From Nocardioides aurantiacus (lineage in GTDB: Bacteria > Actinomycetota > Actinomycetes > Propionibacteriales > Nocardioidaceae), in the NCBI RefSeq assembly GCF_003752505.1, contig NZ_RKHO01000001.1:2232001-2296000 (forward strand): a stretch of DNA of 64,000 nt, given 5' to 3'. Within the stretch, counting starts at the first letter, position 1; every line of letters begins with the position of its first letter. Of this stretch, positions 1-64,000 are shown one piece after another. The notes under the pieces are model-generated. The model searched no databases. It had not been told where the DNA came from and saw only the letters and a program-made list of their open reading frames with translations. A program made the translations under genes and the position numbers.

Positions 1-499
1 GCCAGGCGACGTCGAGTCCCATCGACTGCATCGCGGCGTGCTCGCCCTGCGCCCACTCCACCTGGTGGGGCTCGTTCGCGATGGCGAGCGAGCCGGTGCG
101 GACGAAGTCGCAGTCGATGCCGTACGCCGCCACGGTGCGCTCGATGCCGTCGAGGTTCTCGTGGCCCAGCTCGAGCAGCTCCGACATCTCCCCGGGCCAC
201 CGCGACGTGCCGTTGCCGAAGCCGTGGGTCAGGCTGGCCTCGCAGAAGCCGCCGTTGCGGCCGCTCGCCGCGTGGCCGCAGGTCTCGGCCTCCAGCACCA
301 GCACCGAGCGGCCCGGGTCGCGCTCGACGGCCCGCAGCGCGGTCCACAGGCCGAGGTAGCCGCCGCCGACGACGACGAGGTCGGCCGCCGCCGGGCCGTC
401 GAGGCCGGGCAGCTGCTCGGGGCGGGCGGGGTCGTCGAGCCAGTAGGCCCCCGGCCGCGCGTCCCGCAGCGCGTCGGTGATCACCGCGTGGTGGGTCAC
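1..499 (-). CDS. FAD-dependent amine oxidoreductase (DAO family), 3' part missing
   Basis: The first 166 codons are present; the rest runs off the left edge. Translation from GTG at 499 gives an ADLVVVGGGYLGLWTA dinucleotide-binding motif and a GHAASGRNGGF motif, both typical of the DAO-type flavoprotein fold used by gamma-glutamylputrescine and related amine oxidases. The GTG shares four bases (GTGA) with the potC stop, so it is probably translated with the polyamine transporter genes and would oxidise an imported amine in the cytoplasm. It is clearly paralogous to the oxidoreductase at 5250-6647. Substrate is inferred from context only. Confidence 0.8.
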   Translation of the reverse strand, partial: MTHHAVITDALRDARPGAYWLDDPARPEQLPGLDGPAAADLVVVGGGYLGLWTALRAVERDPGRSVLVLEAETCGHAASGRNGGFCEASLTHGFGNGTSRWPGEMSELLELGHENLDGIERTVAAYGIDCDFVRTGSLAIANEPHQVEWAQGEHAAMQSMGLDVAW

Positions 500-1320
500 C
501 CGGCGAGCACCCGCTCCTGGCGGCGGCGGCGTACCTCCACCGCCACGACGATGACGACCGAGACCAGGAACATCACCGTGCCCACCACGTTGACCTGCAT
601 CGGTACGCCGCGCTGCGCCACGCCCCAGACGTACATCGGGAACGTGGTCGTGTTGCCGGCGTTGAGGTTGGTGATGATGAAGTCGTCGAAGGACAGCGAG
701 AACGACAGCAGCGCGGCGCCCAGGATGCCCGGGAACACCAGCGGCAGCGTCACCCGCCGGAAGGTCTGCACCTCGGTGGCGTAGAGGTCCATCGCCGCCT
801 GCTCGAGGTTGTCGTCGAGCCCGGCCAGCCGGGCTCGCACGGTGACCACCACGAAGGACAGGCAGAACATGATGTGGGCGATCAGGATCGTCCAGAAGCC
901 GAGCCGGCCGCCGAAGCCCGCCGCGACGAACAGCGCCAGCAGCGAGGAGCCCATCACGATCTCGGGCGAGGCCATCGGCAGGAAGATGCCGAGGTTGGCG
1001 GCGCTGCGGCCGTGGAAGCGGTGGCGCACCAGGGCGAAGGCCATCAGCGTGCCGAGCAGCGTCGCCACGACGGTGGCCAGCAACCCGATCTGGATGCTGC
1101 GGCTCAGCGCGCCGCACATGCCGTCGGGAGCGCACGGGTCGGCCCAGTTCTTCAGCGTGAAGCCGTCGAAGCGGTAGATCAGCCGGCTGTCGGGGTCGTT
1201 GAAGCTCATCAGGACCACGACGAAGATCGGGACGAACATGTAGAGCAGCACGAGCAGGCCGCCGGCGAGCACGAGGTGCGAGCCGACCCACCGACCGAGT
1301 CGCTGGAGGGGTCCGTTCAC
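496..1320 (-). CDS. potC: Polyamine-type ABC transporter permease (PotC-like)
   Basis: A 274-residue membrane protein with about six hydrophobic segments and the inner-membrane binding-protein-dependent loop around residues 180-210 (EQAAMDLYATEVQTFRRVTLP), where PotC-type permeases contact the ATPase. Length fits PotC of spermidine/putrescine importers. The GTG start overlaps the potB stop as GTGA, and its own stop overlaps the next oxidoreductase in the same way. It would form the membrane channel with PotB. The exact substrate (putrescine, spermidine or another amine) cannot be read from the sequence. Confidence 0.88.
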   Translation of the reverse strand: MNGPLQRLGRWVGSHLVLAGGLLVLLYMFVPIFVVVLMSFNDPDSRLIYRFDGFTLKNWADPCAPDGMCGALSRSIQIGLLATVVATLLGTLMAFALVRHRFHGRSAANLGIFLPMASPEIVMGSSLLALFVAAGFGGRLGFWTILIAHIMFCLSFVVVTVRARLAGLDDNLEQAAMDLYATEVQTFRRVTLPLVFPGILGAALLSFSLSFDDFIITNLNAGNTTTFPMYVWGVAQRGVPMQVNVVGTVMFLVSVVIVVAVEVRRRRQERVLAG

Positions 1321-2234
1321 AGCAGCTCCTCCGTCCCCGCGCGGCGTACGTAGACCAGGACCAGCACCAGGATGAGCAGCATCAGCATCACCGACAGCGC
1401 CCCCGCGACGGGGTAGTCACCGGCGTCGGTGAACAGGTTCTGGATGACGTTGCCGATCATCCGCTGGCCGGGGCTGCCGAGCAGCTGGGCGTTGATGTAG
1501 TCGCCCACCGCCGGGATGAAGGTGAGCAGCGTGCCCGACACGACGCCGGGCAGCGACAGCGGCCAGGTGACCTTGAAGAAGCCGACGAACGGGCGGGCGT
1601 AGAGGTCGCCGGCCGCCTCCACCAGGCGCGGGTCGATCTTGTCGATGCTGGCGTAGAGCGGCAGCACCATGAAGGGCAGGAAGTTGTAGACCAGGCCGGC
1701 GATGACCGCGACCGGGGTGGCGAGCAGCCGGCCGTCGGCGCCCAGCACGTGCAGGAACTGGAGCGTGTCCACCACGAAGCCGTCGTCGCGCAGCAGCAGC
1801 TTCCACGACAGCGTCCGCACCAGGAAGCTGGTGAAGAACGGCGCGATCACCAGGATCAGCATCAGGTTCTTCCAGCGGCCCGCCTTGAAGGCGATGGCGT
1901 AGGCCAGGACGTAGCCGAGCACGAGGCAGATGGCGGTCGCCACCGCGCCGTACCAGAGCGAGCGGACCAGCGGGCGCCAGTACTCCTGGACGGCGGTGAC
2001 GTAGTTGCCGAACGCCCACGACATGTCGTAGCCCTCGAGCACCGAGCCGCCGGGGTCGTAGAGGCTGGTGGCGAGCAGCGAGTAGAACGGCACCACGAAG
2101 AAGACGGCGAGCCACAGCGCGCCCGGCAGCAGCAGCCAGTAGCCGGTCAGGTTGCGGCGGGGCGGCTTGGCGGGCGGGGCCGGCTCGGGGGCGGCGGCCG
2201 ACGACCCGGCGGGCCGCGTCGCGGTCGCGGTCAC
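1317..2234 (-). CDS. potB: Polyamine-type ABC transporter permease (PotB-like)
   Basis: A 305-residue permease with an Ala/Pro-rich cytoplasmic N terminus, then a first membrane segment near residues 30-50 (GYWLLLPGALWLAVFFVVP) and about five more. The EAAGDLYARPFVGFFKVTWPLS loop near residue 210 is the ATPase-contacting EAA motif. An in-frame start exists upstream at 2312, but the GTG at 2234 makes a GTGA overlap with the potA stop, matching the coupling seen at the neighbouring junctions, so I prefer it. It pairs with PotC. Confidence 0.87.
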   Translation of the reverse strand: MTATATRPAGSSAAAPEPAPPAKPPRRNLTGYWLLLPGALWLAVFFVVPFYSLLATSLYDPGGSVLEGYDMSWAFGNYVTAVQEYWRPLVRSLWYGAVATAICLVLGYVLAYAIAFKAGRWKNLMLILVIAPFFTSFLVRTLSWKLLLRDDGFVVDTLQFLHVLGADGRLLATPVAVIAGLVYNFLPFMVLPLYASIDKIDPRLVEAAGDLYARPFVGFFKVTWPLSLPGVVSGTLLTFIPAVGDYINAQLLGSPGQRMIGNVIQNLFTDAGDYPVAGALSVMLMLLILVLVLVYVRRAGTEELL

Positions 2235-3415
2235 GACGGCAGGTCCGACCGGTCGATCCCCGCCGAGGCGTCCTGCTCGTGGTCGAGCAGGAAGGCGTAG
2301 TCGGGTCGCCACGAGACGTCGACCGACTCACCGGTGCGGAACAGCCGGCGGCGGCCGGTGTTCTGCTCGAAGACCTGCAGCTCCTGGCCCCAGGGCATCC
2401 GGACGAGGTACTGCGTGGAGACGCCCACGAAGCTGACGTCACTGATCACGCCGCCCGGGATGCTGTTGCCCGGGGCGTCGATGACCTCGCCGACCTCGGC
2501 GATCAGCACCTTCTCGGGCCGGATGCCGACCCACGCGCGGTGGCCGGCGGTGGTCTCGAGGTGCGCCCGTGCGGTCGGCACCGAGACGACGGTGCCCTGC
2601 ATGTCGACCGTGACCACGTCGCCCTCGCGGCCGACCACGGTGCCCTCGATGAGGTTGGACTGGCCCAGGAAGTTGGCCACGAAGGTGGTGCGGGGGTTCT
2701 CGTAGAGCTCGGCCGGGGCGCCCATCTGCTCGATCACGCCGGCGTTCATCACCGCGACGGTGTCGGCCATGGTCATGGCCTCCTCCTGGTCGTGGGTGAC
2801 GTGGACGAAGGTCAGCCCGACCTCGGTCTGGATCCGCTTGATCTCGATCTGCATCGAGCGGCGCAGCTTGAGGTCGAGCGCACCGAGCGGCTCGTCGAGC
2901 AGCAGCACCTCAGGGTTGTTGATCAGCGCCCGGGCCAGCGCGACGCGCTGCTGCTGGCCGCCGGAGAGCTGCGCCGGCTTCTTGCGGGCCTGCGACTCCA
3001 GCTCGACCAGGGCGAGCATCTGCTCCACGGCCGGCTTCACGTCCGAGCGCTTGCGGCGCCGCAGCCCGAAGGCGATGTTCTCGAAGATGTCGAGGTGGGG
3101 GAAGAGCGCGTAGTTCTGGAACACGGTGTTGACCGGGCGCCGGTAGGGCTTCTCCCAGGTGATGTCGCGGTCCCCCAGCGTGATGGTGCCCGAGGTCGGG
3201 GTCTCCAGCCCCGCCACCATCCGCAGCGTGGTGGTCTTGCCGCAGCCCGAGGGACCGAGCAGCGCGAAGAACGAGCCGCTGGGGATGTCGAGGTCGAGCG
3301 ACTTCACCGCGGTGAAGCTGGCGAACTCCTTGGTCAGGCTGCGCAGGTGCAGCCCGCCGCCCGTCCCGCGGTCGTCGCTCGCGTCTGCCTCCCGGGCCTC
3401 AACCGCCTGTGACAT
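2231..3415 (-). CDS. potA: Polyamine-type ABC transporter ATPase (PotA-like)
   Basis: A 394-residue ATP-binding subunit. Walker A GPSGCGKT is at 54-61, Q-loop Gln at 100, signature LSGGQ at 150-154, Walker B LLLDE at 171-175 and the switch His at 208. The C-terminal third is a TOBE-type regulatory domain (around WVGIRPEKV), as in PotA and other group-1 importers. It energises the PotB/PotC channel at the inner face of the membrane. The ATG at 3415 overlaps the 3' end of potD by 17 bases, so translation is likely coupled. Confidence 0.92.
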   Translation of the reverse strand: MSQAVEAREADASDDRGTGGGLHLRSLTKEFASFTAVKSLDLDIPSGSFFALLGPSGCGKTTTLRMVAGLETPTSGTITLGDRDITWEKPYRRPVNTVFQNYALFPHLDIFENIAFGLRRRKRSDVKPAVEQMLALVELESQARKKPAQLSGGQQQRVALARALINNPEVLLLDEPLGALDLKLRRSMQIEIKRIQTEVGLTFVHVTHDQEEAMTMADTVAVMNAGVIEQMGAPAELYENPRTTFVANFLGQSNLIEGTVVGREGDVVTVDMQGTVVSVPTARAHLETTAGHRAWVGIRPEKVLIAEVGEVIDAPGNSIPGGVISDVSFVGVSTQYLVRMPWGQELQVFEQNTGRRRLFRTGESVDVSWRPDYAFLLDHEQDASAGIDRSDLPS

Positions 3416-4598
3416 CGGACCACTCTCCTTCGTACTGCTGGTTCTGTCGCTCGTCGAGGGCCATGAAGTCGAAGGTGTCCTCGAGCTCCTCCTCGGTGGG
3501 GAAGATCAGCCGGTTGTCGACCAGCGAGTCGTCGATCTTCTCCATCTCCTCGCGGGCCCCCTCGACCGGACAGATGTAGTTGACCCACGCGGCGAGCTGG
3601 GCGGCGTTCTTGGGGTCGTAGTAGAAGTCGATCCAGGACTCGGCGTTCTCCTGGTGCTGGGCCTTGTTGGGCACCAGCATGTTGTCGCTCCAGAGGTTCA
3701 GCCCCTCCTCCGGCACCACGAACTTGATGTCGGGGTTCTCGAACTGGGCCTGGATGACGTCGCCGGACCACGCCTCGCAGGCCACGATGTTGCCGGCCGT
3801 GAGGTCCTGGATGTACTCGTTGCCGGTGAAGGCCCGGACGTGGCCGCCGCGCACGACCTTGCGCAGGTAGTCCAGCCCGTCCTGCCACTGGTCCTCGGTG
3901 AAGTCGTCGGGGTTGCCGCCGGTCACCTTGATGACGAAGGCCATCGTGTCGCGCATCTCCGAGAGCAGCGTGACCTTGCCCTTGAGGTCGGGCCGGGTGA
4001 GCAGCGCCTCGAAGCTGCCGACCTCCTTGGTCAGCTTGGCGTTGTAGGCGATGCCGGTCAGACCGCTCTGCCACGGCGCGGAGTAGGTGCGCTCGGGGTC
4101 CCAGGCCCGGTCGCGCAGCGCGGGGATCAGGTTGTCGTGGAGGTTCTGGACCTTGCTGCGCTCCAGCGGCTGCACCCAGCCCAGGTCGATCACGCGGGCG
4201 GCCATCCAGTCGGTGAGCACCATGATGTCGCGGTCGATCGCCTGGCAGTCGCCGAGCTGGTTGCGGACCTTGGCGAAGAACTCCGCGTTGTCGCTGACGT
4301 CGTCGGTGTAGTCGACCGTGATCCCGGTCTGCTTCTCGAACAGCTGCAGCGTGCTGACGTAGTCCTTCTCCGGCGGGTCGATGTAGGCTGGCCAGTTGGA
4401 CACGATCAGGTCCTTGGCCCGGGCCGACATGTCGGCCGCCTTGCACGTGCGGGGGTCCTGCACCGCCGAGGGCGTGCCGAACAGCGGCAGCACCGCGACG
4501 CTGCCCAGCGCGAAGGCGCTCGCCCCCGCCCCCTTGAGGAACGTACGACGCGACAGCGGGCCCTGGGCCCCACCGCCTGCCAGTCGGTTGCCTGCCAC
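3399..4598 (-). CDS. potD: Polyamine-type ABC transporter substrate-binding protein, Tat-exported
   Basis: A 399-residue periplasmic-type solute-binding protein of the PotD/PotF family. Residues 16-22 read SRRTFLK, a textbook twin-arginine motif followed by a short hydrophobic stretch, so it is probably exported folded by Tat. Typical PotD segments include LIVSNWPAYIDP near the mature N terminus. The start is GTG at 4598, preceded by a strong AGGAGG ribosome-binding site about five bases away. It is the first gene of the leftward operon potD-potA-potB-potC-oxidoreductase. Its divergent promoter region is shared with an Lrp/AsnC regulator. Confidence 0.88.
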   Translation of the reverse strand: MAGNRLAGGGAQGPLSRRTFLKGAGASAFALGSVAVLPLFGTPSAVQDPRTCKAADMSARAKDLIVSNWPAYIDPPEKDYVSTLQLFEKQTGITVDYTDDVSDNAEFFAKVRNQLGDCQAIDRDIMVLTDWMAARVIDLGWVQPLERSKVQNLHDNLIPALRDRAWDPERTYSAPWQSGLTGIAYNAKLTKEVGSFEALLTRPDLKGKVTLLSEMRDTMAFVIKVTGGNPDDFTEDQWQDGLDYLRKVVRGGHVRAFTGNEYIQDLTAGNIVACEAWSGDVIQAQFENPDIKFVVPEEGLNLWSDNMLVPNKAQHQENAESWIDFYYDPKNAAQLAAWVNYICPVEGAREEMEKIDDSLVDNRLIFPTEEELEDTFDFMALDERQNQQYEGEWSDVTGG

Positions 4599-4664
4599 CC
4601 GGTCCTCCTCGTCGTCCGCGGCACACCTTCACACGACAGCAGGCCCAGTGACAAGGGATTCCGT

Positions 4665-4687
4665 CGTGGCGACACATGATTGCCACG
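4665..4687. promoter_or_regulatory. Candidate operator between potD and lrp-like gene
   Basis: CGTGGC, an 11-base spacer and GCCACG form a perfect six-base inverted repeat; adjoining TTC and GAA partly extend the symmetry. It lies 67 bases upstream of potD and 85 bases upstream of the Lrp-like start, in the 173-base divergent intergenic region. Its position suggests a binding site for the adjacent Lrp/AsnC protein; this is inference. Confidence 0.45.
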
Positions 4688-4771
4688 GAAACGTCACATT
4701 CGAGGCGCTCCGAGCACGGAATGAGGCGTCACGTGCTTGCCGTCGGCGCGACCGGACGACACCATGGCCCC

Positions 4772-5248
4772 ATGACGGACAGGCCCGTGACCCGGGGGAA
4801 CGGTCTCATCGACGACGTCTCCAAGTCGATCATCGAGCAGCTGCAGCAGGACGGCAGGCGCTCGTACGCCGCCATCGGCAAGGCCGTGGGGCTCTCCGAG
4901 GCCGCCGTGCGGCAGCGGGTGCAGCGGCTCACCGACGCCGGCGTGATGCAGATCGTCGCCGTCACCGACCCGCTCCAGCTCGGCTTCGGCCGCCAGGCCA
5001 TGGTCGGCATCCACACCGACGGACCGGTGCAGCCGGTCGCGGACGCGCTCGCGGAGATGGACGAGATCATCTACGTGGTGATGACCGCCGGCGGCTACGA
5101 CGTGCTGTGCGAGGTGGTCAGCGCCAGCGACGAGGAGCTGCTCGACCTCGTCGCGCGCCGGATGCGGGCGGTGCCGGGGGTGCGCTCGACGGAGACCTTC
5201 ATGTATCTCAAGCTGGCCAAGCAGACCTACTCGTGGGGCGTCCGCTGA
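4772..5248 (+). CDS. Lrp/AsnC family transcriptional regulator (first copy)
   Basis: A 158-residue regulator with an N-terminal helix-turn-helix at about 33-53 (YAAIGKAVGLSEAAVRQRVQRL) and a C-terminal ligand-sensing RAM-type domain (about 70-150). ATG 4772 is chosen over an in-frame start 96 bases upstream because it begins at the conserved region and leaves a normal intergenic space. It is divergent from the pot operon and lies one base upstream of an amine oxidoreductase, so it probably senses an amine or amino acid and controls both. The C terminus KQTYSWGVR is almost identical to that of the copy at 6733-7206. Confidence 0.88.
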   Translation: MTDRPVTRGNGLIDDVSKSIIEQLQQDGRRSYAAIGKAVGLSEAAVRQRVQRLTDAGVMQIVAVTDPLQLGFGRQAMVGIHTDGPVQPVADALAEMDEIIYVVMTAGGYDVLCEVVSASDEELLDLVARRMRAVPGVRSTETFMYLKLAKQTYSWGVR

Positions 5249-5249
5249 G

Positions 5250-6647
5250 GTGCCGACGACCCCGTCGTCCTACGCCGACCTCTCGCTGTGGCACGCGACC
5301 CTGGGCGAGCCGCTGGTGCCCCGGGCCTCCCTCCCCGGCAGCGGCGAGGCCGACGTCGTGGTGGTCGGCGCCGGCCTGACCGGGCTGTGGACCGCCTACT
5401 ACCTCGTGCGGGCCGACCCGACGCTGCGCGTGGTGGTGCTGGAGCAGGAGATCGCCGGCTTCGGCGCGTCGGGCCGCAACGGCGGCTGGTGCAGCGCGCT
5501 GTTCCCCACCTCCTGGGACGCGCTCGTGGCCGCGGGCGGGCACGACGGCGCGCTGCGGCAGCACCGGGCGATGCAGGAGACGGTCCGTGAGGTGGGCCGG
5601 GTCGCCGCCGCGGAGGGCATCGGGGCCGACTACGTCCGGGGTGGCACGGTCACCCTGGCCCGCTCGGCGGTGCAGCTGGAGCGGCTCCGCGAGGCGGTCG
5701 GCACGGCCCACGCGCGCGGGTTCACCGAGGACGACGAGCGGCTGCTGGACGCCGGTGAGGCGCGGTCGCTGCTCGACGCCGACGGCGTCCTCGGCGGCAC
5801 CTTCACGCCGCACACCGCCGCCGTGCACCCGGCCCGGCTGGTGCGTGGGCTGGCCCGCGTCGTCGAGGCCGCCGGTGTCCGCGTCCACGAACGGACCCGC
5901 GCCACCCGGATCGCCCCCGGGCGGGTCGAGACCGACCACGGCACCGTCCGCGCCGCCCACGTGGTGCGGGCCACCGAGGGCTGGACCGACCGGCTCGCGC
6001 CGCGCGCCGTGGTGCCGGTGTACTCCCTCATGGTCGCCACCGAGCCGCTCGACGAGGCCGCCTGGGCCCGGATCGGGCTCCACGACCGGCCCACCTTCAC
6101 CGACGGCCGGCACCGCATCATCTACGGCCAGCGCACCGCCGACGGTCGGCTGGCCTTCGGCGGCCGCGGGGCGCCGTACCACTTCGGCAGCCGCGTCCAC
6201 CCGTCGTACGACGCGGAGCCGCGGGTCTTCGACGACCTCGAGCGCACCCTGCGCGAGCTCCTCCCCCAGCTCGGCGACGCCGCGACCGGGGTGCGGTTCA
6301 CGCACCGCTGGGGCGGACCGCTGGCCATCGCCCGCGACTGGGCCGCCTCGGTCGGGCTGGACCGGGCGACCGGGCTGGCCTGGGCGGGCGGGTACGTCGG
6401 CGACGGCGTCTCGACCACCAACCTGGCCGGCCGCACGCTGGCCGACCTGATCACCGGCACCGCCAGCGACCTGGTCGACCTGCCGTGGGTGCAGCACCGC
6501 AGCCGTCGCTGGGAGCCCGAGCCGTTGCGCTGGCTGGGCATCAACGCCGGGCTGATGGCGATGACGCTGGCCGACGCCGAGGAGGAGCGCACCGGACGCA
6601 GCAGCCGACTGGCCCGGCTGATGGCGCCCCTCACCGGCGGGCACTGA
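5250..6647 (+). CDS. FAD-dependent amine oxidoreductase (DAO family)
   Basis: A 465-residue flavoprotein. VVVVGAGLTGLWTA near 36-49 is the Rossmann FAD-binding motif (GxGxxG at 40-45), followed by VLEQE and FGASGRNGGW (71-80), and a C-terminal FAD-contacting GYVGDGVSTTNLAG segment. This architecture matches gamma-glutamylputrescine oxidase-like and other amine oxidases, which release an aldehyde, ammonia and hydrogen peroxide. GTG 5250 follows the regulator stop by one base, so the two are co-transcribed. It is paralogous to the truncated gene at 1-499. The precise amine substrate is unknown. Confidence 0.85.
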   Translation: MPTTPSSYADLSLWHATLGEPLVPRASLPGSGEADVVVVGAGLTGLWTAYYLVRADPTLRVVVLEQEIAGFGASGRNGGWCSALFPTSWDALVAAGGHDGALRQHRAMQETVREVGRVAAAEGIGADYVRGGTVTLARSAVQLERLREAVGTAHARGFTEDDERLLDAGEARSLLDADGVLGGTFTPHTAAVHPARLVRGLARVVEAAGVRVHERTRATRIAPGRVETDHGTVRAAHVVRATEGWTDRLAPRAVVPVYSLMVATEPLDEAAWARIGLHDRPTFTDGRHRIIYGQRTADGRLAFGGRGAPYHFGSRVHPSYDAEPRVFDDLERTLRELLPQLGDAATGVRFTHRWGGPLAIARDWAASVGLDRATGLAWAGGYVGDGVSTTNLAGRTLADLITGTASDLVDLPWVQHRSRRWEPEPLRWLGINAGLMAMTLADAEEERTGRSSRLARLMAPLTGGH

Positions 6648-6684
6648 CCGCCCGGAAACCTCGTCGGCCGGGCCCGGCGGGTGC

Positions 6685-6702
6685 GATCATCGCCAGGTGA
6701 TC
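6685..6702. promoter_or_regulatory. Candidate palindromic site upstream of second Lrp-like gene
   Basis: GATCA, eight bases, TGATC: a five-base inverted repeat ending 30 bases before the start of the second Lrp-like regulator. Lrp/AsnC proteins often bind their own promoters, so autoregulation is plausible, but the repeat is short and could be chance. Confidence 0.25.
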
Positions 6703-6732
6703 AAGGGCGAGCTCGTGCACGAGGGAGCAGCC

Positions 6733-7206
6733 GTGGCGACGACGACGCGACCGACGCAGGCCCGGATGGACCCCGCGACCAAGGCGATCATCGGGCTGCT
6801 CCAGCGTGACGGCCGGCGACCGTACGACGAGATCGCCGACGAGCTCGGGCTGACCGAGGCCGAGGTCGAGCAGCGCGTGGCCCGCCTCGAGGACGCCGGG
6901 CTGCTCCAGATCACCGCCGTCACCGACCCGCTGCAGATGGGGTTCGCCCGCCAGGCGATGCTCGGCGTCACCGTGAGCGGGGTGCCTCCCAAGGTCGTGG
7001 CGCAGGCGGTCTCGCAGATCCCCGAGGTCTCCTACGTCGTGCTCACCGCCGGCGGGTTCGACCTGCTGGTCGAGGTGATCGGCACCAGCGACGCCCACCT
7101 GCTCGAGCTGGTCACCCGGATCAAGCCCCTCGAGGGCGTGACCGCGGTCCAGCCCTTCCTCTACCTCGAGCTGCACAAGCAGACCTACACGTGGGGCGTG
7201 CGCTGA
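6733..7206 (+). CDS. Lrp/AsnC family transcriptional regulator (second copy)
   Basis: A 157-residue regulator with the same plan as the copy at 4772-5248: helix-turn-helix at about 32-52 (YDEIADELGLTEAEVEQRV), then the ligand-sensing domain, ending KQTYTWGVR. Both share the AVTDPLQ stretch after the DNA-binding domain. GTG 6733 is chosen because GAGGGAG lies at ribosome-binding distance; an in-frame GTG exists at 6697. It lies 85 bases after the oxidoreductase and probably belongs to the same polyamine or amino acid locus. The duplication implies two different ligands or target sets. Confidence 0.86.
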   Translation: MATTTRPTQARMDPATKAIIGLLQRDGRRPYDEIADELGLTEAEVEQRVARLEDAGLLQITAVTDPLQMGFARQAMLGVTVSGVPPKVVAQAVSQIPEVSYVVLTAGGFDLLVEVIGTSDAHLLELVTRIKPLEGVTAVQPFLYLELHKQTYTWGVR

Positions 7207-7219
7207 GCACGTCCTGGGC

Positions 7220-7223
<4 letters not shown>
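7203..7223. terminator. Small hairpin spanning two convergent stop codons
   Basis: CTGAGC, nine bases, GCTCAG. The left arm contains the stop of the Lrp-like gene and the right arm the stop of the leftward acyl-CoA ligase. It could act as a weak bidirectional terminator; there is no T-tract. Confidence 0.3.
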
Positions 7224-8872
<1,649 letters not shown>

Positions 8873-8969
8873 CGTGGGTCCTTCCGGGGAACGGTGGGCG
8901 GGAGGGGTGGAGCGAAGCCTGTCCCACCGGCGACCCGATGACCAGACCCCGTCTCCTAGGGTCGTGCGG

Positions 8970-10778
8970 GTGACCCCCTTCACCACGCGCCCCACCCTGT
9001 CCGGCAGCTTCGGCATGGTCTCCTCCACCCACTGGCTGGCCTCCCAGGCCGCGATGCGGATGCTCGAGCTCGGCGGCAACGCCTTCGACGCCGCGGTCGC
9101 CGGCGGCTTCGTGCTGCACGTCGTGGAGCCGCACCTCAACGGACCCGGCGGCGACCTGCCCGCCATCGTCGCGACCGCCGCCGACCCGCGACCGCAGGTG
9201 CTGTGCGGACAGGGCCCGGCGCCCGCCGCGGCCACGCCCGAGGCGTTCGCGCGGATGGGCCTGGACCACGTGCCCGGGTCGGGCCCGGTCGCCTCGGCGG
9301 TGCCCGGGGCGGTCGACGCCTGGCTGCTGCTGCTGCGCGACCACGGCTCGTTGCCCCTGGCCACCGTGCTGGAGCCGGCCATCGGCTACGCCCGCGACGG
9401 CCACCCGCTGCTCCCCCGCGTCGCCGCCACCATCGAGCGGGTGCGCGAGCTGTTCGAACGGGACTGGCCGACCTCGGCCGAGGTCTGGCTGCCCGGCGGG
9501 GAGGTGCCGGTGGCGGGCGAGCTGTTCGCCAACCCGGCGTACGCCGCGGTGCTGCAGCGGCTCGCCGACGTCGCCACCGCGGCCGGCGACGAGGTCGCCG
9601 TGCAGGCGCAGGCCGCGCGCAGGGAGTGGGGCGAGGGCTTCGTCGCCGAGGCCGTCGAGGCGTTCGCCGACCGCGAGTTCCCCGCCGCCGACGGGCGGCT
9701 GCTCCCCGGTCTGGTGCGGGGCTCGGACCTGGCGGCGTACAGCGCCACCTGGGAGCCGGCGGCGGTGATGGAGTGGCACGGCGTGCAGGTCGCCAAGACC
9801 GGGCTCTGGGGCCAGGGCCCCGCGCTGCTGCAGGTGCTGGCCGTGCTCGACCGGCTGGCCGAGACCCACGGGCCCGACGTCCTCGACCCCGACACCGAGC
9901 TCGGCATGCACGCCGTGGTGGAGGCCTGGAAGCTGGCCATGGCCGACCGCGAGGCGTGGTTCGGCGAGGCGGCGCCGGTCACGGTCGCGCAGCTCCTCGA
10001 CCCGGCGTACGTCGCCGAGCGGGCCGCCCTGGTGGGCACGCGCGCCGAGGCCGGGCTCCGACCCGGCTCCCCCGGCGGCCTGGAGCCGCGCCTGGCCGAG
10101 CACGTACGCCGGCTGCTGGCGGGCGAGGCCACCGACCGCGCCGCGGACGTCACCACCGGGGAGCCGACGGTCGAGCGCGACGGCACCACCCGCGGCGACA
10201 CCTGCCACCTCGACGTCGTCGACCGCTGGGGCAACATGATCTCGGCGACCCCGAGCGGCGGCTGGCTGCAGTCCTCCCCGACCATCCCCGAGCTCGGGTT
10301 CTGCCTGGGCAGCCGGTCACAGATGTTCTGGCTCGACGAGGGCCTGCCCGCCTCGCTCGCCCCCGGCGCCCGGCCGCGCACCACGCTGACGCCGACGCTG
10401 GTGCTGCGCGACGGCGTGCCGGTGCTGGCGTGCGGCTCGCCCGGCGGCGACCAGCAGGACCAGTGGCAGTCGCTGTTCCTGCTGCGCCACGTCGTCGGCG
10501 GCCGGGAGCTGCAGGAGGCCATCGACGCGCCGATGTTCCACACCGACGGCTTCCCCGGCTCCTTCCACCCGCGCACGATGGCGCCGGCGTCGCTGTCGGT
10601 CGAGGACCGCGTCGACCCCGCGACGCTCGAGGCGCTGGAACGACGCGGCCACGTCGTCACCCGCGAGGGTCCGTGGTCGCTGGGCCGGATGTGCGCGGTC
10701 GCCCGCGACCCCCGCACGGGGCTGCTGACGGCCGCGGCGAACCCCCGCGGGATGCAGGGGTACGCCGTCGGCCGCTAG
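8970..10778 (+). CDS. Gamma-glutamyltransferase-like Ntn hydrolase
   Basis: A 602-residue member of the gamma-glutamyltransferase family. Thr411, in the motif DTCHLDVVDRWGNMIS, aligns with the nucleophilic Thr that becomes the N terminus of the small subunit after self-cleavage. GSPGGDQQ near residue 490 corresponds to the GSPGG substrate-binding loop. The N-terminal WLASQAAMRMLELGGNAFDAAVA segment is typical. No signal peptide is visible, unlike many secreted members, so a cytoplasmic acylase or hydrolase role is possible. GTG 8970 gives a family-like N terminus. It lies divergent from the acyl-CoA ligase, 97 bases away. Confidence 0.83.
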   Translation: MTPFTTRPTLSGSFGMVSSTHWLASQAAMRMLELGGNAFDAAVAGGFVLHVVEPHLNGPGGDLPAIVATAADPRPQVLCGQGPAPAAATPEAFARMGLDHVPGSGPVASAVPGAVDAWLLLLRDHGSLPLATVLEPAIGYARDGHPLLPRVAATIERVRELFERDWPTSAEVWLPGGEVPVAGELFANPAYAAVLQRLADVATAAGDEVAVQAQAARREWGEGFVAEAVEAFADREFPAADGRLLPGLVRGSDLAAYSATWEPAAVMEWHGVQVAKTGLWGQGPALLQVLAVLDRLAETHGPDVLDPDTELGMHAVVEAWKLAMADREAWFGEAAPVTVAQLLDPAYVAERAALVGTRAEAGLRPGSPGGLEPRLAEHVRRLLAGEATDRAADVTTGEPTVERDGTTRGDTCHLDVVDRWGNMISATPSGGWLQSSPTIPELGFCLGSRSQMFWLDEGLPASLAPGARPRTTLTPTLVLRDGVPVLACGSPGGDQQDQWQSLFLLRHVVGGRELQEAIDAPMFHTDGFPGSFHPRTMAPASLSVEDRVDPATLEALERRGHVVTREGPWSLGRMCAVARDPRTGLLTAAANPRGMQGYAVGR

Positions 10779-10836
10779 CCCGACGCAGCAGGGGCGGCCA
10801 CCTCCGGAGGCCAGCTCCTGAGGTCGGCCCCGGAGG

Positions 10837-11664
<828 letters not shown>

Positions 11665-11713
11665 GACAGGGCCTCCGGGGTGGGGGTGACGGGTGCGGAC
11701 GCGGGGCGGGCGC

Positions 11714-12775
11714 TCATGCGCGCACCTTGCGGATCCACTGGTCGATCGAGACGGCGATGATGACGAGCAGGCCGATGGACAGCACCCGCCACTGGTCGTC
11801 CACGCCGGCCAGCGAGAGCCCGGTGCGGAAGTAGCCGACGATGAGGGCGCCGAGCAGCGTCCCCAGCAGGGCACCGCGGCCACCGAACAGGCTGGTGCCG
11901 CCGATGACGACGGCGGTGATGGACTCCAGGTTGGCGTCGGCCGCGGCGTTGGGGCTGGCCGCCCCGGCTCGCCCGATCAGGATCCACGCGGTGATGCCGT
12001 AGATCAGGCCGGCGATCGTGTAGACGCTCAGCAGCACCCGGTTGACCGAGATGCCGACCAGGCGGGCGGACTCGGCGTCGTTGCCGACGGCGTACAGGTG
12101 ACGGCCCCAGGTGGTCTGCTTGAGCACGAACCCGATCACGACGTAGAGAAGCACGACCATGAAGACGCCGGTGGTGATGCGCAGGCCGCCCAGGTTGACG
12201 ATCTCGCCCGTCCAGACCATCAGGTCGGGCATGGCGCCGGCCTGGACGCTCTGGCCGCCGGAGTAGAGCAGCGCCATCGCGGTGAACACCGACAGCGTGC
12301 CGAGCGTGACGATGAAGGGTGGCAGCCGCAGCCGCGTCACCAGCAGGCCGTTGATCGCACCCGCTGCCGTCCCGACCGCGATGCCGACCAGCACCGCCAG
12401 CGGCCCGGGAAGGCCGCTGTCGGCGCTCAGCTTGGCGCTGAACAGCATGGCCAGGATCGCGATGGCGCCGACCGAGAGGTCGATGCCGGCGGTGAGGATG
12501 ATCAGGGTCTGCCCCACCGCCAGGGCGGCGACGACCGCGACCTGCTGCAGGATCAGCGACTGCGTGCGCAGCGTGCCGAAGTTGGGGTTCAGGTAGGTGA
12601 AGACCAGGAAGGACACGACGAGCACCAGGAGCGGGCTGATCGCGGGGTAGGCGTGCAGCACGTGCTGCACCCGCTGGGCCGGCGAGCGCCGGCGCTTGGC
12701 GAACTGCTCCGCCGCGGTGTTGGCGGGCGGTGCGGGGGTCTCCGCGCCGGGTGTGGCGGGACTGGTGGTGCTCAC
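11714..12775 (-). CDS. Sugar-type ABC transporter permease (RbsC/FrcC-like)
   Basis: A 353-residue integral membrane protein with about nine to ten hydrophobic segments after a 40-residue hydrophilic N terminus. ILTAGIDLSVGAI near 110-122 and VVIGGTSLFGGRG near 295-307 are hallmarks of the ribose/xylose/galactose permease family. It starts with GTG 12775 after a GGGAGG ribosome-binding site. It would form the channel for the ATPase at 10837-11664 and receive substrate from the lipoprotein at 12819-13898. Confidence 0.9.
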   Translation of the reverse strand: MSTTSPATPGAETPAPPANTAAEQFAKRRRSPAQRVQHVLHAYPAISPLLVLVVSFLVFTYLNPNFGTLRTQSLILQQVAVVAALAVGQTLIILTAGIDLSVGAIAILAMLFSAKLSADSGLPGPLAVLVGIAVGTAAGAINGLLVTRLRLPPFIVTLGTLSVFTAMALLYSGGQSVQAGAMPDLMVWTGEIVNLGGLRITTGVFMVVLLYVVIGFVLKQTTWGRHLYAVGNDAESARLVGISVNRVLLSVYTIAGLIYGITAWILIGRAGAASPNAAADANLESITAVVIGGTSLFGGRGALLGTLLGALIVGYFRTGLSLAGVDDQWRVLSIGLLVIIAVSIDQWIRKVRA

Positions 12776-12818
12776 GTGGCCTCCCTGGCCGAGTGGGGGT
12801 GATGGTCGGTGCCAGGGC

Positions 12819-13898
12819 TCAGCCCCAGCAGAGCTCCGTGCCCTTGGTGGTGTCGATGGAGTCCAGGCCCTCGGCCGGGTTGTCGGTCACCAGCTGCACG
12901 CCGGTGTCGTAGAAGTCCAGGCCCTCGGTGGGCTCGGGCGCCTTGCCACCGTCGGCGATCTTCTTGATCGCCTTCACGCCCAGCTCGGCCATCTGCACGG
13001 GGTACTGCTGCGAGGTCGCGCCGATGACGCCGTCCTTGACCGACTTCACGCCGTCGCAGCCGCCGTCGATCGAGACGATGAGCACGCCGTCCTCGGAGCC
13101 GGCCTGCTGCAGCGCGCCGTACGCCCCGACGGCCGCGGGCTCGTTGATCGTGTAGACGACGTTGATGTCGGGGTTCTTGGTCAGGCAGTTCTCCATCGCG
13201 GTGCGACCGCCGTCCTCGGCACCCGTCGTGGGCTCGTTGCAGACGATCTCGTAGTCGCCGCCGTCGTAGGAGCCGGTGGGGTCCTCGTCGCCGTTCTTCT
13301 TCTCGTCCTTGGTGTCGATCCCCATGCCGGTGAGGAAGCCCTGGTCGCGGTCGTAGTCGACCGAGATGATCTTGTCGTTGAACAGGTCGAGCATGGCGAT
13401 GGTGGCCTTCTCGCCCTCGAGCTGCGACTTGGTCCACTCGCCGATCAGCTCGCCGGCCTTGAAGTTGTCGGTGGCGAAGGTGACGTCGACGGTGTCGGCC
13501 GGGTCGGGCGGGGTGTCGAGCGCGATCACGTAGAGGCCCTGGTCGCGGGCCTTCTCGATGGCGGGGTTCACGCCGGGGCCGTTGGGGGTGATCAGGATGC
13601 CCTGGTCACCGCGGGCGATGGCGTCCTCGATGGCGGCGATCTGGGTCTGCTCGTCGCCGTCCTCCTTGCCCGCGGCGGTGGTGATCTTGACGCCGTCGGC
13701 CTCGCCGGCCTTCTTCGCACCCTCCTGCATCGTGACGAAGAAGGGGTTGGAGGAGTTCTTGGTGATCAGGGTGACGCCGACGTCGTCCCCGCCGCCGGAG
13801 CCGCTGCCACCCCCGCTGCCGCAGGCGGCCATCGCGAGGCACGAGGCCCCGACCACGGCGGAGACGAGGGTGCGGCGGTGACGCAGGGAGTTGAGCAT
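12819..13898 (-). CDS. Sugar-type ABC transporter substrate-binding lipoprotein
   Basis: A 359-residue protein with a basic N terminus, hydrophobic core and lipobox-like MAAC (Cys26), followed by a Gly/Ser linker, so it is probably anchored to the outer face of the membrane. The mature part has the type-1 periplasmic binding protein fold of ribose-binding-like proteins (LITKNSSNPFFVTMQEGAKKAG; a DGGCDG turn near 275). The ATG at 13898 has an AAGGA ribosome-binding site. It is the first gene of the importer operon, transcribed away from a LacI-family regulator through a region holding candidate operators. Confidence 0.9.
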   Translation of the reverse strand: MLNSLRHRRTLVSAVVGASCLAMAACGSGGGSGSGGGDDVGVTLITKNSSNPFFVTMQEGAKKAGEADGVKITTAAGKEDGDEQTQIAAIEDAIARGDQGILITPNGPGVNPAIEKARDQGLYVIALDTPPDPADTVDVTFATDNFKAGELIGEWTKSQLEGEKATIAMLDLFNDKIISVDYDRDQGFLTGMGIDTKDEKKNGDEDPTGSYDGGDYEIVCNEPTTGAEDGGRTAMENCLTKNPDINVVYTINEPAAVGAYGALQQAGSEDGVLIVSIDGGCDGVKSVKDGVIGATSQQYPVQMAELGVKAIKKIADGGKAPEPTEGLDFYDTGVQLVTDNPAEGLDSIDTTKGTELCWG

Positions 13899-13961
13899 CG
13901 CGAGAAGTCCTTTCGGGTGGTCCTCGGTGGCGCTACGCCCGCTGCGTGCCGTCCAACCGAT

Positions 13962-13973
13962 GACAACGTTGTC
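13962..13973. promoter_or_regulatory. Candidate LacI-family operator 1
   Basis: GACAACGTTGTC, a perfect 12-base palindrome with a central CG, which is characteristic of LacI-family operators. It lies 64 bases upstream of the substrate-binding lipoprotein gene, in the divergent region shared with the LacI-type regulator. A second near-identical copy lies 69 bases away centre to centre. Confidence 0.65.
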
Positions 13974-14003
13974 TACGAGGGGTTACATTGCGCCTGTCGC
14001 GAC

Positions 14004-14023
14004 GTTGTGTCAAGCGTCACAAC
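14004..14023. promoter_or_regulatory. Degenerate operator-like inverted repeat
   Basis: GTTGTGTC, four bases, GTCACAAC: arms match at seven of eight positions and contain the GTTGT half-site of the two flanking palindromes. It could be a third, weaker regulator site, or a promoter-associated repeat. Confidence 0.35.
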
Positions 14024-14030
14024 CGCGTCT

Positions 14031-14042
14031 GACAAAGTTGTC
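14031..14042. promoter_or_regulatory. Candidate LacI-family operator 2
   Basis: GACAAAGTTGTC, differing from the palindrome at 13962-13973 by one base. It lies 38 bases upstream of the regulator start and is therefore suited to autorepression. The two boxes flank the probable divergent promoters. Confidence 0.62.
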
Positions 14043-14080
14043 TACTCCCGGACAACGGCCCCCTAGCCCCTGGAGCCACC

Positions 14081-15136
14081 GTGACCCCCAGCACGCCCCC
14101 CGCCTCCGGGCGCGCCACGATGCACGACGTCGCGACCCACGCCGGGGTGTCGCTCAAGTCGGTCTCCCGCGTCGTCAACGACGAGCCGGGGGTCTCCGCG
14201 GCGTTGGGCGAGCGCGTACGCCGCGCGGTCGCCGAGCTCGGCTACCGGCACAACCTCGCCGCGAGCAACCTGCGCCGGGGGCGGGCCACCGGCGCCATCG
14301 GGATGCTCGTGCAGGACGTCTCCAACGGGTTCTGCGCCGAGGCACTGCGGGCCGTGGAGGACCGGGCCCGCGAGCGCGGCATCGTGGTGATGGCGGCCAG
14401 TAGCGACGAGGACGGCCCCCGCGAGCGCGAGGTCGTCGCCGGGCTAGTGGCCCGCCGCGTGGACGGCCTGCTGCTGATGCCCACCTCGCCCGACCTCGGC
14501 TGGCTGGCCGCCGAGATCGACGCCGGCCTCCCCGTGGTCGCCGTCGACCGCCGCCCGGCCGTGCCCGAGATCGACGCTGTGGTGGTCGACAACCGGGGCG
14601 CCAGCGCGGAGGCGGTCGGGCACCTCGTGGCCCACGGCCACCGCCGCGTGGCCCACCTCGGCGACGACTCGACCATCATCACCGCCGCGGAGCGGCTGGA
14701 CGGCTACCGCTCCGCGCTCCGCGCCACCGGCGTGGTGCCCGACCCCGCCCTGGAGCTCACCGGGCTGCGCTCGCGCGAGGCGGCCCGCGACGCGGTGCTC
14801 GCGCTGCTCGACCTCCCCGACCCGCCCACCGCGCTGTTCGCGGCCCGCAACGTCATCTGCGAGGGCGCGGTGCTCGCGCTGCAGCAGCGCGGCCTCACGC
14901 ACCGTGTCGCGCTTGTCGGCTTCGACGACCTGCCGGTGGCGGAGATGCTCGACCCCGGCATCACCGTGGTCACGCAGAACCCGCACGAGATCGGCACCCG
15001 GGCGATCGACCTGCTGCTGCGTCGCCTGGACGGCGACACCTCGACCCGCACCACCGAGGTGGTGCCCACCTCGCTGATCCGCCGCGGCTCCGGTGAGATC
15101 GCCGGACCCGACGGTGCGCGGGCGGTCGGCGCCTAG
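14081..15136 (+). CDS. LacI-family transcriptional regulator
   Basis: A 351-residue regulator. The N-terminal helix-turn-helix and hinge helix (about 14-60: MHDVATHAGVSLKSVSRVVN) are classic LacI family. The remainder is a periplasmic-binding-protein-like ligand domain ending in a DPGITVV...ERAIDLL-type segment. GTG 14081 has GGAG six bases upstream. It is divergent from the sugar-type importer and is its obvious local repressor, sensing a sugar or derivative. The palindromes at 13962 and 14031 are the likely binding sites. Confidence 0.9.
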   Translation: MTPSTPPASGRATMHDVATHAGVSLKSVSRVVNDEPGVSAALGERVRRAVAELGYRHNLAASNLRRGRATGAIGMLVQDVSNGFCAEALRAVEDRARERGIVVMAASSDEDGPREREVVAGLVARRVDGLLLMPTSPDLGWLAAEIDAGLPVVAVDRRPAVPEIDAVVVDNRGASAEAVGHLVAHGHRRVAHLGDDSTIITAAERLDGYRSALRATGVVPDPALELTGLRSREAARDAVLALLDLPDPPTALFAARNVICEGAVLALQQRGLTHRVALVGFDDLPVAEMLDPGITVVTQNPHEIGTRAIDLLLRRLDGDTSTRTTEVVPTSLIRRGSGEIAGPDGARAVGA

Positions 15137-15150
15137 TCGATCGGGCCCCC

Positions 15151-16110
15151 CTAGCGGCGTACGGGCAGGTGGCGGCGCGGGGCCATCCTGGCCCCACGGC
15201 GCGGGCGCACCAGACCGGCCAGCTCGACGAGGCGCTGCACGCGGTGCCGGTGGCCGGCGTACGGCTCCAGGAGCTCGGCCAGGCGCTCGTCGGTGGTGCC
15301 GTCCTCACCGGTCAGCGCCCAGCCGACGTTCTCGGCCACGTGGTAGTCGCCGAAGCTGACCGAGTCGGCGTCGCCGAGCGCCCGCGAGCGCACCTCGGCA
15401 CTGGTCCACACCCCGATGCCCGGCAGGGTGCGCAGCCGCCGGTCGAACTCCGTCGGGTGCTCGCGGCCGGCCCGCTCCAGCGCCGTCGCGACCCGGGCGG
15501 CGTGCATCAGCGGCCGTGACCGCGCTCCGTCGACGTGGCAGGCCAGCCACTCCCACGAGGGCACCGCGCGCAGCTGCGCGGGCGAGGGCTGCACCCACAG
15601 CCGCACCTCGGGCTCGGGCATCGACGGCGGCCCCGGCGCCCGCTCGCCGAACCGGTGGACCAGGCGCCGGAAGCCCGCGAACGCCTCCTGCCCGGTCACC
15701 TTCTGCTCGATCACGGCCGGCACCAGCGACTCCATCACCAGCCCGGTCGCCCCGAGCCGCCAGTGGCCGTAGCGACGCCAGGCGTGGGCCAGCGGCTCCG
15801 GCGGCACGAAGCCGGTCGGGTCGTCGTCGGCGCCGAGCATCCGGGGCACGGAGTCGAGCACCCAGTCGCTGCCGCTCCCCCACGCCGTCGCGTGCACCTC
15901 GCCGTCCCGTGGCCGGGGCAGCAGCCGCAGCGTGGCCGGGCCCTCGGGCGTGCGCACCCCGCGCCAGGTCGCGCCGTCGCCGGTGGTGCGGAAGGTCGGG
16001 TCGCCCGAGCCGCGCCGGTGCGTCGAGAGCACCAGCGGCACCGGGCAGGGCCACCCCGGGCGCCAGACCCGGGTCTGCCCCGGGTGCGGGACCGCGGTGC
16101 CGGGAGCCAT
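15151..16110 (-). CDS. AlkA-like DNA-3-methyladenine glycosylase
   Basis: A 319-residue protein of the HhH-GPD superfamily. The helix-hairpin-helix LPGIGVWT is at 229-236 and Asp255 in SVSFGDYHV occupies the catalytic Asp position of AlkA (PDDYL). PAVIEQKVTGQEA near 131-143 is also typical. It would flip out and excise alkylated bases. No ribosome-binding site is seen before ATG 16110, suggesting leaderless translation. The start lies only 51 bases from that of a divergent DNA ligase, so the two repair genes probably share a promoter region. Confidence 0.85.
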   Translation of the reverse strand: MAPGTAVPHPGQTRVWRPGWPCPVPLVLSTHRRGSGDPTFRTTGDGATWRGVRTPEGPATLRLLPRPRDGEVHATAWGSGSDWVLDSVPRMLGADDDPTGFVPPEPLAHAWRRYGHWRLGATGLVMESLVPAVIEQKVTGQEAFAGFRRLVHRFGERAPGPPSMPEPEVRLWVQPSPAQLRAVPSWEWLACHVDGARSRPLMHAARVATALERAGREHPTEFDRRLRTLPGIGVWTSAEVRSRALGDADSVSFGDYHVAENVGWALTGEDGTTDERLAELLEPYAGHRHRVQRLVELAGLVRPRRGARMAPRRHLPVRR

Positions 16111-16161
16111 GGGAGGAGCGTATGCCGGGCCGCTGTCAGGACCGACTGCCACGATGGCCCC

Positions 16162-17721
16162 ATGCTGCTCGCCCGGATCGTCGAGGTCTCGACCGCCGTC
16201 GCCGCCACCCGGTCCCGGCTGGAGAAGCGCCGCCTGATCGCGGACCTGCTGCGCGAGGCCCGGGGTACCGACCACGACGCCGGCACCGACGAGGCCGGGG
16301 CGGCCGACGAGGTCGAGCTGGCGGCGACCTACCTCTCCGGCACGCTCCGGCAGCGGCGCACCGGGCTCGGCTGGCGCGCGCTGACCGACCTGCCCGATCC
16401 CGCCGCCGCGCCCTCGGTCGAGGTGACCGAGGTCGACGCGACACTGGAGGAGCTGTCCTCCTTGGCCGGCAGCGGCTCCAGCACCGCCCGACGCGCGGCC
16501 GCCGCGGCGCTCTTCGCCCGGCTGACCGCGCCCGAGCAGGAGTTCCTGCGGGCGGTGATGACGGGCAACGTGCGCCAGGGCGCCCTCGACTCGGTGATGC
16601 TCGACGCCGTCGCGGCGGCGGCCGAGGTCCCCCTGGAGGAGGTGCGTCGCGCCGCGATGTTCAGCGCCCCCACCGGCCCGATCGCCGCGGCGGCGCTGAC
16701 CGGTGGCCCGGCGGCGCTGCGGCGCTTCGAGCTGCTCGTCGGCCGGCCGGTCCGCCCGATGCTGGCCGGTACCGCCCCCGACGTCACCGCCGGGGTCGAG
16801 AAGGTCGCCGCCGGGGAGGCGGTCGCGGTCGACACCAAGCTCGACGGCATCCGGATCCAGGTCCACCGCCGGGGCGACGACGTGGCGGTCTTCACCCGCA
16901 GCCTCGACGAGATCGGCGAGCGGCTGCCGGAGGTCGTCGAGGTCGCGCGGTCGCTGCCCGGGGGCGACCTCGTCCTCGACGGCGAGGCGCTGACCCTCGA
17001 CGAGCAGGGCCGGCCCCGCCCCTTCCAGGAGACCGCCTCGACGACGGCCACGCACACCGGAGCGACCGGCATCCGCCCGTTCTTCTTCGACCTGCTGCTC
17101 GAGGGGTCCGACTCGTTCATCGAGCGCCCCACCCACGAGCGCCTCGCCCGCCTCGACGAGGTGGTCCCCGAGGAGCACCGCGTCGCCCGCCTGGTGACCG
17201 ACTCCCCCGACGAGGCGCAGCGGTTCTTCGACGAGGCCGTCGCCGCGGGCCAGGAGGGCGTGATCCTCAAGCGCCTCGACGCGCCGTACGACGCCGGCCG
17301 CCGTGGCTCGGCCTGGGTCAAGGTCAAGCCCCGCCACACCCTCGACCTCGTCGTGCTCGGCGTCGAGTGGGGCAGCGGCCGTCGCGAGGGCTGGCTGTCC
17401 AACCTCCACCTCGGCGCCCGCGACGACCGCCCCGGCCACGACGGCTTCGTGATGCTCGGCAAGACCTTCAAGGGCATGACCGACGAGATGCTGGCCTGGC
17501 AGACCGAGCGCTTCCTCGGCCTGGAGACCCGACGCACGCGCGGCACGGTCTTCGTCGACCCGGTCCAGGTCGTCGAGATCGCCTTCGACGGCGTGCAGCG
17601 CTCCACCCGCTACCCCGGCGGCGTGGCGCTGCGGTTCGCCCGGGTGCTGCGCTACCGCGACGACAAGCCGGCCGCCGAGGTCGACCCGCTCTCGCGGCTG
17701 CTCGAGCTGCGCGACGGCTGA
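16162..17721 (+). CDS. ligB: ATP-dependent DNA ligase (LigB-like)
   Basis: A 519-residue ATP-dependent ligase. Lys226 in TKLDGIRIQ is the adenylated lysine of motif I. An N-terminal DNA-binding domain precedes it (about 1-200) and an OB-fold domain follows, including EGVILKRLDAPYDAG (motif IV region) and WVKVKP (motif V). Length and layout match actinobacterial LigB, an accessory ligase beside the essential NAD-dependent LigA. Divergent pairing with a DNA glycosylase suggests a base excision repair or alkylation repair role. Confidence 0.9.
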   Translation: MLLARIVEVSTAVAATRSRLEKRRLIADLLREARGTDHDAGTDEAGAADEVELAATYLSGTLRQRRTGLGWRALTDLPDPAAAPSVEVTEVDATLEELSSLAGSGSSTARRAAAAALFARLTAPEQEFLRAVMTGNVRQGALDSVMLDAVAAAAEVPLEEVRRAAMFSAPTGPIAAAALTGGPAALRRFELLVGRPVRPMLAGTAPDVTAGVEKVAAGEAVAVDTKLDGIRIQVHRRGDDVAVFTRSLDEIGERLPEVVEVARSLPGGDLVLDGEALTLDEQGRPRPFQETASTTATHTGATGIRPFFFDLLLEGSDSFIERPTHERLARLDEVVPEEHRVARLVTDSPDEAQRFFDEAVAAGQEGVILKRLDAPYDAGRRGSAWVKVKPRHTLDLVVLGVEWGSGRREGWLSNLHLGARDDRPGHDGFVMLGKTFKGMTDEMLAWQTERFLGLETRRTRGTVFVDPVQVVEIAFDGVQRSTRYPGGVALRFARVLRYRDDKPAAEVDPLSRLLELRDG

Positions 17722-17748
17722 GCCGGACGGTCCCGGGCTGTCGCGGGG

Positions 17749-18123
17749 TCAGTGCTGGTAGGTCACCCGGTAGCCGTCACCGAGCTCGTCCTGCAGCCGT
17801 TGCCGGAGCGACTCGCCGAGCTCCCGGAGCGTCCGGTCCTCCGCCCTGGTCCGACGCCGCGTAGCAGGGCGGAGCCCCAGGAGCGTGTACCGGAGGCTGA
17901 CCAGCTGCTGCATGACCGGGACACCGTCCCAGCGGTCGTCGAAGACCTCCGCGGGCACCGCCGCCTCCCACCGGTCGGCGAAGGCCGAGAGGTCAGCCAA
18001 CAGCCCGTCGCTCAGGTCTAGCCCCTCACCGTCGGTGCCGCCGAGCTCGTCCCACAGCGGCGGGTCGCACCCGAACTCGTTCATCAACCGGAGGTGGACC
18101 CGCCCTGCGTCGCTCCCGCTCAT
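17749..18123 (-). CDS. Hypothetical protein, 124 residues
   Basis: I do not recognise this protein. It is soluble, acidic in its first half (EGLDLSDGLLADLSAFADRWE) and basic around residues 85-100 (ATRRRTRAEDRTLRELGESLRQRL), with predicted helices and no signal peptide. The ATG at 18123 is clear but lacks an obvious ribosome-binding site. It lies downstream of a cluster of palindromic repeats and converges with the ligase gene, with 27 bases between their ends. Its AT-richer, less regular codon use compared with its neighbours hints at an accessory gene. Confidence 0.6.
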   Translation of the reverse strand: MSGSDAGRVHLRLMNEFGCDPPLWDELGGTDGEGLDLSDGLLADLSAFADRWEAAVPAEVFDDRWDGVPVMQQLVSLRYTLLGLRPATRRRTRAEDRTLRELGESLRQRLQDELGDGYRVTYQH

Positions 18124-18182
18124 GGCCGGAGTCTGGCACCCGGCGGCGGGCTGGGCCGAGCCCTTTCATTGCACCCCGGACC

Positions 18183-18266
18183 CGTTGCTGGAACGCTCCA
18201 GCAACGCCCCCGTTGGTGGAACGACCGTTCCAGCAACGCGCCCGTTGTCGGCACGTTCCAGCAACG
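18183..18266. repeat. Cluster of three palindromic GTTGCTGGAAC repeats
   Basis: Three units at 18183-18206, 18211-18238 and 18243-18266. Unit 1 is CGTTGCTGGA, four bases, TCCAGCAACG (perfect). Unit 2 is CGTTGGTGGAAC, four bases, GTTCCAGCAACG (one mismatch). Unit 3 is a more degenerate left arm directly abutting GTTCCAGCAACG. All share the right arm CCAGCAACG and are spaced about 30 bases apart. Each could fold into a hairpin. They lie between the 3' end of the pcs-like gene and the start of a hypothetical gene. They could be terminators, a protein-binding array or an interspersed genomic repeat. Confidence 0.8.
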
Positions 18267-18297
18267 CCGACGTGGTCCGGCGGCGACGAGGGGCGCG

Positions 18298-19062
18298 TCA
18301 GGCGCCGACCGTCGCCGAGGCCGCCACCGAGCGGCGGCGCTGCAGCGTCAGGTAGATGCTCAGCACGACGTAGTAGGCGACGTAGACGAGCGAGACCGCG
18401 AGCCAGATCGGCGAGGGATCGGGGAGCTGGGCCAGCAGGACGGCGTAGGCCACCAGCCAGATCGTGGTGAGGAGCAGCGTCAGGGCCTGGAGGGTGCCGG
18501 TGCGGGAGGGGTAGACGTAGCCGACGGGCACGAACACCAGCACCGTGCAGACCAGGATGAGCACGGTCACGGCGGTGAGGCCGAGGTCCATGACGACGAC
18601 GTAGAAGGCCAGGATGTTCCAGTAGCTGGGGAAGCCGGTGAACAGGTGGTCCTCGGTCTTGGCGTCGGTGCGGCAGAACTGGAAGGCCGAGGCCACCAGC
18701 GGCACGATCGCCAGGACCTGGGCCCAGGGGCCGGCGCCGAGATAGCCCGCGCTCCAGAGCAGCACCATCGGGGTGAAGGCGTAGGTCAGGTAGTCGACGA
18801 TGTTGTCGAGCAGGGCGCCGTCGAACCACGGCACCACCTCCTTGACCCGCACGTGGCGCGCCAGCATGCCGTCGGTGCCGTCGATGACCATCGCGACCAG
18901 GCCCAGCCACAGCGCGCGGACGGTGTCGCCCTCGATCACCGCGATGACGGTCAGCAGCGCGAAGGCGACGCCCGACATCGTGTAGACGTGCACGGACCAG
19001 GCCGCGGCGACCGCGCCGGGTCCCGGACGCGCCGCGTGATGGTCGTGCTGCGTGGCGTTCAC
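18298..19062 (-). CDS. pcs: Probable phosphatidylcholine synthase (CDP-alcohol phosphotransferase)
   Basis: A 254-residue membrane protein with about eight hydrophobic segments. The CDP-alcohol phosphotransferase motif is complete: Asp61, Asp64-Gly65, Ala68-Arg69, Gly82, Asp86, Asp90. The Arg-to-Gly gap is longer than the usual eight residues and contains VRVKEVVPWF, as in bacterial phosphatidylcholine synthases, which join choline to CDP-diacylglycerol. FCRTDAKTEDHLFTGFPSYWN is also Pcs-like. GTG 19062 follows a GAGGAG site. A generic CDP-alcohol transferase of another specificity is the alternative. Confidence 0.75.
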   Translation of the reverse strand: MNATQHDHHAARPGPGAVAAAWSVHVYTMSGVAFALLTVIAVIEGDTVRALWLGLVAMVIDGTDGMLARHVRVKEVVPWFDGALLDNIVDYLTYAFTPMVLLWSAGYLGAGPWAQVLAIVPLVASAFQFCRTDAKTEDHLFTGFPSYWNILAFYVVVMDLGLTAVTVLILVCTVLVFVPVGYVYPSRTGTLQALTLLLTTIWLVAYAVLLAQLPDPSPIWLAVSLVYVAYYVVLSIYLTLQRRRSVAASATVGA

Positions 19063-19162
19063 ACGTCTCCTCGGTCGGCCCTGATGGCGCCCGAGGGTAT
19101 CGCGGGCCCCGGGCCGTGCACCGGACACACCCGCCCGCGGGTCGGTCACTACGCTCCTCCGG

Positions 19163-19609
19163 GTGGACGACGGGTCGAGGCAGCAGCGACGCCACCCGCT
19201 CGTGCAGCTGGTGGTGTTCGCCTGCGTCGGCGGCGCCTTCAACGTCCTGTACGCCGGCCTCTACCTGCTGCTGCGCCAGGTCTGGGAGGCGCAACCGGCC
19301 AACGCGGTCGCGCTGGTGCTCTCCACGCTGGCCGGCACGTGGGGCCACCGGCGGATCAGCTTCGGGGTCCGCGACCCCGCCCACGCCGTGCGCCACCAGG
19401 CGCTCGGGCTGGCATTGCTCGGGTTCAGCCTCGCGGTGACCGCAGGTTCCCTGGCGCTGCTGGAGGCACTGGTGGACGAGCCGTCGCAGACGGCCGAGGC
19501 GGCGGTGCTGGTGGCGGCCAACCTCGGCTGCGGACTGGTGCGGTTCGTGACCTTCCGGGTGGCGATGCTCCCCCGCGACGTACGCCGGCGACGCGCTGCC
19601 GCTGCGTGA
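19163..19609 (+). CDS. GtrA-like membrane protein
   Basis: A 148-residue protein with four hydrophobic segments. FACVGGAFNVLYAGLYLLL in the first segment and the short, all-membrane layout fit the GtrA family, small proteins associated with flipping lipid-linked sugars or building cell-surface polysaccharide. The start is GTG 19163. It is divergent from the pcs-like gene, 100 bases away, and ends 37 bases before the TetR gene. A link to lipid or wall assembly is inferred from family and neighbour. Confidence 0.7.
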   Translation: MDDGSRQQRRHPLVQLVVFACVGGAFNVLYAGLYLLLRQVWEAQPANAVALVLSTLAGTWGHRRISFGVRDPAHAVRHQALGLALLGFSLAVTAGSLALLEALVDEPSQTAEAAVLVAANLGCGLVRFVTFRVAMLPRDVRRRRAAAA

Positions 19610-19610
19610 A

Positions 19611-19631
19611 CAGCTGTGTAAACAACAGTTG
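19611..19631. promoter_or_regulatory. Candidate TetR operator
   Basis: CAGCTGT, seven bases, ACAGTTG: arms match at six of seven positions. It ends 15 bases before the TetR-family start and begins just after the upstream stop codon. Position and AT-rich spacer fit an autoregulatory TetR site. Confidence 0.4.
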
Positions 19632-19646
19632 CACTACCATCGCCGG

Positions 19647-20324
19647 ATGACCACCTCCCGCACCTCGACGCGGCAGCCGGCTGCTGCGCGGCGCCGGGCC
19701 CGCGAGCGGGAGATCCTGGCCGCCACGCGCGAGCTCTTCGACGAGTCCGGCGTCCGTGACGCCCAGATCGAGGACATCGCCCGGGCGGTCGGGGTCAACC
19801 GGGCGATCATCTACCGCCACTTCAGCGGCAAGGAGGAGCTCTTCGCGCTCACCCTGGTCAGCTACCTCGAGGACCTCGAGGCCCGCCTGCGCGAGGCGGT
19901 CGAGGCCCGGAGCACGGCCGAGACCCGGCTGGTCGCGGCGGTCGAGGCGTTCGTCGACTTCGGGGTCGAGTTCCCCGCCTTCGTGGACTGCGCGCAGACG
20001 CTGATGCGTCGCCGCGGGCCGGAGCTGCTCGAGGAGATCAGCGAGAGCGCACTGTTCCGGCTCGGCCGGGGCATCTCCTCGTGCCTGTCGGTGCTGCGCG
20101 AGGTGCTCGCCGAGGGCACCGCGTCGGGCGCGTTCGCGGTCGAGGACCCGACGCTGCTCGCCAACCACATGTACGCCAGCGGCCTCGGCGCCCTGCAGCT
20201 CGCACGGGTCGGGATGCTGGTGCGCGAGTCCGCCCCCGGGGTGCCCGCCATCGCCCCGGTCTCGACCGACGACGTCAAGGCCTACGTCGTGGCCACCGCA
20301 CAGGCACTCGCCGCCCGCCCCTGA
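19647..20324 (+). CDS. TetR-family transcriptional regulator
   Basis: A 225-residue regulator. The N-terminal TetR helix-turn-helix is at about 22-66 (ILAATRELFDESGV...AVGVNRAIIYRHFSGKEELF). The C-terminal ligand domain carries Cys residues (VDCAQTL and SSCLSV). ATG 19647 starts the conserved region. It converges with the thiolase gene and lies next to the fatty-acid genes fabG4-like and htdX-like, so an acyl-CoA or lipid effector is plausible. Confidence 0.87.
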   Translation: MTTSRTSTRQPAAARRRAREREILAATRELFDESGVRDAQIEDIARAVGVNRAIIYRHFSGKEELFALTLVSYLEDLEARLREAVEARSTAETRLVAAVEAFVDFGVEFPAFVDCAQTLMRRRGPELLEEISESALFRLGRGISSCLSVLREVLAEGTASGAFAVEDPTLLANHMYASGLGALQLARVGMLVRESAPGVPAIAPVSTDDVKAYVVATAQALAARP

Positions 20325-20379
20325 CGGGACGGACGGCGAGGACGCTGCTGCGGAGCGGGAACATCGGTCCCCGCGGGCC

Positions 20380-21660
20380 CTACTTCTCCAGGATGGCGGT
20401 GACGCCCTGGCCGCCCGCGGCGCAGATCGAGATCAGGCCGCGGCCCGAGCCCTTCTGGTGCAGCAGCTTGGCCAGGTTGGCCACGATCCGGCCGCCGGTC
20501 GCGGCGAACGGGTGGCCCGCGGCGAGCGAGGAGCCGTTGACGTTCAGCTTGGCGCGGTCGATGGAGCCCAGCGGGGCGTCCAGGCCGAGACGCTCCTTGC
20601 AGAACACCGGGTCCTCCCACGCCTTGAGGGTGGAGAGCACCTGCGAGGCGAACGCCTCGTGGACCTCGTAGAAGTCGAAGTCCTGCAGGGTCAGGCCGTT
20701 GCGCTCGAGCAGCCGCGGCACGGCGTACGCCGGGGCCATGAGCAGGCCCTCGCCGCCGTGCACGAAGTCGACGGCCGCGGTCTCGGCGTCGACGAAGTAC
20801 GCCTGCACGGTCAGGCCGTGCTCGGCGGCCCACTCCTCGGTGCCGAGCAGCACCGCGGAGGCGCCGTCGGTGAGCGGGGTGGAGTTGGCGGCCGTCATCG
20901 TGGCCGCCTCCCCCTTGCCGAAGACCGGCTTGAGCTTCGCGAGCTTCTCCAGCGAGGAGTCGGGACGCAGGTTCTGGTCGCGCTCGAGGCCGTTGAAGGG
21001 GGTGATCAGGTCGTCCTGGAAGCCCGAGTCGTAGGACGCCGCGAGCCGGTGGTGCGAGGTGGCCGCGAGCTCGTCCTGCGACTCGCGGGTGACCTGCCAC
21101 TCCAGCGCGGTCAGGGCGGCGTGCTCGCCCATCGACAGCCGGGTCCGGGGCTCGCCGTTCTGCGGGACCTCGATGCCGATGTCACCGGGACGGATGGCGC
21201 CGAGCGCCTTGACGCGACCGACGTTGTCCTTCTGCTGGTTGACCTTGATCAGCTTCTTGCGCAGCTTCTCCGAGATCGCGATCGGGGCGTCGGAGGTGGT
21301 GTCGGTGCCGCCGGCGATGCCGGAGTCGATCTGGCCCAGGGCGATCTTGTTGGCGACGTAGATCGCGGCCTGGAGCCCGGTGCCGCAGGCCTGCTGGAGG
21401 TCGTCGGCGGCGGTCTCGGGGGCCAGCCGCGAGCCGAGCACCGACTCCCGGGTGAGGTTGAAGTCGCGGCTGTGCTTGAGCACGGCTCCGGCGACCACCT
21501 CGCCCAGGCGCTGGCCCTGCAGGCCGTAGCGCGTGACCAGACCGTCAATGGCCGCGGTCAGCATCTCCTGGTTGGAGGCCGAGGCGTAGACCGAGTTCGA
21601 GCGGGCGAAGGGGATCCGGTTGCCGCCGAGAACGGCGACGCGGCGCGTCTGGGACTGCAT
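20380..21660 (-). CDS. fadA2: Acetyl-CoA C-acyltransferase (thiolase, FadA2/FadI-like)
   Basis: A 426-residue thiolase. Cys92 in QQACGTGLQA is the acyl-accepting Cys; EVHEAFA, GHPFAATGGR (His383) and CAAGGQG (Cys413) supply the remaining catalytic residues. It cleaves 3-ketoacyl-CoA with CoA in beta-oxidation, or condenses acyl-CoAs in reverse. It lies divergent from fabG4-like and htdX-like genes, the same arrangement as M. tuberculosis Rv0243 with Rv0242c/Rv0241c, which supports the FadA2 assignment. Confidence 0.9.
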   Translation of the reverse strand: MQSQTRRVAVLGGNRIPFARSNSVYASASNQEMLTAAIDGLVTRYGLQGQRLGEVVAGAVLKHSRDFNLTRESVLGSRLAPETAADDLQQACGTGLQAAIYVANKIALGQIDSGIAGGTDTTSDAPIAISEKLRKKLIKVNQQKDNVGRVKALGAIRPGDIGIEVPQNGEPRTRLSMGEHAALTALEWQVTRESQDELAATSHHRLAASYDSGFQDDLITPFNGLERDQNLRPDSSLEKLAKLKPVFGKGEAATMTAANSTPLTDGASAVLLGTEEWAAEHGLTVQAYFVDAETAAVDFVHGGEGLLMAPAYAVPRLLERNGLTLQDFDFYEVHEAFASQVLSTLKAWEDPVFCKERLGLDAPLGSIDRAKLNVNGSSLAAGHPFAATGGRIVANLAKLLHQKGSGRGLISICAAGGQGVTAILEK

Positions 21661-21758
21661 CAGGTGTGCTCCTAGGTCGAGGCGAACGCCTTCATCCTGC
21701 CCTCCCGGTGAGTCAGGATGAACGTCGTGAGTGCCACGTCACGAAAAGTGGACGGCGA

Positions 21759-21776
21759 GTTACACCCGTCGTTACA
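21759..21776. promoter_or_regulatory. Direct GTTACA repeat in the thiolase/reductase promoter region
   Basis: GTTACA occurs at 21759-21764 and 21771-21776, a 12-base period placing both copies nearly on the same DNA face. It lies 47 bases before the fabG4-like start in the 162-base divergent region. It may be an activator site or part of a -10 element. Confidence 0.3.
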
Positions 21777-21822
21777 TTTGTGCCGTACTGACGAGTAGTA
21801 AGCCCTCCCACCCTAGAGGATC

Positions 21823-23163
21823 GTGATGTCGGACCGGTACCAGTTCTTCACCTCCACCCCCATCGGCAAGCTGGTCGTCAAGAACCTCGGCCTGCCCGCC
21901 CCCACCCCGCTCGAGCGGTGGAGCGAAGGTGCGCCCCTGGTGGACGGCACCGTCGTCACCGGCGGGGAGGGCCGGCTGTCCAAGGCCCTCGTCGTGGCCC
22001 TGGACGACCTGGGCATCACCAACGTCGGCGTGAGCGCGGAGGGTCAGCGCTACAAGGGTCTGGTCTTCGACGCCACCGGCCTCACCTCGGCCGACCAGCT
22101 GGTCGCGCTGCAGCAGTTCTTCACCCCGCTGATGCGCAGCCTCACCAGCTGCGCCCGCGTCGTGGTGCTCGGCACCGTCCCGGACCAGACCTCCGGCGCC
22201 GGCGAGCGGATCGCCCAGCGCGCGCTCGAGGGCTTCACCCGCTCGCTCGGCAAGGAGATCGGCAAGGGCAGCACCGTCAACCTGGTCTACGTCGCCCCGG
22301 GTGCGGAGCAGGCGCTGGAGTCGACGCTGGCCTTCTTCCTCTCCCCCAAGAGCGCCTACGTCTCGGGCCAGGTCGTCCGGATCGGCGCGACGGGTGCCGT
22401 CGAGGCCGAGCCCGTCGCCGACCAGGCCCGGCCGCTGGCCGGCCAGGTCGCGATCGTGACCGGCGCCTCGCGCGGCATCGGCGAGCAGATCGCCCGGGTG
22501 CTGCACCGCGACGGCGCGAAGGTCCTCGGCATCGACGTGCCCCAGGCGGCGAGCGAGCTGCAGGGCGTGATGCGCGAGATCGACGGCGACCACCTCGTCC
22601 TCGACATCACCGCCAAGGACGCGCCGCAGCGCATCGCCCAGCACGTCAAGAACACCTACGGCCAGGTCAACGGCGTGGTGCACAACGCCGGCATCACGCG
22701 CGACAAGAAGCTGGCCAACATGGCCGAGGACCGCTGGTCCTCGGTGATCGCGGTCAACCTCACCGCACCCGAGCGGATCTCGCGCGAGCTGCTCGAGCAG
22801 GGCCTGGTGGCGGCCAACGGCCGCATCGTCGGGGTCTCCTCGATCGCCGGCATCGCGGGCAACGTGGGCCAGACCAACTACGCCGCCTCCAAGGCCGGCG
22901 TGATCGGCCTGGTCGACAGCCTCGCCCCCGAGCTCGAGGGCGGCATCACCGTCAACGCCGTCGCCCCCGGCTTCATCGTCACCCAGATGACCGCGGCCGT
23001 GCCGTTCGCGACCCGCGAGGTCGGTCAGCGCATGAACGCGATGTCGCAGGGCGGGCTGCCGGTCGACGTCGCCGAGGCGATCGCGTGGTACCTCTCCCCC
23101 GGCTCGACGGGCGTCAACGGCAACGTCGTGCGCGTCTGCGGCCAGATGATGCTGGGCGCCTGA
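21823..23163 (+). CDS. fabG4: 3-oxoacyl reductase, high-molecular-weight FabG4 type
   Basis: A 446-residue protein with two tandem Rossmann domains. The N-terminal domain (about 1-200) lacks catalytic motifs. The C-terminal short-chain dehydrogenase domain has TGASRGIG at 212-219, NAGI at 287-290, Ser339, Tyr352 and Lys356. This two-domain layout is that of mycobacterial FabG4, an NADH-dependent reductase of 3-oxoacyl-CoA/ACP. It overlaps the following dehydratase gene by one base (TGATG), giving consecutive reduction and dehydration steps. Confidence 0.92.
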   Translation: MMSDRYQFFTSTPIGKLVVKNLGLPAPTPLERWSEGAPLVDGTVVTGGEGRLSKALVVALDDLGITNVGVSAEGQRYKGLVFDATGLTSADQLVALQQFFTPLMRSLTSCARVVVLGTVPDQTSGAGERIAQRALEGFTRSLGKEIGKGSTVNLVYVAPGAEQALESTLAFFLSPKSAYVSGQVVRIGATGAVEAEPVADQARPLAGQVAIVTGASRGIGEQIARVLHRDGAKVLGIDVPQAASELQGVMREIDGDHLVLDITAKDAPQRIAQHVKNTYGQVNGVVHNAGITRDKKLANMAEDRWSSVIAVNLTAPERISRELLEQGLVAANGRIVGVSSIAGIAGNVGQTNYAASKAGVIGLVDSLAPELEGGITVNAVAPGFIVTQMTAAVPFATREVGQRMNAMSQGGLPVDVAEAIAWYLSPGSTGVNGNVVRVCGQMMLGA

Positions 23164-24038
23164 TGACGGACCGGACGATCCAGGGCCAGCCCGGCGGGCT
23201 CGGCACCATGCTCAAGGCGGCACTGCCGGTGCTGCCCGGGGTCAACCTGGTGCCCGGCGTGGCCAAGAAGGGCGGCGCGCTGCCGGACCTGCGGCTGCAC
23301 CGGCGCGACGTGGCCGTCGACCCCGCGCACGTGGCGGCGTACGCCCGGGTCTGCGGGTTCGAGCCGCGCCAGGCGCTGCCGTTCACCTACCCGCACATGC
23401 TGGCCTTCGGCCTGCACATGGGGATCATGACCGACGCCTCGTTCCCGTTCCCCGCGATCGGCACCGTGCACCTGGGCAACCGGATCACCGCCCACCGGCC
23501 GCTGGCACCGACCGAGCGGCTCGACGTCGACGCCGAGGCCCGCGACCTGCGGCCCCACCCCAAGGGCCGCGTCTTCGACCTGGTCACCACCGTCAGCTCC
23601 GGCGGCGAGGTGGTCTGGGACTCGACCTCGACCTACCTGCGCGTCGGCCGCGGTGACGACACGGCGAGGCCCACGGGCGAGCCGTTCGACGTGGTGCGCG
23701 GCACCGGCCTGGTCTGGAGGCTCCCCGGTGACCTGGGCCGTCGGTACGCCGCGGTCTCGGGCGACCACAACCCGATCCACCTCTACCCGCTGACGGCCAA
23801 GGCCTTCGGGTTCAAGCGCCAGATCGCCCACGGCATGTGGACCAAGGCGCGCTGCGTCGCGGCCTTCGCCAACCGGCTGGGTGACGCCGGCACGGTCGAG
23901 GTGGAGTTCAAGAAGCCGGTCTTCCTGCCCGGCACGGTCGCCTTCGGCTCGCGCACCGTCGACGGGGGGCTCGACTTCTCCCTCACCGACCCGCGCAGCG
24001 ACAAGCCGCACCTGGTCGGCCGGGCCCGCCGCGGCTGA
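23163..24038 (+). CDS. htdX: MaoC-like 3-hydroxyacyl dehydratase (HtdX type)
   Basis: A 291-residue double-hotdog protein. The hydratase-2 motif YAAVSGDHNPIHLYPLTAKAFG is at about 195-216, with Asp201 and His206 as the catalytic pair. It would interconvert (R)-3-hydroxyacyl and trans-2-enoyl thioesters. ATG 23163 overlaps the fabG4-like stop by one base. Order and length match mycobacterial HtdX, downstream of FabG4. Its stop abuts that of the convergent peptidase gene at the centre of a 20-base palindrome. Confidence 0.9.
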   Translation: MTDRTIQGQPGGLGTMLKAALPVLPGVNLVPGVAKKGGALPDLRLHRRDVAVDPAHVAAYARVCGFEPRQALPFTYPHMLAFGLHMGIMTDASFPFPAIGTVHLGNRITAHRPLAPTERLDVDAEARDLRPHPKGRVFDLVTTVSSGGEVVWDSTSTYLRVGRGDDTARPTGEPFDVVRGTGLVWRLPGDLGRRYAAVSGDHNPIHLYPLTAKAFGFKRQIAHGMWTKARCVAAFANRLGDAGTVEVEFKKPVFLPGTVAFGSRTVDGGLDFSLTDPRSDKPHLVGRARRG

Positions 24039-24048
24039 TCAGCCGCGG
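24029..24048. terminator. Perfect 20-base palindrome centred on two abutting stop codons
   Basis: CCGCGGCT, GATC, AGCCGCGG: an eight-base GC stem with a four-base loop on either strand. The central TGATCA is the TGA of htdX followed directly by the complement of the TGA of the peptidase gene. It is likely a compact bidirectional transcription end signal; there is no T-tract. Confidence 0.5.
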
Positions 24049-25358
24049 GCCAGCCCGTACCTTGACGCCCGGGTGACGAAGCCCGCGCCCTCCGGCACGC
24101 GCTGGTGGAAGGTCCGGGTGCTGGGTCGCCAGGTGCCGAGGTCGTCGGTGCCGTCCCCGTCCCAGTCGCCGACGACCGGGACGTCACCGGGGGCACCGAA
24201 GGTGACCGTGCGGGTGACGTACGACGAGCCGCTGGGCACCCGCAGGCGCCAGGTCGCGGTGCTGGACCGGAAGGCCCCCACGTCGCTCGCGCGGTTGCCG
24301 TTCCAGTCGCCCACGACCGGCTGCTCACCGGTGGTGCCCCACACGACGCTGCGCACCGAGAGGTCGGCGGCGCGGAGGTAGAAGGTGCGGTTGGACCAGC
24401 GGTACCAGCCCAGCTCGGCCAGCCGGTTGCCGTCCCAGTCGCCCGCGAGCGGCACGTCGGTCGCGCCGCCCGCCGTGACGGTGGCCGTCGCTCCCGTGCC
24501 GCCGCGCAGCTTCCAGGTCGACGAGCCGAGCCCCTTGGTCGCGACCTGGCTGATCCCGTCACCGTTGAAGTCGGCGGCCAGCGGGGTGTCGCCCGCCCGG
24601 CCCCAGTCGACGACCTGCCGCGTCGGCAGGGTCCGCAGGTAGAAGCGGCCGGTGGTCGCACCGGGTCGCCAGACGGCCATGTCGTCGCGACCGTCGCCGT
24701 CGAAGTCGCCGGCGAGCGGCCGGTCACCACAGCTCTTCGAGGCGCTGGTCGACCCGAAGGCGAACAGGGTGCGGGAGAACCACGGGTGGAAGTAGCCCCC
24801 GTCGCGCCGCTCCTCGAAGTGCAGGTGCGGGCCGGTCGAGCCGCCGCTGGTGCCGACGTAGCCGATCAGGTCGCCCTGGTCGACCACCTGGCCGACGGTG
24901 GCCGCGATGGAGTTGAGGTGGGCGTAGAGCGTGGTGTAGCCGCCCCCGTGGTCGACGACGACGTAGCGGCCGTAGCTCGTGGTGAGCGACCGGGTCAGGG
25001 TGACCACCCCGGGCGCCGACGCGAGCGCGGGCTTGCCGAGGTCGTCGGGGGTGTTGAAGTCGACCGTCCACGAGCTCGGCGAGTGCGAGGAGCGGGTGCC
25101 GCCGGTCCAGGTCTGGCCGCACGGGAACGGCATCTCGAAGTCGGGCCCGCTCGAGGGCGACGCGCTGACCGTGCGCGCCGAGCTCGGCCCCATCCGGCCC
25201 TCGCCGTGGGCGCGGGCGTCGGTGGCGCCGTCGGCTCCGACCGCGGCCGGGGTGGCGGCGAGGCCGCTCCCCAGCGCCAGGGCCGTCACCAGGCCGAGGC
25301 CCAGGAGGCGACGGGCAGCCTGACGGCTACGTCGGGGGTCTGACATCGGGAACCACAT
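24039..25358 (-). CDS. Secreted M23-family peptidase with FG-GAP/VCBS-like repeats
   Basis: A 439-residue exported protein. A basic N terminus and hydrophobic segment (about 15-35) form a signal peptide. The M23 zinc peptidase domain follows (about 70-200): HSPSSWTVDFN supplies the first His and Asp ligands and GPHLHFEER the HxH. Five repeats of about 45 residues follow, each beginning G-D-F/W-D/N-G-D/N-like calcium-binding turns (for example GDFDGDGRDD), as in FG-GAP propellers. It would cut peptidoglycan cross-links, with the repeats binding wall or ligand. ATG 25346 is a possible alternative start. Confidence 0.85.
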   Translation of the reverse strand: MWFPMSDPRRSRQAARRLLGLGLVTALALGSGLAATPAAVGADGATDARAHGEGRMGPSSARTVSASPSSGPDFEMPFPCGQTWTGGTRSSHSPSSWTVDFNTPDDLGKPALASAPGVVTLTRSLTTSYGRYVVVDHGGGYTTLYAHLNSIAATVGQVVDQGDLIGYVGTSGGSTGPHLHFEERRDGGYFHPWFSRTLFAFGSTSASKSCGDRPLAGDFDGDGRDDMAVWRPGATTGRFYLRTLPTRQVVDWGRAGDTPLAADFNGDGISQVATKGLGSSTWKLRGGTGATATVTAGGATDVPLAGDWDGNRLAELGWYRWSNRTFYLRAADLSVRSVVWGTTGEQPVVGDWNGNRASDVGAFRSSTATWRLRVPSGSSYVTRTVTFGAPGDVPVVGDWDGDGTDDLGTWRPSTRTFHQRVPEGAGFVTRASRYGLARG

Positions 25359-25389
25359 CCGTCACTCGAGCCGCATGGAGGCCCAGAAA

Positions 25390-25403
25390 GTAACTCACGT
25401 CAC
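25390..25403. promoter_or_regulatory. MtrA-like direct repeat upstream of the peptidase
   Basis: GTAAC, four bases, GTCAC, beginning 32 bases upstream of the M23 peptidase start. It resembles the GTNAC direct repeats bound by the actinobacterial cell-wall response regulator MtrA, which controls many peptidoglycan hydrolases. The match is short; the assignment is tentative. Confidence 0.3.
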
Positions 25404-25451
25404 GGCGTGTCGTCTTGCCTGTGACCGAATTGATGTCATTCAACAACGACG

Positions 25452-26312
25452 TCAGTCGCGGCGGAGGCGGATCAGGCCTTCCTGTGCCACCGAGGCGACG
25501 AGGGTGCCGTCCTCGGTGAACACCCGCGCGGTGGCCAGTCCGCGGCCCCCGGACGCCGACGGCGAGACCTGGTCGTAGAGCCACCAGCGGTCCGCCCGGA
25601 ACGGCCGGTGGAACCAGATGCTGTGGTCCAGCGAGGCCGCCTGCATCCCCGGGCTGGCGATCTGGAGGTCGTGCGGGACGAGCGAGGCGGCGAGCAGGGT
25701 CAGGTCGCTGGCGTAGGTGAACGCGACCACCTGCGTCAGCGGGTCGTCGGGCAGCTCGCCGCTGGTGCGGATCCACAGCCGGGACCGGGCCGCGACGTCA
25801 CCGGCCTCGACGCTCCCGCCGGAGCGGGAGTCGCCGGCGTGGCGGATCTCCAGGGCGTCCCACTCGCGCTTCCAGTGGTCGGCGATCTTCTCCGAGCCGG
25901 GGGTGGCCTCGAGCAGCGTCGGGCAGTCCTCGGGCCGCGGCACCACCGGCGCCGGGTCCTGGTGGTCCAGTCCCTCCTCGGGGATCTGGTAGTTGGCCGT
26001 CATCGCGAAGATCGGCCGACCGTGCTGGCGGGCGAGGATCCGCCGGGTGGCGAAGCTGCGGCCCTCGCGCAGCGTGTCGACGTCGTAGACGATCGGGACG
26101 GAGGTGTCGCCCGGGCGCAGGAAGTAGGAGTGCAGGCTGTGCACGACGTACTGCTCGGGCACGGTGCGCGTCGAGGCGGCCAGCGCCTGCGCGGCGACCT
26201 GGCCGCCGAAGACGCGCTGCAGCCCGGTGCTGGGCTGCTGCCCACGGAACAGGTTGTCCTCGATGGCCTCGAGCTCCAGGAGCTCGACGAGCTCCTCCAC
26301 CGAACGTGGCAC
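25452..26312 (-). CDS. tesB: Acyl-CoA thioesterase II (TesB-like)
   Basis: A 286-residue double-hotdog thioesterase. N-terminal FRGQQPSTGLQRVFGGQVAAQALAA and HSLHSYFLRPGD, and C-terminal LDHSIWFHRPFRADRWWLY with a GRGLATARVFTEDG end, are diagnostic of TesB. It hydrolyses acyl-CoA to free acid and CoA in the cytoplasm. GTG 26312 starts two bases after the stop of the PAC2 gene, so the pair is co-transcribed. The sequence shows no chain-length preference. Confidence 0.92.
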   Translation of the reverse strand: MPRSVEELVELLELEAIEDNLFRGQQPSTGLQRVFGGQVAAQALAASTRTVPEQYVVHSLHSYFLRPGDTSVPIVYDVDTLREGRSFATRRILARQHGRPIFAMTANYQIPEEGLDHQDPAPVVPRPEDCPTLLEATPGSEKIADHWKREWDALEIRHAGDSRSGGSVEAGDVAARSRLWIRTSGELPDDPLTQVVAFTYASDLTLLAASLVPHDLQIASPGMQAASLDHSIWFHRPFRADRWWLYDQVSPSASGGRGLATARVFTEDGTLVASVAQEGLIRLRRD

Positions 26313-26314
26313 GG

Positions 26315-27223
26315 CTAGTCCTCCGGGTCCTCGAGGCGGGCGAGGAACTGCTCGAACTGCTCGCCGAGCTCCTCGCCGCTGGGCAGGGGCTGGTCCTCGG
26401 CCAGCAGGTTGGCCGAGGCGGTGTGGAACGCGTCGTACTGCTGCTCCAGGCCGGTGACCACCTCGCGGACCTCGTCGGAGTCGGCGATCTGGGTGGCCAG
26501 CTCGACCTGCCGGGCCTCGCCGGCCAGGCGCAGCGGCTCGCTGTCCCACTGCAGGCCGGTGACGTCCTCGACGCCCTCGAGCAGCGCGAGCGAGGCCTGC
26601 GGGTAGGGGAACTGCGCGACGTAGTGGGGGATGTGGGCGACGAAGCCCATGGCGTCGTGGCCCCACTCCCCCAGCCGCAGCTCGAGCAGCGACTGGGCGC
26701 TGGCCGGCACCCGGATCTCGCCCTTCCAGACGTTCTCCTGCACCAGCAGCCGCGACGAGGTCGCGTGGTTGGTCAGCTGCACCGGGCGGGTGTGCGGCAC
26801 CGCCATCGGCACCGAGCCCAGCGAGACCACCAGGCGTACGTCGAAGTGCTGCACCACCAGCCGCACCGCGCGGGCGAAGCCCTCCCAGCGGGTGTCGGGC
26901 TCGGGCCCGCTCAGCAGCAGGTACGGCGCACCGAGCTCGTCCTCGAGCAGCCGCACCACCAGGCGCGGGGCGACGTAGTCGGAGTAGTGGTCCTCGGAGA
27001 ACGTCATCGGGGGCCGACGGGCCCGGTAGTCGTAGAGCTCGTCGACCTCGAAGCTGGCCACGACGCGACCGCGGTCCTCGCCGAGCAGGTGCTCGACCGC
27101 CGTCGCGGAGGCGTTGCCGGCGTCGAGGAACCCCTCGAGCGCCACGAGCAGCACGGGCCCGTCGCTGCGTCCCTCGAGCTCCGGGACCTCGTCGACGATG
27201 TGCACGAACCGTGCGTCGCTCAC
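26315..27223 (-). CDS. PAC2-family protein
   Basis: A 302-residue protein of the PAC2 (proteasome assembly chaperone 2-like) family, recognised by VLLVALEGFLDAGNASATAVEHLL at the N terminus, the SGPEPDTRWEGF segment and VGFVAHIPHYVAQ-type motifs in the middle. Actinobacterial members are soluble and of unproven role, possibly linked to proteasome or small-molecule functions. GTG 27223 has GAGGAG upstream. It is the first gene of a two-gene unit with tesB. Confidence 0.85.
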   Translation of the reverse strand: MSDARFVHIVDEVPELEGRSDGPVLLVALEGFLDAGNASATAVEHLLGEDRGRVVASFEVDELYDYRARRPPMTFSEDHYSDYVAPRLVVRLLEDELGAPYLLLSGPEPDTRWEGFARAVRLVVQHFDVRLVVSLGSVPMAVPHTRPVQLTNHATSSRLLVQENVWKGEIRVPASAQSLLELRLGEWGHDAMGFVAHIPHYVAQFPYPQASLALLEGVEDVTGLQWDSEPLRLAGEARQVELATQIADSDEVREVVTGLEQQYDAFHTASANLLAEDQPLPSGEELGEQFEQFLARLEDPED

Positions 27224-27277
27224 CCTGTGCTCCTCGTCGCGCCTCGCCGTGCGTCCTCGCCGTGCCGGACCACCAGC

Positions 27278-28792
27278 CTAGTGCGCGCGGTCGGCCGTCC
27301 CGCGGGCCGCCTCGTCACCCGCCCGCTGGGCGAGGCCCACCCGGCTGTGGCGGTAGCCGTAGAGGAAGTAGACCGCGAAGCCGAGTGCCATCCAGACCAC
27401 GAACCGCAGCCAGGTCTCGATGGAGAGGTTGAGCGCGAGGTAGAGGCAGACCAGCGCGGCCAGGACCGGGAGCACCGGGCTGAACGGCACCTTGAACGAG
27501 CGCGGCAGGTCCGGGCGGGTGCGGCGCAGCACCGGCACCGCGAGCGAGACGAGCGCGAAGGCGGTCAGCGTGCCGATGTTGACCATCTCCTCGAGGTCGC
27601 CGATCGGCGTCACCGCCGCCACGACCGCCACGACGGCGCCGATCGTGACCGTGATCCGGATCGGGGTGCCGGTGCGGGGCGCGACCTTGGCGAAGCCGCG
27701 CGGCAGCAGCCCGTCGCGGCTCATCGCGAACAGCACCCGGATGGCGCCGATCATCAGCGTCATCACAACCGTGGTGAGACCGGCGACCGCGCCCGCGGAG
27801 ATCAGCGTGGCGAAGCCCTGCCTGCCCACGTCGGTGAAGGCCGAGGCCAGCGCCGCCTCGGGGTTGATGCGGTCGTAGCGCACCATGCCGGTGATGACGA
27901 GCGCGACGGCGACGTAGAGGACCGTGCAGATCACCAGCGAGCCGATGATGCCGCGGGGCAGGTCCTTCTGCGGGTCGCGCGCCTCCTCGGCGGTGGTGGC
28001 GACGACGTCGAAGCCGATGTAGGCGAAGAACACGATCGAGGCGCCGGAGACGATGCCGAGCACGCCGTAGGTCTGCGCCTCGATCCCGAACATCCACTGC
28101 AGCAGCGGCTGGGTGATGCCGCTGGCCCCCGCCGACCCGGCGGACTCCGGCACGAACGGCACGTAGTTGGCGCCGTCGATGAAGAACAGCCCGGCGACGA
28201 TGACGAAGAGGACCACGAACAGCTTCAGCCCGACCAGCACCAGGTTGACCCGCAGCGACTCCTTGATGCCGAAGGCGACCAGCGCGGTGAGCACGGCGAC
28301 CAGTAGGAACGCGGCGAGGTCGACGTGGCCCCAGCCGGCGCCGGAGGCCGGGCCGATGGCCTCGGGCCACCCCAGGCCGATCGCGTCGAGCAGGCTGACG
28401 AAGTACTGGCTCCACCCCTGCGCGACCACGCTCGCCCCGAGCATCAGCTCCAGGATCAGGTCCCAGCCGATGATCCAGGCCACCAGCTCGCCCAGCGTCG
28501 CGTAGGAGAAGGTGTACGCCGACCCGCTGACCGGCAGCGTCGAGGCGAACTCGGCATAGCACAGCGCCGCCAGCCCGCAGCAGATCGCGGCGATCACGAA
28601 CGAGAAGACGATGGCCGGTCCGGCGTACTCCGCGGCGGCACGGCCGGTGAGCGTGAAGATGCCGGCGCCGATGATGACGCCGATGCCGAACACGGTGAGG
28701 TCGAGCGCGCTGAGGCTGCGCTTGAGCTTGAACTCGGGGTCCTGGGTGTCCTCGAGCGACTGCTCGACGGACTTGGTGCGCGAGAGGTTCAC
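27278..28792 (-). CDS. APC-superfamily cationic amino acid permease (CAT type)
   Basis: A 504-residue permease with 12 to 14 hydrophobic segments. The first has FGIGVIIGAGIFTLTGRAA, the substrate-binding GAGIF motif of the APC fold; FFAYIGFDVVATTAEEARDPQKDLP in the middle is typical of the CAT subfamily. It would import arginine, lysine or another amino acid. GTG 28792 lacks a good ribosome-binding site. The last 20 residues are hydrophilic. It is transcribed alone between the PAC2 unit and a metallopeptidase gene. Confidence 0.88.
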   Translation of the reverse strand: MNLSRTKSVEQSLEDTQDPEFKLKRSLSALDLTVFGIGVIIGAGIFTLTGRAAAEYAGPAIVFSFVIAAICCGLAALCYAEFASTLPVSGSAYTFSYATLGELVAWIIGWDLILELMLGASVVAQGWSQYFVSLLDAIGLGWPEAIGPASGAGWGHVDLAAFLLVAVLTALVAFGIKESLRVNLVLVGLKLFVVLFVIVAGLFFIDGANYVPFVPESAGSAGASGITQPLLQWMFGIEAQTYGVLGIVSGASIVFFAYIGFDVVATTAEEARDPQKDLPRGIIGSLVICTVLYVAVALVITGMVRYDRINPEAALASAFTDVGRQGFATLISAGAVAGLTTVVMTLMIGAIRVLFAMSRDGLLPRGFAKVAPRTGTPIRITVTIGAVVAVVAAVTPIGDLEEMVNIGTLTAFALVSLAVPVLRRTRPDLPRSFKVPFSPVLPVLAALVCLYLALNLSIETWLRFVVWMALGFAVYFLYGYRHSRVGLAQRAGDEAARGTADRAH

Positions 28793-28835
28793 GAGGAGCC
28801 AACCTACGCCGCGCCGACCGGCGGCCGCCCGTGGC

Positions 28836-30125
28836 TCACCCGTAGAGGTTGCGGATGCGGGCAGCCGCCCGCCGGGCCAGCTCGGCGGCGTCCATGCCGA
28901 CCACCCGCCGCAGCACGGCGTCCTGCTCGTCGTCGGTGGTGCCGCGGCCCGCGTCGTGCATCGCCTCCACCAGCCGCCACAGCACCTCCTCGCCCTGGGC
29001 GGCGGCGAGGTAGTCGCAGGCCATCCAGCTCAGCGCGTAGTGCCACTCCTGCTCGGGGCCGTTGAACTCGCGCGAGGCGGGCAGCGCGGCGTCGGCGCTC
29101 CGGGCCCGGTCGACCGCGCTGGTGGGGATGATGCGCTGGTCGATCGGGATGGTGCGCGCCCCGACGTACTCCGCCAGGCCCTCGGAGAGCCACACCGGCG
29201 CCCCGTCGTCGCGGGTGCCGAGGGCGACGTGGGTCAGCTCGTGGCGCACGATCCGGCCCAGGAACGGCTGGCCGGCCGCGACGGAGCCCTCGAGCACGAG
29301 CATCCGGGTCGAGGCCACGGGCGAGACCGTCGGCTGGGAGTACGTCGGGAAGGTCATCGCCCCGAGCAGGTCGATCGAGCCGCCGGGGACGTCGGTGAAG
29401 GAGTCGAGCACCGCGGCGTCGCGCACGTGGTAGACGACCACCTGGCCGGGCCACGTGAACGGCACCGTCGCGTCGACCTCGCCGATCCCCCGGCTGACCG
29501 CCCCCATCACCGTGGGGGCGACGTCAACGGTGCTGGTGTCGAAGACGCCGAGCACGCCGGGCCGCTCGCGCACCCGGATCGAGGTGAGGTCCCACGGGGC
29601 GGGCGCGCCGTCGAACAGCGGCCGGCCGGTGCCGTCGCGGTCGGAGACGATGCGGGCGCGGTCGCCTCGCCAGGCGAAGACGAACCCGACGGTGCGGTCG
29701 ACGGGGCGGGTGTCGAAGTCCTGCAGCTGCATCCGCAGCCGCACCTGCGGGACCTGCGCGTCGCGCCCCCAGCGGGGCAGCAGCCGCGCGTCCCAGTCAC
29801 GGTCCTGGACGACGTACTCGAACCGCGCGAGCGGCAGCTGCACCAGGTTGCGGAAGTAGCGCGTCTGCCGCGCGACCAGCTCGGGGTCGCTGCGGTCGAC
29901 CCGGCGCAGGAACAGGCCCAGGTCGCCCTCGCGCACCGCGCGCGCCCGCTGGTCGAGGATGCGCTGCTCCTGCGCGCGCTGCTGCTCCCGGGTGAGCGCC
30001 GGGTCCGAGGGTGCGGCCGGGGCGCCGACGACGTCCTGGGACGGCCCGTCGTCGGAGCAGGCCGTCAGCGGCAGCAGCAGGGCGAGGAGCACGGCCGCCA
30101 CCCGGGCGCGGGACCGGCGTCGCAC
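28836..30125 (-). CDS. Lipoprotein zinc metallopeptidase (gluzincin, MA-like)
   Basis: A 429-residue exported lipoprotein. GTG 30125 starts a basic region, hydrophobic core and lipobox LTAC (Cys24). The C-terminal third has HELTHVALG (HExxH zinc site) and, about 20 residues on, WLSEGLAEYVG, whose Glu is the third zinc ligand. This is the layout of MA-clan gluzincin peptidases. The N-terminal domain resembles NTF2-like or unknown folds. The target is unknown; surface protein processing is a guess. It begins 31 bases after dxs on the same strand. Confidence 0.75.
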   Translation of the reverse strand: MRRRSRARVAAVLLALLLPLTACSDDGPSQDVVGAPAAPSDPALTREQQRAQEQRILDQRARAVREGDLGLFLRRVDRSDPELVARQTRYFRNLVQLPLARFEYVVQDRDWDARLLPRWGRDAQVPQVRLRMQLQDFDTRPVDRTVGFVFAWRGDRARIVSDRDGTGRPLFDGAPAPWDLTSIRVRERPGVLGVFDTSTVDVAPTVMGAVSRGIGEVDATVPFTWPGQVVVYHVRDAAVLDSFTDVPGGSIDLLGAMTFPTYSQPTVSPVASTRMLVLEGSVAAGQPFLGRIVRHELTHVALGTRDDGAPVWLSEGLAEYVGARTIPIDQRIIPTSAVDRARSADAALPASREFNGPEQEWHYALSWMACDYLAAAQGEEVLWRLVEAMHDAGRGTTDDEQDAVLRRVVGMDAAELARRAAARIRNLYG

Positions 30126-30156
30126 CTGCGCGTCCCGTCCCGTGCTCGGCGAGGGG

Positions 30157-32103
30157 TCAGTCGCGCGGACCGCGGCCCGCGGCCGGGTCGTGGAGGTCGG
30201 CGTCGCGGGTGGCGTGCTCCCCGTCGAGCGCGGTGACCTCCTCCACGATGCCTCGTGCGAGCGACTGGGCGGTGAGCCCGATCCGCTCGAGGATGACGTC
30301 GCGCTTGGCATGGTCGAGGAACTCCTGGGGGATGCCGTGCTGGCGGAACGGGGTCGGGACCCGCTCGTCGTTCAGCAGCTGCAGCAGCGTCGAGCCGCAG
30401 CCACCGACCCTGCCGTTGTCCTCCACGCAGACCACCAGGCGGTGCTCGCGGGCGAGCGGGACGATCGCAGGATCCCACGGCTTGACCCAGCGCGGGTCGA
30501 CAACGGTGACGCCGATGCCCTGGTCGGCCAGCCGGGCGGCGACGTCGACGCCGACCGCCGCCATCGAGCCGACGCCGACGATGAGCACGTCGCGCGCGCC
30601 GTCACGGACCAGGACGTCCATCGACCCGACCCGGTCGACCGCCTCGAGGTCGGTCGCCGGCGGCGCACCCTTGGGCAGCCGCAGCACCGTGGGGGCGTCG
30701 TCGACCTCGACGCACTCGCGCAGCAGCTCGGCCACGCGGGCGCCGTCGCGGGGCGAGCACATCCGCAGCGACGGCACGACCTGGAGCACCGACATGTCCC
30801 ACATGCCGTTGTGGCTGGCACCGTCGTCGCCGGTCACCCCGGCCCGGTCAAGGACGAAGGTGACGCCGCACCCGTGCAGCGCGACGTCCATCAGCACCTG
30901 GTCGAAGGCACGGTTGAGGAAGGTGGCGTAGATCGCGACGACAGGGTGGAAGCCACCCAGCGCGAGGCCGGCGGCGCTGGTCACCGCGTGCTGCTCGGCG
31001 ATGCCCACGTCGAAGGTGCGCTCGGGGTACGCCGCGGCGAAGCGGTCGAGCCCGACGGGGTAGAGCATCGCGGCGGTGATGCCGACGACGTCGCTGCGGT
31101 CCGCGCCGAGCGCGACCATCTCCTCGGCGAAGTAGTCGGTCCAGATCCGGCCCTTGGGGGTGCCCACGCCGGTCTCGACGTCGAACGGCCCGATCTGGTG
31201 GAACTGGTCGGCCTCGTTGCGCTCCGCCGGGTCGTAGCCGAAGCCCTTGCGGGTGATGGCGTGCACGATCACCGGGCCGCCGAACCGCTTGGCCTGGGTC
31301 AGCGCGATCTCCATCGCGGCCCGGTCGTGGCCGTCGACCGGCCCGACGTACTTCAGGCCGAGGTCCTCGAAGAGGCCCTGCGGCGCGAGGGCGTCCTTCA
31401 TGCCCTTCTTCATCGCGTGCAGCGCGTCGTAGACGGCCGGGCCGACCCCGCGGACGCCGTTGAGCTTGCGCTTGACCACGTCGAGGAGCTGCTCGTAGCG
31501 CGGGCTGGTGCGCAGCGCGGTCAGGTGGTTGGCCAGGCCGCCGACGGTCGGCATGTAGGAGCGACCGTTGTCGTTGACGATGATCACCAGTCGCTTGTCC
31601 GCACCGTGGCGGGGCGTCTCGGCGATGTTGTTGAGCGCCTCCCAGGCCATGCCGCCGGTCAGCGCGCCGTCGCCGATCACCGCGACCACGTGACGGTCCT
31701 CGCCGCGCAGGGCGTAGGCCTTGGCCAGCCCGTCGGCGTAGGACAGCGAGGTGGAGGCGTGGGAGTTCTCGACCACGTCGTGGGCCGACTCCTTGCTGCT
31801 CGGGTAGCCGCTGAGGCCGCCCTCCTGGCGCAGCGTGTCGAACGCGGGGGCGCGGCCCGTGAGCATCTTGTGGACGTAGGCCTGGTGGCCGGTGTCGAAG
31901 ACGACGCGGTCGCGCGGCGACTCGAAGACGCGGTGCACCGCCATGGTGAGCTCGACCACGCCCAGGTTGGGGCCGAGGTGACCGCCGCGCGGGGCGCAGG
32001 TGCGGATCAGCTCGTCGCGGATCTCCGAGGCGAGCTCGTCGAGCTCGCGGTCGTCGAGGTCGTGGAGGTCGGCGGGGCCGGTGAGCTGCTGCAGGTGACC
32101 CAT
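30157..32103 (-). CDS. dxs: 1-deoxy-D-xylulose-5-phosphate synthase
   Basis: A 648-residue thiamine-diphosphate enzyme that condenses pyruvate and glyceraldehyde 3-phosphate, the first step of the non-mevalonate isoprenoid pathway. [11 protein letters not shown] (41-51), the thiamine-diphosphate motif [16 protein letters not shown] (144-159), and the transketolase-type central and C-terminal domains ([28 protein letters not shown]) are all present. ATG 32103 has AAGGAGG 11 bases upstream, slightly long. The gene stands before the lipoprotein peptidase with no other isoprenoid gene nearby. Confidence 0.96.
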
Positions 32104-32159
32104 GGGCGGCGTGGCCTCCTTCGTGGTGCGGTCGGGCGGGGGTTCCGGACGCACCGAGT

Positions 32160-33131
32160 CTAGACGGGGGCGCCCGGGACGCGGCCCGTGGCGAGCTCGA
32201 CCGTGGCGAGCGCGGCCTCCTCGAGGCTCGACAGCCACAGCCGGCCCTCGTGCTCGCGCACCCCGGTGACCATGTGGAAGTCGGTCGCGGGCAGGCGCAG
32301 GTCGTGCACCAGCGTGCCGTCGGGCCGGTAGGCCTGCACGTGGACGCTGCGCACCGGCCCGGGCAGCAGGGCCGGCGGCACGCGGCGGCCCAGGCGGCGC
32401 ACGGCGGCCGGGGCGTGGGCACGCAGCCGCTCCAGCGCGGCCACCGGCGGGGAGGCGATGGTCACCCAGACCAGGCCGTCGCTGCCGGTGGACAGGTTGT
32501 CGGGATAGCCCGGGAGGTCGGCGGCGAACAGGTCGCGGGTCCCGGCGCGCGGCCCCGTCAGCCACAGCCGCACGACGGTCCGCGCACCCGACTCGGCGAC
32601 GTGGACCGCCGACCCGTCGGGCGAGAGGGCGACCCCGTTGGCGAAGTCGAGACCGGTGAGGTGCTCCTCGACCGCGCCGTCGGGGGCCCGGCGCAGCAGC
32701 CGCCCGGTGCAGGTCGCCTCGAGGAGGTCGGCGCGCCACCGCGACAGCGGGTGGACGGCGCTGGAGTCGCTGAACCAGATCGACCCGTCGGCGGCCACGG
32801 CGGCGTTGTTGCACACCCGCAGCGGGCGGCCCGCCACCTCGGTCACCAGCACCTCGACCGCGCCGGTGCGGCGGTGCACGGTCAGCAGCCCGCGCTCGGC
32901 ATCGGCGACGAGCAGCCGGTCCTCGTCCAGCAGCTCGATGCCGAGCGGCCGACCGCGGGTGTGGCCCACGCGCGTCACCGACCCGTCGGGCGCGACGCGC
33001 AGCAGGGCGCCGTCCTCGGTGCCGGTGATGCCGTGGCCCTGCTCGTCGACCACCACGTCCTCGGCACCGTGGCCGGGCACCGCGAGGCGGCGCAGCAGCG
33101 CGCGGCGGGCGGCGGGGGCGGGGGCGCTCAT
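32160..33131 (-). CDS. SMP-30/strictosidine-synthase-like beta-propeller protein
   Basis: A 323-residue soluble protein built of repeated beta-sheet blades. [24 protein letters not shown] near 205-230 matches the strictosidine synthase-like conserved region, and [19 protein letters not shown] near 165-185 the SMP-30/gluconolactonase blade motif. Such proteins are calcium-dependent lactonases or related hydrolases. No signal peptide is seen. It lies 56 bases before dxs on the same strand. The substrate is not evident. Confidence 0.8.
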
Positions 33132-33202
33132 GCGGTCGCCCCCGGGCGGTCGAGGAGCAGGACGACGGCGAGGCGGGGCATGCGGCCCAGCCTAGGGACC
33201 AC

Positions 33203-33574
33203 TCACAGCCGGGCCCGGAACCGCCGGCCGCGCAGCGCCTCCTCGACCAGGCCCACCGCTCGTCGTACGCCCAGCAGGCGCGCGCCCTCACGGTGCCAGG
33301 TCTGCACCGCGGCCTCGACCACGTCGGGCGGGGCGACGTCGCGCAGCCCGCCGCGGGCCTCGCTCAACCCGCGCTCGACGGCCTGGCGCGAGGCCTCCAC
33401 GTGCAGCACGGCGAACCGCGCCAGCACCACCACGTGACGGCGCAGCGCGGGGTAGGAGCGGTACTCCGGCGGGCACAGGTCGAGCAGCCAGGCCGCGGCG
33501 GTCGCCTCCCAGTCGGGGGCGTCGGGCGGCCTCACCTCGGCCGGCCACCCCGGCGGGGTCACGAGCGACGTCAT
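33203..33574 (-). CDS. Small conserved-looking protein behind a LexA box
   Basis: A 123-residue soluble protein I cannot assign. It begins with a Pro-rich segment ([16 protein letters not shown]), then [31 protein letters not shown] and basic helices ending RGRRFRARL. It looks helical and could bind nucleic acid or a protein partner. The decisive context is a perfect SOS box (33596-33611) only 22 bases upstream of ATG 33574, so it is probably induced by DNA damage. There is no overlap with neighbours. Confidence 0.75.
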
Positions 33575-33595
33575 GGCTCCACCCTAGCCGGTCGT

Positions 33596-33611
33596 TCGAA
33601 CACCTGTTCGA
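33596..33611. promoter_or_regulatory. LexA (SOS) box
   Basis: TCGAACACCTGTTCGA matches the actinobacterial/Gram-positive SOS consensus TCGAAC-N4-GTTCGA at every fixed position and is palindromic over seven bases per arm. It lies 22 bases upstream of the 33203-33574 gene and downstream of the xdhC-like stop, so it controls the small protein. Confidence 0.8.
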
Positions 33612-33627
33612 GCAGCCGGTGGCACCG

Positions 33628-34134
33628 TCAGCCTGGGCGGCCCTCGCGCATCGGCCCACCGCGGCGGCCGTGGGACTCGGCCACGATCTCGGCGACCACC
33701 GACAGGGCGATCTCCCCCGGTGCCCGGCCACCGGTGTCGAGGCCGGCCGGCACGTGCAGCTTGTCCAGCCCGGGTGCGCCCTCGGCCTCGAGCTCGGCGA
33801 GCAGCCCCTCGGCCCGTCGACGGCTGGCCATCATCGCGACGTACGACGCGGGCGAGGCCAGCGCCTCGCGCAGCACCCGGGGCGCGTCCGGCGCGTCGTG
33901 GTCGCACAGCACGACGGCGTCGCCCGCGGCGGGCGTCAGCGCGGCGACCGCCTCGGCCCCGCGGCCGTCGGCGTCCTCGTCGACCACCACGGCCTCGCGG
34001 CCGACCGCGGTGACGATGGCGGCGATCGCCTCGGAGACGGGGTTGCGGGTGAGCACCAGGACACGGCCGGGGCCGGCGCCGTCGTCGGTCCAGGACTGCT
34101 CGCGTCCGGGCGGGCGGGGCGTCGGGGTGCTCAT
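33628..34134 (-). CDS. XdhC-like Rossmann-domain protein, short form
   Basis: A 168-residue protein matching the C-terminal Rossmann domain of XdhC/CoxI, the factor that delivers molybdenum cofactor to xanthine dehydrogenases: RVLVLTRNPVSEAI near the N terminus, SYVAMMASRRRAEGLL in the middle and PAGLDTGGRAPGEIALSVVAEI at the end. The N-terminal XdhC domain is absent, and no molybdenum hydroxylase lies in the window. ATG 34134 is four bases after the yjbQ-like stop, so the two are co-transcribed. Confidence 0.8.
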   Translation of the reverse strand: MSTPTPRPPGREQSWTDDGAGPGRVLVLTRNPVSEAIAAIVTAVGREAVVVDEDADGRGAEAVAALTPAAGDAVVLCDHDAPDAPRVLREALASPASYVAMMASRRRAEGLLAELEAEGAPGLDKLHVPAGLDTGGRAPGEIALSVVAEIVAESHGRRGGPMREGRPG

Positions 34135-34138
34135 GGCC

Positions 34139-34543
34139 TCACCCTGCCAGGAACGAGAACCGCACGGTGCGGACCGCGTTGTCCACGTTGAGGTCGACCA
34201 GGCAGACGCTCTGCCAGGTGCCCAGCGCCAGCCGGCCGCCGACGACCGGGAGGCTGGCGTACGGCGGCACCAGGGCCGGCATCACGTGCGACCGACCGTG
34301 GCCGGGCGTGCCGTGGCGGTGCCGCCAGCGGTCGTCGGCCGGCAGCAGGTCGGCCAGTGCGGCCAGCAGGTCGTCGTCGGACCCGGCGCCGGTCTCGAGC
34401 ACGGCGAGCCCGGCGGTGGCGTGCGGCACGAACAGGTGCAGCAGTCCGTCGCCCTCGCCCGCGACGAAGTCCACGCAGTCGTCGGTCAGGTCGAGCACCA
34501 CGTCGGTGTCGCCGGTGCGGTAGGTGCGTTCCTCGGACCTCAT
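34139..34543 (-). CDS. YjbQ family protein (UPF0047)
   Basis: A 134-residue member of the YjbQ/UPF0047 family. GLLHLFVPHATAGLAVLE is the characteristic conserved region, with His and Thr in the active cleft; HRHGTPGHGRSHVMPAL and LALGTWQSVCLVDLN complete the signature. An E. coli homologue has reported weak thiamine phosphate synthase activity. The ATG overlaps the stop of the upstream thiamine-binding-type gene as ATGA, so the two are translated together. Confidence 0.85.
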   Translation of the reverse strand: MRSEERTYRTGDTDVVLDLTDDCVDFVAGEGDGLLHLFVPHATAGLAVLETGAGSDDDLLAALADLLPADDRWRHRHGTPGHGRSHVMPALVPPYASLPVVGGRLALGTWQSVCLVDLNVDNAVRTVRFSFLAG

Positions 34544-34854
34544 CGCAGCCGCTCCTCCACCCGCTCGACCTTGGCGGTGAGCTGGCCGTCCCATCCCGGT
34601 CGCACGTCGGCCTTGAGCACGAGCCCGACGCGGGGGTAGCGCTCGCCGACGACCTCGACGGCGCGCTTGACCACGGCCATCACCTCGTCCCACTCGCCCT
34701 CGATGTTGGTGAACATCGCGTTGAGCTCGTGCGGGAGGCCGGAGTCGCGGACCACCTGCAGGGCGGCGGCGACGGCGTCGCTGACGCCGCCGTCGGGGGC
34801 CGGGCTGCCCGCGAGGGGCGTGCCGGAGGGACTGATGCTGATGGCGACGAGCAT
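34540..34854 (-). CDS. MTH1187/UPF0045 family thiamine-binding protein
   Basis: A 104-residue ferredoxin-like protein of the UPF0045/DUF77 family (MLVAISISPSGTPL at the start; GLPHELNAMFTNIEGEWDEVM in the middle). Structurally studied members bind thiamine or related compounds. It is the first gene of a leftward unit with the YjbQ-like and XdhC-like genes. The thiamine link is from family knowledge; no thiamine biosynthesis gene or TPP riboswitch is seen nearby. Confidence 0.82.
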   Translation of the reverse strand: MLVAISISPSGTPLAGSPAPDGGVSDAVAAALQVVRDSGLPHELNAMFTNIEGEWDEVMAVVKRAVEVVGERYPRVGLVLKADVRPGWDGQLTAKVERVEERLR

Positions 34855-34978
34855 GCCCCCACTGTGGCACCCCGCTCCTGCCCCTCGGGCGACGAGGTTG
34901 CCACGGGAGGGACGCCTCAGGGCACCATGTCCCCCACGGCAGCGACCTCCTGCTGCCGGTCACGGGGAGGAGCGGTGG

Positions 34979-36994
34979 ATGCGCGTCCACGGGGTGCCCG
35001 CGCGCACGGTCGTGCTGACCGTGGTGCTGCTCGTGCTGCTCGCCGCGCCCGGGGTCTTCGACCTCTCCCGCGCCTACGCCGGGTGGCCGGCCTTCGGGCT
35101 GGCCGTGGCGGTGCTGCTCGACGTGCCGCGGGGCCGACGCCGGTGGGCGGCGACCGCGCTGGTCGTGCTGAGCGCCCTGCCGATCTCCTTCAGCTATGGC
35201 GCCCCGCTCCTCCTGGGCGCGGTGGGCGCCCTGGCGCTCGCGCTGCCCGCCCTGCTCGTCGCGACCCACCTGCTGCGGGGCGAGCACACCCGCCCCGGCG
35301 CGCTGGTCGAGGTCGACTCGCTCCGCTTCCTCGTCGTCGTCCTGTCGGGGGCGGCCCTCAACAGCGTGCTGCCGACGGTGGTGGGCATCGGGGACGGCAT
35401 CCCTTCCGGCCTCGAGGCCCTGGTCGTCAGCTTCGTGGCTGCGACCACCGCCCAGCTCGTGGTGCTGCCCCAGCTCGTGCTGACCAGCGACCGGCCCCCG
35501 TCCGCCGGCACTCTGGAGCTCTGGTCGCAGCGCCTGGTCCTCACGGTGGTCTTCCTGGCGGTGTTCTGGCCGCGCAGCGCCGTCGGGCTCGCCTTCCTGG
35601 TGCTGCCCGCCATCGGCTGGGCCGCCGTGCGCGCGACGCAGCGCGAGACCCACGTCCAGACCTTCCTGGTCTGCGTGGGCGCCTTCGCCCTCAACCTGCT
35701 CGGCCGCGGCCCCTACGCCGACCCGGCCCCGGACGGCCTGGCCGCGGCGGCGAGTGCCTCGCTCGTCTACGCCTTCGTCCTCGCCGTCTGCTTCGGCACG
35801 GTCCCGCTGGCGCTCGTGGTCAGCCGGCTGTCGTCGATGACGACGTACGCCGAGCGCTCGAGCAGCGCGATCGAGCTGATGCTCGAGTCGGCGACCGGCA
35901 CGCTGTTCATCGCGGTCGACGAGACCGGTCGCACCACGCACTGGAGCGCGGGCGCCGCACGGACGCTGGGGTGGACCTCGGCGGAGATGCTCGGCCGCAG
36001 CCCCGCGGAGCTCAACCCCCAGGAGGAGGTCGACCGCCACGCGGCGTACTTCGGGGTCCCACCCACCCACGCGGCGGCGCTCCACGCCATGGTCGACACC
36101 GGCGAGCGCCGCGACTGGGCCTACCGGCACCGCGACGGCGGCACCGTGATGGTCTCGCTGACGATCAGCCAGATCACCGAGCCGTCGGGACGGGTGGCGG
36201 GCTACATCGCCTCGGGCGAGGACGCCACCGAGCGCATCGAGACCCAGCGGACCCTCGAGGCGGCCCTCGAGCGCGAGCGCGAGTCGGTGCTGCGGCTGCA
36301 GGAGGTCGACCACGTCAAGCAGGAGCTGGTCTCCAACGTCAGCCACGAGCTGCGCACCCCGATCACGAGCATCTCGGGCTACTCCGAGCTGCTCTCCGAC
36401 GGCAGCCTCGGCGAGCTCAACCGGCAGCAGCTCGACGCGCTCGCGCGGATCGAGCGCAACACCACCCGCCTCGGGCTGCTGGTGGAGGACCTGCTGCTGC
36501 TCTCCCGCGCGGAGGCCGGGCACCTCCAGCTCGAGCGCCGCCCGACCGACCTGCGCCACGTCGCCCAGGAGTCCTACGACCTCGTCTCCCCCACCGTGGC
36601 CCAGCGCGACCTGCAGCTGGACCTGGACGTGCCCGACGCTCCCGTCACCGTGCTGGGCGACCCCGACGCGCTGGAGCGGGTGGTGACCAACCTGACCGGC
36701 AACGCGATCAAGTTCACCCCCGACGGCGGCCGGGTGACGGTGACCGTGTCCCGGTCGGGACGCGACGCCCTGCTCCTGGTCAGCGACACCGGGATCGGCA
36801 TCTCCGAGGAGGAGCAGGCGCAGCTGTTCACCCGCTTCTTCCGCTCCTCGCGGGTGGTCGAGGAGGCGATCCAGGGCACCGGCCTGGGCCTGTCGATCGT
36901 GGACGCCATCGTCACCCGCCACGGCGGCACCGTCCGGGTGACCTCGGCGATCGACCGCGGCACCCGGGTGACGGTGACGCTGCCGCTCGCGTGA
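34979..36994 (+). CDS. Membrane sensor histidine kinase (MASE1-like, PAS)
   Basis: A 671-residue kinase. An N-terminal MASE1-like region of about eight membrane segments (1-285) is followed by a PAS domain (about 297-415; TTHWSAGAARTLGWTSAEMLG), a HisKA domain with phospho-acceptor His456 (SNVSHELRTPI), and an ATPase domain with NLTGNAIKFTPDGG, DTGIGIS and GTGLGLSI boxes. ATG 34979 has GGAGGAG upstream. No response regulator gene lies adjacent, so it is an orphan kinase. The signal is unknown. Confidence 0.9.
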   Translation: MRVHGVPARTVVLTVVLLVLLAAPGVFDLSRAYAGWPAFGLAVAVLLDVPRGRRRWAATALVVLSALPISFSYGAPLLLGAVGALALALPALLVATHLLRGEHTRPGALVEVDSLRFLVVVLSGAALNSVLPTVVGIGDGIPSGLEALVVSFVAATTAQLVVLPQLVLTSDRPPSAGTLELWSQRLVLTVVFLAVFWPRSAVGLAFLVLPAIGWAAVRATQRETHVQTFLVCVGAFALNLLGRGPYADPAPDGLAAAASASLVYAFVLAVCFGTVPLALVVSRLSSMTTYAERSSSAIELMLESATGTLFIAVDETGRTTHWSAGAARTLGWTSAEMLGRSPAELNPQEEVDRHAAYFGVPPTHAAALHAMVDTGERRDWAYRHRDGGTVMVSLTISQITEPSGRVAGYIASGEDATERIETQRTLEAALERERESVLRLQEVDHVKQELVSNVSHELRTPITSISGYSELLSDGSLGELNRQQLDALARIERNTTRLGLLVEDLLLLSRAEAGHLQLERRPTDLRHVAQESYDLVSPTVAQRDLQLDLDVPDAPVTVLGDPDALERVVTNLTGNAIKFTPDGGRVTVTVSRSGRDALLLVSDTGIGISEEEQAQLFTRFFRSSRVVEEAIQGTGLGLSIVDAIVTRHGGTVRVTSAIDRGTRVTVTLPLA

Positions 36995-37012
36995 GCCCCC
37001 GGGGAGCCGGCC

Positions 37013-38689
37013 TCAGCCCTCCCGGTCGCGCAGCTCGCGGCGCAGGATCTTGCCCGTCGTGGTCTTGGGCAGCTCCGCGACGAGCTCCACGGTGCGGGGG
37101 TACTTGTACGCCGCCATCCGCTCCTTGCAGAACGCCACGACCTCCTCGGCGGTGACCTCCACCCCGGGCTTGAGCGAGACGAACGCCTTCACCGACTCGC
37201 CGCGGTAGGCGTCGGGGACGCCGACGACCGCGGCCTCGCGCACGGCGGGGTGGCCGTAGAGCACGTCCTCGACCTCGCGGGGCCAGACCTTGTAGCCGGC
37301 CGCGTTGATCATGTCCTTCTTGCGGTCGACGATGTAGAACCAGCCGCGCTCGTCCATGAAGCCGACGTCGCCGGTCCGCAGCTCGCCGCCGGGCAGGCTC
37401 TCGGCCGTGGCCTCGGGCTTGTTCCAGTAGCCGGGCACCACCTGCGGGCCCGACGTCGCGATCTCGCCCACCTCGCCGGGCGGCAGCTCCTCGCCGTCCT
37501 CGCCCAGGATGCGCACCACCGTGCTCGGGACCGGCACCCCGACCGACAGCGCCCCCGAGTCGGGGTCGACCGGGGCACGCACGCCCAGCGGCACGGCGTG
37601 CGAGGGCGAGCTGGTCTCGGTCAGGCCGTAGATGTTGTGGACGTAGAGGCCGGTGCGCTCCTCGAGCTGGTCGGTGACCGCGGGGGCGATGGGCGCACCG
37701 CCGGAGTACAGGCACCGGAACGACGCCCAGTCCTCGCGGGTCGCGTCGGGGTGCTGGGACAGCGCGATGAAGACCGTGATCGAGCCGATGGTGAAGCGGG
37801 GCCGGTGCTCGCGGACGGCGTCGAGGACGACGCCGGGCTCGAAGCGGTGGGCCAGCACCAGCGGGGCGCCGGTGAGCAGCGTGAGCGCCACGTGGGCGAC
37901 CAGCCCGGTGATGTGGAACAGCGGCGCGACGCCGAGCACGGCGTCGTCGGCTCCCAGGCCCATCCAGTCGCGGTAGGTCTGGGCGTTGAAGGCCAGGTTG
38001 GCGTGGGTGTTCATCGCCCCCTTCGGCACGCCCGTGGTGCCCGAGGTGTAGGTCAGCACGGCGACGTCGCCGGCATCGGGCCGCGGGGCCTCGGCGGTGC
38101 GGCCCGCGTGGTCCTCGAGCAGCCGCGCGAGGTCGACCGCCCCCTCGGGCGCGGGCCGCCGGGGAGCGGTGAGCACCCGGGCGTCGTCACGGGTCTGCTC
38201 GTCGAGCGCCGAGCAGGTGATGACCGAGCGCACCACGACCTCCCCGGCGCCGGCCACGACCTCGCGGGCGACGTCCTCGTAGAGCTCGTCGAGGCACAGC
38301 AGCACCCCGGCCCCGGAGTCGCTGAGCAGGTAGGTCAGCTCCCGCTGCTTGTTCATCGGGTTGATCGCGACGGCCGACCCACCCGCCTTCCACGCGGCCA
38401 GCAGGCCGATCAGGAAGGCCGGGTTGTTCTGCAGGTAGAGCGCGAGCCGGTCCCCCGGCGCGAACCCGTCCTCGACCAGGGCCGAGGCGAGCGCGCCTGC
38501 ACGGGCGTCGAGCTCGCCGAAGCTCAGCGTCCCGTCGAAGTAGCGGATCGCGGGCGCGTCCGGCGTGGCCGCGACCGTGGCGTCGACGAGGTCGAGCATG
38601 GTGACGTGCTCCTGCTCGAGCTCGTGCGGCACGCCCGCGGCGTAGAGGTCCAGCCAGGGACGCGACGACGAGGGACCGGCCTGCGTCAC
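37013..38689 (-). CDS. AMP-dependent acyl-CoA/aryl-CoA ligase
   Basis: A 558-residue adenylate-forming ligase: P-loop YTSGTTGVPKGAM near 215-227, IYGLTETSSPS, a GELRTGDVGFMDERGWFYIVDRKKD hinge block and the catalytic-Lys region LPKTTTGKILRREL at the C terminus. It activates a carboxylate as its CoA thioester. GTG 38689 overlaps the stop of the upstream cyclase-family gene as GTGA, so both are translated together and probably act in one catabolic pathway. The acid is not known. Confidence 0.88.
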   Translation of the reverse strand: MTQAGPSSSRPWLDLYAAGVPHELEQEHVTMLDLVDATVAATPDAPAIRYFDGTLSFGELDARAGALASALVEDGFAPGDRLALYLQNNPAFLIGLLAAWKAGGSAVAINPMNKQRELTYLLSDSGAGVLLCLDELYEDVAREVVAGAGEVVVRSVITCSALDEQTRDDARVLTAPRRPAPEGAVDLARLLEDHAGRTAEAPRPDAGDVAVLTYTSGTTGVPKGAMNTHANLAFNAQTYRDWMGLGADDAVLGVAPLFHITGLVAHVALTLLTGAPLVLAHRFEPGVVLDAVREHRPRFTIGSITVFIALSQHPDATREDWASFRCLYSGGAPIAPAVTDQLEERTGLYVHNIYGLTETSSPSHAVPLGVRAPVDPDSGALSVGVPVPSTVVRILGEDGEELPPGEVGEIATSGPQVVPGYWNKPEATAESLPGGELRTGDVGFMDERGWFYIVDRKKDMINAAGYKVWPREVEDVLYGHPAVREAAVVGVPDAYRGESVKAFVSLKPGVEVTAEEVVAFCKERMAAYKYPRTVELVAELPKTTTGKILRRELRDREG

Positions 38690-39639
38690 TTGATCACCAC
38701 GGGGTTGACCGGCGACCCGCTGCCCTTGGCGACCTTGAGCGGCGCCGCGGTGTAGAGGAAGGTGTAGCGGCCGTCGGCCGCGCAGGACGCCGCGAGCTCC
38801 TCGAGGTCGCAGATCTCGGTGAAGACCACCCCGAGGTTGCGCATCAGGGCGCAGTGCAGCGGCAGTGCGGCCCCGCTCGCGGGGTCGAAGGTGACCTCGT
38901 TGGCGATGGTGTCGGTGACCAGGTTGGGGATCTCCATGTCCTGGAACCACTGCACCAGCTCGGGCGAGTAGGTCAGGCCCGGCTCGGCGAAGCCCTCGTA
39001 GAAGGCGTCGCCCTGCTCGAAGAAGAGCTTGAGGAAGTTGGTGCGGATGATGAGGATGTCGTTCTTCTCGATCGGGGTGCCCTGCGCCTCGGCGCACGCG
39101 ACCAGGTCCTCGTGGCTGTAGACCTCGCCCTTCTCGAGGTTGTCCTTGCCGCGGAAGCGAGCCATGTCGAGCAGGATGCCGCGACCCACCACGCCCCGCT
39201 CGGCGATCGGCTGCACGCTGGCCTTGTCGAGCCCGCCGGTCGAGGTGCGGGCGTCGTAGCCGTTGTAGAGCTGGCCGCCGTACCAGACGTGGCCGAGGGC
39301 GTCGTACTGCGTGGAGCCCTGGAGGAAGGCGTCGATCTTGTCGTCGGCGTAGTGCAGGCCGCCGGGGAACGCGGGTGCGTCGGGGCCGTCCCAGGAGGAC
39401 TCGTCGAGGATCTGGGTGCGCACCGCGGGCGAGCGGCCGGGCCAGACGGGGTCGCCCTTCGGGTCGCCGATGAGCCGCTGCAGCGTGAAGACCTCGCCGC
39501 TGCTGACCTGCTGCACGGCGGCGAGCACCTGGGCCGGACCGAGGTAGTTCAGCGAGCCGACCTCGTCGTCCTCGCCCCACTTGCCCCAGTTGCTGGGAGC
39601 GTCCTTCAAGATCTCGTCCATGCTGGGGACCTCGGCCAT
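38686..39639 (-). CDS. Cyclase-family (kynurenine formamidase-like) metal hydrolase
   Basis: A 317-residue member of the large cyclase family. STQYDALGHVWYGGQLYNGYDA near 110-131 is the variant metal-binding motif, in place of the HxGTHxDxPxH of kynurenine formamidases, and NFLKLFFEQGDAF plus GLTYSPELVQWFQDMEIPNLVTDT are also typical of this subgroup. It may hydrolyse an amide or lactone. ATG 39639 has GAAGG upstream. It is the first gene of a two-gene unit with a CoA ligase. Confidence 0.82.
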   Translation of the reverse strand: MAEVPSMDEILKDAPSNWGKWGEDDEVGSLNYLGPAQVLAAVQQVSSGEVFTLQRLIGDPKGDPVWPGRSPAVRTQILDESSWDGPDAPAFPGGLHYADDKIDAFLQGSTQYDALGHVWYGGQLYNGYDARTSTGGLDKASVQPIAERGVVGRGILLDMARFRGKDNLEKGEVYSHEDLVACAEAQGTPIEKNDILIIRTNFLKLFFEQGDAFYEGFAEPGLTYSPELVQWFQDMEIPNLVTDTIANEVTFDPASGAALPLHCALMRNLGVVFTEICDLEELAASCAADGRYTFLYTAAPLKVAKGSGSPVNPVVIK

Positions 39640-39760
39640 GTCGCACCTTCTCGTCTCGCGGTCGTCCCCGGACCGACCTCGCACGTGCTCGACGGCGCCC
39701 GGGATGGTGTGACCAGCCTCACAGCGAGGCCACCCCGCGTCAACGCCGGTCCCGGACGCC

Positions 39761-39798
39761 GACGGGCCCCCCACCGCGGGTGCGGTGGAGGGTCCGTC
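39761..39798 (-). terminator. Hairpin downstream of aconitase
   Basis: A 17-base stem (39761-39777 with 39782-39798) with two wobble-type mismatches and a four-base loop, ending 21 bases past the acnA stop codon. It probably ends acnA transcription before the cyclase/CoA-ligase unit. Confidence 0.55.
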
Positions 39799-39818
39799 GT
39801 GGGACGTGCGGGTCGGGC

Positions 39819-42653
<2,835 letters not shown>

Positions 42654-42750
42654 GGTTCTCCTCGTTGCCTCGTCTGACCCGGTGGTGTCCGCTCCATCTT
42701 GCCGCCGTCGCGGCAGCGGTGGGAAGGAAGGGGACCCTCACCTCGGGATG

Positions 42751-42768
42751 TATCTTGACGTCAAGATA
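42751..42768. promoter_or_regulatory. Perfect 18-base palindrome between acnA and aldo/keto reductase
   Basis: TATCTTGACGTCAAGATA reads the same on both strands. It lies 97 bases upstream of acnA and about 41-50 bases upstream of the reductase. It is AT-rich against a GC background, so it is probably a dimeric-regulator operator, possibly controlling both genes. The cognate factor is unknown to me; no regulator gene is adjacent. Confidence 0.75.
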
Positions 42769-42809
42769 TCACGTGGGGCCACGCCCCGGGTGCTGGTGCG
42801 ACGGCTACG

Positions 42810-43847
42810 GTGACCGACATGCGCTACCGCACCCTGGGCCACAGCGGCTGCTCGGTCTCCGAGCTCTGCCTGGGCACGATGACCTTCGGGGCCGAGACCG
42901 ACGAGGCCGGCTCCCACGCCCAGCTCGACCGCTTCGTCGAGGCGGGCGGCACCCTCGTCGACACCGCCGACGTCTACTCGGCCGGGGTCTCGGAGGAGAT
43001 CATCGGACGCTGGTGGGCCGACCGCCCCGCCGACGTCACCGACGGGGTGGTGCTGGCCACCAAGGGCCGCTTCCCCACCGGCACCGGCCCCAACGACGTG
43101 GGCACCTCGCGCCGGCACCTGACCCGCGCGCTGGACGCCTCGCTGGCGCGGCTCGGCGTCGACCACGTCGACCTCTACCAGGCCCACGCCTGGGACCCCC
43201 ACACCCCGCTCGAGGAGACGCTGCGCACCCTGGACTCCTTCGTCCGCAGCGGCAAGGTCGGCTACTACGGGTTCTCCAACTTCTCCGGCTGGCAGCTCAC
43301 CAAGGCGGTGCACCTGGCCCGGGCGCTGGGCCTGGCCGCCCCGGTCACGCTGCAGCCGCAGTACAGCCTGATCGTGCGCGAGATCGAGTGGGAGGTCGTC
43401 CCGGCCGCCCTGGACGCCTCCATGGGACTGCTCCCCTGGAGCCCGCTCGGCGGCGGCTGGCTCACCGGCAAGTACGACCGCGACCAGCGCCCCACCGGCA
43501 CCACCCGCCTCGGCGAGGACCCCGGGCGGGGCATGGAGGCCTGGGAGCGCCGCGGCACCGACCGCACCTGGGCGATCGTCGACGCCGTCCAGTCGGTGGC
43601 GCAGGCCCGCGGCGTCTCGATGGCCCAGGTGGCGCTGTCCTGGGTCACGGACCGACCGGCCGTCACCTCGACGATCCTCGGCGCCCGCACCCTGGAGCAG
43701 CTGGAGGACAACCTGGGAGCGGTCGACGTACGCCTGGCTCCGGAGGAGACCGCCCGCCTCGACGAGGCCAGCGACCTCCGCGCCACCGACTACCCCTACG
43801 GCTCCCTGGGCCTCGACCAGCGCTCCCGGGACCTCGCGGGCGGCTGA
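42810..43847 (+). CDS. Aldo/keto reductase
   Basis: A 345-residue NADPH-type aldo/keto reductase. Conserved motifs are LGTMTFG, FVEAGGTLVDTADVYSAG (catalytic Asp and Tyr), LATKGRF (Lys), DLYQAHAWDP (His) and the C-terminal GARTLEQLEDNLGA cofactor loop. It reduces aldehydes or ketones in the cytoplasm. Start is GTG 42810; ATG 42819 (MRYRTLGHSG) is a family-like alternative. It is divergent from acnA around a perfect palindrome. Confidence 0.88.
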   Translation: MTDMRYRTLGHSGCSVSELCLGTMTFGAETDEAGSHAQLDRFVEAGGTLVDTADVYSAGVSEEIIGRWWADRPADVTDGVVLATKGRFPTGTGPNDVGTSRRHLTRALDASLARLGVDHVDLYQAHAWDPHTPLEETLRTLDSFVRSGKVGYYGFSNFSGWQLTKAVHLARALGLAAPVTLQPQYSLIVREIEWEVVPAALDASMGLLPWSPLGGGWLTGKYDRDQRPTGTTRLGEDPGRGMEAWERRGTDRTWAIVDAVQSVAQARGVSMAQVALSWVTDRPAVTSTILGARTLEQLEDNLGAVDVRLAPEETARLDEASDLRATDYPYGSLGLDQRSRDLAGG

Positions 43848-43900
43848 CGCCTCCCGCTCTCCTGCCCCTCGGGGACGCCGGGCCTCCGCCGCCGGACCAC

Positions 43901-44248
43901 CTACTCCGGCAACCGCTCCCCGCGGGCCTGGACGAGGTCGGGCGGGGCGGTGAGGCGCCAGGCCTCGAAGACCAGCTCGGCGAGCTCGGCGCGGTCGAGG
44001 CCGTCGAGGTGCACGACGACCCAGCCGAAGCCCCCGGCGGTGAACTGGACCTCGAACACCCCGGGACGCTCCCCCACCAGCGCCGCCTGCTCGACCAGGG
44101 TCTGCTTGAGGCCCATCGTGCGGGTGGGCTCCCACAGGTAGCCGAAGGTGCGGCCCGTGACCTGGAACGACCGGTAGCGGCGGTGCTCCTGGACCGCCAC
44201 GTCGTCGAGCTGGGCGACCAGGGCGAGGGCGTCGGCGGTGGTGGGCAC
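43901..44248 (-). CDS. MmcQ/YjbR family protein
   Basis: A 115-residue protein of the MmcQ/YjbR double-wing family. RTFGYLWEPTRTMGLKQTLVEQAAL and VFEVQFTAGGFGWVVVHLDGLDRAELAELVFEAWRL are typical. Members are proposed DNA-binding proteins of unknown function. GTG 44248 is chosen as the conserved start; there is no strong ribosome-binding site. It follows the RNA methyltransferase gene by 14 bases on the same strand, so it may be the last gene of that unit. Confidence 0.8.
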   Translation of the reverse strand: MPTTADALALVAQLDDVAVQEHRRYRSFQVTGRTFGYLWEPTRTMGLKQTLVEQAALVGERPGVFEVQFTAGGFGWVVVHLDGLDRAELAELVFEAWRLTAPPDLVQARGERLPE

Positions 44249-44262
44249 GGGTCGGGGTCCGG

Positions 44263-45453
44263 TCAGGCAGGCACGAACAGCGCCACGCACTCCACGTGGT
44301 GGGTCATCGGGAACAGGTCGAAGGCGCGCAGCGTCTCCAGCCGGTAGCCCTGCTCGGCGAAGTAGCCGACGTCGCGGGCCAGCGCTGCCGGGTCGCAGGC
44401 GACGTAGACGACCGCGCGGGGGGCCAGCGCGGTGACGTGGCGCACCACCTGGCGCTTGGCGCCGACCCGCGGCGGGTCGAGCACGACCACGTCGGCGGGC
44501 CCGACGCCGTGGTGCAGCGCGCGGTCGACGCGACCGGTGACCACGCTGGCGGCGGGCACGTCGGCCAGGTTGCGACGGGAGAGCCGCGAGGCCGCGCCGT
44601 CGCCCTCGACGGCCACGACGGAGCCCTCGGGACCCACCTCCTGACCGAGGTACGCCGCGAACAGGCCGACGCCGGCGTAGAGGTCCAGCACCCGCTCGCC
44701 GGGCTGCAGCGCGGCCAGCTCCAGGACGGTCTCGACCAGCAGCCGCGGCGCCTCGACGTGGGGCTGCCAGAACCCGTCGGCGGCCACCTCGAAGGAGCGC
44801 GTGCCGGCGTAGGTCGTCACGGTCTCGGTCACCGTGGCCGCCGGTGCGCCGGGGCGCGGCCCGGCCCCCGCCCGCCGGTCGTCGGTGGTGGTCGAGACGG
44901 TCACGACCGCCTCGGGCGACTGGATCAGGCAGTCCTCCACGGCGACGACGTCGTGCGAGCGGTGGGCGCGCAGGCCGACCTGGTCCTCGGGGAGGGCGAC
45001 GTACTGCATCCGCGAGCGCCAGCGCAGGCCGTCGTCGTCGCCTGCACCCGTCACGGGCACCGGCTCGACGACGACCTCGCGCTCGACGCCGGCGAGGCGG
45101 GACAGCTGCTCGGAGACGACGTCGCCCTTGAGCCGTCGCTGGGCGGGCAGCGCGACGTGCTGGAGGTCGCAGCCGCCGCAGGCGCCCGGACCGGCGTACG
45201 GGCAGGGCGGCTCGACGCGGTCGGGCGAGGCGTCGAGCACCTCGACGGCGTCGGCGCGCAGGAAGCGGCCGTCGTCCTCGGTCACCTCGGCGAGCACGCG
45301 CTCGCCGGGCAGCGCGTGGCGCACGAAGACCACGAGGCCGGACTCGCCGGTGCGGGCGACCACGTGGCCGCCGTGGGCGATCGGACCCGCGGCCAGCTCG
45401 AGCCGGTCGCCGACCTGGGGGCGCGAGGGCTCCAGCGCCTCGGGGGCGCTCAC
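44263..45453 (-). CDS. TRAM-domain class I RNA (uracil-5) methyltransferase
   Basis: A 396-residue SAM-dependent enzyme of the RumA/TrmA family. An N-terminal TRAM domain (about 12-72) precedes a Cys cluster (CPYAGPGACGGC near 83-94, with a later Cys in EDCL) for an iron-sulfur centre. The methylase domain has VLDLYAGVGLF, LDPPRVG, catalytic Cys in YVACDPAALARD and the ECVALF end. It would make 5-methyluridine in rRNA. GTG 45453 overlaps the stop of the upstream permease gene as GTGA. Confidence 0.88.
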   Translation of the reverse strand: MSAPEALEPSRPQVGDRLELAAGPIAHGGHVVARTGESGLVVFVRHALPGERVLAEVTEDDGRFLRADAVEVLDASPDRVEPPCPYAGPGACGGCDLQHVALPAQRRLKGDVVSEQLSRLAGVEREVVVEPVPVTGAGDDDGLRWRSRMQYVALPEDQVGLRAHRSHDVVAVEDCLIQSPEAVVTVSTTTDDRRAGAGPRPGAPAATVTETVTTYAGTRSFEVAADGFWQPHVEAPRLLVETVLELAALQPGERVLDLYAGVGLFAAYLGQEVGPEGSVVAVEGDGAASRLSRRNLADVPAASVVTGRVDRALHHGVGPADVVVLDPPRVGAKRQVVRHVTALAPRAVVYVACDPAALARDVGYFAEQGYRLETLRAFDLFPMTHHVECVALFVPA

Positions 45454-47477
45454 TTGCCGGTCCTCGTCCGGCCGCGCCGCTCGTCACCGGGACGCACCCG
45501 CGTGAAGTCGCGGTCGGTGCGGCGCTTGGCCTCCTCGGCACCGCGCAGCTGGTAGGGCACCGAGGTGACCATGACGCCCGGGCTGAACAGCAGCCGGCCC
45601 TTGAGCCGCAGGGCGGTCTGGTTGTGCAGCAGCTGCTCCCACCACCGGCCCACGACGTACTCCGGGATGTAGACCGCCACCACGCCGCGCGGGTTGGACC
45701 GGCGGATCTCGGAGGTGTAGGCCACGATCGGGCGGATCACCTCGCGGTAGGGCGAGTAGAGCATCTTCAGCGGGACGTCGATCCGCATCGCGTCCCACTC
45801 GTCGACCAGGCGCGTGGTGCGCTCGCTGTCGGCGTCGACGAAGACGGCCTCCAGCACGTTGGGCCGGGTCGCCTTGGCGTAGGCCAGCGCCCGCATCGTG
45901 GGCTTGTGCAGCTTGGAGACGAGCACGATCGCGTGGACCCGCGTCGGCATGATCGGGTCGGAGTCACCGACCTCGAGCTCGAGCTCGACCCGGTCGTAGT
46001 GACGCCGGATCGCGCTCATGATGGCGTAGAAGGTGCCCATGGCCAGGATCGTGATCCAGGCGCCGGAGAGGAACTTGGTGACCAGCACGATCACCAGCAC
46101 CACCGCGGTCAGGCCCAGGCCGAAGGTGTTGATGGCCCGCGAGCGCACCATCCTGCGGCGCTCGGCGGGGTCGCGCTCGGACTGCAGGAGGCGGGTCCAG
46201 TGCCGGATCATGCCGAGCTGACTGAGGTTGAAGGAGACGAACACCCCGACGATGTAGAGCTGGATCAGCTTGGTGGTCTGGGCCTCGAAGACCACGATGA
46301 GCACGATCGCCATCACGGCCAGGAACACGATGCCGTTGCTGTAGGCCAGCCGGTCGCCCCGGGAGCCGAACGCGCGCGGCATCAGCCCGTCCTTGGCCAG
46401 GATCGAGCCCAGCACCGGGAAGCCGTTGAACGCGGTGTTGGCGGCGAGCACGAGGATCACGCCGGTCACCGTCACCACGAAGTAGAAGCCGGGCGGGAAC
46501 CCGTCGAAGATGGCCCGGGCCAGCTGGGCGATCACGGTCTGCTGGACGAAGTCCTCCGGGAGCGCGGCGCCACCGGGCAGCCGGAGGTTCTCCAGCTCGG
46601 CGGGGTCGACGTAGCGCAGCCCCATCTGTCGGGCCAGCGTGATGACGCTGACCATCATCGTGACCGCGATCAGGCCGAGCAGCAGCAGCGTGCTCGCCGC
46701 GTTGCGGCTCTTGGGCTTGCGGAAGGCCGGCACGCCGTTGGAGATCGCCTCGACCCCGGTCAGCGCGGCGCAGCCCGAGGAGAACGCCCGCGCCAGCAGG
46801 AACACCAGCCCGATCGTGGTCAGCGGCTGGTCCCAGCCCTCCCGGGGGACGATCTCGTAGCCGGCGGTCTCCACGTCGGGCAGCGTGCCGGTCGCGAGCC
46901 GGAGCAGGCCCAGCAGGCACATGCCGAGGATCGCGACCATGAAGAGGTAGGTCGGGATCGCGAAGAGGGACCCCGACTCGCGCACGCCGCGCAGGTTCAG
47001 CGAGGCCAGCACCACGACCAGCAGCGAGGCGGCGACGACCTGGTGCTCGTGGACGAACGGCAGCGCCGCCCCGGCGTACTGCGCGGCCGAGGAGATCGAC
47101 ACCGCCACGGTGAGGATGTAGTCGACCAGCAGCGCGCTGGCGACGGTCTTGCCCGCCTTGACGCCCAGGTTGACGGTGGCGACCTCGTAGTCGCCGCCGC
47201 CCGAGGGGTAGGCGTGCACCGTCTGGCGGTAGGACGCGACGACGGTCAGCATCACCAGGGCGACCGCGAGCGCGATCTTCCACGACCAGACGTAGGCCGA
47301 GCTGCCGGCGATGGCCAGCATGATGAAGACCTCGTCGGGCGCGTAGGCCACCGAGGACAGCGCGTCGCTGGCGAAGACGGGGAGGGCGATGCGCTTGGGC
47401 AGCAGGGTCTCGCCCAGCTGCGAGCTCCTCAGCTTGCGTCCGAGCAGGATGCGCTTGCTGACATTTCCCACGCCCAC
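45450..47477 (-). CDS. APC-superfamily permease, KimA-like potassium transporter candidate
   Basis: A 675-residue protein with about 12 membrane segments (to residue ~480) and a soluble C-terminal domain of about 190 residues. LPVFASDALSSVAYAPDEV near 33-51, SGGGDYEVA and ARAFSSGCAALTGVEAISNGVPAF fit the KimA/YdaO-like branch of APC transporters, high-affinity potassium importers. It is divergent from two TrkA-type K+-regulatory proteins with only 60 bases between, the same arrangement as M. tuberculosis Rv2690c with ceoB/ceoC. GTG 47477 start. No ydaO riboswitch fits in the gap. Confidence 0.85.
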   Translation of the reverse strand: MGVGNVSKRILLGRKLRSSQLGETLLPKRIALPVFASDALSSVAYAPDEVFIMLAIAGSSAYVWSWKIALAVALVMLTVVASYRQTVHAYPSGGGDYEVATVNLGVKAGKTVASALLVDYILTVAVSISSAAQYAGAALPFVHEHQVVAASLLVVVLASLNLRGVRESGSLFAIPTYLFMVAILGMCLLGLLRLATGTLPDVETAGYEIVPREGWDQPLTTIGLVFLLARAFSSGCAALTGVEAISNGVPAFRKPKSRNAASTLLLLGLIAVTMMVSVITLARQMGLRYVDPAELENLRLPGGAALPEDFVQQTVIAQLARAIFDGFPPGFYFVVTVTGVILVLAANTAFNGFPVLGSILAKDGLMPRAFGSRGDRLAYSNGIVFLAVMAIVLIVVFEAQTTKLIQLYIVGVFVSFNLSQLGMIRHWTRLLQSERDPAERRRMVRSRAINTFGLGLTAVVLVIVLVTKFLSGAWITILAMGTFYAIMSAIRRHYDRVELELEVGDSDPIMPTRVHAIVLVSKLHKPTMRALAYAKATRPNVLEAVFVDADSERTTRLVDEWDAMRIDVPLKMLYSPYREVIRPIVAYTSEIRRSNPRGVVAVYIPEYVVGRWWEQLLHNQTALRLKGRLLFSPGVMVTSVPYQLRGAEEAKRRTDRDFTRVRPGDERRGRTRTGK

Positions 47478-47490
47478 CAGGCGAGGCTAT

Positions 47491-47514
47491 GGCACGCCCG
47501 GCCACCGCCGTGCC
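47491..47514. promoter_or_regulatory. Inverted repeat in the permease/TrkA divergent promoter region
   Basis: GGCACG, 12 bases, CGTGCC in the 60-base gap between the permease and the first TrkA gene. It is well placed to be an operator common to both divergent transcripts, but arms are only six GC-rich bases. Confidence 0.3.
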
Positions 47515-47537
47515 CTGACTCCACTACTGTGCGAGAT

Positions 47538-48200
47538 GTGCACGTCGTGATCATGGGCTGCGGCCGCGTCGGCTCGACGCTCGCCCGCAGCCTCGAGGAC
47601 CGGAACCACACCGTCAGCGTGATCGACAGCAACCCCGACGCCTTCCGACGACTGGGGCCCTCGTTCAACGGCACCAAGGTCACCGGCTACGGCTTCGACC
47701 AGGCCGTGCTGACCGAGGCGGGCATCTCGCGCGCCGACGCCTTCGCGGCCGTCAGCAGCGGTGACAACTCCAACATCATCGCGGCGCGCGTGGCCCGGGA
47801 GTCCTTCGGGATCGACCAGGTCGTGGCCCGGATCTACGACCCGGGGCGTGCCGAGGTCTACCAGCGTCTCGGCATCACCACCGTCGCCACCGTGAAGTGG
47901 ACGGCCGACCAGGTGCTGCGCCGGATCCTGCCCGCCGGCGCCGAGCCCGACTTCCGCGACCCCTCCGGCACCATCCGTGTCGACCAGGTGCCCGTGCCCG
48001 AGCACTGGGTCGGCGTGCGGACCATCCACTTCCAGGAGCAGTCCGGCAGCCGGATCGCCTGGATCGACCGGCTCGGCGAGGGCATGCTGTCCAGCCGCGA
48101 GACGGTGCTGCAGGAGGGCGACGTCCTCCACCTGGTGATGCGCGAGGAGAACGCCACGCGCGTCTACGACGTGCTCAAGAAGGGCCCGGAGACAGACTGA
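47538..48200 (+). CDS. ceoB: TrkA-family K+ transport regulator (first, CeoB-like)
   Basis: A 220-residue protein with an RCK-N Rossmann domain (VHVVIMGCGRVGSTLARSLE; GCGRVG at 7-12; Asp near 30) followed by an RCK-C domain. It binds NAD(H)/ATP and gates a potassium channel or transporter, here probably the divergent KimA-like permease or a Trk pore. GTG 47538 is chosen; GTG 47529 is a possible alternative. The stop overlaps the second TrkA gene by one base (TGATG), so the two are made together. Confidence 0.9.
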   Translation: MHVVIMGCGRVGSTLARSLEDRNHTVSVIDSNPDAFRRLGPSFNGTKVTGYGFDQAVLTEAGISRADAFAAVSSGDNSNIIAARVARESFGIDQVVARIYDPGRAEVYQRLGITTVATVKWTADQVLRRILPAGAEPDFRDPSGTIRVDQVPVPEHWVGVRTIHFQEQSGSRIAWIDRLGEGMLSSRETVLQEGDVLHLVMREENATRVYDVLKKGPETD

Positions 48201-48874
48201 TGAAGGTCGCCATCGCAGGAGCCGGCGCCGTCGGCCGCTCGATCGCCCGCGAGCTGATCGGCAACGGCCACCAGGTCCTGCTCATCGACAAGTCGCCGCA
48301 CGCCATCAAGCCCGACCGGGTGCCCGACGCCGAGTGGCTGCTCGCCGACTCCTGCGAGCTGTCCTCGCTGGAGGAGGCCCGGCTCCAGGAGTGCGACGTC
48401 GTCATCGCCGCCACCGGCGACGACAAGGTCAACCTGGTCACCTCGCTGCTGGCCAAGACCGAGTTCGGGGTCCCCCGCACGGTCGGCCGGGTCAACCACC
48501 CCAACAACGAGTGGCTGTTCACCGAGGCCTGGGGCGTCGACGTCAACGTCTCCACCCCGCGCATCATGTCGGCGCTGGTCGAGGAGGCGGTCACGGTCGG
48601 CGACCTGGTCCGGCTGTTCACCTTCCGCCAGGGCGGCGCCAACCTCGTGGAGATGACGCTGCCCGCGGACTCGCCGTACGTCGGGAAGCCCTCGGGCCTG
48701 ATCCCCTTCCCCGACAACTGCGCGCTGGTGACGATCCTGCGCGACGGCCAGGTCTACGTGCCCGACCCGGACCAGCCGGTCGAGGCGGGCGACGAGCTGC
48801 TGCTGGTCGTGCCCGCAGAGCTGGAGGACCAGCTCGAGGTGCTGCTCGCCCCCGAGGAGCACCGGGCCAAGTAG
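48200..48874 (+). CDS. ceoC: TrkA-family K+ transport regulator (second, CeoC-like)
   Basis: A 224-residue RCK protein. MKVAIAGAGAVGRSIARELI holds the nucleotide-binding loop (GAGAVG at 7-12), IATGDDKVNL the second conserved motif, and the RCK-C domain ends ELLLVV. The ATG shares its A with the TGA of the preceding TrkA gene, so they are translationally coupled and probably form a hetero-oligomer. A separate membrane Trk pore is not in the window. Confidence 0.9.
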   Translation: MKVAIAGAGAVGRSIARELIGNGHQVLLIDKSPHAIKPDRVPDAEWLLADSCELSSLEEARLQECDVVIAATGDDKVNLVTSLLAKTEFGVPRTVGRVNHPNNEWLFTEAWGVDVNVSTPRIMSALVEEAVTVGDLVRLFTFRQGGANLVEMTLPADSPYVGKPSGLIPFPDNCALVTILRDGQVYVPDPDQPVEAGDELLLVVPAELEDQLEVLLAPEEHRAK

Positions 48875-48880
48875 GCGCTG

Positions 48881-49621
48881 CTAGACCTGCGGGGCCGGCC
48901 GGCCCGGCTCGACGGGGGTCTTGTTGCGCGTCAGCACCCAGACCATCCCGGCCAGGCAGGCCACCTGCAGCGGCCAGCCCATCACGAGCTTGGCGACGCC
49001 GAGCGCGGCCACGGCCGACCCCGTCGACCACCAGCCCTCGGTGCCGGCGTACCAGATCGGCAGCTGCACGGCGACGCGCAGCAGGCACGGCAGCGCCAGC
49101 AGCCAGGTCAGCAGCGAGCACAGCCGCACCACGCGCCGGTCGGCGTGCCAGGCCGTGGGGTCGCCGGTGACGCTGCCGACGATGAAGCCCACCAGCGGCC
49201 AGCGGATCGCGATGGTGAAGACCATCAGCGCGGCGTAGACGGCGTTGTAGATCAGGCCGGGCAGGAAGTAGGCCAGCGCCTGCTCCCCCTCGTCGCCCCC
49301 GCCCCGCGCGGCGCGCCACGCGAACAGCGCGCCGATGCCGATGCCGAAGAGCGCGTTGAGCACGAACTGCACCGAGGACCGTTGCACCAGCCGTACGACG
49401 AGCAGCACCGCCGCCGCCGCGACGCTGACCGTGATCGCCAGCCGCAGGTCGTGCAGGGTCAGGAAAAGCACCGTGAAGCAGACCGTCGGCACCGCGGCCT
49501 CGAGCATGCCCCGGACGCCGCCGAGGGCCTCGCCGAGCTGCTTGCGCACGACCTCCTCGACGGTCGCCGCCGACGGAGGGGCGGCGGGGGGCGTGGTGGC
49601 GGGTGCCTCGGGCTCGGTCAT
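48881..49621 (-). CDS. DUF3159 membrane protein
   Basis: A 246-residue protein with a hydrophilic Ala/Pro-rich N terminus and six membrane segments (for example TVCFTVLFLTLHDLRLAITV; YFLPGLIYNAVYAALMVFTI; RWPLVGFIVGSVTGDPTAW). Sequence and position, beside TrkA genes and an OB-fold gene, identify the actinobacterial DUF3159 family (Rv2693c-like), of unknown function. The ATG shares a base with the OB-fold gene stop (TGATG). It converges with the second TrkA gene across six bases. Confidence 0.85.
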   Translation of the reverse strand: MTEPEAPATTPPAAPPSAATVEEVVRKQLGEALGGVRGMLEAAVPTVCFTVLFLTLHDLRLAITVSVAAAAVLLVVRLVQRSSVQFVLNALFGIGIGALFAWRAARGGGDEGEQALAYFLPGLIYNAVYAALMVFTIAIRWPLVGFIVGSVTGDPTAWHADRRVVRLCSLLTWLLALPCLLRVAVQLPIWYAGTEGWWSTGSAVAALGVAKLVMGWPLQVACLAGMVWVLTRNKTPVEPGRPAPQV

Positions 49622-50088
49622 CAGGGCCTCAGGAAGTAGCGCGGGTTGTACATCACGCGGTGGCCGTCGTGGACGCCCACGCGTCCCATCACGCGGATGC
49701 CGCGGCCCGGCGTGATCCCGGCGATCCGGCGCCGGCCGAGCCACAGCACGGTGATCGACCCGGACCCGTCGTAGAGCTCGGCCTCCAGCGCCGGCACCCC
49801 GCCACGGGGACGGAGCGAGACGGTCTTGAGCGTCCCCTGGAGGATGACCGGCTCGCGGTCAGGGGCCTCGGCGACGGTCACCAGGCCCGCCTTGCGGGTG
49901 TCCTGGCGCAGCTCGCGGGCCTCCTCGCGGTCGCTGCTGGCCCATCGGCTGATGGACGCGCGGAGCCGGCTGCGGTGCTTGTGGTCCTCCCCGTCGTCGC
50001 CGTGGTGGTGACCGCCCCGGGGTTCGTCGACCTCCCGGTCGGACTGACGGGCCGCCCGGGCGGCGCGGCGCTCGTGCTGCTCGGCCAT
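49621..50088 (-). CDS. OB-fold nucleic-acid-binding protein
   Basis: A 155-residue protein with a charged N terminus (EQHERRAARAARQSDREVDEP and a His-rich HHHGDD stretch) and a C-terminal OB fold (about 65-155): VILQGTLKTVSLRPRG, AELYDGSGSITVLWLGRRRIAGITPG and VMYNPRYF. It is the actinobacterial Rv2694c-type protein, a single-domain OB fold of unknown nucleic-acid role. ATG 50088 has GGGGAG nine bases upstream. It is coupled by one base to the DUF3159 gene. Confidence 0.85.
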   Translation of the reverse strand: MAEQHERRAARAARQSDREVDEPRGGHHHGDDGEDHKHRSRLRASISRWASSDREEARELRQDTRKAGLVTVAEAPDREPVILQGTLKTVSLRPRGGVPALEAELYDGSGSITVLWLGRRRIAGITPGRGIRVMGRVGVHDGHRVMYNPRYFLRP

Positions 50089-50101
50089 GTGCGGGTCTCC
50101 C

Positions 50102-50773
50102 CTACTCCGACGCGGGCCTGGCGTCGGGCGGCAGCACCAGCGGCAGCGGGGAGCCGGGCGGCATCGCCTCGGCACCGCGACGCACGACCACCGACCGGAT
50201 CAGCGCGTCCCACGGCAGCGCCTTCTCGGGGTCGACGGCCGGGTTGCCCATCAGGTTGGAGCGCAGCAGCCAGGTCGGGCCGAGGTGGCCGACGAAGCGG
50301 CTCGCCTGGGTGGCCGACTCGCCCTCGGAGGAGGTGACCGGCACCAGGCACAGCAGCTCGGTGCCGAAGGGGCCCTCCTGCTCGGTGGCGGTGCCGCCGA
50401 CCCGCTCGGTCTCGGTCGCGATCCGCGGTCGCAGCTCCTCCCAGGCCTCGCCGCCGCGCGAGGCGGCGAAGGGACGCAGCTCCAGGGCGCCGTCGGCGCC
50501 CACGAGCAGCACGGCGGCGACGTTGCCGGAGTCCTCCTCGACCTGGAGCCGCAGCTCGACGCCGTCGGCGGGCTCGAGCAGCAGGCTGCCCAGGTCGACC
50601 AGCTGACGCTCCTCGAGGTCGACCTCGGAGACGTCGTAGGGACCGGTCTCGGGGGTCTCACGGGTGCGCGCGGGCGGCTCCTCGCCGTCCCGCTCCCCGT
50701 CCTCGACCACCTCGTCGACGGGAGCGTCTGCTCCCTCGTCGCCGGGTCCCGAACGCCTGCGGCCGAACCTCAC
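50102..50773 (-). CDS. DUF3710 family protein
   Basis: A 223-residue soluble protein. The first 40 residues are basic then highly acidic and probably disordered ([26 protein letters not shown]). The core contains [25 protein letters not shown] and [20 protein letters not shown], matching the actinobacterial DUF3710 family. GTG 50773 overlaps the dut stop as GTGA. Function is unknown; the gene is maintained beside dut across Actinobacteria. Confidence 0.85.
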
Positions 50774-51255
50774 GATGCTGCGCCTTCCCTCGTCGACTGC
50801 TCCGCGGAGGCGAAGCCTCCCGTCGAACCGTAGCCCCCGTCGCCCCGGTCGGACGCGCCCAGGTCGGCGACGTCGGCGACCTCCTCGAACACGGCCGTCT
50901 CGCAGCGCTGCACGACCAGCTGGGCGATCCTGTCGCCGCGGCGCACGGTGAACGGCGCCTCGCGGTCGGTGTTGACCAGGCACACCTGCACCTCGCCGCG
51001 GTAGCCCGCGTCGATCGTGCCCGGCGCGTTGACGATCGAGATGCCGTGGCGCGCCGCCAGCCCCGAGCGCGGGTGCACCAGGCCGACGTGGCCCTCGGGC
51101 AGCGCCAGGGCGATCCCGGTCGGGACCAGGGCGCGCTCGCCGGGGGCGAGGGTGACCTCGGTGGCGGCGTGGAGGTCGGCGCCGGCGTCGCCGGGGTGGG
51201 CGTACGACGGGAGCGGCAGCCCGGGGTCCAGCCTGGTCACAGCGATGCGCACCAT
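50770..51255 (-). CDS. dut: Deoxyuridine 5'-triphosphate nucleotidohydrolase (dUTPase)
   Basis: A 161-residue trimeric-type dUTPase. Motif 1 is HPGDAGADL, motif 2 PRSGLAAR, motif 3 [14 protein letters not shown], motif 4 [12 protein letters not shown] and motif 5 GGYGSTGG at the C terminus, so all five are intact. It hydrolyses dUTP to dUMP and pyrophosphate, preventing uracil incorporation into DNA. The stop overlaps the DUF3710 start. Confidence 0.95.
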
Positions 51256-51307
51256 GGGGCGCGACCCTACCCGCGCCGGCGGACCGCGCGGGTGACAGGC
51301 TTGGACC

Positions 51308-51805
51308 GTGCCGCCGACCGACTCCCCCGCGCCGTCCGGCGCGTCGGGGACCGCCTACTCCGAGCGCCTGCACGTGCCGCTGCGCTGGTGGGTGCAGGCC
51401 ACGATGCTGCTCGCGACGGTCTGGCTGGCGTTCGTGGTCGCGATGCCCCCGTGGGTGGCGTCCCTGCTCGCGGGCGGGCTGCTGGTCGCGACGTACGCCT
51501 TCTTCGCGTGGGTCGGCAGCGCGGTCGTCGCGGTCCGCGACGGCGAGCTGCGGGCCGGTCGCGCCCACATCGCCACCCGGCTGCTCGGCCCGGCCGAGCC
51601 GCTCGACGCCGAGCAGACCCGGCGGGTGCACGGCGTGGACGCCGACGCCCGGGCGTTCCTGGTGACCCGCCCCTACCTCAAGCGGGCGGTGCTCGTGCCG
51701 GTGCTCGACCCGGCCGACCCGACGCCGTACTGGCTGGTCTCCACGCGCCACCCCGGCCCGCTGGCCGCGGCGCTCGAGGGCTCGGCGGGCACGCCCGGCG
51801 CGTAG
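51308..51805 (+). CDS. DUF3093 membrane protein
   Basis: A 165-residue protein with two membrane segments ([24 protein letters not shown] and [21 protein letters not shown]), followed by a soluble domain containing [15 protein letters not shown] near the C terminus. This is the DUF3093 family conserved between dut and DUF4193 genes in Actinobacteria. Start is GTG 51308, divergent from dut. Function unknown. Confidence 0.85.
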
Positions 51806-51870
51806 CCCTAGGGTGGGTGGGTACCCCTGCAGGACCGTGGGGAACGCACCACGCACACGAGAGGCAGGAC

Positions 51871-52206
51871 ATGGCCAAGCACGACGAACCCGCGAAGGAC
51901 AGCTCGAAGGTCTGGTCGATCTTCTCCCTGGCAGCGGCGCTGCTGGGAGCGACCGTGGCTCGCAAGACGGTGACGAAGTCCTGGCAGGCGGCCACCGGCA
52001 AGAACCCGCCCGCCAACCCCGCCGACCCCGACGTCCAGATGTGGGAGGCGGTCCTGTGGGCCGCCGCCAGCGGCATGGCCATCCAGATCGCCCGGATGCT
52101 GTTCTCCCGCAAGGCGGCGGACTACTACGCCAAGTCGACCGGACACCTGCCCCCCGGTCTCGGCAAGGACGACCAGAGCACCAAGGCCGACCCCGCCACC
52201 ACCTGA
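51871..52206 (+). CDS. DUF4235 small membrane protein
   Basis: A 111-residue protein with two weakly hydrophobic segments (SIFSLAAALLGATVARKTV; AVLWAAASGMAIQIARMLF) separated by ATGKNPPANPADPDVQMWEA, the signature of DUF4235 proteins. ATG 51871 has a GAGGCAGGAC ribosome-binding region. It follows the DUF3093 gene and ends at a strong hairpin. Function is unknown; such proteins are common in actinobacterial membranes. Confidence 0.85.
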   Translation: MAKHDEPAKDSSKVWSIFSLAAALLGATVARKTVTKSWQAATGKNPPANPADPDVQMWEAVLWAAASGMAIQIARMLFSRKAADYYAKSTGHLPPGLGKDDQSTKADPATT

Positions 52207-52245
52207 GGCCACCACCTCAGCGGCACCCAGCGGCACCGCACGACG

Positions 52246-52276
52246 AAGGGCCGTCCCCCACCGGGGGACGGCCCTT
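52246..52276. terminator. Strong bidirectional hairpin between convergent DUF4235 and DUF4193 genes
   Basis: AAGGGCCGTCCCCC, three bases, GGGGGACGGCCCTT: a perfect 14-base stem. It lies 40 bases after the DUF4235 stop and 36 bases after the DUF4193 stop on the other strand. A-rich and T-rich stem ends give short U-runs on both strands, so it can stop transcription in both directions. Confidence 0.85.
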
Positions 52277-52311
52277 CTCGTCGGTGACCGGCCTCGAGGC
52301 CGGCGCGCTGC

Positions 52312-52602
52312 TCAGATGCAGTCGCGGCAGATGAGCTTCTTCTCGTCGGCGAGCTGGCTGCGGTGGTGCACCAGGAAGCAGCTCATGCAGGTGAACTCGT
52401 CCAGCTGCTTGGGCTTGACCTCGACGGCCAGCTCCTCGTGCGAGAGGTCCGCACCCGGCAGCTCGAAGGACTCGGCCGCCTCGGCCTCGTCCTCGTCGAC
52501 CTTGCCGGAGTTCTTGTCGTGCCGACGGGCCTTGAGCTCCTCGAGGCTGTCTTCGTTCTGCTCCTCCTCGGTCTTGCGAGGGGCGTCGTAGTCGGTTGCC
52601 AT
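52312..52602 (-). CDS. DUF4193 zinc-ribbon protein
   Basis: A 96-residue acidic protein of the actinobacterial DUF4193 family. The C terminus contains FTCMSCFLVHHRSQLA and ends LICRDCI, two CxxC pairs that form a zinc-ribbon-like site. The N-terminal half is charged (EEEQNEDSLEELKARRHDKN). ATG 52602 follows AGGAG. Homologues (Rv2699c-like) sit in the same position beside dut and DUF3093. Function unknown. Confidence 0.88.
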   Translation of the reverse strand: MATDYDAPRKTEEEQNEDSLEELKARRHDKNSGKVDEDEAEAAESFELPGADLSHEELAVEVKPKQLDEFTCMSCFLVHHRSQLADEKKLICRDCI

Positions 52603-52816
52603 GTTGCTTCTCCTGCTCCAGGTCCCAGTGGTGTCCGGCGGTGGACGTCCGTGGTGACGGCGCGATTGTGCACCAGTCCCCGCGAAATAGCACACCCGGA
52701 CCCCGGGGTCGGCCCCCGAGGTGGTGGACCTCACCTGAACACGGGTCGCCCTCGCGATGTTCCCGTAACCGAATCGGTGCGATCCACACGCTCCGAGGGG
52801 CCGCGGGCGGGGGGTC

Positions 52817-53638
52817 TCAGCCCCGGAAGCCGCACTCCCGGACCAGCCGCTCGAACCCGTCGTACGCCGCGGCGGGCGCCGCCACCACGAGGTCCAGCTC
52901 GGGCCCCGCCGAGACGTCGACCACCGCCCCCGCCTCGGTGGCCACCAGGCCGGCGGCGGCGTGGTCCCACCAGTACGGCCCCTCCTCGACGTAGGCGTCG
53001 ACCGCGCCCTCGGCGAGCGCGCACAGGTCGAGCGCGCACGAGCCGCCCCGGCGCACGTCGCGGACGCGGGCGAGCAGCTCGGCGACGGCCCGGCCCTGGC
53101 GGGTCCGGACGTCGCGGGAGTAGCTGAACCCGGTGGCCACCAGCGCCGCCTCGGGCGCCGCCGGCTCGCGCACCTGCAGCCGGACGCCGTCGCGCCAGGA
53201 GCCGGCGCCGTGGAGCGCGGCGTACTCGCGGCCGAGCACCGGGGCGACGACCGCGCCGGCCACGACCTGCTCCACGCCGTCGACGGTGCGGGCCGCGGCG
53301 ACCGAGACCGCCCAGTGGGGCAGGCCGTAGAGGTAGTTGACGGTGCCGTCGACCGGGTCGAGGACCCAGCGCACCCCGGAGCCGCCCCGGACGTCGTCGC
53401 CCTCCTCCCCCACGATCGCGTCGTCGGGGCGTGCGGCCAGGATCCGCTCGCGCAGCAGCTCCTCGCTGGCGCGGTCGGCCCGGGTGACGACGTCGGTGTC
53501 GCTGGACTTGGTGGCCGCGACCTCGACCCCCTCGTGGCGCATCCGCAGCGCGAGCGCGCCCGCCTCGCGGGCGACCCTCAGCGCCAGGTCGAGCAGCTCC
53601 CGGTCGGTGCCGTCCCCCTCGGGGACCACGCCGGCCAC
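52817..53638 (-). CDS. suhB: Inositol-1-monophosphatase family protein (SuhB)
   Basis: A 273-residue phosphatase of the inositol monophosphatase family. Metal-binding motifs are IVGEEGDD, WVLDPVDGTVNYLYGLPHWAVS and YWWDHAAAGLVATEAGA. It hydrolyses inositol 1-phosphate or related sugar phosphates and may feed phosphatidylinositol synthesis in actinobacteria. GTG 53638 starts one base after the ferrochelatase stop, so the pair is co-transcribed. Homologues occupy the same position downstream of DUF4193 in mycobacteria. Confidence 0.9.
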   Translation of the reverse strand: MAGVVPEGDGTDRELLDLALRVAREAGALALRMRHEGVEVAATKSSDTDVVTRADRASEELLRERILAARPDDAIVGEEGDDVRGGSGVRWVLDPVDGTVNYLYGLPHWAVSVAAARTVDGVEQVVAGAVVAPVLGREYAALHGAGSWRDGVRLQVREPAAPEAALVATGFSYSRDVRTRQGRAVAELLARVRDVRRGGSCALDLCALAEGAVDAYVEEGPYWWDHAAAGLVATEAGAVVDVSAGPELDLVVAAPAAAYDGFERLVRECGFRG

Positions 53639-53639
53639 C

Positions 53640-54731
53640 TCAGTCCTGCCCGCTGAGCGCGGGCCGGGCGCCGCGCGGGTTGGGGCAGCAGCCCACGGGG
53701 CAGACGTCCCACGAGGCGGGGCTGCCGACCGCGGCCCGCTCGACGGGCTGGTCGGTGGGCTGGTCGGCCTCGACCGCGGCCCGCTCGAGCAGCAGGTCGC
53801 GGGCCATCGCCACGAAGCGCGGGTCGACGCCGGCGGTAGCGGCGCGGGCGAAGGGCAACCCGATCTCCTCGGCCGTGGCGCGGGCCTCGGTGTCGAGGTC
53901 GTAGATGACCTCCATGTGGTCGGAGACGAAGCCGATCGGCACCACGACCGCGCCGGGCACCTCGCGGGCGTGCAGGTCGCGCAGGTGGTCGTTGACGTCG
54001 GGCTCGAGCCACGGCACGTGCGGCGGGCCGGAGCGGGAGCAGAACACCAGCTCGGCCGGGTAGCGGTGGCCGGTCTCCTGGCGGACCCGGGCGACGACCT
54101 GCTCCATCACCAGGCGGTGCTGCGCGGTGTAGGCGTTGCCGTCGGGGCCGCTGCTGTCGTCCATCGAGACCGGGATCGAGTGGGTCACGAAGGCCAGGTG
54201 GCCCGCCCGGCGGGCCGCCTCGGGCAGCTCGGCGAGGGCCGCCAGCGTCGCGTCGACCATCGGCTCGAGGAAGCCCGGGTGGTTGTAGTAGTGGCGCAGC
54301 TTGTCGATGCGCGGCGCGCCGGGCACCTCCGCGACGGCGGCGGCGAGGTTCTCGCGGTACTGGCGACAGCCGCTGTAGGAGGAGTAGGCGCTGGTGACCA
54401 GCGCGGCCGCACGCTGCACCCCGTCGTCGCGCATCTGCGCCAGGGTGTCGGCCAGGTAGGGGTCCCAGTTGCGGTTGCCCCAGTAGACCGGCACGTCGAC
54501 GCCGTCAGCGGCGAGGTCGGCCCGCAGCGCCTCGACGAACGCACGGTTCTGGTCGTTGATCGGGCTGCGGCCACCGAAGCCGTAGTAGTGCTCGCCGACC
54601 TCCTCGAGGCGGGCGTCGGGGATGTTCTTCCCGGCGGTCACGTTGCGCAGGAACGGGACGACGTCCGCGGGCTTCTCGGGCCCCCCGAAGGAGACCAGCA
54701 GCAGGGCGTCGTACGGGGTCGGGGAGGCCAT
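53640..54731 (-). CDS. cpfC: Ferrochelatase, [2Fe-2S] coproporphyrin type
   Basis: A 363-residue ferrochelatase. [11 protein letters not shown] near 51-62 and [11 protein letters not shown] with His184 supply the active site. Cys122 (SGCRQY) and the C-terminal cluster Cys344, Cys348, Cys349 (CPVGCC) are the ligands expected for the [2Fe-2S] centre of actinobacterial enzymes, which insert iron into coproporphyrin III. ATG 54731 is chosen; upstream codons are unconserved. It is coupled to suhB, with no other haem gene nearby. Confidence 0.9.
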
Positions 54732-54756
54732 GGCGACCAGCCTAGAGTTCGACCCG

Positions 54757-55998
54757 ATGCTCACCCCCTACCGCCGGGTCTTCGCGCACCCCGGCGCCGC
54801 CCTGTTCTCCGCGACCGGCGTGGTCGCCCGGCTGCCGATCTCGATGACGACGCTGGGGATCGTGCTGCTGGTCAGCGCGCTGTCGGGGTCCTACGCGCTG
54901 GCGGGCCAGGTGACGGCCGCCTTCATCGCCGGCAACGCCGGGTTCGCGGTGCTGCACGGCCGGCTCACCGACCGGTTCGGCCAGACCCGGGTGCTCTCGG
55001 TGGACACGGTGGCCTTCGGGCTCTCCTCGAGCCTGATGGTGGTGGCGGTCACCGAGGGCTGGTCCTTCCCGTGGCCCCACCTGCTCGCCGTGGTCGCCGG
55101 CACGGCGATGCCCCAGGTCGGCACGATGGTCCGCGCCCGGTGGGCCCACCTGCTCGACGACCCGGCCGAGCGGCACACCGCCTTCGCGGTCGAGGGCGTC
55201 GCCGACGAGGTCGTCTTCGTGACCGGGCCGGCGCTGGTCACCGTGCTGGCGACGTCCTTCGCCCCGCAGTCCGGGCTGGTGGTCGCCGTGGTGGCGGGCA
55301 CGCTCGGCTCGGTCGCGCTCGCGCTGCAGCGTCGTACGGCGCCGCCGGTGCAGGTCCGCTCCGCCGACACGGTCCGCACCCCCATGCCGTGGCGGCTGAT
55401 CCTCCCCCTCGCGGTGGGCGCCCTCGCCCTGGGCAGCCTGTTCGGTGCGCTCGAGGTCGCGACCGTGGCCCTGGCCGAGGACGAGGGCCGCAAGGTGCTC
55501 TCGGGACTGATGCTGGCGGCGTTCTCCTTCGGCAGCCTCGTGGCGGGCGTCGTGGCGGGCACGATGACCATGCGTCGTACGCCGCTGGCCCGGGCCCGGC
55601 TGGGGATGACCCTGCTGGCGGTCGGCACCTGCGCGCTGCCGCTGCTGCCCGGCCTGCTCGTCGTCTCGGTGGCGCTGCTGCTCACCGGGCTGGCGCTGGC
55701 CCCGACGCTGATCAGCCTGTTCTCCCTCATCGAGGGGTCCGTGCCGTCGGGGCGGCTCAACGAGGCGATGGGGGTCGTCCAGACCGGGATGAGCGCCGGC
55801 ATCGCGCCGGGGGCGTGGGGCGCCGGCGTGGTGGCCGACGCGTCCGGCGGGTCGGCGGCGTACTGGGTGTGCGTGGTCGCGGCCGTGCTCGCCGCGCTGG
55901 CCGGGCTCACCGTGCGCGGGGACGTCGCGACGGGTCCGCGCGGCTACGCTCGGACGGGTGAGCACGTGGACCAGCTGGGCGGGGCTGAGCAGCTGTAG
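54757..55998 (+). CDS. Major facilitator superfamily transporter
   Basis: A 413-residue protein with 12 hydrophobic segments. [16 protein letters not shown] (residues ~70-85) is the loop 2-3 motif of MFS carriers. ATG 54757 is divergent from ferrochelatase, 25 bases away. The 3' end overlaps the start of the following FAD enzyme gene by 41 bases. An exporter is the usual inference; no substrate is evident, and the link with the adjacent haem gene is only positional. Confidence 0.85.
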
Positions 55999-57253
55999 CC
56001 CGGCGCAGGAGCGCCGACCCGTCGACGTCGGCGACGTCGTCGAGGCCGTCCGCGACGCCGCCGACCGCGGCGGCCGCGTCAAGATGCCCGGCACCGGCCA
56101 CTCCTTCACCGACATCGCGCTGACCGACGGCACCCTGCTCCACCCGACCGCGCTGACCGGCGTGGTCGGCGTCGACCGGGCCGCGATGACGGTGACCGCG
56201 CTGGCCGGCACCACGCTGCGCGAGCTCAACGCGACCCTCGCCCGGCTCGGACTGTCGCTGCACAACATGGGCGACGTCGAGGAGCAGACGGTCGCCGGGG
56301 CCATCTCCACCGGCACCCACGGCACCGGCGGCGTCACGGCCTCGCTGAGCGCGCAGGTGGTCGGGCTCGAGCTGGTCACCGGCACCGGCGAGGTGCTGCG
56401 CGCCGACCGCACCCGGCACCCCGACGTGCTCGACGTCGTGCGCCTCGGGCTCGGCGCGACGGGCGTCCTGACCGCGGTCACGCTCGAGGTCGAGCCGCTG
56501 TTCGTGCTCGAGGCCCACGAGCGGCCGATCCAGTGGGACGAGGCGGTCGCCGGGTTCGACGGGCTCGCCGAGCAGCACCACCACGCCGAGATGTACTGGT
56601 TCCCCCACACCGACCGGCTGCTGCTCAAGACCAACGACCGCACCCTCGAGGACCCCGAGCCGCTCTCGCGGCTGCGGGAGTGGTGGGACGACGACCTGCT
56701 CTCCAACCACGTCTTCGACCTCGTCAACCGGGTCGGCAACGCCCGTCCGGCGCTGGTCCCCCGGCTCAACGCGCTCTCGGCCCGGGCGCTGGGCGAGCGC
56801 CGCTACCGCGACGTCCCGCACCGCGTCTTCACCACGCGGCGCACGGTCCGCTTCCGCGAGATGGAGTACGCCGTGCCGCGGGCCGCCGGCCTGACCGCGC
56901 TCGCCGAGGTCCGGGACCTGGTCGAGCGCTCGGGCTGGCGGATCGGCTTCCCGTTGGAGTACCGCGTCGCCCCGGCCGACGACGTGCCCCTCTCCCCCGC
57001 CCACGACCGCGACGTCGCCTGGATCGCGGTGCACGTCAACGCCGCCGCCGACCACACCGACTACTTCGCCGGGGTCGAGGCGGTGCTGCGGGCCCACGAC
57101 GGCCGCCCGCACTGGGGCAAGCTGCACACCCGCACCGCCGCCGACCTCGCGCCGGCGTACCCCCGGTGGCAGGACGCCCTGGCGGTCCGCGACCGGATCG
57201 ACCCGCAGCGGCTCTTCACCAACGCCTACCTCGAGCGGGTCCTCGGGCCCTGA
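55958..57253 (+). CDS. FAD-linked sugar-lactone oxidase (D-arabinono-1,4-lactone oxidase type)
   Basis: A 431-residue flavoprotein of the vanillyl-alcohol oxidase superfamily. [18 protein letters not shown] at the start, PGTGHSFTDIALTDGTLL, GAISTGTHGTGG (FAD-binding) and HWGKLHTRT near the C terminus are features of L-gulonolactone/D-arabinonolactone oxidases. GTG 55958 lies inside the MFS gene (41-base overlap) and is supported because the homologous N terminus begins there. It would oxidise a sugar lactone and produce hydrogen peroxide. Confidence 0.85.
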   Translation: MSTWTSWAGLSSCSPAQERRPVDVGDVVEAVRDAADRGGRVKMPGTGHSFTDIALTDGTLLHPTALTGVVGVDRAAMTVTALAGTTLRELNATLARLGLSLHNMGDVEEQTVAGAISTGTHGTGGVTASLSAQVVGLELVTGTGEVLRADRTRHPDVLDVVRLGLGATGVLTAVTLEVEPLFVLEAHERPIQWDEAVAGFDGLAEQHHHAEMYWFPHTDRLLLKTNDRTLEDPEPLSRLREWWDDDLLSNHVFDLVNRVGNARPALVPRLNALSARALGERRYRDVPHRVFTTRRTVRFREMEYAVPRAAGLTALAEVRDLVERSGWRIGFPLEYRVAPADDVPLSPAHDRDVAWIAVHVNAAADHTDYFAGVEAVLRAHDGRPHWGKLHTRTAADLAPAYPRWQDALAVRDRIDPQRLFTNAYLERVLGP

Positions 57254-57265
57254 CCGGCGCGCCGG
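57254..57265. terminator. Short palindrome between convergent stops
   Basis: CCGGCGCGCCGG, a perfect 12-base palindrome filling the 13-base gap between the stop of the lactone oxidase and the stop of the convergent TRIC-like gene. Possible weak end signal. Confidence 0.25.
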
Positions 57266-57266
57266 C

Positions 57267-57908
57267 TCAGACGCTGGCGGGGCCCCGCGGCAGCGGGGCC
57301 TTCCAGTCGCGCCACAGCGCCAGCATCCGCAGCCCGAAGCACAGCAGTGCGCCGGGCACCGTGACCGCGACCTCCACGAACCCGGCGAGGGTCGCCAGCA
57401 CCGCCCACGTCGCACCCAGCAGCGCGGGCGTCGCGTAGAGCTCGCTGGAGAACACCGCCGGGGTGCGCCCGGCCAGCAGGTCGCGCGCGATGCCGCCGCC
57501 GATGCCGGTGACCATGCCCATCAGCGCGGCCGGCACCGGGCCGAGGCCGTACTCCAGGGCCTTGACCGCCCCGGTCACGCAGAACAGCCCGAGCCCCGCG
57601 GCGTCGAAGAGCGTCACCACGCGCTCGGCCCGGCCCAGCGCCGGGTGGAAGGCGAAGGTCAGCAGCCCCGCGAGCACCGGCACCAGCAGGTAGCGCCAGT
57701 CCGACAGCGCGGCCGGCGGGGTGGCGTCGATCAGGACGTCGCGCAGGAAGCCGCCGCCCAGCCCCGTGGTGCCCGCGAGGACCAGCACACCGAAGACGTC
57801 GAGCCGGCGGCGTACGGCCACGAGGGCACCGGAGATGGCGAAGACGAAGATCCCGCTGAGGTCGAGGACCAGGAGCAGGAGGCTCGGCCCGCCGGTCGCA
57901 TCACCCAC
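57267..57908 (-). CDS. TRIC-type (UPF0126) membrane channel protein
   Basis: A 213-residue protein with seven hydrophobic segments arranged as two repeats. Each repeat carries a glycine-rich kink: GTTGLGGGFLRDVLI and GMVTGIGGGIARDLLAG, as in bacterial TRIC-like proteins (YicG/UPF0126), which form trimeric cation channels. DLSGIFVFAISGALVAVRRRLDVFGV at the start is also typical. GTG 57908 is divergent from sepH, 101 bases away. Cargo ion is unknown. Confidence 0.88.
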   Translation of the reverse strand: MGDATGGPSLLLLVLDLSGIFVFAISGALVAVRRRLDVFGVLVLAGTTGLGGGFLRDVLIDATPPAALSDWRYLLVPVLAGLLTFAFHPALGRAERVVTLFDAAGLGLFCVTGAVKALEYGLGPVPAALMGMVTGIGGGIARDLLAGRTPAVFSSELYATPALLGATWAVLATLAGFVEVAVTVPGALLCFGLRMLALWRDWKAPLPRGPASV

Positions 57909-58009
57909 GGGAGCACAGCCTAGGTAGGCTCGGCCACCACCACGACGTCAGGCACCCCAGCCCGGACCGGGAGCACCAGGACCCGGACGGCGCAGAAGCA
58001 GGAGAACCG

Positions 58010-59011
58010 ATGGACAGCGCGCTGCGGCCCCGCGACATCCAGGCGCGCATCCGCTCCGGCGAGTCGGCCGAGGAGGTCGCCGCCGCCGCGGGCACCTCGG
58101 TCGAGGTGATCATGCCCTACGCCTCGCCGGTGCTCGCCGAGCGTGCGCACGTCGCGTGGAACGCCCAGAAGTCCTCGCTGCGCCGCGCCTCCGGCCCCTC
58201 CGGCGGCGGCCGCACGCTGGGCGAGGCGGTCGAGCTGTTCCTGGGCGAGCACCGGCTCCACGACGACGACGTCGCCTGGGACTCCTGGCGCCGGGCCGAC
58301 GGTCGCTGGGTGCTCACCGCCGACATCGACGCCCAGGGCGTACGCCGCTCCGCGGAGTTCGTCCACGACGTCGCCGGCCGCTACGTGGTGGCCGAGAACG
58401 ACGACGCCCGCACCATCACCGGCGAGCTGGGCGCCGGCCCCGCCGGCCCGGCGCCGCGCCGGCTGACCTCGCTGGTCGGTGGCCACGACCAGGACCTGCC
58501 GCTGGGCGACGACGCGATCGAGCTGGTCCGCGACCGCGAGGACGAGCCGACCGACGTCGAGCAGCCCGACGTCGAGCAGCCCGAGGTCGAGCAGCCCGAG
58601 CACCGGCCCTTCGAGGTGCCGGTGGGCGACGCCGACTGGATGCGCGTCGACGGGGCGGCCCCGGTCGAGGAGCCGACCGACGTCCCGCCGCCTGGGGCGA
58701 CCCGGTCCGCCGAGGAGCCGGACCCCGTCGCGGACGCCGACGCACGCCCGGACCCGGACTCCGAGGACACCGCCGAGATCGTCGTCGCCGCGGCCGACCC
58801 CGAGGTGGTGGCCGAGGTCCGCGAGCGGCCGGCGGGACGGTCCCCCGAGCCCGACTCCGGGCCCGAGCGGCCCGCCGAGCCCGAGGAGCCCGAGCTCGAC
58901 CTGGGCGTGGAGCCGCAGGAGACGGCCGCCCAGAAGACGGCCAAGCGCAAGGGCCGCGCCTCGGTGCCGTCGTGGGACGAGATCATGTTCGGCGGCGGCC
59001 CCGACAGCTGA
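58010..59011 (+). CDS. sepH: SepH-type septation protein (DUF3071), short N terminus
   Basis: A 333-residue protein of the SepH family, a regulator of FtsZ assembly in Actinobacteria. The helix-turn-helix part (ALRPRDIQARIRSGESAEEVAAAAGTSVEVIM) is complete, a long acidic Pro/Glu-rich linker follows (about 165-300), and the end is KRKGRASVPSWDEIMFGG, the conserved C-terminal tail. Family members normally have roughly 50 residues before ALRPRD; here ATG 58010 directly precedes it, with a strong AGGAGA ribosome-binding site, so the short form is real unless a frameshift lies upstream. Confidence 0.85.
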   Translation: MDSALRPRDIQARIRSGESAEEVAAAAGTSVEVIMPYASPVLAERAHVAWNAQKSSLRRASGPSGGGRTLGEAVELFLGEHRLHDDDVAWDSWRRADGRWVLTADIDAQGVRRSAEFVHDVAGRYVVAENDDARTITGELGAGPAGPAPRRLTSLVGGHDQDLPLGDDAIELVRDREDEPTDVEQPDVEQPEVEQPEHRPFEVPVGDADWMRVDGAAPVEEPTDVPPPGATRSAEEPDPVADADARPDPDSEDTAEIVVAAADPEVVAEVRERPAGRSPEPDSGPERPAEPEEPELDLGVEPQETAAQKTAKRKGRASVPSWDEIMFGGGPDS

Positions 59012-59055
59012 CGCCGTCGGCTCCCACGGGGCCCGACGGGCCCTCGACGCCGTCG

Positions 59056-59069
59056 TTACCGGACGGTAA
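59056..59069. promoter_or_regulatory. Candidate operator upstream of acyl-CoA reductase
   Basis: TTACCG, two bases, CGGTAA: a near-perfect 14-base palindrome 87 bases before the gene. It resembles AT-edged TetR or FadR-like operators found at lipid genes. No adjacent regulator is present. Confidence 0.45.
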
Positions 59070-59156
59070 TCTCGCCCGACACGCGGACCTCCACCCGCAT
59101 CCGGGGTTGGATGGGGGACCTCGCGCATCCGACGCAACCCGAGAGTGGTGGGGCCC

Positions 59157-61166
59157 GTGGCCTACTTCGTGACCGGCGCGACCGGCTTCATCGGTCGCTA
59201 CCTCGTCCAGCAGCTCGTCGACAACCGGGAGGGCACGGTCTACGCGCTCTGCCGGGAGGGGTCCCGGCACCGGCTCGACGCGCTGGTCGAGCAGTGGGGC
59301 ACCGACCGGGTCGTCCCCGTCGTGGGCGACCTGTCCGAGCCCGACCTCGGCGTCGACCCGCAGTGGATCGCGTCCGAGGCCGGCGAGGTCGAGCACTTCT
59401 TCCACCTCGCGGCCATCTACGACATGACCGCCTCCGACGAGCTCAACGAGCAGCTCAACGTGGGCGGCACCCGCAACGCCCTGGACCTCGCCGCCCGGCT
59501 GCGGGTCGGGCACTTCCACCAGGTCTCCTCGATCGCGGCCTCCGGGGACTTCCGCGGCGTCTTCGACGAGTCGATGTTCGACGAGGGCCAGCGGCTGCCC
59601 TCGCCCTACCACCGCACCAAGTTCGAGTCCGAGCGCATCGTCCGCGAGCAGGCCGAGGTGCCGTGGCGGGTCTACCGTCCTGCCGTCGTGGTCGGGGACT
59701 CCGAGACCGGCGCGATGGACAAGGTCGACGGGCCCTACTACTTCTTCCCGCTGCTCAAGCGGATGCGCGACCTGCTGCCCGGCTGGGTCCCGCTCGTGGG
59801 CATCGACCTCGGCGACACCAACGTGGTGCCGGTCGACTACGTCGCCAGCGCGATGGACCACCTCGCCCACCAGCCCGGCCTCGACGGCCGGGCGTTCCAC
59901 CTGGTCAACCCCGAGCCGCAGAGCACGGTCGGGCTGATCAACACCTTCGCCGCCGCAGCGAGCGCCCCGCAGTTCGCGGTCCCGGTCGACCGCACGATCA
60001 CCTCGCGCGCGACCGGCCTGCTCCCCCGCGGCCTGCGGCCGGCCTCGCTCGTCGCCCGCGCGGTGCGGCTGGCGCCGGTGCACGCCGCCCTCGACCAGAC
60101 CCTCGGTCGCCTCGGGATCCCGCCCGAGGTGCTCGAGCACGTCTCGTTCCCGACCGTCTACGCCTCGCGCGAGACCGAGAAGGCGCTGGCCGGCTCCGGC
60201 ATCTCGGTGCCCGACATCGACTCCTACGCCTCGGTGCTGTGGTCGTGGTGGGAGGAGAAGCTCGACGAGTCGATCCGCTCCGACGCGCCGGTCGTGCGCG
60301 CGCTGGCCAACAAGACGGTCGTCATCACCGGCGCCTCCTCGGGCATCGGGCTGGTCACCGCGATCCAGGTCGCCAAGGCCGGCGGCGTGCCCATCCTGGT
60401 GGCGCGCGGCCAGGAGAAGCTGGAGGAGACGGTCCGGCTGATCCAGAGCCAGGGCGGCACGGCGTACGCCTATCCGTGCGACCTCTCCGACCTCGACGCC
60501 ATCGACGCGCTCACCAAGCAGCTGCGCGAGGACTTCGACCACCTCGACTTCGTCGTCAACAACGCCGGGCGCTCGATCCGGCGGTCGTTGAAGCTCAGCG
60601 AGGACCGCTTCCACGACTTCGAGCGCACCATGCAGCTCAACTACTACGGCGCGATCCGGCTGGTGATGGGCATCCTGCCCGCGATGCGCGAGCAGGGCTC
60701 GGGCCACGTCGTGAACATCTCCAGCATCGGGGTGCTCACCAGCCCGCCGCGGTTCTCGGCGTACGTCGCCTCCAAGGCCGCGCTCGACGCCTGGAGCAAC
60801 GTCGTGTCCAGCGAGCTGGTCGGCGACGGCATCTCGTTCACCACGATCCACATGCCGCTGGTGCGGACCCCCATGATCGCGCCGACCAAGCTCTACGACC
60901 GGTTCCCGACGATCAGCCCCGGGCAGGCCGCCCGCAAGGTGATCACCGCGATGGTCGAGCGGCCGCACGAGATCAACACCCTCACCGGCAGCCTGGGCGC
61001 GCTGGCGCACTACCTCGCACCCAAGTCGGCCTTCCGGGTGCTGCACCTCGCCTACCAGGTGTTCCCCGACTCCACGGCCGCCAAGGGCGGCAGCACCGGC
61101 GAGAAGCCGCACTCCGAGAACGAGCAGCTGATGCTGGCGCGGCTGCTCAAGGGGGTGCACTGGTAG
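59157..61166 (+). CDS. Fused fatty acyl-CoA reductase / short-chain dehydrogenase
   Basis: A 669-residue protein with two catalytic units. The N-terminal extended Rossmann domain (1-360) has YFVTGATGFIGR (3-14), Tyr151 and Lys155, as in acyl-CoA reductases that make aldehydes or alcohols. The C-terminal classical short-chain dehydrogenase (about 380-600) has TGASSGIG at 391-398, NNAG, and Tyr536/Lys540. This matches AcrA1-type mycobacterial enzymes. GTG 59157 is chosen over 59145 because homologous starts begin YFVTGATG. Wax or lipid synthesis is inferred. Confidence 0.87.
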   Translation: MAYFVTGATGFIGRYLVQQLVDNREGTVYALCREGSRHRLDALVEQWGTDRVVPVVGDLSEPDLGVDPQWIASEAGEVEHFFHLAAIYDMTASDELNEQLNVGGTRNALDLAARLRVGHFHQVSSIAASGDFRGVFDESMFDEGQRLPSPYHRTKFESERIVREQAEVPWRVYRPAVVVGDSETGAMDKVDGPYYFFPLLKRMRDLLPGWVPLVGIDLGDTNVVPVDYVASAMDHLAHQPGLDGRAFHLVNPEPQSTVGLINTFAAAASAPQFAVPVDRTITSRATGLLPRGLRPASLVARAVRLAPVHAALDQTLGRLGIPPEVLEHVSFPTVYASRETEKALAGSGISVPDIDSYASVLWSWWEEKLDESIRSDAPVVRALANKTVVITGASSGIGLVTAIQVAKAGGVPILVARGQEKLEETVRLIQSQGGTAYAYPCDLSDLDAIDALTKQLREDFDHLDFVVNNAGRSIRRSLKLSEDRFHDFERTMQLNYYGAIRLVMGILPAMREQGSGHVVNISSIGVLTSPPRFSAYVASKAALDAWSNVVSSELVGDGISFTTIHMPLVRTPMIAPTKLYDRFPTISPGQAARKVITAMVERPHEINTLTGSLGALAHYLAPKSAFRVLHLAYQVFPDSTAAKGGSTGEKPHSENEQLMLARLLKGVHW

Positions 61167-61168
61167 GC

Positions 61169-61684
61169 GTGCAGGTCTTCCACGTCGCCACCGCCGCGGA
61201 CTGGGAGGAGGCGCAGCGCACCGGCGCGTACACCACCTCCACCCGCGGCCGCACCCTCGAGCAGGAGGGCTTCATCCACGCCGCCCGCCGCGAGCAGGTG
61301 CCGGGGGTCTACCAGCGCTACTACGCCGACCTCGCCGAGCCGATGGTGCTGCTCACCATCGACACCGACCGCCTCGACGTGCCCTGGCGCGAAGACCCCG
61401 TCGGCGAGGACACCTACCCCCACCTCTACGGGCCGCTCCACCCCCGCGCCGTCGTCGCCGCCCAGCCCTTCGGTGCCAACGGCAGCGGCGACTCGTTCAC
61501 CTCGATGTTCGTCTCCGAGATGGTCTGGCGCATCGGCCTCGCCCTGGTCGCGATGGTGCTGGCCGGTCTCGGCAGCGTCCTGCTCGGCCTCACCGGCTGG
61601 GCCCAGGGCCCGCTCGTCGGCGCCCTCGCCGGCCTGGCCGTGGGCGTCGTGGTCTTCGTGGTCGTGCTGCGCCGCCGCCGCTAG
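61169..61684 (+). CDS. DUF952 protein with C-terminal membrane hairpin
   Basis: A 171-residue protein. The N-terminal part (about 1-105) matches DUF952: VFHVATAADWEEAQRTGAY, LEQEGFIHAA and DPVGEDTYPHLYGPL. Two membrane segments follow (WRIGLALVAMVLAGLGSVLLG and GPLVGALAGLAVGVVVFVVVLR), unusual for the family, whose members are mostly soluble. GTG 61169 starts two bases after the preceding stop, so it is co-transcribed with the reductase. Function unknown. Confidence 0.75.
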   Translation: MQVFHVATAADWEEAQRTGAYTTSTRGRTLEQEGFIHAARREQVPGVYQRYYADLAEPMVLLTIDTDRLDVPWREDPVGEDTYPHLYGPLHPRAVVAAQPFGANGSGDSFTSMFVSEMVWRIGLALVAMVLAGLGSVLLGLTGWAQGPLVGALAGLAVGVVVFVVVLRRRR

Positions 61685-61685
61685 C

Positions 61686-61707
61686 CCCGCGCGGCGTCAG
61701 GCGCGGG
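61686..61707. terminator. Hairpin spanning a convergent stop codon
   Basis: CCCGCGC, eight bases, GCGCGGG. The loop contains the stop of the leftward methyltransferase and the left arm starts two bases after the DUF952 gene. Candidate bidirectional terminator without T-tract. Confidence 0.35.
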
Positions 61708-62455
61708 TGGCGCTGACCATGACCCGGCGGGTGAGGTCGAAGGTCTCCAGGACGGTGAGGGCCTCTTCGCGCAGCTCCTGCAGGGCGCGGTCCTCGCCGG
61801 GGGCGAGGGTGGCCGCCTCCTCCCAGAGGGCGCGCTCCGACGCCGCCCAGTCGGGGCAGTCCTCGACCTCGACCTCGGTGAAGCCGGCGACGGTGAGGCC
61901 GTCGCGCCAGCGGCGGCCGCGCAGGCCGGGGGCCACCCGCTCGTCGTCGGGGTCGCGGGCCTCCCAGGCGGTCAGCACCAGCCGGCCGTCGACGTCGAGC
62001 ACCCGCGCCGCCTCCGCGAAGGCCCGCTCGGGCAGGTCCACGAACTGGAGGGCGTCGACCACCAGCACCGCGTCGACGCTGGCGTCGGGCAGGCCGGTGT
62101 CGGTCAGCGAGCCGACCTCGAAGGTGGCGGCGCGGTCCTGGGCTGCGGCGTTGGCCGTGGCCTGGCGCACCGCCTCGACGGAGAAGTCCATGCCCAGCAG
62201 GCGGGCCCGGGTGCGGCTCGCCACCTCCAGGCCGTAGCCGCCACGTCCGCAGGCGAGGTCGAGCAGCACCTCGCCGGGCACCAGCCGCAGCGAGGTGGTC
62301 ACGGCCTCCAGCCCCGACCAGGGCAGCAGGCTGGTCGAGAGCATCTCGGGCGGCAGCCCCAGGTGGCGGCGGACGAGGTCGTCCTTGACCCGGGAGACCG
62401 CGAGGTCGGCGTACCAGCGGTCGAAGGCCTCGCTCGAGGTGCTGTCGTCAGTCAC
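61697..62455 (-). CDS. SAM-dependent methyltransferase
   Basis: A 252-residue class I methyltransferase. The SAM site is VLLDLACGRGGYGLEV near 64-79, followed by LLGMDFS and VLVVDALQFVDLPERAFAEAARVLDVDGRLVLTAWE. No motif indicates the substrate. GTG 62455 overlaps the end of the EamA exporter gene by eight bases, so it is likely the second gene of that unit. Confidence 0.85.
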   Translation of the reverse strand: MTDDSTSSEAFDRWYADLAVSRVKDDLVRRHLGLPPEMLSTSLLPWSGLEAVTTSLRLVPGEVLLDLACGRGGYGLEVASRTRARLLGMDFSVEAVRQATANAAAQDRAATFEVGSLTDTGLPDASVDAVLVVDALQFVDLPERAFAEAARVLDVDGRLVLTAWEARDPDDERVAPGLRGRRWRDGLTVAGFTEVEVEDCPDWAASERALWEEAATLAPGEDRALQELREEALTVLETFDLTRRVMVSATRA

Positions 62456-63398
62456 GCCCCGACCCTAGTGCTCCGGCCGGGACCGGCCCCGACATCGGCC
62501 CCGACATCGGCACCGGCACCGGTGCGGCCCGTACGCCGCGGCGCAGCGTCGCGAGCAGCACCCCGCCCACCACCAGCGTCGCGCCGGCCAGCTCCAGCGG
62601 CGCGGCCTGCTCGCCCAGCACCACCCAGGCGCCGCTCATGCCGACCACTGGCACCAGCATCGAGAACGGCGCCACCTGGCTGGCCGGGTGCCGGGCCATC
62701 AGCCAGGTCCACAGCCCGGAGCCGACGACGGTCCCGACGAGCACGGTGTAGGCCAGCCCGGCCAGTGCCAGCACCCCGCTCGGGCTGGCCAGGGTGGTCA
62801 GCGAGGTGGCGATCGGCTGCGGCCCCTCCACGGCCAGCGCGAGCACGAGCATCGGGACCGGTGGCACGACCGACATCCACAGCGTCAGGTGCAGCGGCTG
62901 CGGCGCTCGGGCGAGCCGGCTGCACAGGTTGCCGATCGCCCAGCCGAGCGCGCCGGCGAGGACCAGCAGGAACGGCAGCAGCCCGGCCGCCTCGGCGCGG
63001 TGCCAGCCCACGACGGCCAGTCCCGCCCCGGCGAGCACCACGCCCAGCACGCCGCGGGGGCCGACCCGCTCCCCCAGCAGGGCGGCCCCGAGCACGAGGG
63101 TGAAGGGCGCGGAGGCCTGGAGGACCAGGGAGGCCGTCCCGGGCGGCATCCCCGCCTCCATCCCCCAGTAGAGGAAAAGGAACTGCAGCGTCCCGAACCC
63201 CAGCCCGTAGCCGACCAGCCACCGCACCGGCACCTGCGGTCGCGGCACCAGCAGCACGGTCGGGACCGCGATGACGGCGAACCGGAGCGCGACCAGGAAG
63301 AACGGCGGGAAGTGTCCGAGCGAGGCGTCGATGGCGAGGAAGTTCAGGCCCCAGGTGCAGGCGACGAGAACGGCGAGGAGCTGGTGGCGGGGAGGCAC
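62448..63398 (-). CDS. EamA-family (DMT) exporter
   Basis: A 316-residue protein with ten hydrophobic segments in two EamA repeats (VACTWGLNFLAIDASLGHFPPFFLVALRF; GALGWAIGNLCSRLA). Such drug/metabolite transporters export amino acids or metabolites. GTG 63398 lies 72 bases from a divergent LysR regulator gene, the common arrangement for LysR-controlled exporters. It overlaps the methyltransferase start by eight bases. Confidence 0.87.
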   Translation of the reverse strand: MPPRHQLLAVLVACTWGLNFLAIDASLGHFPPFFLVALRFAVIAVPTVLLVPRPQVPVRWLVGYGLGFGTLQFLFLYWGMEAGMPPGTASLVLQASAPFTLVLGAALLGERVGPRGVLGVVLAGAGLAVVGWHRAEAAGLLPFLLVLAGALGWAIGNLCSRLARAPQPLHLTLWMSVVPPVPMLVLALAVEGPQPIATSLTTLASPSGVLALAGLAYTVLVGTVVGSGLWTWLMARHPASQVAPFSMLVPVVGMSGAWVVLGEQAAPLELAGATLVVGGVLLATLRRGVRAAPVPVPMSGPMSGPVPAGALGSGRD

Positions 63399-63469
63399 GC
63401 GACCATCGTGGACCCGCGCACCATGAAGGACAATCGACACCTGGGACAGCTGCTCATTAGGTTGACTAC

Positions 63470-64000
63470 ATGGACGTCCGCCACCTCGACCTGCTGCGCG
63501 AGCTCGCCGACCGGGGTAGCCTCGCCGCCGTGGCGCAGGCAACCCACCGCACCCCCTCGGCGCTCTCCCAGCAGCTCCGCACGGCCGAGCGGGCCTTCGG
63601 CGCGGCCCTGGTCGAGCCGCACGGCCGGGGACTGCGGCTGACCGAGGCCGGGGCGCTGCTCGCCCGCGGCGGGGCCGACGTGGCGACGGCCGTCGCCCGG
63701 GTGACGGCGGCCTGGGAGGACTACCGCGGCGGCCCCCGCGGCACCGTCTCGGTGGCGGCGCTGCCGAGCGCGGCGACCTTCCTGCTGCCGCGCCTGCAGC
63801 GACGGCTCGCCGGCACGGGCCTGGAGCTGCGCTGCCGCGACTACGACCTCGCCGAGACCGACTTCGCCGGGCTGACCGCCGACAACGACCTGGTGATCGG
63901 GCACAGCGTGACCGCACGACGACCCGCCGGCACCGCCGGGCTGACGGTGACGCCGCTGGTGACCGAGCCGCTCGACGTCGCGCTGGCCGAGGACCACCCG
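63470..64000 (+). CDS. LysR-family transcriptional regulator, cut by the right edge
   Basis: The first 177 residues of a LysR regulator. The winged helix-turn-helix at about 1-60 (MDVRHLDLLRELADRGSLAAVAQATHRTPSALSQQL) and dimer helix are complete, followed by the start of the effector domain (GTVSVAALPSAATFLLPRL). ATG 63470 is the natural start. It is divergent from the EamA exporter, which is its most likely target. The 3' end lies outside the window. Confidence 0.88.
   Translation, partial: MDVRHLDLLRELADRGSLAAVAQATHRTPSALSQQLRTAERAFGAALVEPHGRGLRLTEAGALLARGGADVATAVARVTAAWEDYRGGPRGTVSVAALPSAATFLLPRLQRRLAGTGLELRCRDYDLAETDFAGLTADNDLVIGHSVTARRPAGTAGLTVTPLVTEPLDVALAEDHP

Follow-up and report, generated by a model that had tools for sequence, protein, structure and literature searches.

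A conserved LexA box upstream of a gene for a small, predicted helical-hairpin protein, a probable member of the SOS response in Nocardioidaceae

There are several described systems with which the locus reported here can be compared. YneA, ChiZ, and SulA are small SOS-controlled proteins that inhibit cell division, and suppressors of the YneA/ChiZ type carry a LysM domain and a membrane anchor. The half-motif of actinobacterial lexA promoters is given as TCGAACA (PMC2248561). In Streptomyces venezuelae, no function is known for most genes that carry a LexA site (PMC9380542), so it is useful to pick out those that matter.

The window analyzed here is a 64-kb stretch of a 4.06 Mb single-contig Nocardioidaceae chromosome. 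It contains the gene for a 123-aa protein, labeled X (33203-33574, minus strand), that is very probably regulated by LexA. As in the actinobacterial and mycobacterial LexA regulon, the box of X is exact and its motif is also present at lexA and recA of the same genome. Read on the coding strand, the box shares its first 15 bases, TCGAACAGGTGTTCG, with the Mycobacterium tuberculosis recA box (PMC8607333, Table 1). In contrast to that regulon, X lies outside the repair core and is apparently unstudied, its Streptomyces-like homologues have no box, and it was not recognized in Table 1 of the S. venezuelae study (PMC9380542). The genes of the ImuA'-ImuB-DnaE2 mutasome offer a second comparison. 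The imuA' gene of this genome also has an exact LexA-type box, but X does not match the ImuA' model NF058630 at E <= 10, imuA' was unlinked to X in 139 loci, and the presence of the two is anti-associated across Nocardioidaceae. X differs from YneA and ChiZ in having neither a LysM match (E <= 10) nor a membrane span. With ThcOx (PF22767) it shares only a weak match over a stretch, below the gathering score.

It is likely, in our judgment, that X is a LexA-repressed SOS gene that is expressed from a leaderless mRNA and encodes a predicted helical-hairpin protein with a putative accessory role in damage tolerance. As far as partial searches can tell, X is a conserved and apparently unstudied SOS gene, and no publication on it was found in a partial literature search. 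X is a strong candidate for a component of the bacterial SOS response that has so far been missed. The gene is short and foldable, its box and its promoter layout are both retained in two or more distant families, and its presence pattern is partly complementary to that of the mutasome. It offers a cheap and direct test of whether Actinomycetes possess another, still undescribed way to tolerate DNA damage.

The LexA box and the promoter of X

The features of the locus are as follows.

33628-34134, minus strand: XdhC Rossmann-domain protein, the upstream neighbor, with its stop codon 16 nt from the box
33596-33611, minus strand: LexA (SOS) box, exact TCGAAC-N4-GTTCGA, TCGAACAGGTGTTCGA on the coding strand
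33581-33586, minus strand: TAGGGT, a -10-like element (TANNNT) with its end 6 nt upstream of the X start codon
33203-33574, minus strand: gene for X, 123 aa and 13.7 kDa, with its ATG at 33574-33572
32160-33131, minus strand: SMP-30/strictosidine-synthase-like protein, the downstream neighbor
30157-32103, minus strand: dxs (1-deoxy-D-xylulose-5-phosphate synthase), further downstream

A pattern scan of the window found the 16-mer TCGAACACCTGTTCGA at 33596-33611. It is the single exact TCGAAC-N4-GTTCGA site in the window, with nine further sites at exactly 2 mismatches. The exact sites expected there by chance number 0.0009 from base composition to 0.0019 from dinucleotides. Over the 4.06 Mb of the genome, 0.06-0.12 exact sites would be expected and five were observed. 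The position and the exact match claimed in the initial annotation were thus borne out by the scan. The distance from the box to the ATG, given there as 22 bases, was counted as 21 bases.

Throughout the genome, there are 29 sites at no more than 1 mismatch, against seven for a reversed control pattern. The surroundings were examined for 19 of the 28 sites outside the window, in 15 stretches. Four sites at 1 mismatch lie between lexA (an NCBIfam equivalog) and a divergent gene for a LysM protein, which matches YneA below the YneA cut-off. One upstream site at 1 mismatch was found at recA, and sites at 0-1 mismatch precede uvrA and a gene for a 2OG-Fe(II) oxygenase (AlkB-like by inferred name). 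The exact box at imuA' (137.5 bits to NF058630, cut-off 65) is followed by the gene and then by an imuB-like gene. A LexA-type site was also found upstream of a DUF6504 gene. No target could be confidently named in the other stretches examined. Judged by sequence, the LexA box used in this genome is TCGAAC-N4-GTTCGA.

Two further observations were made around these sites. The divergent region of lexA and the LysM gene (L206, G000:C1:992520-996651, 2001-2144) contains one site at 2 mismatches in addition to the four at 1 mismatch. Three DUF222 genes (L199, L202, and L212), one with an HNH domain, start no more than 30 nt from LexA-type boxes, and they resemble the M. tuberculosis SOS genes of the 13E12 repeat.

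The placement of the box relative to the start codon and to a promoter-like element can be read directly from the window. From TAGGGT, transcription would likely start on the first codon of X or directly beside it, so that the mRNA would be leaderless. A -35 hexamer 17 nt upstream of TAGGGT would fall inside the box. The box thus overlaps or abuts the predicted promoter, and LexA bound over the -35 position or against the -10 element would block the polymerase. Repression and induction of X would follow established LexA biology. In an undamaged cell, LexA would occupy the box (33596-33611) across the -35 region and keep the promoter with its TAGGGT element shut. RecA filaments would cause LexA to cleave itself, and the leaderless X mRNA would then be transcribed and yield a 13.7-kDa protein, predicted to be a helical hairpin with no membrane span.

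Conservation of the box and the promoter layout

It is the conservation of the box upstream of homologues that decides the question of LexA regulation. Relatives of X are present in 178 of 341 Nocardioidaceae genomes. There are 58 named X loci, mostly from Nocardioides, and 56 of these were scored, as two have no upstream sequence. The scan ran from 150 bases before to 30 bases after the projected start. A box at 0-1 mismatch was found in 49 of the 56, against none of 214 control windows taken at these loci, the best of which had 2 mismatches. The seven loci with no box belong to two Nocardioidaceae bins, three bins assigned only to Actinomycetota, a Propionibacterium bin (3 mismatches), and Kineosporia. 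Among the 30 best family matches, all 29 distinct loci have a box at 0-1 mismatch, although their species partly overlap those of the named loci.

A second family, f18, carries gene X in 121 of 150 genomes. It is probably Streptosporangiaceae, a name that rests on a protein from a Nonomuraea plasmid record (L215) with 50-87% identity to ten f18 proteins. Seventy loci were examined in this family, namely the top 30 matches and 40 chosen from lower in the list, which gave 67 distinct loci that are counted nowhere else. The box is present at 0-1 mismatch in 49 of these 67 (0/133 control windows) and at 0-2 mismatches in 62 (1/133).

The box is missing in many other actinobacterial families that have the gene. 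A class-wide sample had it at 0-1 mismatch in 13 of 80 loci, namely in nine of ten from f18, two of three from f34, and single loci from f2 and f48. After de-duplication, 55 of 68 distinct loci had no box (67/80 before). None of the 12 homologues from f20 has one; this family is named Streptomycetaceae (Streptomyces-like) from a plasmid-record protein (L216) with 56-98% identity to twelve f20 proteins. The expectation that homologues would keep the box therefore held for most of the named loci and for f18, but not for many other actinobacterial families. On a FastTree of 168 distinct X proteins, the box state must change 11 times, with two loci that have no upstream sequence (L085 and L092) scored over the wrong stretch. 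Since so many homologues have no box, the original role of X need not be SOS.

In a draw of 296 genomes from across the phylum, 10 had X, and every one of these was the window's own or belonged to the class Actinomycetes. Not one of 50,697 phage records matched X. Four of 72,556 plasmid records did, all of them actinobacterial replicons, with sizes from 0.2 to 11.9 Mb, and an origin from a phage or plasmid was set aside on this basis.

The promoter layout is also kept. Of 140 distinct genes with the box, from which L085 and L092 are left out, 122 have a TANNNT element whose end lies 5-7 nt ahead of an in-frame start codon, with two genes at 5 nt, 88 at 6 nt, and 32 at 7 nt. Shuffles of the 60 nt that follow the box, start codons included (in a set of 141), gave a mean of 0.71 and a highest value of 3. 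Leaders this short are compatible with leaderless mRNAs; in Streptomyces coelicolor, 264 of these have been mapped (PMC4681348).

The protein and its possible role in damage tolerance

Protein X has a pI of 9.95, with 18 Arg and no Lys. It has no membrane span, and its highest 19-residue hydropathy mean is 1.2. W10, P11, P35, and L51 are nearly invariant in 236 sequences. The predicted model, built from an input of 38 sequences, has a mean pLDDT of 91. It shows a proline-rich N-terminus followed by two long helices, 48-79 and 83-114, that form a helical hairpin. The initial annotation could not assign the protein to a family, and this still stands, as nothing was above the cut-off in Pfam, NCBIfam, PADLOC, or PHROGs. 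No match at E <= 10 was found in the last three. The structure prediction and the search for remote homologues that had been proposed yielded the hairpin and no family. Fold searches with the model returned generic helical hairpins only, with nothing at E <= 0.001 in Foldseek, and the best PDB sequence match had an E of 1.3. A scan of 38 aligned homologues against NCBIfam gave weak matches, the best to SecE at E 0.004.

Two candidates were tried and rejected. The one Pfam match of X is to ThcOx (PF22767), at 14.6 bits (E 0.066) where the cut-off is 27.7, and 15 of the 38 homologues have a weak match over a stretch of this family (best E 8e-4). The match of X is below the gathering score, spans 44 residues, and was not accepted as homology. 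A role in DNA binding was suggested by the basic pI and was dropped because the pI ranges from 4.7 to 11.1 among relatives.

Our best guess is that X acts as an accessory factor of damage tolerance. It would most likely bind another protein or a nucleic acid, and could perhaps share the niche of the ImuA'-ImuB-DnaE2 mutasome. X could also be an SOS checkpoint protein of cell division like SulA, YneA, and ChiZ, as several small SOS proteins are division inhibitors. This appears doubtful for a protein with no membrane span, no LysM match, and no Foldseek match at E <= 0.001. The genome moreover already possesses the LysM gene opposite lexA, with its match to YneA below the cut-off, and this gene may fill the role of division inhibitor.

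It was also considered that X is a stand-in for, or an alternative to, the mutasome, so that either one would be enough for the cell. The presence of the two genes in the 341 Nocardioidaceae genomes, incomplete ones included, is suggestive. Both are present in 81 genomes, X only in 97, ImuA' only in 153, and neither in 10. Thus, X is carried by 97 of the 107 genomes that have no ImuA', and ImuA' by 153 of the 163 that have no X. Genome size and lifestyle are uncontrolled in this anti-association. It is carried by genus g18 (both 62, X only 63, ImuA' only 86, and neither 4) and by the smaller genera (5, 27, 17, and 4, respectively). A search for ImuB in 209 g18 genomes agrees with it, as 66 genomes with no ImuA' gave no or weak matches and no genome with ImuA' did so. 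In the window's own genus, there is no association (14/7/2/1, Fisher p 1.0). Genus g2 has no X at all.

Phylogeny-aware support for the anti-association is mixed. A Pagel-type test on 89 rpoB sequences, run with our own script on a quick, midpoint-rooted tree, gave an LR of 21.7 and a p of 2e-4. These sequences were not a random sample but comprised the 30 best matches and 60 picked by hand further down the list, with one outlier (G232) left out. The stricter independent-pairs test gave a median p of 0.25 to 0.63, which is not significant. In addition, 81 of the 341 genomes have both systems, the present genome among them, and 10 have neither, while X is predicted to be a 123-aa helical hairpin and has no polymerase match. 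That X is such a stand-in or alternative is unlikely. The pattern suggests that X may matter most where the mutasome is missing.

Within Nocardioidaceae, ImuA' is missing from 67 of 215 g18 genomes, and ImuB is missing along with it. On the rpoB tree of the 89 genomes, the ImuA' state changes at least 12 times.

The neighborhood of X

The genes around X were explored in 139 loci, some of them too short to show dxs or aconitase, with names assigned by NCBIfam. The commonest neighbor is dxs, which is downstream on the same strand in 90 loci and recurs in about 25 families. Aconitase is upstream in 46. With these as its usual neighbors, X appears to have long been resident in a housekeeping neighborhood. 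Aconitase was found in seven of 36 box-bearing Nocardioidaceae loci with enough sequence and in 33 of 54 box-less loci from families other than f1, f18, and f20, a comparison that is confounded by descent and uses the box labels in which L085 and L092 were mis-scored. The initial annotation had placed X apart from repair genes. Queries for lexA, recA, imuA', DUF6504, AlkB-like, DUF222/HNH, and LysM proteins indeed found no match in the 139 loci, and a UvrA query matched two (L067 and L069).

A bolder proposal, to which we give little credence, can also be made. X would be an undescribed family of SOS effectors in Actinomycetes with a damage tolerance independent of the mutasome. It would have been recruited from the aconitase-dxs housekeeping locus through the acquisition of a leaderless promoter under LexA control, and the mutasome could be lost in lineages that retain X.

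The recurrence of dxs downstream and of aconitase upstream could also mean that the box serves the genes downstream. Damage would then raise SMP-30 and dxs, and X would be a passenger or a metabolic protein linked to dxs. This is improbable and was set aside because f18 retains the box even though none of its nine box-bearing loci with enough sequence has dxs. Furthermore, the SMP-30-like gene and dxs are each preceded in the window by a TANNNT-type element of their own, the former by a TAGGCT between X and the SMP-30-like gene. That the box is a chance match is scarcely credible, for although looser palindromes are common in the GC-rich window, as the nine sites at 2 mismatches show, only 0.001-0.002 exact sites are expected and the box is conserved across genera and families against matched controls.

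A few minor features are also present around X. The XdhC protein at 33628-34134 (minus strand) is a stand-alone Rossmann domain of 168 aa. It has a match in three of the 139 X loci, including the window, and adjoins X in one. No Rfam family reached its gathering score within 32000-35000. A mini-ORF of 17 codons lies at 33128-33181 (minus strand), with the TAGGCT 7 nt before its ATG. It terminates in an ATGA that overlaps the start of the SMP-30-like gene, and this mini-ORF may couple the translation of that gene.
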